DNA from: a virus
Reading direction: 5' to 3' (one strand)
DNA: 33,824 bases
Virus record (IMG/VR): IMGVR_UViG_3300044613_004881
Span: 1 to 33,824 of that record
Under the pieces are notes generated by a model. It did not search any database. It saw only the letters and a program-made list of their open reading frames with translations, and had not been told where the DNA came from. Position numbers and translations under genes: made by a program. Shown piece by piece: positions 1 through 33,824 of the stretch (position 1 is the stretch's first letter; every line of letters begins with the position of its first letter).

Positions 1-884
1 GAGCCACAAGCAGTTGCAATAGTGTTTTTGGGAGCCACTAAATCACTTACAGATACTCCAGTACCAAAAATAATTTGCTCTTGTGACAATGTAGCAGAAA
101 CACCAGCATATGTCAAAAGAATTGCATTCCAAGAAGAACTCACTTCGGCAGAACCGCCAGTATAAATAGGATCAAAACTAGGATCATATAAATAACTTCC
201 AACAACTGGAGTTACAGCACCGCTAGATATTATGGTGTCAGCATTGCCAGATAGTTTAGCAGTTCCTGAACCACTATATTTTAAAACTGTCATTGCTACC
301 GAATGAGCGCCTATTTTCGTCAAAGCTCTAACACTTACTGAAAATTCAGGACATGTCGCTGAAACTAATTTGGTTAAATTATTACAATATGAATCTGGAC
401 GAGGCAAAGTAAAATCAGCAGGACGAGCATAACGCTTAATGTTTACAATTTCCCAGTTCAAATCCTGACGAGAAAATTGCGAACACAAATCAGAAACATT
501 TGTTGCCAAAATTGTTTGAATAAAATTTTGTCTTTCCTGAACAGTTATGTCAAGACATTGAGTGTCATCTGGAGGCCAAACATAACCCTCTACTACATAC
601 CAATATTGAGCAACAATACCTGTTGTCCAAACAAATGAAATATCAAAATCAAACTGTGCGTCTGTGGCATATGTGATTAATTGATCATTGCTGAATTCTT
701 GAATAAGAAGTATGCTGCCATCAAGTGAAATGCCATCTTCTGAAATTTTGTCAAAAATCAAATAAAAATTAAAAATTCCATTTGCAAGTACGCCTCCAGA
801 TGCTTCCAAACTTGTTTCCTTAGAAACAAGTGAAGTGCCATCTAACAAGACGCCATCAGACATTGTATCATTGTAAATTGTCAT
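1..884 (-). CDS. Virion structural protein, 3' end outside window
   Basis: Reading leftward from the ATG at 884 the frame stays open to the window edge, giving at least 294 residues, so the C-terminus is missing. The protein begins MTIYNDTMSDGVLLDGTSL and is rich in Ser, Thr, Gly, Asn and beta-prone stretches, with repeated SDGVLLDGTS/EDGISLDGS-type turns near residues 9-60. It has no signal peptide or membrane segment. This composition and its place beside other structural genes suggest a tail, fibre or head-decoration protein, but I recognise no family. There is no Shine-Dalgarno. Instead a TAAATA element ends six bases before the ATG, as in late T4-like promoters. The role as a virion protein is inferred from context and composition only. 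Confidence 0.7.
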   Translation of the reverse strand, partial: MTIYNDTMSDGVLLDGTSLVSKETSLEASGGVLANGIFNFYLIFDKISEDGISLDGSILLIQEFSNDQLITYATDAQFDFDISFVWTTGIVAQYWYVVEGYVWPPDDTQCLDITVQERQNFIQTILATNVSDLCSQFSRQDLNWEIVNIKRYARPADFTLPRPDSYCNNLTKLVSATCPEFSVSVRALTKIGAHSVAMTVLKYSGSGTAKLSGNADTIISSGAVTPVVGSYLYDPSFDPIYTGGSAEVSSSWNAILLTYAGVSATLSQEQIIFGTGVSVSDLVAPKNTIATACG

Positions 885-890
885 ATAAAC

Positions 891-896
891 TATTTA
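891..896 (-). promoter_or_regulatory. Late-promoter-like TAAATA element
   Basis: Minus strand reads AATAAATAG six bases before the ATG at 884. No Shine-Dalgarno lies between, so a transcript starting at the usual distance would be nearly leaderless. One of about a dozen such elements in the window. Confidence 0.45.
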
Positions 897-985
897 TTGG
901 ACAAACGGAAAATCCAACAATTAATAAGCAATGGCCAAGAATATTTATTTTTTCTCACTGATTCATAATATTCAAAAAAAATATT

Positions 986-1396
986 TTAGTTTGCACTACT
1001 TAAATTAAATTTTGGAGTAAGATTTAGTATGTCTCCATCAGCTAAAATTCTAGAGGCAGCAAATTTTTCTGCCCACAAAACAACACCTGAGTTAGAACCC
1101 AGAATATAATAACCATAGATAGTGTTGCCTGTTGCTCCACATGTCCAAGACTGAGCAGTTACGCTTGATTCTGCCTTATTACTAACTGTTGATGGTGTTG
1201 CCCAATCGCCTCTAACTATTGTTTTTTCTACATAATTTGTAAAATTTGCTTCTGTAAAATCTGTCCCAGTTGTAGCTGCAATTGGATTGTAATCATTTTT
1301 ATACAAATGAACAATAAAATCCTCTGTATCAACGGTGTTTTTTAACAATTTGGTTAAAAGTTCAATTTCTCCTTCATCAGGAACTACTAGTGCCAT
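986..1396 (-). CDS. Small virion-type protein of unknown function
   Basis: The start is the ATG at 1396, preceded by a strong Shine-Dalgarno (AAGGAGGAAA). A longer upstream reading to 1435 would run into PhoH without its own site. The product is 136 residues, beginning MALVVPDEGEIELLTKLL. It has a helical start, then a Thr/Ser/Asn-rich beta segment containing YGYYILGSNSGVVLWAEKF near the C-terminus. That pattern is common in small phage head or tail proteins expected to form beta-sandwiches. It overlaps the 3' end of the PhoH gene by 20 bases, so the two are probably translated from one mRNA. No family can be named with confidence; the virion role is inferred. Confidence 0.7.
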   Translation of the reverse strand: MALVVPDEGEIELLTKLLKNTVDTEDFIVHLYKNDYNPIAATTGTDFTEANFTNYVEKTIVRGDWATPSTVSNKAESSVTAQSWTCGATGNTIYGYYILGSNSGVVLWAEKFAASRILADGDILNLTPKFNLSSAN

Positions 1397-2108
1397 TTTC
1401 CTCCTTATCTTCCAACCTTTCAAGAATACCAGCAATCAATGGATGTCGAACAATAGAATTAGCCTTGAAGTTTATTATTCCAACTCCCTTTAAGCTTGAC
1501 AACCTATCAACGACATTCATCAAAGCTCTGTCCTTCCAAGGCAAATCGCTTTGCATTGGATCACCAGTAATAATTACTTTACTGTTCTGTCCAAACCTTG
1601 TAAGAAACAATTTGATTTCGGCATAATTACAATTCTGAGCCTCATCGAGAATACAAACAGAATCATGGAAGCTTCTGCCACGCATAAACTGAAGAGGAGC
1701 AAGCTCTACGCTTTTATTGATTATGTCCCTCTGTGGAGAAAGACGGCCTAAACACCTGTCCATGCAATCAAAAAGAGGAAGCATATAAGGATGTAGTTTT
1801 TCATCCGCCGATCCGGGTAAAAACCCAAGTCCTCGACCACCAGCTTCAATAGTTGGTCTTGTTATAACAATTTTTTCTTTTCTTTTAGATAAAATCTCAC
1901 TAATTGCAAAGGCGCAACCGAGATGCGACTTCCCTGTCCCCGGCGCTCCCAACAAAAACAAAACATCATGTTGATCGAATGCGCCCCAAGCCATTTTTTG
2001 GGCTGCATTCATAAACTCAATGTGAAATGGCTTTTTACTACTAGCATGTAGTGCTGGTGTTGTATTTGCCTTCTCGTTCTTGACGGGTTTTTTTCTTGGT
2101 TTTGCCAT
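1377..2108 (-). CDS. phoH: PhoH-like ATPase
   Basis: A PhoH-family P-loop NTPase of 243 residues. Walker A is GAPGTGKS (54-61) and Walker B is VCILDEAQN (151-159), followed by VIITGDPMQSDLP, the PhoH form of motif III. The segment ITRPTIEAGGRGLGFLPGS (82-100) is also diagnostic. About 30 basic residues precede the core. PhoH proteins are RNA-associated ATPases, and phage copies are common, with roles proposed in RNA metabolism or phosphate stress but not settled. The ATG at 2108 has no close Shine-Dalgarno; a TAAATA element ends five bases upstream. The gene is divergent from the fibre gene at 2198 and overlaps the next minus-strand gene. The family call is secure, the physiological role is not. 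Confidence 0.95.
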   Translation of the reverse strand: MAKPRKKPVKNEKANTTPALHASSKKPFHIEFMNAAQKMAWGAFDQHDVLFLLGAPGTGKSHLGCAFAISEILSKRKEKIVITRPTIEAGGRGLGFLPGSADEKLHPYMLPLFDCMDRCLGRLSPQRDIINKSVELAPLQFMRGRSFHDSVCILDEAQNCNYAEIKLFLTRFGQNSKVIITGDPMQSDLPWKDRALMNVVDRLSSLKGVGIINFKANSIVRHPLIAGILERLEDKEENGTSSS

Positions 2109-2113
2109 GATGT

Positions 2114-2119
2114 TATTTA
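2114..2119 (-). promoter_or_regulatory. Late-promoter-like TAAATA element before phoH
   Basis: Minus strand reads CTAAATA, then ACATC, then ATG. The nearest AGGA is about 15 bases from the start codon, too far for normal initiation, so a leaderless transcript is possible. Confidence 0.4.
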
Positions 2120-2151
2120 GATGTCCTGTAATTTATTTTAATGCAAAACAA

Positions 2152-2157
2152 TAAATA
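2152..2157 (+). promoter_or_regulatory. Late-promoter-like TAAATA element before fibre gene
   Basis: Plus strand CAATAAATATAAAGG lies 40 bases before the ATG at 2198, with the Shine-Dalgarno downstream of it. The geometry fits an ordinary leadered transcript of a late structural gene. Confidence 0.4.
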
Positions 2158-2197
2158 TAAAGGCAATGATTTTATTTTATTTTATTTAGGAGAAAAT

Positions 2198-3151
2198 ATG
2201 GGCGCACAAACAACTGAGGGTACAGGAAAGGGATCAGTAGCAAACATCATTCCTAAAATCGTGAACGATGTTGTAAGACAAGAAAACTTTGTCAATGTCA
2301 GCCAAATTCTTGAAAATTTGAGTAGGGAAATAATCATTTCTACCGCTGATGGAACAGTGAATTCCGTTGATGCAGCAAACATTACAATCGAAGCAGGTGA
2401 TGGACATCCTGATGCAGCAGACCCTGTAGATGCTGATGGTGGCGATGTAAATATTTATGCTGGTAATGCAAATGGAGACGGAGATGGCGGAAACATCAAC
2501 ATCGAAGCTGGCAATACTGGAGATGGCCCAGATGCAGACGCTGGAGATGTAACAATTAGAGGTGGCAATGCTGACAGCGCAAACAACAGCGATGCTGGCG
2601 ATGTAAACATCTATGGTGGCGATGCATCTACTGGCATTGGCGACAGCGATGGTGGTGATATTAATATTGAAGCTGGCCATGCTGGCGATGATGGTCAAGC
2701 TGGTGGTGTAACTATTCGTGCTGGTAATAGTGGTAATGGAGATGGCAGCAGCGGCGGCGAAGATGATCCAGAAGCAGGCGACATAGGCATATATGCTGGT
2801 AATTCAACCGCTACTATGGATGTGAATGGCGGAGACATCTTTATCGAAGCTGGCGATGGTACTGTTGATGGTCGTGGTGGTGATTTAACCTTGATTACTG
2901 GTAATAGCGTTGGCACAGATCGTGCTGGTGATATAAATATCACTTGCGGCACTAATTCTGGTGCTGGCAGAAATGGTCATATTTATTTGAACTCTATGCC
3001 AAGAATTCCAGTCTATGCTAATGCTACCGCAAGAGATGCTGCTGCTGGCACTGCAACCAACGGTATGATTTGCTACAACACAGCCACAAGCAACATAGAG
3101 GTCTATGTTGGCGGTGCATGGAAGAGTGTTGACACATCTGTAATAGCCTAA
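2198..3151 (+). CDS. Repeat-built beta-solenoid fibre-type virion protein
   Basis: The start is the ATG at 2198 (MGAQTTEGTGKGSV), seven bases after TTAGGAG; 19 extra codons upstream lack a site. The 317-residue product has a short N-terminal domain. It then has roughly ten irregular repeats of 16-25 residues with core GG/AGD-[VI]-x-I-[YER]-[AG]GN, separated by Gly/Asp/Asn loops (residues about 60-250). Each repeat would give one beta-strand rung, so a beta-solenoid shaft is expected. The C-terminus, with IPVYANATARDAAAGTATNG and later YVGGAWKSV, is the cap seen at the end of many phage tail-fibre proteins. Likely a receptor-binding or decoration fibre. A bidirectional terminator follows. Confidence 0.8.
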   Translation: MGAQTTEGTGKGSVANIIPKIVNDVVRQENFVNVSQILENLSREIIISTADGTVNSVDAANITIEAGDGHPDAADPVDADGGDVNIYAGNANGDGDGGNINIEAGNTGDGPDADAGDVTIRGGNADSANNSDAGDVNIYGGDASTGIGDSDGGDINIEAGHAGDDGQAGGVTIRAGNSGNGDGSSGGEDDPEAGDIGIYAGNSTATMDVNGGDIFIEAGDGTVDGRGGDLTLITGNSVGTDRAGDINITCGTNSGAGRNGHIYLNSMPRIPVYANATARDAAAGTATNGMICYNTATSNIEVYVGGAWKSVDTSVIA

Positions 3152-3167
3152 AAATTTATTTTTACAG

Positions 3168-3205
3168 AAAAACCACTCAAATAAAAATATTTGAGTGGTT
3201 TTTTT
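3168..3205. terminator. Bidirectional Rho-independent terminator
   Basis: A perfect inverted repeat with AACCACTCAAATA and TATTTGAGTGGTT as arms and AAAA as loop, flanked by A and T runs. It lies between the convergent stops at 3151 and 3215 and should end transcription from both sides. Confidence 0.93.
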
Positions 3206-3214
3206 ACGAAATTA

Positions 3215-4777
3215 TCAAATAATTTCAAACCATGATAAATCAGCTAAAACTTTCGTGTTTGCTGATGTAGGAGCCATAGCAATTGTCAACACTTGACTTG
3301 TTCCATCTAGTAATCTTCCTATTTGAAAGTTAAATTGATTCAGGCTGGTAATATCAATAGATCCTTGCTTGTTGATATATCCGCCAATGACATTTGTTCC
3401 ACTTCCACTTGCCAATGATGTAGCTGAAGTATCATATTGAACATTGCCATTATAATGTGTAGTCCAAACTGCGCCACTAGTGGTGCCGTCCAAAATAATT
3501 CTATATTGAACATCTTGATTGCTTGTCACAATTGCATTCAAATTTGAAGGAACAATAATTGAATCTAATCTTCCTGAAGCGAGACGCAAAGAAATAATTG
3601 GATATAACTCATCATCATTTGTAAGATTTTTAGGGGTTGTTCCTAAATCTACATTATATCTTCTGCTAAATCCTTCGTAGCCACCTTCTGAAATAACACT
3701 ATTGCAAATTTGTTTGAAATTACCAGAATTAGTAATTGGTCCTTTATTTGTAATTTCAGCCCTAAGAGGCAAACAAGCGGTTGTCATATATGTTCCGCTT
3801 ATAGGGCTTCCTCCTGCTGGAGTGTGTTTGAAAACGTGACATGGAACATAAGCACCATTCAAAACAAATCCAACACGAACATCGCCTACTCCGAGCCATT
3901 CTATTTCAATATAGAAGATAAAAGAACTGCTGTAATTTGAAATATTATATCCACTAGGTCCATTGCCGTTAAGGTTGTCAACATTCCATCCTGATCCTCT
4001 AGTAGCTTTTGTTTCAACAACGCTACCACTAACATAACTTCTTTTCACAAAACTTACTGATTCCCCATCAACCTCGAAATAAATTCCATTCTGTTCGCCG
4101 AAATAACCAATTCTTTGTCTCAAAGTTTCTTGTACAGATGACATTGTAAATGTATTGTAGATAAGAAGTGATTTGCCGGGTTGATAAGGCATAACCCTTT
4201 TGGTTTCAGCAATTACTTGAGCACCAGATGCTAAACTTGTGTTCAAGTTCACTAGGCTACCGTTTGTATCGTAAGAAGTTGAACCACCAGCAGTTGTTTG
4301 ATAATTCCATTTGTCATTGACTTGATAACGATGTTGACTGTCAAAAATGGTAAAAGGATTGCTCACCCTAAGTCTTCCAAATGCATCACTTGTTCCAGCA
4401 GCAAAACTAACTGGAATAGTATTATTTGAAAATGCACCAGATGAAATTGATACAGGGAAAGGATTTGATTGGCTAACTGTTCCGCTTCCTGTGTAAATTG
4501 AAGTGTTACCAGATGAAACGCTTACCCTACCTGATAAAATCGCAAACAGACCTGATGTAACAGAAACATTAAGATTTGTGCCTGAATTAACATTGATGTT
4601 AACTGTTCCGCCGCCAATATCAACAGGAAGAGGATTGCTGTTGCTTATTATTCCGCTTGATGTGTAAAGAGAAATTGCTCCAGATGAAACAGAAATGTTT
4701 CCAGAAACAATTCCAACAGGAATTGGTTTGCCATTATTGATTCCATTCGGGAAATTGATAGTTGATTCCATAGTCAT
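3215..4777 (-). CDS. Large phage structural protein with DAFGRLRVSNPFTIFDSQ motif
   Basis: The ATG at 4777 follows AAAGGAG at good spacing; 520 residues. Residues 1-130 hold four irregular repeats of the type PIPVGIVSGNISVSSGAISLYTSS, with alternating Ser/Gly strands expected to form a stacked beta shaft. Near residue 135 is DAFGRLRVSNPFTIFDSQ, a motif I recognise from many phage virion proteins, usually at the start of a larger beta-rich domain. The rest is Ser/Thr/Asn-rich with no enzymatic motif. Tail fibre, head fibre or adhesin are all possible. A TAAATA element lies 17 bases upstream with the ribosome site between, and the gene shares the downstream terminator with the convergent fibre gene. 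Confidence 0.8.
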   Translation of the reverse strand: MTMESTINFPNGINNGKPIPVGIVSGNISVSSGAISLYTSSGIISNSNPLPVDIGGGTVNINVNSGTNLNVSVTSGLFAILSGRVSVSSGNTSIYTGSGTVSQSNPFPVSISSGAFSNNTIPVSFAAGTSDAFGRLRVSNPFTIFDSQHRYQVNDKWNYQTTAGGSTSYDTNGSLVNLNTSLASGAQVIAETKRVMPYQPGKSLLIYNTFTMSSVQETLRQRIGYFGEQNGIYFEVDGESVSFVKRSYVSGSVVETKATRGSGWNVDNLNGNGPSGYNISNYSSSFIFYIEIEWLGVGDVRVGFVLNGAYVPCHVFKHTPAGGSPISGTYMTTACLPLRAEITNKGPITNSGNFKQICNSVISEGGYEGFSRRYNVDLGTTPKNLTNDDELYPIISLRLASGRLDSIIVPSNLNAIVTSNQDVQYRIILDGTTSGAVWTTHYNGNVQYDTSATSLASGSGTNVIGGYINKQGSIDITSLNQFNFQIGRLLDGTSQVLTIAMAPTSANTKVLADLSWFEII

Positions 4778-4794
4778 AAATAGACTCCTTTACC

Positions 4795-4800
4795 TATTTA
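4795..4800 (-). promoter_or_regulatory. Late-promoter-like TAAATA element
   Basis: Minus strand ATTAAATAG lies 17 bases before the ATG at 4777, with AAAGGAG in between. It is the same 17-base geometry as the element before the lipoprotein gene at 15629. Confidence 0.5.
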
Positions 4801-4814
4801 ATCATTTGATTAAA
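4797..4814. repeat. Operator-like inverted repeat in divergent promoter region
   Basis: TTTAATCA and TGATTAAA form perfect 8-base arms around a two-base centre. The repeat overlaps the TAAATA element of the minus-strand structural gene and lies between two divergent starts. It could be a protein-binding site or chance in AT-rich DNA. Confidence 0.35.
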
Positions 4815-4867
4815 AAATATTGTTTTATGTATTGGTAATTTGGAAACAATATAGTCGAATTTATTGT

Positions 4868-4873
4868 TAAATA
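4868..4873 (+). promoter_or_regulatory. Late-promoter-like TAAATA element before metallopeptidase
   Basis: Plus strand GTTAAATAATATGG, 35 bases before the ATG at 4909, with the Shine-Dalgarno GGAG downstream. Confidence 0.35.
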
Positions 4874-4908
4874 ATATGGTTGAATCATTTATATGTTTGG
4901 AGAAAAAG

Positions 4909-5385
4909 ATGAAATTCAAAACTTTTCTTGAATCTGAAGAACAAAAAGATGTTGAGAAGTTAATTTCTTCTCTTCCTAAAGGACATCGTGATCTTCTGAA
5001 TGGGTATAAATTCAAATATACGAGTGGCAACACTTTAGATGATGACAAGGATCACATTGGTTATATTTTCAAGGACAGGATAGTTGTTGCTGCTCCATGG
5101 AACTATAGCAGAGCATTCACAACATTGCATGAAATCGCCCACTTAGTTTGGGAACACCTAATGACCAAAGAACTAAGAAATAAATGGTCTGAACTGGTCA
5201 AAAGCACTAAGCAAAAGCAAATAGATAAGTTTCCACATAAGGAACAAAAACATGCTTTGCGACAAAATGCAGAAGAAATTTTCTGCATGAGCTATGCAGC
5301 AACATACTGTAGTCATTCGCCCATTATATGGGTGAATGAGGAATGGATTAAATTTATCAAAAGCATAGAAAAATTAAAAAAATAA
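4909..5385 (+). CDS. Short zinc metallopeptidase-like protein (HEIAH)
   Basis: The start is ATG 4909, after TTTGGAGAAAAAG; 158 residues. The zinc motif TLHEIAHLVWE places H74, E75 and H78 as in gluzincin-type minimal metallopeptidases. The downstream NAEEIFCMSYA can supply the third ligand from a glutamate. The family resembles the ImmA/WLM-type small peptidases often found in phages. The N-terminus MKFKTFLESEE resembles a T4 capsid-targeting leader, which would fit a protein packaged in the head and delivered with DNA; that part is inference. The stop codon TAA abuts the stop of the convergent oxygenase gene with no spacer. Substrate unknown. Confidence 0.75.
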   Translation: MKFKTFLESEEQKDVEKLISSLPKGHRDLLNGYKFKYTSGNTLDDDKDHIGYIFKDRIVVAAPWNYSRAFTTLHEIAHLVWEHLMTKELRNKWSELVKSTKQKQIDKFPHKEQKHALRQNAEEIFCMSYAATYCSHSPIIWVNEEWIKFIKSIEKLKK

Positions 5386-6051
5386 TTAAGTACTTTTCTT
5401 TTTATGAAAAAAAGCAACGATTGAAAAGCGATTGTTGTCACCTGCTGATGGATCGACTCTATTTATTGAGTGCCAAACACCAGTTTTAGTGAAAACCATA
5501 CGATTTGGCAATGGTGTTATATATTGGCCAAATCCATATTGATCTAAAATTGGCTGCATATAATCTCGTGAGAATAAATCATCAGTTGCATCTGTTAGTT
5601 TGGGAACTGCATTGTCTTTTGTAGTTGCTAACATTAATTCACCACCCCAAAAATGCTGCCATTTTTTATGACAATAAAAAATACAAGCTGCTGAATAGCC
5701 GCAATCATTGTGCCAACTGATCTTGCTACCGGGTGGATAAATGTATGGTCGATAAGATATTCCTTCCCAATCAACGCCTTCTTCTCCGACTAATTCTTTC
5801 ATTTGATCTTTAGCTAGACCGTAAACATTCTTGTGAATCCAATCCATTGGATTGTTAAAGGGATAGCCTTTGTCTTTATAGGAAGTGCCACCAAAAATCT
5901 CGCCATCATTAATACGCCAAACCTTCAATAATTTATGACTACTTCTTTCAAAATCCAAATCACAAAAAAATTTCACAAAAGCATTGAAGTTTTCCTGAGG
6001 TAATACTTGATCAAGAATTCCAAAATTTGCTGTTTTTAAAATTAATTTCAT
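5386..6051 (-). CDS. 2-oxoglutarate/Fe(II)-dependent oxygenase
   Basis: A 221-residue protein with the double-stranded beta-helix dioxygenase signature. SWHNDCGYSAACIFYCHKKW gives the H114-x-D116 iron ligands, VWHSINRVDP gives the distal H194, and RFSIVAFF gives R208, which binds the 2-oxoglutarate carboxylate. GGELML (136-141) is the usual strand between them. It fits the prolyl-hydroxylase-like 2OG-Fe(II) superfamily common in T4-like phages. Substrates in phages may be proteins, nucleobases or sugars; none can be chosen here. It overlaps the upstream glycosyltransferase gene by ATGA, so the two are probably co-translated and may act on one substrate. Confidence 0.88.
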   Translation of the reverse strand: MKLILKTANFGILDQVLPQENFNAFVKFFCDLDFERSSHKLLKVWRINDGEIFGGTSYKDKGYPFNNPMDWIHKNVYGLAKDQMKELVGEEGVDWEGISYRPYIYPPGSKISWHNDCGYSAACIFYCHKKWQHFWGGELMLATTKDNAVPKLTDATDDLFSRDYMQPILDQYGFGQYITPLPNRMVFTKTGVWHSINRVDPSAGDNNRFSIVAFFHKKKST

Positions 6052-6776
6052 TTTACTGCCTTAGAATTTATTTCTGTCATGAGTTTAGGAAGAGTTGTCA
6101 TTGCCTGTTCGGTCATTCTTTCATATTCTGAAATATCCATACTAAAAATTTTATAGTGATGAATAATTGTATTCTTCATAATTTGAGGTCTTTGCCCCTT
6201 TTGTTGCGCCCTAAGTGTTAAAATAAAAGAAGGCCCAATTTGAGGAAGTTGTTCTGGCCAAGGGCCAATATCATTCCATGATTCTCTAGTAAATAGTAAC
6301 AGATGATCTTGTAAGAAGTCAACCTTCTGATTGCCCATCATGTATGATTGTGTGTCAACGCCAACGAATCCAGATTTCTGTGCCTCAGAAACATTAATCA
6401 TCAAATCAATCCAAGCTGGATTCAATATCACCACATCGCAATGCATGAAGATAAAATACTTACTATTTTTATCGGCTGCTTGCACGCCTTTGTTGCAAGC
6501 TGCCGACCAATACAAATTCTTTTGATTACGAACAACTTTAACTTCTTTTTCAATATCATTAAGAAAATCTTGAGTTTCTTTGCCACTGCCATTATCAACA
6601 ACAATAATTTCGTAATTATTGTTAAAGCTAGTAACAGCAATGGATTGAAGGCATATATTCAAATATTCTGGCCTATCTTTATGAACGATAATAATCGAAA
6701 TATGATCGTCTGAATTTTCATGAAGCTTCACCGTCATTTCTGGACGGTCGCCTTCGAGTGGATTGTGAACAGACAT
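6048..6776 (-). CDS. Family 2 glycosyltransferase (GT-A)
   Basis: 242 residues; the ATG at 6776 has AAAGGAG upstream. ISIIIVHKDRPEYLNICLQS (26-45) is the nucleotide-sugar-binding start of GT2. YEIIVVDNGSG follows, then SAACNKGVQAA. FMHCDVVILNPAWIDLM takes the place of the DxD region, with a single conserved Asp (HCD) rather than a full DxD. It should transfer a sugar from an NDP-sugar to an unknown acceptor such as a virion protein, DNA or host surface glycan. It is translationally coupled to the 2OG oxygenase gene. One of five glycosyltransferase-like genes in the window. Confidence 0.88.
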   Translation of the reverse strand: MSVHNPLEGDRPEMTVKLHENSDDHISIIIVHKDRPEYLNICLQSIAVTSFNNNYEIIVVDNGSGKETQDFLNDIEKEVKVVRNQKNLYWSAACNKGVQAADKNSKYFIFMHCDVVILNPAWIDLMINVSEAQKSGFVGVDTQSYMMGNQKVDFLQDHLLLFTRESWNDIGPWPEQLPQIGPSFILTLRAQQKGQRPQIMKNTIIHHYKIFSMDISEYERMTEQAMTTLPKLMTEINSKAVK

Positions 6777-6787
6777 AATAGCTCCTT

Positions 6788-6997
6788 TTATTCTTCTAGA
6801 TCAACTTCTTGAACGCCACGTTCACACACACATTGCAACGGTCCTGATGGTGTGTTTATTGTTTCAGCATAACGCTTCGCAAGACCATTTGCGAATTCTG
6901 ATGCCTTTGTTGATTCTTTAAATGCCTTTTCGGCTTTTACTACGACATATTCGCCATCGATTTGTCTAGCCACGCTCACAACTAAAAATATTTTCAT
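6788..6997 (-). CDS. Small hypothetical protein
   Basis: 69 residues, beginning MKIFLVVSVARQIDGEYVVV. A beta-hairpin-like start is followed by a helix (KAFKESTKASEFANGLAKRYAE) and an acidic end. It overlaps the dUTPase stop by ATGA, so it is a real coupled gene. No family recognised. Confidence 0.75.
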   Translation of the reverse strand: MKIFLVVSVARQIDGEYVVVKAEKAFKESTKASEFANGLAKRYAETINTPSGPLQCVCERGVQEVDLEE

Positions 6998-7500
6998 GAT
7001 TTAATTCCTGTTGATCCAAATCCTTTATCGCCACGATCTGTTGGATCAAAAGCATCTGTTTCAATCCAATCAACTTGCCAAATTGGTTTAATTAGCATTT
7101 GAGCAAACCGATCACCGTGATTTATTCTGATAATATTTTTACTTGCACCATTAACAATTACCTTGATTCTGCCTTGATAATCACTATCGATGGTGCCGGG
7201 ACTGTTAGTCACTTGAAGACCTTGTATGGCAAAGCTGCTTCTAATGCGGATTTGAACTTCCCAACCAAATGGTATCGACATTCTAAAACCAACATCAATA
7301 ACTTCAGTTTGATTAGGCATAACGCTGATAAAGGTATGACCAGCATCATTAGTGGGAATATTTGCAACTAAATCACATGCTGCTGATCCAAATGTTTTAT
7401 ATTTTGGTAAAAACATAGGATCATCAGCAATGATTTTAACTGGTATTTTGTTCCCGTGCATAAGCAAAGCGTCATTCAAATTCTTCATTTTGCGGGACAT
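6994..7500 (-). CDS. dut: dUTP diphosphatase
   Basis: Trimeric-type dUTPase hydrolysing dUTP to dUMP and pyrophosphate, which keeps uracil out of phage DNA and feeds dTMP synthesis. All five motifs are visible: GSAACDL (motif 1), RSSFAIQG (motif 2, Ser in place of the usual Gly), NSPGTIDSDYQG (motif 3 with the catalytic Asp), HGDRFAQMLI (motif 4) and RGDKGFGSTG (motif 5, the flexible tail). The start chosen is ATG 7500 (MSRKMKNLNDALLMHG), with GGGAAG upstream and inside the end of the preceding gene; a later Met is possible. 168 residues, normal for the family. Located in a run of small coupled minus-strand genes. Confidence 0.95.
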   Translation of the reverse strand: MSRKMKNLNDALLMHGNKIPVKIIADDPMFLPKYKTFGSAACDLVANIPTNDAGHTFISVMPNQTEVIDVGFRMSIPFGWEVQIRIRSSFAIQGLQVTNSPGTIDSDYQGRIKVIVNGASKNIIRINHGDRFAQMLIKPIWQVDWIETDAFDPTDRGDKGFGSTGIKS

Positions 7501-7816
7501 GTTCAATTTCTTCCCTTGATGGTATTTTTGGTTCATCACCCAATTCAACTGGACTTATTTCTGGCTTACTTAATTTTACAAGACTTCTTGCTTTAAGCAA
7601 GTGTATATTGAAATTTTTCATCCAATTTTCCAATGCTTGTTGTGGATAAACAGCGGCCATTTTTTTTAATTGAAAAGTTAATTTTGCATCAATATTTTTA
7701 TTTTCAATAAACTTATAAACTCTCTCTAAAGTAATAGTTCTCAAATTGCACGGCTCTCTTTTTTCTTGTCCCATAGAAACTGAAAATCCCATTTTTTCTG
7801 TATTATTGGTTGGCAT
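7472..7816 (-). CDS. Hypothetical protein
   Basis: 114 residues; the ATG at 7816 follows AAGGATAAAA. Residues 25-80 look helical (ITLERVYKFIENKNIDAKL, then ALENWMKNFNIHLL) and the C-terminus is acidic and proline-rich. The 3' end overlaps the dUTPase start. The helical segment and its place before a nucleotide enzyme give no clear function. Confidence 0.7.
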   Translation of the reverse strand: MPTNNTEKMGFSVSMGQEKREPCNLRTITLERVYKFIENKNIDAKLTFQLKKMAAVYPQQALENWMKNFNIHLLKARSLVKLSKPEISPVELGDEPKIPSREEIEHVPQNEEFE

Positions 7817-7818
7817 TT

Positions 7819-8121
7819 TTATCCTTGAAAGTTCATAAATTCATTATTTTCAAATTTTCCTGTTTTAATTTCCATCGCACGCTGCCAAATTTCATTTGGA
7901 ACGGATAGTTCATCAATGGATTCTGGTTCCACATACATTAGAATAGATTGTTCCAATTCAGATATATCAATATCTTTTGGAATATCGCCAACAAAATGTA
8001 CTTTTCTTTGTAAATAATCCAAACCCACATGAATTGTTTTATTTTGACCCGATTGGTCTTTGAAGTCAACAATCATGGTGAGAATATTGGACACCGAGTT
8101 TATTTTATATTTTTCGCTCAT
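7819..8121 (-). CDS. Hypothetical protein
   Basis: 100 residues, beginning MSEKYKINSVSNILTMIVDF. Mixed beta content with acidic stretches; no motif recognised. Only two bases separate it from the next gene. It is divergent from the plus-strand gene at 8140, and the 18 bases between them must hold both initiation regions. There is no clear Shine-Dalgarno. Confidence 0.7.
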   Translation of the reverse strand: MSEKYKINSVSNILTMIVDFKDQSGQNKTIHVGLDYLQRKVHFVGDIPKDIDISELEQSILMYVEPESIDELSVPNEIWQRAMEIKTGKFENNEFMNFQG

Positions 8122-8126
8122 TATTC

Positions 8127-8132
8127 TAAATA
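8127..8132 (+). promoter_or_regulatory. Late-promoter-like TAAATA element
   Basis: Plus strand TTCTAAATAAGTAACA, seven bases before ATG 8140, with no Shine-Dalgarno. The spacing equals that between the same element and the predicted tmRNA 5' end. Confidence 0.45.
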
Positions 8133-8139
8133 AGTAACA

Positions 8140-8490
8140 ATGATCAACAATTTTTTAGAATTTATCAATCTTCGTGATTGTGTTGAGAAATATGGAGCCG
8201 TTGCGGTTCAAGAAAATTTCTCATGGGCCAAATCATTCGTTTTGCCAAAAATAGATTTAGATTTGCCAGTTATAAACAAAAAATCAAAAATTCATATGAT
8301 TATTCGTAAGAAAAATCCCATTTACATACAACTAATCGATGGAACAAAACTTTTCTTTACCCATGATGAGTTTAGAAGAATTCATGGAAATCCAGAAATT
8401 GGAAAAATTATGGCAGTTAAAATGCTGAGATTACCAACAGACAATAGTTTTGCGCCTTCGCAAATTAAAAGTTGTCACATTATTTCTTAA
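8140..8490 (+). CDS. Hypothetical protein with possible capsid-targeting N-terminus
   Basis: 116 residues, beginning MINNFLEFINLRDCVEKYG. The first ten residues show the F-x-x-F-I pattern shared with several other products here. A central basic, beta-prone segment (KKSKIHMIIRKKNPIYIQLI) follows. It has no Shine-Dalgarno and a TAAATA element directly upstream. The 3' end overlaps the convergent membrane-protein gene by 11 bases. Function unknown; a packaged head protein is a guess from the N-terminus and promoter type. Confidence 0.65.
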   Translation: MINNFLEFINLRDCVEKYGAVAVQENFSWAKSFVLPKIDLDLPVINKKSKIHMIIRKKNPIYIQLIDGTKLFFTHDEFRRIHGNPEIGKIMAVKMLRLPTDNSFAPSQIKSCHIIS

Positions 8491-8680
8491 ATTTATTGGC
8501 ATCGATTTTATCAGGATCTATACCGGGACCATATGGTGATGGGCTATAATCCTTTTTAAGCTTATCAATTACAACGTCTGCGACTCTATCTACGAAAAAC
8601 TTACCGCCAACACCTATCAAAAGCATAGCCCCTGTCAAGCCCACAACAATCCAAAAAAACTTATTATTCATAGCTTTCAT
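8480..8680 (-). CDS. Small single-pass membrane protein
   Basis: 66 residues; the start ATG 8680 has GGAGTCACT upstream. Residues 8-26 (FFWIVVGLTGAMLLIGVGG) form one hydrophobic transmembrane segment. A charged, helix-prone linker and the Pro/Gly-rich SPSPYGPGIDPDKIDANK follow. Its size and topology would suit a lysis accessory or membrane-anchored phage protein, but no family signature is present. Convergent with the gene ending at 8490. Confidence 0.7.
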   Translation of the reverse strand: MKAMNNKFFWIVVGLTGAMLLIGVGGKFFVDRVADVVIDKLKKDYSPSPYGPGIDPDKIDANKFKK

Positions 8681-8704
8681 AGTGACTCCAATAATTGATT
8701 TAAT

Positions 8705-9772
8705 TTATTTACGTTTTTTATTGATAATTTTAATCCATTTTTCTCTACGCTCACCGATAGTTGTTTTTTCATATTCTTCGATTTTTTTTATTGATTGCAT
8801 ATATTCATTTGATATTTTCTTAGGTACTTCTAATTTTACGGAAACATACATGTCTCCCAATATTCCATTGGGCAGTTGCAATCCTCTGCCTCGCAATTTG
8901 AATTTGGCGTGACTTTGAGTTCCTTCTGGTATTTTTACCGTAATCATTTCATCTGTAATGGTAGGAACCAAAAGATCACACCCTAAAACCAATTGGCTAT
9001 AACTCACTGGAACATCAATCGACAAATCAATTCCATCACGATCAAAACATTCATGTTCACGAACCAAAACATGAACAATTAAGTCACCAGACTTTCCACC
9101 ACGAAGCGATTCTTCGCCTTGACCACTAATTTTCAAATTCATTCCACTTTCAATGCCACATGGAATTTGAATTTTTATATTCTTTTCTTTGTAGCCAGAG
9201 AGCAATCCCGTACCATTGCAATCAACGCATAGTATTGGATTTATTTTTCCAAGACCATTGCACACAGAGCAATTTGTTCTAAATTCAAAAGGAGCGTTAT
9301 TGACTTTGGTGAAACCTTCTCCATTACAATTTCCACAAGCTTCATTGCTCACCTGACCTTGACCTTTGCAAGTGGTACAAGTATTTTTCATTTTGACAAT
9401 TAAATCTTTATCGCAACCTGTATAGACTTCTTGGAGATCAATTTCCAATCTGATTGTAAGATTTCTTCCACGAAATGTACTGTGCTGAAAAAAATCATTC
9501 ATTACGTCGCCAAAGGAACCATTAAACGAACCGCCTTCAAATCCTCTTCTGCGGAAATGCATTGAGGGTCCAACGCTATCATATTCGGCACGTTTATTAT
9601 CATTAATTAAAATATCATAAGATTCTTGAATTTCACGAAATCTAACATCGGCTTCAGAATCGCCGGGATTTTTATCAGGATGATGCTTCAGGGCACCCTT
9701 ACGGTATGCCCTGACTATATCATCTTTTGTTGCATTTTTAGGAACGCCTAGAACGGCATAAGGGTCTTTCAT
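8705..9772 (-). CDS. dnaJ: DnaJ (Hsp40) co-chaperone, full type I architecture
   Basis: 355 residues. The J domain spans 1-70 with HPD at 31-33. A short Gly/Phe linker (HFRRRGFEGGSFNGSFGD) precedes four zinc-binding CxxCxGxG-type repeats (CTTCKGQG, CGNCNGEG, CSVCNGLG, CVDCNGTG). C-terminal substrate-binding domains contain KISGQGEESLRGG and KLRGRGLQLPNG. DnaJ presents substrates to DnaK and stimulates its ATPase. No DnaK is present in the window, so the phage protein should work with host DnaK, probably for replication complex remodelling or capsid folding. The start overlaps the GroES-like stop by ATGA, making a two-gene chaperone operon. Confidence 0.96.
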   Translation of the reverse strand: MKDPYAVLGVPKNATKDDIVRAYRKGALKHHPDKNPGDSEADVRFREIQESYDILINDNKRAEYDSVGPSMHFRRRGFEGGSFNGSFGDVMNDFFQHSTFRGRNLTIRLEIDLQEVYTGCDKDLIVKMKNTCTTCKGQGQVSNEACGNCNGEGFTKVNNAPFEFRTNCSVCNGLGKINPILCVDCNGTGLLSGYKEKNIKIQIPCGIESGMNLKISGQGEESLRGGKSGDLIVHVLVREHECFDRDGIDLSIDVPVSYSQLVLGCDLLVPTITDEMITVKIPEGTQSHAKFKLRGRGLQLPNGILGDMYVSVKLEVPKKISNEYMQSIKKIEEYEKTTIGERREKWIKIINKKRK

Positions 9773-10140
9773 TCTTCTATTATCACACCTTTGATTGAAG
9801 AAGGCTCCATCAAGAATCGATCACGATGAATGTTGTCCCAATTAGGGACATGAATGCCGGGACCTGAAACAGTGACTCTGTCGCCTATATTAAAGCCATA
9901 ATCTGATGACTTGAAGTTAGGACCTACAGAACGAACATAACCTTGCAAAGGAACTTTCAAATCTGTTTTTTCATTAACAGCCAGACTTGTCCCAAGCATT
10001 TCCTGAGATGTCAAAAATTCAATAAGAACCTGTGAGCCAGTTGGCTTAACAGATTTGATTTTAGGAACTTTTGCTCCACTGCCAATAATGGTGGAATCAT
10101 AAATTGAACCCATAGGTGTAAGAATCTTACTCTTCGACAT
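9769..10140 (-). CDS. GroES-like co-chaperonin
   Basis: 123 residues; the ATG at 10140 follows GGGGATAATT. After a 28-residue leader, KPTGSQVLIEFLTSQEM matches the first strand and mobile-loop region of Cpn10. GYVRSVGPNFKS, FNIGDRV and a terminal IKGVIIEE match the rest of the fold. T4 gp31 and other phage co-chaperonins replace GroES to fold large capsid proteins in host GroEL; this gene probably does the same. No GroEL homologue is in the window. It is translationally coupled to dnaJ. The Cpn10 assignment is good, though the sequence is divergent. Confidence 0.85.
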   Translation of the reverse strand: MSKSKILTPMGSIYDSTIIGSGAKVPKIKSVKPTGSQVLIEFLTSQEMLGTSLAVNEKTDLKVPLQGYVRSVGPNFKSSDYGFNIGDRVTVSGPGIHVPNWDNIHRDRFLMEPSSIKGVIIEE

Positions 10141-10164
10141 AATTATCCCCGTAAATTTACAAAC

Positions 10165-10416
10165 TCAATGAGTTTGATTGATGATAAAACTTTCCGTTAC
10201 TGTGAAAACATCAGAGTTAAAAATCTGATTTGTGTCCACAAAATTGGTACTCATGTTTACATTAGTATCTGGGATAGAAGTTTTCTTGTTTGTTAGAAAA
10301 TTTACCAACAACTTGTGACAAGTACCTTCTTTCAGATCTAGGTAGCCATTCACAGATTGCTCATAAATCATATGTGCAAATTCAAGAAGTTCTTCTTTTG
10401 TTAAATTATAAAGCAT
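10165..10416 (-). CDS. Small hypothetical protein
   Basis: 83 residues; the ATG at 10416 follows GAGG at seven bases. The N-terminal half is helical and acidic (NLTKEELLEFAHMIYEQSV), and the C-terminal half is Asn/Thr-rich. It lies nine bases after the preceding gene in the IF-3 to GroES run. No family recognised. Confidence 0.7.
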   Translation of the reverse strand: MLYNLTKEELLEFAHMIYEQSVNGYLDLKEGTCHKLLVNFLTNKKTSIPDTNVNMSTNFVDTNQIFNSDVFTVTESFIINQTH

Positions 10417-10425
10417 TGCAAAACC

Positions 10426-11643
10426 TCAAGTCCAATAGCAAATAAAGAAACACTTACCATCTTTTTCACCAACAATGATTGGATAAAAAAACTTTTTCTT
10501 AATGAATATCTTATCCAAATCCCTAGTGGCATCTTCTAAATTTTCATAATCTTGCAAAATACCATTTTCATTATTGAACATTTTATTTTTATAAGCAATT
10601 GTTGGAACAATTACTCCAAAATGATCAAATATTGGCTTATCGTTTGCTTCTGGAAACTTCTCCAACATATTAATTGTATGCATAACTTCAGGAGAAGCTA
10701 TTTCTTTCAATTCATGAAATGGATAAACCTTTGGATCATAATGATAATTTGCGTCAACAACCAAAGATGAATCAAAATAATAATCAGTAAAGAAAGAACG
10801 ATTTATAGTTACTTGTGCTTCCACACGCATTACATGACCGCCTACCGACAATTGGTAAGAAGGATTAAATGAATATCCTAATGATTTTGCCAAAATTACT
10901 GCGGCACTGGTCATTGTTATACGGTTAAAACCATAATAAGCTTGTTCCATGTTTTCACGAAACAAATCAATACTTTTACATATTTCTGAAGCAAGACTAT
11001 GACAGCCCAACTCCTGATAACGCTTCATTTTTCTCTCTGCTTGCTTTAATTCACGCAAGTAAGCCGCATCATAACGAATGAATTGTTTGAAATTATCAGG
11101 CTGAGAATTCCATGCTTCTTCGCCTTTCTTGTAAAAAGCTTGCAAATCAATGGTTTGCATTTTTTTAGAAAATCTAATAGCTTCACGTTCATCAGAATTC
11201 AATATCATTCTTGCATAAGATTTATTGCAACTGATAGAATCAATTTTACGAACAATATTTTTGTCTAAAGATTCTTTAATAAGAAGCGATCCAAGAAGTG
11301 GAAAAATATGATTTAAATCATTGTTTTTAGCATATTCTGCCATAGCAAGAAACTGAACACATTGTTTTGAAAACTCTTGATCATCGGAAAAACTACCATC
11401 AAAAATTGAAACTAAATCTGGATGTGTCATGTCAAGAATACTGGCAAGATAACCCAATTTTTTACCAAAATGCCCAAATGCAAATTCAAGCAACTCTTGA
11501 CTTGCATCATGAATTATTCTGAGAATAAGGGGAGGATTTGATGGAATAATTTTTTGTTGGTTATAATACAAACGACGATTAAACTCATTCTGAACATCAA
11601 AGACTTTACAATTGAGAATTTCGTTTTTCATGAAATTATCCAT
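10426..11643 (-). CDS. Hypothetical 405-residue protein coupled to IF-3
   Basis: The start MDNFMKNEILNCKVFD at ATG 11643 shares one base with the IF-3 stop (TGATG), so re-initiation coupling is likely; a longer reading to 11667 is less probable. The protein is mixed alpha/beta with a helical, charged middle (RELKQAERKMKRYQELGCHS) and no nucleotide-binding, zinc or membrane motif that I can recognise. The C-terminus (KDGKCFFICYWT) ends abruptly. Its position directly behind IF-3 suggests it is expressed at the same time, possibly early, but gives no function. Confidence 0.75.
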   Translation of the reverse strand: MDNFMKNEILNCKVFDVQNEFNRRLYYNQQKIIPSNPPLILRIIHDASQELLEFAFGHFGKKLGYLASILDMTHPDLVSIFDGSFSDDQEFSKQCVQFLAMAEYAKNNDLNHIFPLLGSLLIKESLDKNIVRKIDSISCNKSYARMILNSDEREAIRFSKKMQTIDLQAFYKKGEEAWNSQPDNFKQFIRYDAAYLRELKQAERKMKRYQELGCHSLASEICKSIDLFRENMEQAYYGFNRITMTSAAVILAKSLGYSFNPSYQLSVGGHVMRVEAQVTINRSFFTDYYFDSSLVVDANYHYDPKVYPFHELKEIASPEVMHTINMLEKFPEANDKPIFDHFGVIVPTIAYKNKMFNNENGILQDYENLEDATRDLDKIFIKKKFFYPIIVGEKDGKCFFICYWT

Positions 11644-12197
11644 CAGGCCTTGGGCGTAAAAAAGCATATAATTCTATTGCCTTCCATAGTTGGTTGCTTT
11701 TCAACAATACCAAACTGCTCTACGAGTTCAACGATCTTTTTCATCACGCTAAAACCTTGCTCTTTATGGCCTAATTCACGATAACCTTTAAATTGAAGAT
11801 TAAATTGAACTTTACATCCTTCTTCTAAAAACTTTTTGGCTTGATTGACTTTTGTTTCTACATCATGATTGGCAATTGCAGGACGCAATCTAATTTCTTT
11901 TATTTGAGCCTGTGATTCTCTTTGTTTTTTAGCAGTTTCTTTTTTCTTTAAGTTTTGTTCGTATTTATAACGACCGTAATCCATTATTCTACAAACTGGT
12001 GGCTTTGCAGTTGAAGCGATTTCAACAAGATCAAGACCTTGATCCATTGCAATTTTTCTTGCCTGTTCTGTTGACATTATGCCAAGCTGTTCATCGTCAT
12101 GGACAACTCTGACTTGTGGTACTCTTATCTGCCAATTAATTCTGTTTTGATCATCACGACTTTCCTTGTTGAACTTATTTCCATTATTCATATTCAT
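11643..12197 (-). CDS. infC: Translation initiation factor IF-3
   Basis: A complete IF-3 of about 184 residues. The N-terminal domain has IRVPQVRVVHDDEQLGIMST, then DLVEIASTAKPPVCRIMDYG, the IF-3 signature. A charged linker (KYEQNLKKKETAKKQRESQ) leads to the C-terminal 30S-binding domain with IKEIRLRPAIANHDVETK, FLEEGCKVQFNLQFKGYREL and a final MEGNRIICFF. IF-3 binds the 30S subunit, prevents 50S joining and checks the start codon and initiator tRNA. The start chosen is ATG 12197, with AGG nine bases upstream, not the unusual start codon used by many bacterial infC genes. A sigma70-like promoter lies immediately upstream. A phage copy could redirect initiation to phage mRNA. Confidence 0.95.
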   Translation of the reverse strand: MNMNNGNKFNKESRDDQNRINWQIRVPQVRVVHDDEQLGIMSTEQARKIAMDQGLDLVEIASTAKPPVCRIMDYGRYKYEQNLKKKETAKKQRESQAQIKEIRLRPAIANHDVETKVNQAKKFLEEGCKVQFNLQFKGYRELGHKEQGFSVMKKIVELVEQFGIVEKQPTMEGNRIICFFTPKA

Positions 12198-12238
12198 CGT
12201 TTGAAACCTGTTAGCCCCCACAAAAATAAACCTATAGA

Positions 12239-12267
12239 AAAATACTACCAATAATAAGCCGTGTCAA
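12239..12267 (-). promoter_or_regulatory. Sigma70-like promoter for infC
   Basis: Minus strand has TTGACA (12267-12262), exactly 17 bases, then TATTTT (12244-12239). The -35 is a full consensus match and the -10 matches four of six. Start of transcription would fall near 12232, giving a leader of about 35 bases. Confidence 0.6.
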
Positions 12268-13088
12268 TCATCAATTGTAATTGAATCAACTATTTTAATA
12301 TAAAAACCTTCTGAATCAACTGGGAACCTTCTAACCCATTCTATCGCCGCATCCATTCCACAAGAGAAATTTGATGGTATTAAACTCGAATCAGTAAAAC
12401 TTGGAACAATATCATCTGGCAATAAATTACTTGGAATTTGATTGCTTGGCACAGTTGACTGTATCGCTAACATTGGAGCAACAACCATTTTCAACAACTT
12501 AAATTCCAAATAATAACATCCGGGCAAACAAGTATCACCAGACGACCACTCATAAACAAAATAACTGTTGACCAAAACATCTTTTGAAGTAGTGCCATCG
12601 ATATTAATTATATCTTGATAAACCATTTCACTTGTTGCTACAGCATTAGAAAATTTTATGATTCTTACTATTGTGCCACGTTTCCAAGTTTGAATAGGCG
12701 TTCCATGATAGCCTCGCTGCACATTAATCAATTTATTCACTTCATCAAAACCAAGAACCAACATTTTTTCAGGCAATCTAGCCTGATTCATAATAATAAC
12801 ATCACCAACCATAATCTGACCAAATCCAATGTTATCAGCAAAGCCAATAACAGTGTCGTCCTGATCTAGGTTAACTTTGATCTTGCCCTTGGCCCACATA
12901 GTGGCTTCTAAGACAAGATCAGTTAAATCCAAAGGACCATCACAATCTTCTATTTTAACCTTAAATGCTGGCTTAGTATCGTGTCTACGAATAGTAAAAT
13001 CTGGGCATAACCCACCAATACATCCATATTCGTCTGGACAGCCAGAAGGAGGAGAACTACAACCGATTCCTGTAGATGAACATGCCAT
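12264..13088 (-). CDS. Baseplate/tail-type virion protein (BppU N-terminal-like)
   Basis: 274 residues. A Cys-rich start (seven Cys in the first 44 residues) is followed by IRRHDTKPAFKVKIEDCDGP and LDLTDLVLEATMW. This is the arrangement seen in BppU-like and other phage proteins that begin RxGDTxPxF... and continue VDLTGATV. It resumes at YEWSSGDTCLPGCYYLEFKL, matching the W..aDT..pG.Y..EF end of that fold, and closes with VDSEGFYIKIVDSI. An extra domain of about 75 residues (approximately 77-150) sits between the two halves. Likely a baseplate or fibre-attachment protein. It has no Shine-Dalgarno; a TAAATA element ends five bases before the ATG. Confidence 0.7.
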   Translation of the reverse strand: MACSSTGIGCSSPPSGCPDEYGCIGGLCPDFTIRRHDTKPAFKVKIEDCDGPLDLTDLVLEATMWAKGKIKVNLDQDDTVIGFADNIGFGQIMVGDVIIMNQARLPEKMLVLGFDEVNKLINVQRGYHGTPIQTWKRGTIVRIIKFSNAVATSEMVYQDIINIDGTTSKDVLVNSYFVYEWSSGDTCLPGCYYLEFKLLKMVVAPMLAIQSTVPSNQIPSNLLPDDIVPSFTDSSLIPSNFSCGMDAAIEWVRRFPVDSEGFYIKIVDSITIDD

Positions 13089-13092
13089 AAAA

Positions 13093-13545
13093 TTATTTAT
13101 GTTCTAAACACATAAAATAATCTCTAATCCAATTCAAATTACACTTATATTCTTCGATATCAATAAAAACAGACTTTATTGCCTCTACTGAACGTGAATC
13201 TATATCGCATTTTGGATAATAATATATTTTTTTAAATCCAGAGTTTGCGATAATTGTCAAAACTGCCTCATATGTTGGCGGACTTGTCGAATATATGGTT
13301 CCATCAATTAATTCCGATTTATTATTCAAAACTGCATTGATTTCACTTGGAATTACAACAGAATTTTGCGAAGAAGAAATATAAGGAGGCGACTCTAAAC
13401 CATAAGAAGTCATTTTACCAGATGCATCAATAATCAAACTAGCATTTCCTGTGCGTGATTTAATGGCATACATGAAAGCCATTCCCATCCAATAGTCATG
13501 ACTTTCAATCTGTGACCAATATTTTTTCTTTTTAATTTGACTCAT
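13093..13545 (-). CDS. Deaminase-fold protein lacking zinc ligands
   Basis: 150 residues with the layout of phage dCMP deaminase: a helical start (GMAFMYAIKSRTG), strand SLIIDASGKMTSYGLESPP, then IPSEINAVLNN, DGTIYSTSPP and IIANSGFKKIYYYP. In active enzymes these read HAEINA and SPCxxC. Here the zinc His is Pro66, and both Cys positions are Pro90 and Glu93, while the catalytic Glu68 remains. It cannot bind zinc in the usual way and is probably a non-catalytic regulator or structural derivative. The start overlaps the upstream stop by TGATG. The fold assignment is from motif order and spacing and is moderately sure. Confidence 0.65.
   Translation of the reverse strand: MSQIKKKKYWSQIESHDYWMGMAFMYAIKSRTGNASLIIDASGKMTSYGLESPPYISSSQNSVVIPSEINAVLNNKSELIDGTIYSTSPPTYEAVLTIIANSGFKKIYYYPKCDIDSRSVEAIKSVFIDIEEYKCNLNWIRDYFMCLEHK
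13094..13099 (-). promoter_or_regulatory. Late-promoter-like TAAATA element
   Basis: Minus strand CATAAATAATTTTATG: TAAATA ends five bases before the ATG at 13088, with no Shine-Dalgarno. The TAA stop of the preceding gene is part of the element, so chance must be considered. Confidence 0.4.
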
Positions 13546-13991
13546 CAGTTGGGACTGACCATTTGTACATAATTAATGATATAATCGTCAGATTTAAAAT
13601 GATTCTTAAAGTTTCTCAAATCTTTTTTTTGCGAATCAGTAAGATTCTTTTTAATGACAGATTCAGGAATCGGTATATTTGTCTTCCAATATTGACTACT
13701 TTTAGACTTAATGACAAAAGAAAATGGAATAACCCCTAAATGTAAAAAATCTGAACACTCAATAAAATAACAATCTGATTGTGCATCATAAACATATCCC
13801 TCAATGGGAATGCCTTTTTTACAGCTAATCCTATTAATGAAATTTTTATTTGAATCTTTATTTGTAGCAACAACAATGATATATGTTTCTAGCAATTCTT
13901 TCAAAACATAAACACCATTATGTACTTCCTTCAAAATTTTAACTTGCTGCGCTTTAACCAAAGAATCATTTGTATCAATAAATTCGCTCAT
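13545..13991 (-). CDS. Hypothetical protein
   Basis: 148 residues; the ATG at 13991 has GTGGGGTG upstream. The N-terminal half is beta-rich (VKILKEVHNGVYVLKELLE, then TYIIVVATN), and there is a charged helical C-terminus. It might be a small binding protein. It is coupled by a one-base overlap to the deaminase-like gene. No family recognised. Confidence 0.7.
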   Translation of the reverse strand: MSEFIDTNDSLVKAQQVKILKEVHNGVYVLKELLETYIIVVATNKDSNKNFINRISCKKGIPIEGYVYDAQSDCYFIECSDFLHLGVIPFSFVIKSKSSQYWKTNIPIPESVIKKNLTDSQKKDLRNFKNHFKSDDYIINYVQMVSPN

Positions 13992-14003
13992 GACTACACC
14001 CCA

Positions 14004-14019
14004 CTATAATTTATTATAG
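14004..14019. repeat. Short palindrome upstream of 13991 gene
   Basis: CTATAAT and ATTATAG arms around TT. Each arm also contains a TATAAT-like hexamer, so it could be a -10 region or an operator; no matching -35 was found at 17 bases. Confidence 0.3.
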
Positions 14020-14038
14020 CAAATTTACAGCCATCAAT

Positions 14039-14569
14039 CTATTTTTTATCTTTAGGAATCCTATCTTTGCGTCTTTGACTCTTAATTTGCTTGAGTGAAT
14101 CATCTGATTCTTCAGGCTCATTTCGAGAGAGATCTTTACGTCTTTGACTCTTAATGTTCCTAAATTTTTCAGGAACATCTGATTCTTCAGGCTCATTTCG
14201 AGAGCCATCTTTGCGTCTTTGACTCTTAATGTTCCTAAATTTGTCAGAAGCATCTGACTTTTTCTTTGCTTCTTCTGATTCTTCTGATTCTTCATCATTC
14301 TTTAATTTTTTAATTATTTTTTCTTTTTTCTTTTTCTCTTCGTCTTCTTTTTTCTTTTTCTCTTCGTCTTCTTTTTTCTTTTTAGCCAATTTAGCAAACC
14401 GTTCAGCAGCCTGTTTTCTAGATTTTTTCAAATCCTCTAAATCCTTAGCCAGTAATTCAACAGATTTCAGCCAACGCTCAATATCATGATGTGGAATGGG
14501 AGCATGACGAGGCTTACCCTTTTTACGGGCCTCGTTAAGTTCATCCATCCATTCCATAAACAAAATCAT
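14039..14569 (-). CDS. Highly charged coiled-coil and tandem-repeat protein
   Basis: 176 residues, ATG 14569, overlapping the upstream stop by ATGA. The N-terminus MILFMEWMDELNEARKK has the aromatic pattern and L-N-E/A sequence resembling a T4 capsid-targeting leader with a prohead-protease site. Residues 30-95 are a Lys/Glu-rich helix with two KKKEDEE units. Residues 105-175 carry two and a half copies of a 23-25 residue repeat centred on KFRNIKSQRRKD and NEPEESD. Strong basic/acidic alternation suits a DNA- or scaffold-associated internal head protein; this is inference. Overlapping minus-frame reading 14014-14298 is a shadow of the repeats. Confidence 0.75.
   Translation of the reverse strand: MILFMEWMDELNEARKKGKPRHAPIPHHDIERWLKSVELLAKDLEDLKKSRKQAAERFAKLAKKKKEDEEKKKKEDEEKKKKEKIIKKLKNDEESEESEEAKKKSDASDKFRNIKSQRRKDGSRNEPEESDVPEKFRNIKSQRRKDLSRNEPEESDDSLKQIKSQRRKDRIPKDKK
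14071..14250. repeat. Tandem coding repeats of 69-75 bases
   Basis: GTCTTTGACTCTTAAT recurs at 14071, 14140 and 14215, with long flanking identity including the segments around TTCTTCAGGCTCATTTCGAG. Whole-codon unit lengths (69 and 75) keep the protein repeat in frame, which argues for selection on the protein. Confidence 0.8.
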
Positions 14570-14796
14570 CTACTGCCTTTTTTCTTTTTACGCTTCTTCT
14601 TCTTTTTCTTTGGATGATCAGGCGTCCCAAATTCTTCAATCGCCTTTTTTACAAATTCAGGGTTAGGAGTAGACCGTGACATTGCTACGCCAGCAGACAT
14701 GGGATAGTTACCCATCATTATCCCTGCCCTAAGACGAGTCGTGGGACTAGCCTCTGAGATTTTTTTGCGCCAGTCTTTAAATGATAAAAGTGCCAT
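14566..14796 (-). CDS. Small basic protein, possible internal head protein
   Basis: 76 residues beginning MALLSFKDWRKKISEASPTT and ending in a Lys/Arg run from residue 63. The start has F-x-x-W and then I-S-E/A, which match the T4 capsid-targeting sequence and gp21-type cleavage rule (I/L-x-E before Ala/Gly). The basic tail would bind DNA. A TAAATA element ends four bases before the ATG and there is no Shine-Dalgarno. It is coupled by ATGA to the repeat protein downstream. Packaged DNA-associated protein is the best guess, not proven. Confidence 0.65.
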   Translation of the reverse strand: MALLSFKDWRKKISEASPTTRLRAGIMMGNYPMSAGVAMSRSTPNPEFVKKAIEEFGTPDHPKKKKKKRKKKKGSR

Positions 14797-14799
14797 GTA

Positions 14800-15114
14800 C
14801 TATTTAGAACTTTTTTTACTAAATTTTAATTTTCCTTTTTCAATATCAACTAAACCAGCCATATCCATATTGGCACGAGCTTCTTTATGAGCTTTTTCAA
14901 TTGTAATTAATTTTTCATGTAAAACCTTCAACCATCGCATTTGAACTACATTTCCCGTGTGATCAGTGAAGTTTTTATAGTCTCCAAAAACAAAAAAATA
15001 TTTAAGAAAAGCCTCCTGAATTGGCGTGTCAAAATAATTCAGGAGGTACTTTTTTTCTTTAGGCAGTTCATAAAAATCAAACTGCCTTCCCAACAAAAAT
15101 AAATCACGACTCAA
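14800..15114 (-). CDS. Hypothetical protein
   Basis: 104 residues, starting MSRDLFLLGRQFDFYELPKE, overlapping the preceding stop by ATGA. Largely helical with aromatic patches (YFFVFGDYKNF) and a basic end. Inside the coding region is a perfect 11-bp inverted repeat (15012-15046). No family recognised. Confidence 0.7.
   Translation of the reverse strand: MSRDLFLLGRQFDFYELPKEKKYLLNYFDTPIQEAFLKYFFVFGDYKNFTDHTGNVVQMRWLKVLHEKLITIEKAHKEARANMDMAGLVDIEKGKLKFSKKSSK
14801..14806 (-). promoter_or_regulatory. Late-promoter-like TAAATA element
   Basis: Minus strand TTCTAAATAGTACATG, four bases before the ATG at 14796 and without a Shine-Dalgarno. It includes the TAG stop of the upstream gene, so translational re-initiation is an alternative. 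Confidence 0.35.
15012..15046. repeat. Perfect 11-bp hairpin inside a gene
   Basis: CCTCCTGAATT and AATTCAGGAGG with a 13-base loop. On the plus strand it is followed by TACTTTTTTT, the shape of a Rho-independent terminator, though antisense to the gene containing it. The arms carry AGGAGG and its complement. Confidence 0.55.
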
Positions 15115-15542
15115 AAATCAACACCTTCAATAAGTTCTAAATAAACACATAAAATACCACCAGCAAATTCTTTCGGAATTCTAGCATTACCAATATTAAC
15201 TAGAACTTCTTTGATCAACTCACTATCACGACTAACCTTTTGATTTATATCATTTGCCATTTCTGGATATGTCATTGCTAAAGCTTTTATAGAATGATCT
15301 ATGCCATCACAAACAGTATAGTTCAAAATCATTGAAATTCTTTTTTCATTGTGCAAAAACTTATTCGGTATTTTTCCACCAATATGTAAAGATTTATCCT
15401 TGAAAAATTGCTCGACATACTGCTTCGCTAATGACTTAGCATTGCACTTAAATTCACTAACAATCTTATCGTTTTCATTTAACGAAAGATCGTCGTTCTC
15501 AAAATCATCGAAATCTAATGACCCAACATCCTTGTAATCCAT
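15111..15542 (-). CDS. Hypothetical protein
   Basis: 143 residues; the ATG at 15542 follows GGAGGG. A very acidic first 25 residues (MDYKDVGSLDFDDFENDD) precede a helical body with KNAKSLAKQYVEQ-like and NDINQKVSRDSELIKEVLVN segments. No recognised domain. Divergent from the lipoprotein gene across 86 bases. Confidence 0.7.
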   Translation of the reverse strand: MDYKDVGSLDFDDFENDDLSLNENDKIVSEFKCNAKSLAKQYVEQFFKDKSLHIGGKIPNKFLHNEKRISMILNYTVCDGIDHSIKALAMTYPEMANDINQKVSRDSELIKEVLVNIGNARIPKEFAGGILCVYLELIEGVDF

Positions 15543-15605
15543 AACGCCAAATCCCTCCAGCGATTGAACAAGACCGTACTAGCATATGTGGAAAACAGTA
15601 AATTG

Positions 15606-15611
15606 TAAATA
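15606..15611 (+). promoter_or_regulatory. Late-promoter-like TAAATA element before lipoprotein
   Basis: Plus strand TGTAAATAG, 17 bases before ATG 15629, with AAAGGAGG in between. Same arrangement as at 4795-4800. Confidence 0.5.
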
Positions 15612-15628
15612 GATAGAAAGGAGGAATC

Positions 15629-16129
15629 ATGTCAAAATTTTTAATCATCATAATTACTTCAATCTCGATAAGCTTGGCAGGATGCGCTAACTTCAACCCA
15701 AGAAACAATCCAAAAATTGAAAATAAAAGTGGTAAAATAGAGGATATACGAACTAATCAAAATGGGCTAATGCTGGAACTTGCTAAAATTAGGCAAGATA
15801 TAACTGCTCAAAACAGTAAACTGAAAGAGATACAAAGCGGCCTAGTCAACATAAATGCCGCAGTTTCACGCAATGAGAATACTGGCATTCAAATCATTCA
15901 AGGAGATGGGGCATTGATATTTGTTTTCGCCATCATCGTCATAGCTATGTTTTTGTTTTACTACCGTGATCGAGCAATCAAAAGCGAAAAAACAACCGAA
16001 GTTATGGCAATAGAAATTGCTAGATTCAACAATGCCACACTTAATGAAAGTATATTTAAAAGTGCCATAAAAATCAATCAAGGGAAAAATGTTTACGATC
16101 TAATTAAAAAAAGAATTGAAGAAATTTAA
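15629..16129 (+). CDS. Lipoprotein with C-proximal membrane segment, possible u-spanin
   Basis: 166 residues; the ATG follows AAAGGAGG. The signal peptide ends in the lipobox LAGC with Cys19; Ala20 favours outer-membrane sorting. A coiled-coil-prone segment lies at 36-78. A single transmembrane segment lies at 95-112 (ALIFVFAIIVIAMFLFYY), then a 54-residue charged tail. An N-terminal lipid anchor plus a later membrane helix is the plan of unimolecular spanins such as phage T1 gp11, which fuse inner and outer membranes during lysis. The tail is longer than usual, so an exclusion lipoprotein is an alternative. The late-type promoter upstream fits lysis timing. It implies a host with two membranes. 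Confidence 0.65.
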   Translation: MSKFLIIIITSISISLAGCANFNPRNNPKIENKSGKIEDIRTNQNGLMLELAKIRQDITAQNSKLKEIQSGLVNINAAVSRNENTGIQIIQGDGALIFVFAIIVIAMFLFYYRDRAIKSEKTTEVMAIEIARFNNATLNESIFKSAIKINQGKNVYDLIKKRIEEI

Positions 16130-16404
16130 TTCTTCTGATCATAACCCTGCTGCAAATATCGCAACATAGGATAACCAGAGCAATTGTCTCCTAAAGGCAA
16201 ATTGTCTTGAATGATAGATTTCCCTTTGGCTTTTAAATTATCGACATATATGTCTATTTCTCTATCAATCTTTTGTCCCTTAACAGATAACTTTAAACAA
16301 TAAAATTTTGACCTGTCGCTTTCATCTTGACACAAATAACGACATTTCCTATAAGTTAAATCATTTGACAAGCAAACATCATTTATTTGTTTTAAACTCA
16401 ACAT
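16126..16404 (-). CDS. Small cysteine-containing hypothetical protein
   Basis: 92 residues; the ATG at 16404 has GGAGTGACAAA upstream, with GGAG inside the end of the deformylase gene. Five Cys (11, 21, 25, 36, 75) but no standard zinc motif. The middle is beta-rich (KFYCLKLSVKGQKIDREIDI). The 3' end overlaps the convergent lipoprotein gene by four bases. Function unknown. Confidence 0.65.
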   Translation of the reverse strand: MLSLKQINDVCLSNDLTYRKCRYLCQDESDRSKFYCLKLSVKGQKIDREIDIYVDNLKAKGKSIIQDNLPLGDNCSGYPMLRYLQQGYDQKN

Positions 16405-16408
16405 TTTG

Positions 16409-16909
16409 TCACTCCATCAATTCAATTTCTTTGCCTATATCACTTATTAATATTTGTTTTCCATGATCAATCTCGTGCTGAAATACTATTGCCATTAAAT
16501 TATTTTCTTCTCGATTAATATCATCAAGAACCAAAGATGGCGTCCCAGAAACTCGAAGCTGCTTGCCCTTTAACATAATTTTCTCAAATCTCTCAACTTC
16601 AAATCGCCTCATGCTCCCATCTTCATTCTTAATGGACAAGCAACCTTCGATTGACCTTCTTGTAGCACCCAATCCTGAGTATTCGCAATTAACGTAATAT
16701 TCGTAGGATCTGCCCCTTTTTACAATGAACAGATTCCACGGAATGCCGATTTGTACAGCCGAAAGACCAATCCCAATATTTTCATCACAAATCTTTTCCA
16801 TCTTATTGCAAAGACGAAAAATATTCATGAGATTATCAATAGGCATGTTTTCTGCCTTTGGAATCTGACTTTCAGCAACAATCTTCAGCGGTTCATTAAT
16901 ATTAATCAT
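16409..16909 (-). CDS. def: Peptide deformylase
   Basis: 166 residues with the three deformylase motifs: GIGLSAVQ (46-53; Ser where most have Ala), EGCLS (88-92, metal Cys) and QHEIDH (144-149, metal His pair with catalytic Glu). The enzyme removes the formyl group from the first Met of new proteins at the ribosome exit. Phage deformylases, known from marine phages, act on nascent chains during infection. It overlaps the ribbon-helix-helix gene by one base (TAATG), which itself overlaps bS21, making a three-gene translation operon. The C-terminal helix after HEIDH is short, as in other phage forms. Confidence 0.95.
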   Translation of the reverse strand: MININEPLKIVAESQIPKAENMPIDNLMNIFRLCNKMEKICDENIGIGLSAVQIGIPWNLFIVKRGRSYEYYVNCEYSGLGATRRSIEGCLSIKNEDGSMRRFEVERFEKIMLKGKQLRVSGTPSLVLDDINREENNLMAIVFQHEIDHGKQILISDIGKEIELME

Positions 16910-17169
16910 TAGCTAGTCAATGCCTTTATAATAGCATCTATCCTCAAACCAAGCCACTGCTTCAGTGTATCAGGATTAGACCTGTAAGAAACGGGAATTT
17001 TCAATACAACAACATCGACATCTTCGTCAATTTCTGGTAAATTCTTTTCAACCAAATCCCTGATTAATTTAGAAACACTAATATTTCTTTTCTTTGCAAC
17101 TAACTTCATTTTCTCCTGAATGTCTGGATCAACACTCAGGCTCATGATCGTACCCTTCTTAGCTGTCAT
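16909..17169 (-). CDS. Ribbon-helix-helix (CopG/Arc-like) regulator
   Basis: 86 residues. TIMSLSVDPDIQEKMKLVAKKRN followed by ISVSKLIRDLVEKNL has the beta-strand, helix, turn, helix layout of CopG-type DNA-binding dimers. The C-terminal part (VDVVVLKIPVSYRSNPDTLKQ) may be a ligand or oligomer domain. One-base overlaps on both sides place it inside the bS21-deformylase operon. It may regulate this operon or other phage genes; the target site is unknown. Confidence 0.8.
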   Translation of the reverse strand: MTAKKGTIMSLSVDPDIQEKMKLVAKKRNISVSKLIRDLVEKNLPEIDEDVDVVVLKIPVSYRSNPDTLKQWLGLRIDAIIKALTS

Positions 17170-17456
17170 TATTCACCTTTGGCTTTTGCCTTCTTGTTAT
17201 CACTCTTTTTGGGCTTTCTTCGTTCAGGAAAATTTTCACGAAGTTTTTCCTTGAGACGAACATTCTGAGCTTCACGATTTTTTCTTCGACGCAACTGACC
17301 GGGAGTTTCATAATACTCCCTTTCTTTATAATCATGTAAAATTCCAGCCTCTGCCACTTGCTTTTTAAAAGCTGTGAACATTTTCTTAAATGCTATTTCC
17401 CTCTCATACCAACTAGGATTTAAGGGCAAATCACGAAGTTCAACCTTACAAGCCAT
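17169..17456 (-). CDS. rpsU: Ribosomal protein bS21
   Basis: 95 residues; the ATG at 17456 follows AAAGGAAAATAGC. FKKMFTAFKKQVAEAGILHD and KEREYYETPGQLRRRKNREA match the bS21 core (FKR..EKAGVL..v+.R.fYEkPt.+R+RK...A). The C-terminal 30 residues are Lys/Arg-rich and longer than in most bS21. bS21 sits at the 30S platform beside the anti-Shine-Dalgarno and affects mRNA recruitment. Phage copies have been reported in pelagic and huge phages and can replace host bS21 in ribosomes. It heads an operon with a regulator and deformylase. Strong assignment despite divergence. Confidence 0.92.
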   Translation of the reverse strand: MACKVELRDLPLNPSWYEREIAFKKMFTAFKKQVAEAGILHDYKEREYYETPGQLRRRKNREAQNVRLKEKLRENFPERRKPKKSDNKKAKAKGE

Positions 17457-17467
17457 GCTATTTTCCT

Positions 17468-18610
17468 TTAATCTTTAATTACCTTGATGAATCTTGTGCC
17501 TATCTTCTTTTTCTTCTGCGGCTGCACATATTCTTCATACGGTGTCATCTGGTACGATTCCGCCGTAGAAGGCCAATTGTCACGATTTAATTCTGGTAAA
17601 AATAAGTCCAACTTATTCATAATAGTTGAATATGTGTCCTTATTCCAAAAACCAGCATCGCCATTGTTTATGATAGTAGAAAATGAAAAAATATATTGCT
17701 TAGGCAATTGTGATCCGCCTAAATCATCAATTTCATGTTCTTTGGTCCCAGCATATCTCGATCTTTCATCCAAAACCAAATAAGGACATCTGGCCAAAAT
17801 AGCCAAACGAGAAATACTATTGAAAGTATCAAGAACACAACCCGTAGCACGCATGGCAGCAAGAGCCTTTATCACATCTGGCTCTCGCAAATAAATACAC
17901 TTGTCTCCCAATTCCTCAGAAAGATCAAAAGACAAGAAATTCTGCCACAACACAGGCGTTACTTTATTTTCAACCAAATAATCAACTAAACCAATGTAAA
18001 ATTCACGCTTGGCTTTAATCTGATCACTAATCCCATTATGCCAAAATTTACCATAAATTGATGGATGAATAAAAACCTTATAACCAGATTTTGTCATCAA
18101 AAGCTTATTGAAATCTCTGCCTATAATAGAAGCACTCGGCACAAATGGCAAAAATCTCTTTACATTGTTAAATTTTTCAAAAAAGAAATTGGTAAAACCA
18201 TTCCTGTAATATTTTTGCATTTCAGAAACATCAATAACATCCCTGAAAAACTCATTGATGTTTCTAGTATAAGACAAACTTATATCAGACCTATTTTTCA
18301 TTCCCTCGGAATTTTCATAAAACTTTTTCATAATCGAATCATCTGTCAAAGACCAATACTCATCAGCATATGGAAATAAACCTTGAAATCCGGGCCATGA
18401 AGCAACTATGAAGTATTTTGAGCCTCTATACTCTTCCCTGTATCGATGTAAAATATATGATGAAAGAATAGTAAGGCTTCTTAAATCGCCAAAAAAAGGT
18501 AAAATACAAACATTCGTAAAGTCAGTTGGAATTCTCTTTTCTTCATAGCGATCTCTGTTAAAACCATTACGTTCTGCCGACCGTTTTAAAAAATCTGCAA
18601 CAGAATTCAC
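17468..18610 (-). CDS. GT-B-like glycosyltransferase-type protein
   Basis: 380 residues. The start chosen is GTG 18610, after GGAGG with five bases, overlapping the upstream stop by GTGA; the longer TTG reading to 18622 would cover its own ribosome site. FTNVCILPFFGDLRSLTILS, then KYFIVASWPGF, resemble the N-terminal Rossmann part of family 9/heptosyltransferase-like enzymes. LDTFNSISRLAILARCPYLV resembles their donor-site region (normally DTGxxHLAAA-like). No exact catalytic motif can be fixed. It is coupled to a related gene upstream, so the pair may build or modify one glycan. Could also be a non-catalytic relative. Confidence 0.6.
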   Translation of the reverse strand: MNSVADFLKRSAERNGFNRDRYEEKRIPTDFTNVCILPFFGDLRSLTILSSYILHRYREEYRGSKYFIVASWPGFQGLFPYADEYWSLTDDSIMKKFYENSEGMKNRSDISLSYTRNINEFFRDVIDVSEMQKYYRNGFTNFFFEKFNNVKRFLPFVPSASIIGRDFNKLLMTKSGYKVFIHPSIYGKFWHNGISDQIKAKREFYIGLVDYLVENKVTPVLWQNFLSFDLSEELGDKCIYLREPDVIKALAAMRATGCVLDTFNSISRLAILARCPYLVLDERSRYAGTKEHEIDDLGGSQLPKQYIFSFSTIINNGDAGFWNKDTYSTIMNKLDLFLPELNRDNWPSTAESYQMTPYEEYVQPQKKKKIGTRFIKVIKD

Positions 18611-19779
18611 AATCGCCTCCAATTTTCTTGTTTTTTCAACATGTCGTTCACTATGCCTTCGTCTTCAATTAAACCCAAAACATCATCCCAATTATTTTGA
18701 CACATTTCATCAATCGCTTCATCTAAAACTTTTAATGCTCTGTCCTGATTTTCCAACACATTAAAATAATGAGCCAATATCAATTTTTTCTTATTACTAT
18801 CAGTCGTCAACGCTATTCGCTTACCTTCCTGACCATTGCCAGCAATTTGATCAGGCGTCTCAAATAATATCCAAGGAATACCAATAATACTCGCCAATCT
18901 TGTCGAAGCAGTCCAAAACTGAACAGTAAATTTTAAATTAGAAATAATCGCAAGAGTTAATTCTAAATCCCTTGATTCTGGCATCCTGCTAAAATCTACA
19001 ATGTGATCCACAGGACAAGGCAATACACTTTGCTTTTCACCTAGCCAAATTGGATTATATCCCTTTTTTTCCAAATTCTTGATAAGATTAATGTAAAACT
19101 CAGATGGTAAATTTCTTCCATAAGCTTTTCTTGATCTGGCGAAAATACCAACTGAATTTTCCTTAAGATACTTTCTCGCCCTCTCCTGCACTTTTTGACA
19201 AGGAAAAGGAATTTTTACAGCATTTTCCCTATGATTCGACACATCCGACAAAAAACCCTTTTTTACTTTCATTGAATGACAAATTGGACAACCTTTATCC
19301 ACATCGGCAGAAGCCCACATTTTCTTGCACACTTCACATGTGTTGCCAACACAAAGATAACCAAGACTGGCACCTTTGAAAAGCATACCATATTTATCTA
19401 AACTTTTTTCTATTCGACGAATATTAATCGAACTATTGATAAAGGCATTTGCATATTCTCGCAAACACATGGCACTCTCTTCTATCTCCCAAAATTCATC
19501 AACTAAGTGCCTGTACAAATACTCACGACCATACCAACCAACACAAATTACATATGCACTAGGATTGTTCGCAATCAACATTGGAATACAATACATCAAA
19601 CCAATTGTTTCACAGCCAAATTCACTAAAACAAGTTATAATTAAAATACGATTAATGTTTTCTGGCTTTGGACGATTATTAAATTTATATTTACGAAAAT
19701 TTATTTCATTATACAAAAATTCTCTTGGTAATAATTTACCATCGCCCTGATTACGACGACACGAAGTTAAAAGTCTCAT
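18607..19779 (-). CDS. GT-B-like glycosyltransferase with inserted zinc finger
   Basis: 390 residues; ATG 19779 overlaps the zinc-ribbon stop by ATGA. ILIITCFSEFGCETIGLMYC (46-64 region) opens a Rossmann-like half. VGIFARSRKAYGRNLPSEFY (after about 205) opens the second, with PIWLGEKQS and FTVQFWTASTRLASIIGIPW resembling family 9 donor sites. Between the halves lie CEVC (148-151) and CPICH (164-168), a likely zinc knuckle not normal for this family. It probably transfers sugar to an unknown acceptor. The neighbour 19776-19973 is another zinc-binding protein, so metal-dependent partner binding is plausible. Confidence 0.65.
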   Translation of the reverse strand: MRLLTSCRRNQGDGKLLPREFLYNEINFRKYKFNNRPKPENINRILIITCFSEFGCETIGLMYCIPMLIANNPSAYVICVGWYGREYLYRHLVDEFWEIEESAMCLREYANAFINSSINIRRIEKSLDKYGMLFKGASLGYLCVGNTCEVCKKMWASADVDKGCPICHSMKVKKGFLSDVSNHRENAVKIPFPCQKVQERARKYLKENSVGIFARSRKAYGRNLPSEFYINLIKNLEKKGYNPIWLGEKQSVLPCPVDHIVDFSRMPESRDLELTLAIISNLKFTVQFWTASTRLASIIGIPWILFETPDQIAGNGQEGKRIALTTDSNKKKLILAHYFNVLENQDRALKVLDEAIDEMCQNNWDDVLGLIEDEGIVNDMLKKQENWRRL

Positions 19780-19973
19780 CCATCGGTTCTCTTTATTCTA
19801 TCCATCTTTGCAGGTAGACCACATTTGGGGCATTTAAATTGTCTTTTAGACCCACATGTTGAACAATTGTTTTTTATTTCTGTTAAATCAGTTAAGTCAG
19901 ATGTCAAACCCGTTGACAATCTGGCCCATCTACACTTGTGGCATCTAATCATAAAGTTTTTTGGTGTTTCCAT
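19776..19973 (-). CDS. Small multi-CxxC zinc-ribbon protein
   Basis: 65 residues with three CxxC pairs (CHKC, CSTC, CPKC), enough for at least one and perhaps two zinc sites. The rest is polar and basic. Such proteins bind nucleic acids or partner proteins. Coupled by ATGA to the zinc-finger glycosyltransferase, suggesting a shared complex. Upstream spacing to the previous gene is 12 bases. No clear Shine-Dalgarno. Confidence 0.75.
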   Translation of the reverse strand: METPKNFMIRCHKCRWARLSTGLTSDLTDLTEIKNNCSTCGSKRQFKCPKCGLPAKMDRIKRTDG

Positions 19974-19985
19974 AAATTAAATTAG

Positions 19986-20417
19986 TCACTGATATACTAA
20001 TTTATTTTCCTTCATCCATTCAACTACACAAATTTCTTTCCCATTAATAGTAATAAATGCATCAATTATCCATTTTCCATCTTTCTTTTCTTTCAAAACA
20101 ACTCTTGGTTTTGTGCCATCGTTAAACAATTCTATAAGTTTTTTCTTAGAATCAATCACAGCATTTATTGGAAATTCTGCCATAATACGCTGCGATGAAC
20201 CATTATCAATCAGAGTTATATCATAACAGTTGGCATCGACAACTGTTATGGTTTTAACTGAATAAGATTTATCAATAGGCAAATTAATCTCTTTATCACC
20301 AGAAGGAATATATGTTGTTGGCGATTGAACCCTTAAAAAGAGAATTATTGCAATCATAAGCCAAAGACCCAAAACTATTAATTCAATTATCTTTGACTTG
20401 CCCACTTGTTCCCCCAT
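19986..20417 (-). CDS. Membrane-anchored protein with SNase/OB-like domain
   Basis: About 143 residues from ATG 20417; a GTG a few codons later behind GGGGGA is an alternative start. One transmembrane segment near residues 12-29 (IIELIVLGLWLMIAIILFL) is followed by a beta domain. VKTITVVDANCYDITLIDNG, later VVLKEKKDGKWIIDAFITIN and a final GKEICVVEWMKENKLV follow the order of staphylococcal nuclease-like OB folds. Catalytic Arg/Asp residues are not evident, so nuclease activity is doubtful. It overlaps the preceding gene by 35 bases. Assignment tentative. Confidence 0.6.
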   Translation of the reverse strand: MGEQVGKSKIIELIVLGLWLMIAIILFLRVQSPTTYIPSGDKEINLPIDKSYSVKTITVVDANCYDITLIDNGSSQRIMAEFPINAVIDSKKKLIELFNDGTKPRVVLKEKKDGKWIIDAFITINGKEICVVEWMKENKLVYQ

Positions 20418-20937
20418 CAACGGCTAAGATCGCTTCTTTGAGAATCAACAAATCTTCTTGCCATAATCCATATTTACGAACATTCTTGGCAAAAACTTCA
20501 AGATCTAAAGGATCTATTTTCCATTTTACATTTCCTTCCTTGTCCTCTTTGGGAACCTTACTGTACTGAATCCTGCCAAATTCATCCGTAAGCTTAATCT
20601 TTTTCCCATTCTCCTCGATAACTTCTGGTACATATTCCATGTCACAACGAGTCAACATAAGATCAATATACGCCTCCCTCTGATCAACCTTCAAAATAGT
20701 AGTCCACAATTCCATCGGAATAATTAAACAAAAATCGTATTTCTCCCTCTGCCATAACCTAGCAGTAGAACTAAATTTACTCAATTTTCCAAGATTAAGC
20801 TTATTCTTGACAAAAGGCTTGCTGTCATCAAAACAAACAGCAACACGACAATCATCAATCCTAGGAGAATGATGCTTTGACTTGACAAGATCTAGAATCT
20901 GAACGACCTCATCAGATGCTTTCCACGGATTAGACAT
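20383..20937 (-). CDS. Putative phage metallopeptidase-like protein without HExxH
   Basis: 184 residues. The layout resembles the putative phage metallopeptidase family: RVAVCFDDSKPF, KLSKFSSTARLW, YDFCLIIPMELW, then a helix QREAYIDLMLTRCDM, and near the C-terminus DPLDLEVFAKNVRKYGLW. Active members carry DHELxHC in the helix. Here residues 92-98 read DLMLTRC, so both His and the Glu are lost. It is therefore probably inactive, or repurposed. Its ribosome site AAGGGG lies in the 3' arm of a terminator-like hairpin, which could block translation in read-through mRNA. The family link is from memory of the pattern and needs a profile search. Confidence 0.6.
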   Translation of the reverse strand: MSNPWKASDEVVQILDLVKSKHHSPRIDDCRVAVCFDDSKPFVKNKLNLGKLSKFSSTARLWQREKYDFCLIIPMELWTTILKVDQREAYIDLMLTRCDMEYVPEVIEENGKKIKLTDEFGRIQYSKVPKEDKEGNVKWKIDPLDLEVFAKNVRKYGLWQEDLLILKEAILAVDGGTSGQVKDN

Positions 20938-20944
20938 AAAAATA

Positions 20945-20973
20945 CCCCTTAGAACTTATAAAATTCTAAGGGG
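20945..20973 (-). terminator. Terminator-like hairpin that also covers a ribosome site
   Basis: CCCCTTAGAA and TTCTAAGGGG arms (10 bp, perfect), nine-base loop, then TATTTTT on the minus strand and ATG of the next gene. It should end transcription from the gene stopping at 20994. Its 3' arm contains AAGGGG, the only Shine-Dalgarno for ATG 20937. Confidence 0.75.
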
Positions 20974-20993
20974 CATATAACATTAAATCAAAA

Positions 20994-21617
20994 CTATTTT
21001 CTTCTACGACGAACACTTTCATCTGTGCGATTGCCATTCAACTTGTCGCTAAGATCATCAATGTCCTTCTTCAAGTCGTCCATACTCTTGAGAATGGTGC
21101 TTTCTGAATCCTTCCTAGAACCTTTTTCCGCCTTAATAATACCAGCCTTGTTCAATTCTACTTCTAGTTTATAAAGACGCTTCTTAAGGTCTTCTAGATC
21201 ATTCAGATCCTTGCCACCAACACCCCAATTCTTGGTCACCTTGTCAGGAGTACCCAAGTCTTGATCCTTGCCAACAGTATTGTTGTAAACAGGATTAAAG
21301 GTGCTGCCAAGACGATTAGAAGCCTTCTTAATTGAAGCCTTATCTACTTCACGCTCTTCATTAAGCGGCATGTGATAAGCAGAACGACCAGCGGCACTAC
21401 GGGAAACATCTTTCCAATATTTAGCTTCACCTTCATTCAATGGACTGTCGATGTCGTACTCGCCAGTTTTCATCTGACCAAAAAAATCGGCACTTGCTTC
21501 TGGCTCAATTGGAGCAGGAGGCTTAGGAGCACCATCAAAAATACCCTTCGCTAAGGCTTTATCCCAAATATCTGCATATTTGTTGATATCGTCCATCATG
21601 CTGCTCATACTGTTCAT
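20994..21617 (-). CDS. Hypothetical protein with coiled-coil C-terminus
   Basis: 207 residues; the ATG at 21617 follows GGGAAAAA. The N-terminal half is Pro/Ala-rich and polar (APKPPAPIEPEASADFFGQM). Residues 130-195 are heptad-like (LNDLEDLKKRLYKLEVELNK) and it ends in Arg/Lys. It may be a scaffold, neck or head-associated protein, but no family is recognised. A terminator follows the stop. The 5' region holds a possible 28-codon reading frame. Confidence 0.7.
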   Translation of the reverse strand: MNSMSSMMDDINKYADIWDKALAKGIFDGAPKPPAPIEPEASADFFGQMKTGEYDIDSPLNEGEAKYWKDVSRSAAGRSAYHMPLNEEREVDKASIKKASNRLGSTFNPVYNNTVGKDQDLGTPDKVTKNWGVGGKDLNDLEDLKKRLYKLEVELNKAGIIKAEKGSRKDSESTILKSMDDLKKDIDDLSDKLNGNRTDESVRRRRK

Positions 21618-21630
21618 TTTTTTCCCTTTT

Positions 21631-21717
21631 TCAAAATTTCGTTGCTGTTAACTTAAAAAAAAGAGCTAAATTGAAAATCTCATATTTTAAAACAAGAAAT
21701 TCACGAAAAATTTCCAA
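21631..21717 (-). CDS. Possible short peptide gene (28 codons)
   Basis: A TTG start at 21717 follows CAGGAG by four bases. The peptide begins MEIFREFLVLKYEIF and ends at TGA 21631. The start has the F-x-E-F-L pattern of the capsid-targeting-like leaders found elsewhere in this window. TAAATA lies about 18 bases upstream. Too short to be sure; it may be a leader peptide, a decayed gene start or chance. Confidence 0.25.
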   Translation of the reverse strand: MEIFREFLVLKYEIFNLALFFKLTATKF

Positions 21718-21735
21718 AAGACTCCTGATTTTAGT

Positions 21736-21741
21736 TATTTA
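21736..21741 (-). promoter_or_regulatory. Late-promoter-like TAAATA element
   Basis: Minus strand CATAAATAACT, followed by a CAGGAG ribosome site, between the gene ending at 21753 and the gene starting at 21617. It leaves a leader of about 110 bases before ATG 21617. The stretch 21618-21752 holds only this and the possible short peptide. Confidence 0.35.
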
Positions 21742-21752
21742 TGAATTACTTT

Positions 21753-22337
21753 TTAGTTTTTCTCAGAAATTTTAGGTTTTATCAATAGTTTATCAATTTC
21801 TTCACAGCTTTGAGCCATAATGCAAAATTGCTTGTGCCATCCTCTTTTACGTCCAGTGTATTTAGTATGACCACTCATAAATCGACTAAATGCATAAGGA
21901 GTTTCCTTTAAATATTTATCTGAAGAAACAGCTTCTTCAAAATTATCCTTGCTTGGAACATACTTGAGACTAGCACGCAACAAAATAGTAAACAAACTTC
22001 GATGCATACTAATTTTAGTCCACCATGGACTAGGCTTAATCCACATCATTTTTTTCATTTGAGTTGGACCAAATTCCGAACGAGGCTGCACATCAATCGC
22101 CTCTTCAATTTTACCAATAAATGCCGCCACAGCAGCACCTTTGCCCGTATTATGACAAAAAAAAATCAAACGCAAATTATAAAGAATATTGTGAAAAATT
22201 TCACGACAATAATACCAATGGTCTACCTTGTGCCTTTCACCAATTATTTTTTGAGTTCTAGCAAATCCACCAACCGTTGGCGCATATGGAGTGTCAAGCA
22301 AAATTAGCTGATTGAACTTCTGACTCTTGATTTTCAC
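21753..22337 (-). CDS. Hypothetical protein
   Basis: 194 residues from GTG 22337, which has GGAG seven bases upstream; the open frame to 22379 has no site. It is mixed and basic with many aromatic residues (DHWYYCREIFHNILYNLRLIF, then FSRFMSGHTKYTGRKRGWHK). The HWYYCREIFH segment has His/Cys residues but no standard motif. It overlaps the upstream gene by 44 bases. No family recognised. Confidence 0.65.
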   Translation of the reverse strand: MKIKSQKFNQLILLDTPYAPTVGGFARTQKIIGERHKVDHWYYCREIFHNILYNLRLIFFCHNTGKGAAVAAFIGKIEEAIDVQPRSEFGPTQMKKMMWIKPSPWWTKISMHRSLFTILLRASLKYVPSKDNFEEAVSSDKYLKETPYAFSRFMSGHTKYTGRKRGWHKQFCIMAQSCEEIDKLLIKPKISEKN

Positions 22338-22803
22338 TGCCAATCTCCGATTCAACAATTTTAGACTTAATCGAAACAACCTGATTTGTTTTATCTAAAA
22401 AAGTGTCTAAATTTGCAATACTAATTATCGTCCAATGAACATCATTCTCAGGAACATATTTCTTTTCAGCATAATAAAAAATTTCCATTTTATATTTGTA
22501 AGTCTTAGCCTCAACTTCTTCTTTAGTCATACCATTAGACAAATCTTCAACAATTTCTTTGCAAATCCGAATGGCATCCGCCTCTGTTGCACAACCCAAC
22601 TTCCTCATAACTTGAATCGCCGCCAAAACCTTATTGTCATATTGCGATAACAAATAAATAATATCACGCTTCATCTGACCATCTATAAATTCTGCAATAG
22701 CACTATATCTCGCCATAATGTCGCCACGACTAGGACGACTGGTTCGACAATCTCTAAAATATTCAGAAAAATTATTTTCATCGATAATTAATTCATCAGT
22801 CAT
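22294..22803 (-). CDS. Hypothetical protein co-expressed with polymerase
   Basis: 169 residues from ATG 22803 (MTDELIIDENNFSEYF), overlapping the polymerase stop by eight bases. A helical body contains SRPSRGDIMARYSAIAEFID, then VMRKLGCATEADAIRICKEI. This looks like a structured globular protein, with a charged C-terminal tail. No motif recognised; coupling to dnaE suggests a replication or morphogenesis role that cannot be specified. Confidence 0.7.
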   Translation of the reverse strand: MTDELIIDENNFSEYFRDCRTSRPSRGDIMARYSAIAEFIDGQMKRDIIYLLSQYDNKVLAAIQVMRKLGCATEADAIRICKEIVEDLSNGMTKEEVEAKTYKYKMEIFYYAEKKYVPENDVHWTIISIANLDTFLDKTNQVVSIKSKIVESEIGSENQESEVQSANFA

Positions 22804-25552
22804 TTTTATTTTCCACATTCAAATTATTAAATAAGCCTAAAACTTCCTCGTCTGTCATAAACTTTTCTTCTTCGTTTTTCCCAAATCGCATGATAAAAAC
22901 ACGAGGATCATCGTCTTTGTCAATATATTTCTTATGTCCCCTAAATTTACCATTTTGATTGGACTCTAACAAAAAAGTATTAAATCCACCAGATGGAGGC
23001 TGTAACCTAACTCTAAGTAAGTTACCCTTCAAAAATTCTTTAGACCAACGACTCCAATCATCTGGCCATATATTGATTTTATTCTCCTGACCCACAACAT
23101 CTTCTACTATAACTTGCGTATAATTCGATCCCTTTTTACTAACTTTCTCATCAACTCTTTTTACAATAATCTCCACTGGAAAAGCATATCCGTCAAGATC
23201 ATTCTTCAATACATCAAAAGTTAAATTTCCTCTGTAATCAGGACTTTTCTCCAACTCATGAATCCATGTAAAACCATAATACTCCTGCTCACAAGCAATC
23301 GGATTCTTAAACAATAAAGCCAAATCTTTAGGAACATCATATTTATCAGAATCAAAATCAATCAATCGTGGCATCTGCTTAAACTCAGCCTCTGAAAATC
23401 TCGCTATCGTCCTCTGACGCTTAATCCATAACTTCTTCAATTCCTTCCAACGATTCCAAGGACGCTTGACAGCAATCTTTTTATAATAACGCATAACCTC
23501 CCGCTCAATAAACACATCCGTGCCTTCAACAAGAACAGAAGCTATTTCAATTCGACCAAAACCCTCTCCCTCACTACATTCATATTCCTTCAAAACTTCA
23601 ATTTCCTCTTCCTTATCATATTTTTCCTGATACTCAATACCATCAAAAGGAGCATCACCTACTAAATCAGAAAGATTGAATTTTACATCAGGAATAAGCT
23701 CCCTTAACTCATCCTCATACCGAATAATACTCGCATTAAACCTTTTTCTTTTATCTTCATTTTTTCTAACACATTCCTTGAAATACTCCGCAAACTTCCA
23801 CAACGTAATCGGATCACGATCCCTAAAACACCTCAAACCTAATATCGGCTTCAATATAGACGCATCTGTACCACATCGATAAAGAAAATCCTCAAAACTA
23901 CGATACGGCTGACCAGCCACTATCTTCTGAGCAGGACCCTCTCCTATCCCCTTCACATTGCTAAAACCAAAATAAATTAAATTATCCTTAAGCTCAAAAT
24001 TAATCCCAGATTTGTTAATGTCAAGACGATGCATCTCAACATCATGTATCTTAGACTCCATCTTGATGTCTTTTATCTTCTCCGCCAAAGTCTCACATGA
24101 TAACATGCTAACATAAAATTCATGAGGGTAATGAACCTTCAAATATAAAAGATACATGCTGATGTAAGTATAAGCCACAGCATGACTTAAGTTGAATCCA
24201 TACTCACTAAAAGTTTCAATCTGAGACCAAATTTGTATTAATTCTTCTTCTGTGGTTTGGAGATTTTTCTGACCATTTAATATAAATTGTTCTTTATATT
24301 TTATAAATGAATCCAATTTCTTCTTTGATATGGCTTTTCTTACAGCTTCACAATCCTTCAAGGGAATTTCACCAACAACATGCAGCATTCGCATAATTTG
24401 TTCTTGATAAACCATAACTCCATATGTCTTTTCAAGAATTGGATCAATTAAAGGATGAAGACTATATTTTTCACGACCCTTCTTCCTTTCGACATATCGT
24501 TTAGTCATCCCTGACGCTAAACAACCGGGCCTGAAAAGCGCAGAATATGCCACTAAATCTTCAAATCGATCAACTCCTCCAGCCCTAACCAATGCCCTCA
24601 TTCCCTCAGAATCAAATTGGAATATACACTTCAAATCACCACGATTAGCCATTGCAATTGAATCAGGATCATTCCTCCAACAATCAACATCCGACCAATC
24701 TGGCTCTCCAGATTTGGCACAAATTGAAGTAACACCATGATTAATTCTAACCATTTCACAACAACGAGCAATTTGCAAAAGATTACTGATTACAAGTAAA
24801 TCAAACTTAACAAGACCAACAGGCTGCAAATCCTGACCATGCAATCCCTCCACCCATGCACTCGCATGAGGGTTGTCTTTTCTTTTAACCAAAGGAACAA
24901 GATCATGAAGTGGAATTCTTGAAACAATCAAGCCACCAGCATGTACTCCCATACCACGATTGCGATTAATTAATTTTTTTGTCGCCTGAGCAACTAAGGG
25001 ATATTTTTCAACATATGCCTTAAATTCAGGGTCAAGCCTCAAAGCCGTATCCCATGTAATAGGCTTGCCTTCATCGTCCTTAGCATCAAGATTCTTAGTG
25101 ATTGCCATGACCTCTTCACGACTCTCACCGTGAACACGAGCCATATCAATCAATGCTGATTTAATTCCAAATGTCGTATAGTTACCAATGTTACAAACAT
25201 AATCTTCGCCAAATGTTTTCGGTGCCCACTCATTCTTCAAATAATCACGAACCATCGGAATGTAATCAATGTCCACATCAGGCAAGTCACCCGTGAATAC
25301 ATTCACAGGATCTGTATCAATGTCAAAGTCTGGCACTATTTTCAAAAGCCAACAAACTAAAAGATTATTCTGATTCTTTGGATACTTTATTTTTCTGTCA
25401 ACTAGATCAAGGAAATATTTAATTTTATCCTTAGCAATAATTTCTTCAGATTCCCACTTCAAACGCTTAATGTAACGTAAGTCTTTTTGCAAACCCTTAG
25501 ATTGCAAAGAAAATTCTAAATATTTAAGAAATCGCTCTTTTTCTTTGCTCAT
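22796..25552 (-). CDS. dnaE: DNA polymerase III alpha, C-terminal catalytic part
   Basis: 918 residues; the ATG at 25552 has GAGGG six bases upstream. Catalytic acidic residues are PDVDID (91-96) and GLVKFD (D251). Further DnaE blocks are CIFQFDSEGMRAL (309-321), LVAYSALFRPGCLASGM (333-349), TYGVMVYQEQIMRML (376-390), AISKKKLDS (407-415) and YGFNLSHAVAYT (451-462). A helix-hairpin-helix (NVKGIGEGPAQKI, 532-544) and a C-terminal OB fold (about 820-890) follow. PHP and the GPGRGS element are absent and sit in a separate gene at 32001-33400. The first 90 residues contain a diverged copy of the palm segment also present in that gene. It should assemble with the N-terminal piece into phage replicase. 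Confidence 0.95.
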   Translation of the reverse strand: MSKEKERFLKYLEFSLQSKGLQKDLRYIKRLKWESEEIIAKDKIKYFLDLVDRKIKYPKNQNNLLVCWLLKIVPDFDIDTDPVNVFTGDLPDVDIDYIPMVRDYLKNEWAPKTFGEDYVCNIGNYTTFGIKSALIDMARVHGESREEVMAITKNLDAKDDEGKPITWDTALRLDPEFKAYVEKYPLVAQATKKLINRNRGMGVHAGGLIVSRIPLHDLVPLVKRKDNPHASAWVEGLHGQDLQPVGLVKFDLLVISNLLQIARCCEMVRINHGVTSICAKSGEPDWSDVDCWRNDPDSIAMANRGDLKCIFQFDSEGMRALVRAGGVDRFEDLVAYSALFRPGCLASGMTKRYVERKKGREKYSLHPLIDPILEKTYGVMVYQEQIMRMLHVVGEIPLKDCEAVRKAISKKKLDSFIKYKEQFILNGQKNLQTTEEELIQIWSQIETFSEYGFNLSHAVAYTYISMYLLYLKVHYPHEFYVSMLSCETLAEKIKDIKMESKIHDVEMHRLDINKSGINFELKDNLIYFGFSNVKGIGEGPAQKIVAGQPYRSFEDFLYRCGTDASILKPILGLRCFRDRDPITLWKFAEYFKECVRKNEDKRKRFNASIIRYEDELRELIPDVKFNLSDLVGDAPFDGIEYQEKYDKEEEIEVLKEYECSEGEGFGRIEIASVLVEGTDVFIEREVMRYYKKIAVKRPWNRWKELKKLWIKRQRTIARFSEAEFKQMPRLIDFDSDKYDVPKDLALLFKNPIACEQEYYGFTWIHELEKSPDYRGNLTFDVLKNDLDGYAFPVEIIVKRVDEKVSKKGSNYTQVIVEDVVGQENKINIWPDDWSRWSKEFLKGNLLRVRLQPPSGGFNTFLLESNQNGKFRGHKKYIDKDDDPRVFIMRFGKNEEEKFMTDEEVLGLFNNLNVENKND

Positions 25553-25602
25553 GACTTGCCCTCGACCTTACTATGACATAAGAGCGAATAAAGAACAAGT
25601 CA

Positions 25603-26127
25603 TCAAATGACAATTTCTTCGCCATACTTCGTGTGAACAATCAAACGGATACCTTCAACCTCAACAACACTCTTAGACCAAAATTTTTGAAAAAATTGCC
25701 TTGCTCTTTTTTTAATTAAATCAATATGCTCTGCCTCAGGCTCCTGATCAAAAAATATACCAACACTCATCGGAGCAGGAAAACTATAATTGTTGTAATT
25801 TTCTTCACTCAACAAAGAATATTCCCCTTTTTCATTGCAACCATACCTTTTATTAAGCCAAATAGAACAAGGCGAATAATCACCTTCATGATTAATCTTG
25901 TCTATCACAAAATCATAAAAAGGATTTTTACTATAATTATTAGAAACAGAAATGCCTTCCTCTATATCCATTTCTTCATAAAATTTGTCAACCATAGAAT
26001 GATCAGTCGCAGACTCTTGATCAAATCCTGTGCAATAAGCACAAAGAGAAGAAAAGAAATCACAAGATGGACTGTTAGTATCAATCACTAAAATAAATTC
26101 TTTTGAAAGCAAAATCGCATCACCCAT
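25603..26127 (-). CDS. Hypothetical acidic protein
   Basis: 174 residues from ATG 26127, with GAGGTG seven bases upstream; a TTG at 26133 is the alternative. Acidic, with several Cys in the first half (CDFFSSLCAYC) and a strand-rich end (VVEVEGIRLIVHTKYG). No motif recognised. It lies 50 bases before the polymerase C-terminal gene. Confidence 0.65.
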   Translation of the reverse strand: MGDAILLSKEFILVIDTNSPSCDFFSSLCAYCTGFDQESATDHSMVDKFYEEMDIEEGISVSNNYSKNPFYDFVIDKINHEGDYSPCSIWLNKRYGCNEKGEYSLLSEENYNNYSFPAPMSVGIFFDQEPEAEHIDLIKKRARQFFQKFWSKSVVEVEGIRLIVHTKYGEEIVI

Positions 26128-26183
26128 AACCAATCACCTCGCCGTCAACAGAGAACAAATTTCTCAGATATTGTTGGCATACG

Positions 26184-27404
26184 CTAAATCTCAACCCCAC
26201 CTGCAACACGACCAGAAAACTTCAAGAGATCTGCTTTTACATACAAAATCTGATGAAACTTATGCCAATCACTTGGATAAAAATTCTTGATCCGATTCAA
26301 CTGAAACTTGACAGGAGTTCCAATATATTTGGCCTGATCTGATTTTGTATAATACCAAAAACTATTGCTGTTCCAAAAAGAAATGTGAGTAGGATCTTGA
26401 AAAGCACCTCTTCCATCAGTGCTTGGAGTCAATGTTAAAAACCAACCATTCGGAGCAAGACAACGATATGCTTCTTTCATGGCGTGAATAGGATTCTTCA
26501 AGTGTTCAAGAGCATCATGCGCCCTAAAAACACCAACACTCCCATCCTCAAATGGCCAACGCTCATTCAAGTCAGCAGTAATGTCAGAACCTTCAAGATC
26601 GACACTTTCATATCCAATTGGCTTACTAAATCCACCACATAAATCAATTTTTCTCAAATTGTTGACATCACACCACTTTTCAACGAGTTTGTAAATGTAT
26701 TTGTCATGCAATTCAACGCACAATTCCTGAATTTTAGCATTCTTTTCGCCATAACAGGTGTTTTCTGGATGCAAATGATAAACATATAATGGCTTGTCGA
26801 TATGAAACATCTTGCCATGAATGTAAGTTCTGCACATTATATCTTGATCATCAAGAACATCCATGCTCTCATCGTGACCACCAATACGATCATAAAATGA
26901 TTTGCGCCAAGCTCTAAAATGGTTGGGAGCATACCAAATCTTACTTATACTGGCAGGATTTGGAGGAAATGCCACCATTTCTACCAATTGTTTGCCTTCG
27001 TACACACATGGCCTATTCACCCAACCAAAATTTTCGCTGAAAAATCTCGGTTCGTAGTTTTCCTGTACATCACAACAATTAGAATAAGCAAAGTCAACAG
27101 TTGAATCTTCAAATGCCTTCACACACTCTTCAAATGCTGTTGGAAACAATTCATCATCATGGTCAACTTCCATAATTACTTCGCCCGTACACTTACTCGC
27201 AGCATACTTCTTCAAATAACCAATATTAGTTGAACCATTTGTTGGAAAAACTTTAACTCTAGGATCATCCTTGATATCAACAAAAGCACCATTGTTGGGA
27301 CAAATAACCCATTCCCATTGATGATAAGTCTGATTTTTTATGGTTTGATATAAACGATTAAGATATTTTGTATTATGAGTTGGCGTAAAAATAGAAATCT
27401 TCAT
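26184..27404 (-). CDS. Glycosyltransferase 2 fused to class I methyltransferase
   Basis: 406 residues; ATG 27404 after AAGGG. Residues 1-215 are GT2: ISIFTPTHNTKYLNRLYQTI, WEWVICPNNG and EVIMEVDHDDELFP, with DHDD as the metal-binding DxD. Later GGHDESMDVLDDQDIMCR gives the acceptor-side acidic motif. Residues 250-400 resemble a SAM-dependent methyltransferase: IDLCGG as motif I, GYESVDLEGSDITADL, FEDGSVGVFRAHDALEHLKN as motif II/III and LAPNGWFLTLTP. The fusion could add and then methylate a sugar. A sigma70-like promoter lies just upstream. The GT2 part is sure; the methyltransferase part is likely. Confidence 0.88.
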   Translation of the reverse strand: MKISIFTPTHNTKYLNRLYQTIKNQTYHQWEWVICPNNGAFVDIKDDPRVKVFPTNGSTNIGYLKKYAASKCTGEVIMEVDHDDELFPTAFEECVKAFEDSTVDFAYSNCCDVQENYEPRFFSENFGWVNRPCVYEGKQLVEMVAFPPNPASISKIWYAPNHFRAWRKSFYDRIGGHDESMDVLDDQDIMCRTYIHGKMFHIDKPLYVYHLHPENTCYGEKNAKIQELCVELHDKYIYKLVEKWCDVNNLRKIDLCGGFSKPIGYESVDLEGSDITADLNERWPFEDGSVGVFRAHDALEHLKNPIHAMKEAYRCLAPNGWFLTLTPSTDGRGAFQDPTHISFWNSNSFWYYTKSDQAKYIGTPVKFQLNRIKNFYPSDWHKFHQILYVKADLLKFSGRVAGGVEI

Positions 27405-27426
27405 GTTTTTTTCCCTTGACTAGTAT

Positions 27427-27455
27427 ATTCTAACCAATCAAAGGCATAAGGTCAA
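27427..27455 (-). promoter_or_regulatory. Sigma70-like promoter
   Basis: Minus strand TTGACC (27455-27450), 17 bases, TAGAAT (27432-27427); each hexamer matches five of six consensus bases. Transcription would start near 27420, leaving a short leader with AAGGG before ATG 27404. Confidence 0.65.
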
Positions 27456-27463
27456 TTAATTCA

Positions 27464-28027
27464 TTATTTAACAATTTCCAAGATGGCTGGCTTCATTACA
27501 TCGTAATCCATGAAATATGCTATCGCAGCATAACCGTGTATCCCTAAATTACATGCGGCTTGCATCCGATGGTTTCCATCCCACAAAACAACACCTTTTG
27601 GAACAACCATGACCAACGGTAAATTAGGATCATAATCTCTCTTCTTGAATTCTTCCTCGTAATAAATTGGATTTGGTTTTGTCAAAGAAAATGACCGTAA
27701 ACTCATCAACTTGCATGGGTCTACCTTAGCCAAAATAATATCTGATTTGTCACGAATGAACATTTTTGTCGCCCATTCTTCGTCAGCGTATCCTTCCTCT
27801 TTCATCGCCTTTTCATAATAATAATCATACAAGCCCATATTTTTCAAGATTTTATAGGCTTCAGGCCAATCAAAACGCCTGAGAAACTGCGAAGTTTTTT
27901 TAATGGATTCTTTCCAACCTTTGAAAGCTTGCATAGAATCTTGACCCAAAATCCAACCCTCATTCATAATAAAGAATGATTCATCCAACAGCCCAGCTAA
28001 CCTTAATATGTCGCTTTTTTTATTCAT
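27464..28027 (-). CDS. ParB/Srx-like domain protein
   Basis: 187 residues from ATG 28027, with GGA ten bases upstream; the TTG reading to 28042 is less likely. VVLWDGNHRMQAACNLGI, near the C-terminus, is the DGNHR signature of the ParB/sulfiredoxin-like fold, which binds or cleaves nucleotides or DNA in various families. The N-terminus MNKKSDILRLAGLLDESFF shares the LAG-x-x-x-ES pattern with the 30292 gene. It lies 24 bases after the tmRNA 3' end on the same strand and is probably transcribed with it. Activity unknown. Confidence 0.65.
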   Translation of the reverse strand: MNKKSDILRLAGLLDESFFIMNEGWILGQDSMQAFKGWKESIKKTSQFLRRFDWPEAYKILKNMGLYDYYYEKAMKEEGYADEEWATKMFIRDKSDIILAKVDPCKLMSLRSFSLTKPNPIYYEEEFKKRDYDPNLPLVMVVPKGVVLWDGNHRMQAACNLGIHGYAAIAYFMDYDVMKPAILEIVK

Positions 28028-28051
28028 ATTGAAATTTTCCAAAATGGCAAG

Positions 28052-28402
28052 TGGAGCCGAGCGGACCTGCCCCGCTGTCTTCGCATAACTACCTGTGAGC
28101 CTCTACATGTTTATCTTATTGTTTAATGTCATCTGAAAAGGCACAACAAATAAAACCTTTTTCAGCACTATCAACTTTATCTCGTCATCTGCCCATTGAA
28201 CTGCATATGACCAGCCAGATTTTACATCAAACTTTCGGTCGCTACTAGCATCGCTACCTGAGTCTGTGGTTGCACTTATGCAGCCATAGCGTAAACAGTT
28301 TCGCCAGTTAAGGCTTTGGTTAGATTTTTAAGAGGCCTTCTAACCAACCTCTACATGCCACTCACAAGCCGTCCATCCGAATCGAATTCTAAATACGGCC
28401 CC
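28052..28402 (-). ncRNA. ssrA: tmRNA (ssrA)
   Basis: The 5' GGGGCCG (from 28402) pairs with 3' CGGCTCC (28059-28053), with discriminator A at 28052 and CCA not encoded. The T-arm is AGCGG/CCGCT, but its loop GGCAGGT departs from the usual TTCRANY. An H-type pseudoknot is clear: AGAGG/CCTCT interleaved with TTGGTTAG/CTAACCAA (28352-28316). Ten bases later GGC (28305) starts the tag frame GETVYAMAA, stop TAA at 28276. E. coli has ANDENYALAA. AATTCGAT and GGCATGTAGAGG match conserved 5' regions and ACATGTAGAGG a 3' one. It frees stalled ribosomes and tags the peptide for proteolysis. It fills the only gene-poor stretch above 300 bases. Confidence 0.93.
28276..28305 (-). other. tmRNA tag reading frame GETVYAMAA
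   Basis: GGC to TAA inside tmRNA. The frame extends upstream as A-L-T, but GGC lies at the usual distance after the pseudoknot, and TTAACT resembles the upstream element of resume codons. The YAMAA end fits recognition by ClpXP-type proteases (YALAA in E. coli). Confidence 0.8.
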
Positions 28403-28409
28403 GTAATTT

Positions 28410-28415
28410 TATTTA
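28410..28415 (-). promoter_or_regulatory. TAAATA promoter element of tmRNA
   Basis: Minus strand ACTAAATAAAATTAC, ending seven bases before the first base of the acceptor stem. No TTGACA-like -35 is present. It is the best internal calibration that TAAATA acts as a -10 element here. Confidence 0.55.
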
Positions 28416-28482
28416 GTACGTTTTTTTTTAATTTTAATTGATTATATAGATTAACAGGTTGTTTTACGCAAACGGAGAAAAA

Positions 28483-29316
28483 ATGGTAAACCAAAATTTT
28501 CAGTCCTACGTCGAGTCAATGAGAAAAAAAGCTCAAGACAAAGGACAAAAAGCAAGAGTTGATATCGTAGCAGATTATGAAGGCCCAACACCAACAGCAC
28601 CAAGTCTTGGAAAAAGCCCTAAAAATGCAGGCGGCAAAAGCCAAAGCGGCAGCGTTTCTCCCTACAAGGGCGGAAAAGATGCTGCTGACCGCAACAAAGG
28701 GTTCGGCTCTGACGGTCTTGGCCATAAAGGCGGCAAAGGCTATGAAAAGATGCCAACCAAAGCACATGGCGAAGAACCAAAAGAAAAAGGTAGTTATCCT
28801 AATATAAAAACAACCCAAGAATGGCTCGATAGTAACAAAAAGCTAAGCCTTGCCGAATTCACCAAAAAAGTTCGCAGCGAACGTCTTTCTGGCCTAAGCA
28901 ATAGTCCTGCTCATGCCTACCAAGCAATCAAGGAAGCAATTGCCGTTTGTGATGAAAATAAAAAATATGTTCTCGATACTATCCTCCAAATGAAAAGAAA
29001 TAATCTATTTGAAACATTCTTTGCCACTATGGCCCAACAACCAGAAGCACTTACAGTTCTTGCTGAACTTCTTGCCGAAAATGAATCTTTTGCACGAAAA
29101 CTAAACACCTCTATATTTGAAGTTGTCGAAGGACCAGAAGACGAAGATGAAGACGAAGACGAAGATGAAGACGAAGATGAAGACGAAGATGAATACGAAG
29201 ACGAAGATGAAGATGAAGATGAAGACGAAGATGAAGATGAAGACGAAGATGAAGATGAATACGAAGATGAAGATGAAGACGAAGACGAAGATGAAGATGA
29301 ATACGAAGATGAGTGA
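28483..29316 (+). CDS. Protein with long Glu/Asp repeat tail
   Basis: 277 residues; ATG 28483 follows CGGAG. The N-terminus MVNQNFQSYVESMRKKAQDK has the aromatic pattern of capsid-targeting leaders. Residues 30-110 are Gly/Lys/Ser-rich and disordered. Residues 115-215 are a helical domain (TQEWLDSNKKLSLAEF, then LFETFFATMAQQPEALTVLA). The last 60 residues are alternating Glu-Asp with three Tyr substitutions. A strongly acidic tail could mimic DNA or bind basic proteins. It may be a scaffold or internal head protein; no family recognised. A clear terminator follows. Divergent from tmRNA; the plus-strand promoter was not identified with certainty. Confidence 0.8.
   Translation: MVNQNFQSYVESMRKKAQDKGQKARVDIVADYEGPTPTAPSLGKSPKNAGGKSQSGSVSPYKGGKDAADRNKGFGSDGLGHKGGKGYEKMPTKAHGEEPKEKGSYPNIKTTQEWLDSNKKLSLAEFTKKVRSERLSGLSNSPAHAYQAIKEAIAVCDENKKYVLDTILQMKRNNLFETFFATMAQQPEALTVLAELLAENESFARKLNTSIFEVVEGPEDEDEDEDEDEDEDEDEDEYEDEDEDEDEDEDEDEDEDEDEYEDEDEDEDEDEDEYEDE
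29137..29313 (+). repeat. GAAGAY coding repeat tract
   Basis: About 30 copies of a six-base unit, GAAGAT or GAAGAC, encoding Glu-Asp. Three units carry TAC (Tyr) in place of GAC/GAT. Mixed use of the two Asp codons shows it is old or under coding selection rather than a fresh expansion. Confidence 0.95.
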
Positions 29317-29345
29317 AAAATAAATAATCACAACTAAATTATTAG

Positions 29346-29372
29346 GGGGAGATTTTTCTCCCCTTAATTTTT
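29346..29372 (+). terminator. Rho-independent terminator
   Basis: GGGGAGA, TTTT loop, TCTCCCC, then TTAATTTTT, 30 bases after the stop of the acidic-tail gene. Confidence 0.9.
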
Positions 29373-29440
29373 CTAATCGTCAAATGCAAATTTTTCTTTA
29401 TTTTTGATTAAATATTTATAAACATTTTTAATAGTTATGC

Positions 29441-30292
29441 CTAATTCACCAACTGATTTGATGCAATAGGTGATGATTTCATAAATTTACCAATAATTGG
29501 TCCAGTAAAATGATCTTTTCCAAGAAAGAACAAACCGCCCTTTGCCATGGCAAGTTTAACTATTTGTTTTTCCCTGTCGTGTTCTGCCTCCCATCCTAAT
29601 GTAGACAGTGCAGTGCTTCCTTCAGGAACTTCAAAGATATTATCCTCTATCTTTCTTAAAAATTCATAAACTTCTGTTTCTTTTTGTCCGCCAAGTGGTT
29701 GATTTTGCCAATTGGGAAAATCTTTTTGTATAACTGCAAATATTTTTTGTATGTCTGATTCTGGTAATTTAATATTGACACCTTTATTCGCAAATGTTCC
29801 ATGTCCTTGTGCGAGAATATTAAAAATAGCATCTCCCATAGTCTGAGAATTCTTACCTATAGCATCTATTGGCACACTACCATGCCATTTATCTTTAATA
29901 GATGTAAGAGCAGGAACTCCAGCCCAATGACCTATCATTATCACATGATCATCATAAGATCCATTATTTGTAGGGTTTTCAACACCAAGTTCTTCTTTGC
30001 AATATTTCAATTCTGATCCTTTACCAAAACCAGAAGCTTTGCCAATATTTTCACCTTTGCCTTCGTACCAATAACCATAATTTTCTAGTATTTGTTTTAC
30101 ATGTTGTCTAGTATTTTCACTGTCAGGAGGAGTGATGTAGCCACCATCATGTATTGATGGAATTAATACTCCTTTATCGCCAACATAAGCATAACCTACA
30201 TTTTCAATTTTTTCCAATATTTCATAGTACTGGCTTTCATTAATGACACCAGCTAGATACAATTTGTATTTCGAGTTGTTTTTATTGTACAT
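29441..30292 (-). CDS. Hypothetical protein with LAGVINES N-terminus
   Basis: 283 residues from ATG 30292 (MYNKNNSKYKLYLAGVINES), with GAG five to eight bases upstream; the longer reading is low-complexity. It is a globular-looking protein with Gly-rich loops (YWYEGKGENIGKASGFGKGS, then HDGGYITPPDSEN) and several His, but no recognised catalytic motif. LAGVINES resembles LAGLLDES in the 28027 gene, and both offer an I/L-x-E/S site like those cut by prohead proteases. Divergent from the GT9-like gene. Confidence 0.7.
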   Translation of the reverse strand: MYNKNNSKYKLYLAGVINESQYYEILEKIENVGYAYVGDKGVLIPSIHDGGYITPPDSENTRQHVKQILENYGYWYEGKGENIGKASGFGKGSELKYCKEELGVENPTNNGSYDDHVIMIGHWAGVPALTSIKDKWHGSVPIDAIGKNSQTMGDAIFNILAQGHGTFANKGVNIKLPESDIQKIFAVIQKDFPNWQNQPLGGQKETEVYEFLRKIEDNIFEVPEGSTALSTLGWEAEHDREKQIVKLAMAKGGLFFLGKDHFTGPIIGKFMKSSPIASNQLVN

Positions 30293-30344
30293 TTTCGTCT
30301 CACATATATTCTTATTATATATTATTTTGGAACAAATAATTTTT

Positions 30345-31157
30345 ATGTTTAATGAATTCAAAGAAATCTGGGATTCTGTAAGACATTCAATCTACCAATC
30401 TAATTACAACAATAGGATTGGAGATGAAATTCAATGTACTGCTTTATACAAATACATCAGATCAAAAAATATAAATATTGACTACAAAGATTCAAATAAA
30501 CATATATCAGCATTATCATTTTTTCCAGATAATCTTGTTCGTTTTTTGCCTGATAACATCAATTCAAATCCAGATGTTGACTTCGTAAACTTATGGATTT
30601 GGTCACCTTTTCTTGCTAATAATGGCTTTTACACAGAAAACCAATATAAATATAATGAATCAAAAATTCAATATGAATGTGTTTTCGTGCCTTGTCTTTC
30701 ACCAGAATACAATTCTCCCAGAGCAATAAATAACCCACAAGAATTATTTTACGCACTTAAATCTAAATTCAAAGATACAATCTGTGTGATCGATTCGGAA
30801 AAGAAAAATTTATTTCCTTTGAATGACAAGAATGTTGTTTATAGCGATAATATCCACACAACATTCAAATATATTCAAAAATCAAAATACTATGTGGGCT
30901 GCGATACAGGAACAAGCCATTATGCTGGTTCTATCAACCACCCAAGAATGATTCTTCTTTATCCAGATGAAACTGAAGTTCGTGAAAAAATAAGTTGGCA
31001 GAAAAATATAGTCAAATTTATCTTCGACATCCCTGAAATTATGGACTATGAACCATCTACCCTTCCTTGCTGCAATCCAGAAAACTTTAAAACAATAAGC
31101 TTAAATCAAACAGTTGACCCCAAAAATCTACTTCAGAAAATAAAACAAATCTTCTAA
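30345..31157 (+). CDS. Family 9-like glycosyltransferase
   Basis: 270 residues from ATG 30345 (MFNEFKEIWDSVRHSIY); the upstream 34 codons overlap the divergent gene and are hydrophobic filler. RIGDEIQCTALYKYI matches the phosphate-loop start of GT9-like enzymes (G-D-x..), and YVGCDTGTSHYAGSINHPRM near residue 215 is the donor-site DTGxxH motif. LLYPDETE follows as in heptosyltransferases. Likely GT-B sugar transferase acting on LPS-type or virion glycans. There is no good Shine-Dalgarno; ACAAATAATTTTT sits before the ATG, a weak variant of the TAAATA element. Four bases of spacing plus a TAAATA lead into the next gene. Confidence 0.75.
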   Translation: MFNEFKEIWDSVRHSIYQSNYNNRIGDEIQCTALYKYIRSKNINIDYKDSNKHISALSFFPDNLVRFLPDNINSNPDVDFVNLWIWSPFLANNGFYTENQYKYNESKIQYECVFVPCLSPEYNSPRAINNPQELFYALKSKFKDTICVIDSEKKNLFPLNDKNVVYSDNIHTTFKYIQKSKYYVGCDTGTSHYAGSINHPRMILLYPDETEVREKISWQKNIVKFIFDIPEIMDYEPSTLPCCNPENFKTISLNQTVDPKNLLQKIKQIF

Positions 31158-31160
31158 ATA
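31155..31160 (+). promoter_or_regulatory. Late-promoter-like TAAATA element
   Basis: Plus strand TTCTAAATAATGCATG, four bases before ATG 31165, no Shine-Dalgarno. It includes the TAA stop of the preceding gene, so coupling is an alternative explanation. Confidence 0.35.
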
Positions 31161-31164
31161 ATGC

Positions 31165-31974
31165 ATGAATAGTTTTATCGAATGGCTTATCGTAAGAGAA
31201 ACACTTGAATTCAATGAACTTCTCCACGAAGCCCAAAAGAATATTAATTCACAAATAGCGCCAATACCAGCATTTATAGTGGCCAAAAGAATGGATGCTG
31301 GATTAACAAATTGGCAAAAATTTCCTATGAGTAAAATGTATGAGGTTGCAAGAGAACAATATCTAAAAGAACTAAAAGAAACTTGGGAAAAATACCAAAG
31401 AGGAATTGAAAATCATGATCTTGTATTTACAAATGCCATAAGACACCAACTCACCAACTATGACAGAGTATGGAGAGCAATAGAAGCACACCACAACAAC
31501 GGAAATATTGACATCTGTAAAAAACTCGAACTAGACATAGAACTTTTCAAACAAGTAAAACAAACAAGCAATACAATTCTGGCAAACATGCCAGTACAAT
31601 TCCGACTACCACATGCAGATGGTCCGCCCACTCAGGCTGCAAATATCAAAGCATTAATGGACTCGAAAATGAATAAAAAAATCAGTAGAGATGAAGCAAG
31701 ATTAATTGAACTCAGATGTGATCAACGAACTGCAACTCCAGTTGTTCCAACTGCTTTGACTGCTCCAGAAGAAACAACAAGACCAAATTTGCAAAAATCA
31801 GATGTCGAAATAGCAATCGATACTGCCATGAAAGGAGGAATTGGAACATTAGTTATCACAGGAACTAAAAAATCAATGGAAAGTAAATTAGATAAAATTA
31901 GAAGGAAAGCAAGCGAAAACAGATTAAAAGTAAGATACGATCAATCAAACAACAGAATCGAAATAAGTGCTTAA
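31165..31974 (+). CDS. Hypothetical protein with capsid-targeting-like N-terminus
   Basis: 269 residues beginning MNSFIEWLIVRETLEFNELL, with L-H-E/A at 20-23, a gp21-type cleavage pattern. A helical body (KMYEVAREQYLKELKETWEK) leads to a Pro/Thr linker (TATPVVPTALTAPEETTRP). The C-terminal alpha/beta domain of about 60 residues starts SDVEIAIDTAMKGGIGTLVI and ends RIEISA. No enzyme motif. Packaged head protein is possible. Convergent with the polymerase N-terminal gene, 26 bases apart. Confidence 0.7.
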   Translation: MNSFIEWLIVRETLEFNELLHEAQKNINSQIAPIPAFIVAKRMDAGLTNWQKFPMSKMYEVAREQYLKELKETWEKYQRGIENHDLVFTNAIRHQLTNYDRVWRAIEAHHNNGNIDICKKLELDIELFKQVKQTSNTILANMPVQFRLPHADGPPTQAANIKALMDSKMNKKISRDEARLIELRCDQRTATPVVPTALTAPEETTRPNLQKSDVEIAIDTAMKGGIGTLVITGTKKSMESKLDKIRRKASENRLKVRYDQSNNRIEISA

Positions 31975-32000
31975 AAATATAAGTGTATCATTTTCAAAAA

Positions 32001-33400
32001 TTACAACAACAATTCCTCTGGAAGTAAAGGATCAATATTCTTAAACTCTAACTGCAAACTTCTTCCTCCACGAGCCTCACTCATGAAACGACTGAAGAGC
32101 AATCCTTCACGCACAGGATCGACACTAGTGATGCCTAGGCAGTAACAAATAAGGGAACCACAACAACTACCACGACCCGGACCAACAGCCTGTGAACCAT
32201 CACCAAATCCAAGCAAATCACGACAGACTCTACGAGCCTCATCTGTCATCATCTTTTGAATCAAAAAGTAACTGGTAAATCCCTTCCTGATGATAAGACT
32301 GTATTCTTCCTTGACCCTATCAAGATATTCCCTTGTCTTTGGCAAATTTCTTGTTTGGAAACCAATCATGATTTCTTCCCGCAACTTTTCATCACCATCA
32401 GGAATAAATGGTAACTTCAAACTACGATCAAGCTGAACTCCCTTTGCCTTTTTGCAAATATCAACAGTTGTCCTCTTGGCCTCACAAAAAATTTCATAAG
32501 GAATTGAATCTTGATAATCACTCAACCACTTCTCATTCAATTCCTCTTCACTCTTCATCCAAAGATTCGCATCCTGCAACTCAAAGAAATCTTGATTGGA
32601 ATCTTCCTTCATTGCCTTTTCAATCTCAGCAATAGTACGATTAGTCTGCATCATCAACATCAGTCTCTGATATTGACTATCTTCTTTGTTGCAATAATGG
32701 CAATCGTTTGAAAGTATGATCTTCAGACCATACTTTTCCTTTGCTTTTACAATAAATTCGTCATATGGCTTTTGCTTTTTGAAATCCAAAAGCATTATTT
32801 CGAGATAGAAATGTTCTTTGCCGAACATTTCAACATAACGCTCGACCATGGCGAATCCAGCTTCTTCTCCACCTTTATCAAATGCTCTTCCAATCTCGCT
32901 GGCATAACAACAACTTGTGAAAATAATTCCTTCTTTATATTTCAGTAACTGTTCGTAGTTGACTCTTGGGCGACGATAAAATCCTTTTGTCCAGCCCCAA
33001 CTAGAAAGACGAACAAGATTCTTATATCCTTCGTTGCTATAGGCAATAGCAAGCAAATGACTGCTAGACTTAAATTCACTTTGCTCTTCTTCTGTTAAAT
33101 TTGAATATATTTTCTTACCTTCGTCTTGCTCTGTCATCTCAGGCTGAAGACGATTCATATAAAGTTCAACTGCAAATATGGGGCTAAGAGTGTCTTTGCC
33201 ATACTTGTCATTAATTTTTTCACATCCACGAATTTGACGTGGAATTGCTCCCATCATACCGTGATCGCTAATTGTTAAAAACTTTTGATTGATCTGAGGA
33301 GCACGAACACAATACTCTTCTACAGATCCAAAACCATCTAATACGGAAAAATCGGAGTAAACTAGTGCAAGTGAAGATGTTCAAAACCGACTATCTCCAC
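32001..33400 (-). CDS. dnaE: DNA polymerase III alpha, N-terminal PHP/palm part, with frame interruption
   Basis: The zero frame starts at GTG 33400, ten bases after GGAGG, and reads MEIVGFEHLHLH, then TAG (33364-33362). The rest continues in another frame as SDFSVLDGFGSVEEYC from 33356, through SDHG, IFAVELYM, ILSNDCHY and GPGRGSCCGSL, ending at 32001. HLHLH plus SDFSVLDG is the exact PHP start of DnaE (HLHVHSEYSLLDG), so eight bases interrupt one domain. The downstream frame has no ATG, GTG or TTG before MMGAIP (33257), which would lack the PHP core. It stops just before the catalytic PDxDID, found in the 22796-25552 gene. Functional only with bypass, recoding or error; otherwise a pseudogene. 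Confidence 0.88.
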
Positions 33401-33404
33401 TTGC
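33367..33404 (-). promoter_or_regulatory. 12-bp hairpin at the polymerase start and stop
   Basis: GCAAGTGGAGAT and ATCTTCACTTGC pair over 12 bp with one G-U and a 14-base loop. The 5' arm contains the GTG start and the 3' arm encodes part of HLHLH, ending in the codon just before TAG. It may control initiation or assist recoding. Confidence 0.6.
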
Positions 33405-33440
33405 GACTGGCCTCCTTTCGTAAAAATTTGAGTCATCTGA

Positions 33441-33824
33441 CTACCCTTTCACTTCATTTGACTTCAGAACTGATTTGAGGTGATCGCATTGGAATCGTGA
33501 GCAAGTCACTGACCTTATTTCGTAAACCGAACAGGCCCTTAAGTGATTATTATAGAATATACAACGCTTGTCGTAAGAATCAAGATCAATTTTCAGAGCA
33601 GGATAGGCTGTTGTGCTTTGCCATGTTGATTTGTTAGGAAACATTTTAGAACCTTCTTCATAGTCAATAAAAACATCTGACCAAGAAAATTGACGGTTAA
33701 AATGACGATTCAACCTTTCTAAAAATTCTTTTGGGTCATGAATTGGACCAATTATAAAATCTCTGTCTTCCAATCGACAACAACTTCCATGATATCCTTT
33801 GATACCAAAACAATTTTTACTGCA
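33441..33824 (-). CDS. YkgJ-like cysteine cluster protein, 5' end outside window
   Basis: The frame is open through the right edge, so the start is missing; at least 127 residues. CSKNC and GSCC are followed, about 100 residues later, by RCIFYNNHLRACSVYEIRSV and TCSRFQC. This order (CxxxC, CC, C-x-x...C.iY..R...C..F.C) is that of YkgJ-type zinc/iron-chelating domain proteins. Those are small metal-binding proteins of uncertain role. The TTG at 33773 is not needed as a start because Cys-bearing sequence continues upstream. Ends in TAG 40 bases before the polymerase GTG. Confidence 0.65.
   Translation of the reverse strand, partial: CSKNCFGIKGYHGSCCRLEDRDFIIGPIHDPKEFLERLNRHFNRQFSWSDVFIDYEEGSKMFPNKSTWQSTTAYPALKIDLDSYDKRCIFYNNHLRACSVYEIRSVTCSRFQCDHLKSVLKSNEVKG

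Follow-up and report, generated by a model that had tools for sequence, protein, structure and literature searches.

Phages known to carry a standard one-piece tmRNA include Bxz1 and related mycobacteriophages, Bacillus phage G and huge phages. Few RNA tertiary contacts are as conserved as the elbow of tRNA-like molecules. What, then, should be made of a phage tmRNA whose T-loop reads GGCAGGU and not the usual TTCRANY? The locus lies in a 33.8-kb IMG/VR virus record that was analyzed along its whole length (33,824 nt) and that we refer to as the window. An earlier note, made from the sequence of the window alone, had proposed a phage-encoded tmRNA here and had described its T-loop as odd.

The window encodes a full-length one-piece tmRNA

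An Rfam search of the entire 33.8-kb window returned RF00023 (tmRNA) as the single above-threshold match. The match lies on the minus strand at 28402-28049, reaches 98.5 bits (E 1.6e-37), with the gathering cut-off at 47, and covers model positions 1-374 of 374. This is the covariance-model search that had been suggested as a check, and the full-length match, along with the covariation described below, bears out a tmRNA encoded by the phage. A laxer search of the window gave one weak sub-threshold match elsewhere and nothing more. From the RF00023 match and covariation in ten homologs we place the one-piece tmRNA gene (ssrA) at 28052-28402 on the minus strand, and the coordinates given in the earlier note correspond exactly to G1 through discriminator A73.

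The acceptor stem pairs its 5' strand, GGGGCCG (28396-28402, minus strand), with its 3' strand, CGGCUCC (28053-28059, minus strand), through all seven expected pairs, three of which have changed on both sides by the covariation count. The stem includes G3-U70, a key determinant of alanine identity for AlaRS, which is invariant in 10/10 phage homologs. The 3' end reads CGGCUCC-A-CUU; as had been noticed, CCA is not encoded, and CTT follows the discriminator A. Encoded CCA is likewise absent from relatives with canonical loops (L158, L159, L162). The D-loop, UAUUUAGAAUUCGA (28382-28395, minus strand), has AG replacing the canonical GG, as judged from alignment with canonical-loop relatives and from the D/T-loop contingency presented below. 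The T-arm, AGCGG-GGCAGGU-CCGCU (28060-28076, minus strand), has all five stem pairs, and its loop (28065-28071, minus strand), read directly from the sequence, does depart from TTCRANY.

Pseudoknot 1 occupies 28318-28351 (minus strand) and consists of the interleaved helices GAGG/CCUC and GGUUAGA/UCUAACC, which are 97.5-100% paired across the ten phage homologs. The earlier description of a 7-bp acceptor stem and interleaved pseudoknot stems thus holds, the latter for both helices of pseudoknot 1. The pseudoknot 2-4 region aligns to RF00023 with several non-standard pairs, and its helices fall outside the separate pair count. The tag frame at 28305-28276 (minus strand), GGC GAA ACU GUU UAC GCU AUG GCU GCA UAA, encodes GETVYAMAA followed by a stop, as originally read. 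Homologous tags include GETVYALAA (L165, L537), GESVLAMAA (L166) and DETVHALAA (L158), and the frame, the AA terminus and the stop are kept at conserved length in the homologs. The window RNA therefore shares with the standard one-piece tmRNA (RF00023) its gene order, G3-U70 acceptor, pseudoknot 1, tag ending in AA-stop and full-length match, and differs from it in having GGCRG with AG where the standard has UUCRA with GG, and in being missed by ARAGORN.

Phage homologs covary in the counted helices of the tmRNA fold

We aligned ten homologous phage tmRNAs and counted 40 pairs in the acceptor, T-stem, helix 2, pseudoknot 1 and the tag-stop helix. Paired cells amounted to 93.2% compared with 77.8% in shuffled alignments, 23 of the 40 pairs had changed on both sides compared with 12.4 in shuffles, and the covariation score was 0.512 compared with 0.193. 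None of 500 shuffles reached the observed values, and when the partners were shifted by a single column, pairing fell to 43%. The acceptor, the second helix of pseudoknot 1 and the T-stem were paired in 100% of cells, with changes on both sides in 3/7, 7/7 and 3/5 of their pairs, respectively. Because covariation in ten homologs exceeded that of every shuffle, chance pairing is excluded, and these comparisons indicate that the window RNA is selected for the tmRNA fold, T-arm included. A hidden intron or intron scar in the T-arm is ruled out, since both stems are unbroken and covarying; the T-arm is contiguous, and the group I intron model (RF00028) has no match anywhere in the window.

The GGCRG T-loop belongs to a widespread class

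The earlier note had treated the T-loop as a peculiarity of this RNA. That part did not survive comparison, as the same loop class with an AG D-loop appears in sister phages, in the Rfam alpha_tmRNA consensus, and in Saccharibacteria and other bacteria. Phage relatives with GGC[A/G]G loops are L163/L164 (GGCGGGT), L165 (GGCAGAA), L166 (GGCGGTA), L537 (GGCAGGT) and L533 (GGCGGTT), while TTCRA is found in L158, L159, L162 and LR756511, and L167 retains TT before an intron. A pattern combining the GGCRG T-arm with the acceptor strand CGGCTCC matched more than 119 viral contigs. Most of these look like permuted tmRNAs of the alphaproteobacterial type, with the 5' acceptor and D-loop downstream, and permuted or alpha models match 10 of 12 scanned loci from contigs with the GGCRG T-arm. 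The occurrence of GGCRG in other viral contigs and in bacteria rules out a loop unique to the window phage.

The alphaproteobacterial permuted tmRNAs (RF01849, RF04321) resemble the window RNA in T-loop class (consensus GGCgGUA), in their AG D-loop and often in their acceptor, GGGGCCG/CGGCUCC; the Rfam alpha_tmRNA consensus reads GGGGGCgGUACCC, with D-loop AAAuAGGAUCGAC. They differ in that the window RNA is unpermuted, its 5' acceptor lying ~350 nt upstream of its 3' end, and neither model has a match in the window. One-piece GGCRG tmRNAs also occur in bacterial genomes. Among the matches listed, these were mostly Candidatus Saccharibacteria, along with some Elusimicrobiota, Chloroflexota (OLB15 type), Myxococcota and other Patescibacteria. 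The Saccharibacterial, Elusimicrobiota, Chloroflexota and Myxococcota tmRNAs have the GGCRG T-loop and mostly a D-loop without GG, as the window RNA does, and differ from it in their tags, their mRNA-like domains and, mostly, their acceptors (GGGGCTG or GGGGGTG). Searching the literature for Saccharibacterial tmRNA returned nothing evidently relevant. The change from UU to GG at T-loop positions 54-55 was noted earlier in the mitochondrial tmRNA of Reclinomonas americana, with a one-base version in Caulobacter (PMC1168896). The Reclinomonas RNA, unlike ours, is a two-piece, mitochondrial molecule of 189 nt (PMC1168896).

TTCRANY is therefore usual in tmRNA and not required, as alphaproteobacterial and Saccharibacterial tmRNAs also lack it. 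Because GGCRG is common to the phage relatives, the alpha_tmRNA consensus and several bacterial phyla, we conclude from sequence that the GGCRG T-loop with an AG D-loop is an alternative elbow class and not a defect, and its recurrence in one-piece tmRNAs of Saccharibacteria genomes argues that this elbow is used in cells. Within 60 Pseudomonadota genomes, GGCRG was found in 11, TTCRA in 40, TGCGA in one and both types in none. The TGCGA case (L727, genome G100) has the T-loop TGCGATT, which may be intermediate between the two main types.

The D-loop and T-loop switch together

Among non-redundant one-piece tmRNAs, a D-loop GG was present in 51/53 with TTCRA compared with 12/89 with GGCRG. By a simple rule taking the first motif, YGG occurs in none of the GGCRG D-loops and AG in nearly all; under this rule permuted forms read AGG, leaving the register ambiguous, and 12 canonical loops also scored AG (they read AGG). 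This association is not built in, because the patterns used for collection excluded the D-loop.

The same contingency is seen between close phage relatives, where the D-loop has GG in every canonical-loop member and AG in every GGCRG member. Within the clade defined by the phage DnaE, the canonical loops belong to the outer relatives, and the alternative pair to the group that includes the window: L158 and L162 combine the D-loop CUGGUAUCGA or CCGGUAUCGA with a UUCRA T-loop, L166 combines CUAGUUUCGA with GGCGG, and the window differs likewise. In a DnaE tree, the alternative elbow was not recovered as one clade, as the canonical pair L123/L124 branches, weakly supported, between the two groups with that elbow; a single origin of the alternative elbow within the DnaE clade was not rejected (p-AU 0.46).

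A second, unrelated phage lineage, in which no DnaE match was found, shows the same exchange. Its tmRNAs lie at 979-1336 in L305, 1642-1996 in L600 and 3453-3808 in L652, with the tags GTNQLALAA and GETQLALAA. L305 has the D-loop AAAUAGAAU with the T-loop GGCAGAA and L652 the D-loop UAACGGAUU with UUCGACU, in tmRNAs that are 85.5% identical over 311 nt. Against L600 (79% identity over 358 nt), L305 sets GGCAG with AAATAGAAT against TTCGA with TAAAGGTAT, and flanking genes common to these two are 55-77% identical at the protein level. Because both the DnaE clade and this lineage show it, the sequences indicate that the elbow has switched at least two times in phages. Since both loops switch jointly between tmRNAs that are ~85% identical elsewhere, the D-loop and T-loop appear to behave as a coupled elbow.

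Each of these two lineages, with both loops switched and the rest of the tmRNA kept, amounts to a natural swap experiment that bears on the question of which contacts in the elbow are needed by SmpB, EF-Tu and the CCA enzyme. Phage tmRNAs as such are already known, including the two-piece alphaproteobacterial type, which is carried by phage Melnitz (PMC9004378). In the literature searched, with partial coverage, we found no description of a one-piece phage tmRNA with a GGCRG elbow or of a coupled elbow switch between phage relatives.

A probable working tmRNA with an elbow possibly suited to its host

We consider it probable that the window RNA is a working one-piece phage tmRNA, whose alternative elbow would be of a type suited to the host. 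Following RNase P and 3' processing, CCA would be added, presumably by a host enzyme. The host AlaRS would then charge the RNA, in keeping with the charging of tmRNA through G3-U70 (PMC3968760), and host SmpB and EF-Tu would deliver it to stalled ribosomes. Addition of the tag A-GETVYAMAA would lead to degradation of truncated proteins and free ribosomes during infection. Borrowing of host enzymes is suggested by the absence of SmpB from the 24 phage records searched, most of them fragments; within that set, a phage-encoded SmpB as a dedicated partner is ruled out. SmpB binds the tmRNA elbow and holds the D-loop, and its function needs the D/T-loop interaction (PMC3968760). The joint change of the two loops could thus reflect both their mutual contact and their contact with SmpB. 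The T-loop of tmRNA is modified to m5U by TrmA and to pseudouridine, probably by TruB (PMC3968760); m5U54 and Psi55 presumably cannot be placed on the window T-loop, since U54 and U55 are absent. The loop might also alter binding of SmpB, EF-Tu or the CCA enzyme, along the lines of the earlier note.

The phage would keep the elbow that suits its host, and the simplest host would be a bacterium with a GGCRG tmRNA of its own, such as an alphaproteobacterium. A match between the phage elbow and the host's own tmRNA is plausible, and the apparent uniformity of elbow type within bacterial clades makes it attractive. A stronger proposal, which we offer tentatively, is that the two elbows are discrete and incompatible and are switched as an adaptation to host SmpB or other partners. 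In that case the type of elbow would be a marker of the host group and a record of switches between hosts, and new contacts such as A18-G55 and G54-G58 might take the place of G18-Psi55 and U54-A58 in the GGCRG elbow. We compared SmpB from GGCRG genomes (26 sequences), from GGCRG Pseudomonadota (6) and from others (20); a few positions differ within Pseudomonadota, and none marks elbow type consistently across all groups. The phage IF3 gave no pointer to the host, its best bacterial matches (40-47% identity) being a mixture of GGCRG and TTCRA genomes.

The lack of a convergent SmpB residue favors a different reading, in which the elbow has drifted, neutrally or with compensation, between two equally good loop pairs that SmpB, EF-Tu and ribosomes tolerate, and the host is not indicated. 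The scatter of the alternative elbow over many phyla and the TGCGATT loop of one Pseudomonadota genome point the same way. We nonetheless regard drift as unlikely, as the loops change jointly with intermediates nearly absent, and uniformity within large clades (the alphaproteobacterial and Saccharibacterial tmRNAs) suggests constraint by a partner. That the T-loop deviates from TTCRANY and that ARAGORN rejects the RNA could also be taken to signify a decaying tmRNA whose T-loop has lost its function. Conservation of the GGCRG loop in relatives and bacteria and compensatory changes in both flanking stems make this barely credible, and the covariation appears largely to refute it.

Two further readings give the RNA or its loop another role. 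The phage tRNA-like domain might be a decoy that titrates host SmpB and so inhibits trans-translation in the host, a role proposed for the tmRNA of mycobacteriophage DS6A, which consists of that domain only (PMC4131195). With no phage SmpB found, the RNA would indeed compete with host tmRNA for SmpB, but the homologs retain the tag frame with its terminal AA and stop, all of which DS6A lacks, and we find a decoy highly improbable. The switch could instead protect against mobile elements aimed at the canonical T-loop, such as group I introns or integrases that target the tmRNA 3' end. All known tmRNA group I introns lie in the T-loop (PMC11915505), and a close canonical relative (L167/L123) has an RF00028 match of 60.8 bits from its T-loop (L167, 1292-1519). 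This is a single intron case among the relatives, however, and protection would leave unexplained both the D-loop change and the occurrence of the alternative elbow across entire bacterial phyla, which makes it very unlikely.

Consequences for tmRNA annotation

ARAGORN reported no tmRNA in the window, and this is explained by its missing the GGCRG loop class. It calls the canonical phage tmRNAs L158-L162, L600, L652 and LR756511, and it called 0/18 one-piece GGCRG tmRNAs, namely the window, L163/L164, L165, L166, L305, L399, L533, L537, L186, L427, L438, L448, L466, L418, L441, L443, L460 and L505. Rfam detects the scanned members of this set; L537 is absent from the Rfam listing. The tmRNAs of a huge-phage survey were called by ARAGORN (PMC7162821). 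From its failure on all 18, one-piece GGCRG tmRNAs, both phage and Saccharibacterial, are probably under-counted in surveys based on this program.

The carrier phage and its relatives

The carrier is a large uncultured phage whose genes in the window encode PHP/DnaE polymerase halves, PhoH, IF3, peptide deformylase, DnaJ, dUTPase and a glycosyltransferase. Three of these, IF3 (11643-12251), peptide deformylase (16409-16909) and DnaJ (8705-9772), form a set for translation and protein quality alongside the tmRNA. Close relatives of the DnaE C-terminal half number eleven (46-100% identity) and lie on contigs no longer than 225 kb. The 595-kb huge phage LR756511 has another relative, at 44% identity, and there the tmRNA lies ~3 kb from dnaE. 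A tmRNA is present in 9/11 records with a DnaE relative at 46% identity or more; the two without are L125, a 22.6-kb fragment, and L127, in a 189-kb record. The tmRNA region had no DNA match in a collection of named phages, nor the window tmRNA in a plasmid collection. The next gene (27464-28042, minus strand) encodes 192 aa with no Pfam or PHROG match, and its open frame starts ~10 nt past the tmRNA, making co-transcription of the two possible.

The window DnaE is split into two genes (22796-25552 and 32001-33257) with the break inside the NTPase domain, such that PF07733 positions 2-98 and 100-259 fall on separate halves; the two genes are separated by the tmRNA and by several further genes. 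In LR756511, the open reading frame extends ~350 residues upstream of the DnaE match and looks unsplit. Other DnaE C-terminal halves are interrupted: that of the L533 record (G045:17059-21263) by an insert of ~1.6 kb near residue 455, and those of L128/L132 by a break in the reading frame that falls between residues 372 and 456. The interruptions in G045 and L128/L132 may be an intron, an intein or an assembly error. On a 41-kb viral contig, ARAGORN called a tRNA with a CUA anticodon (L186, 712-785; labeled Pyl) ~1 kb from a one-piece GGCRG tmRNA (GGCAGAT), and this tRNA is a possible amber suppressor.
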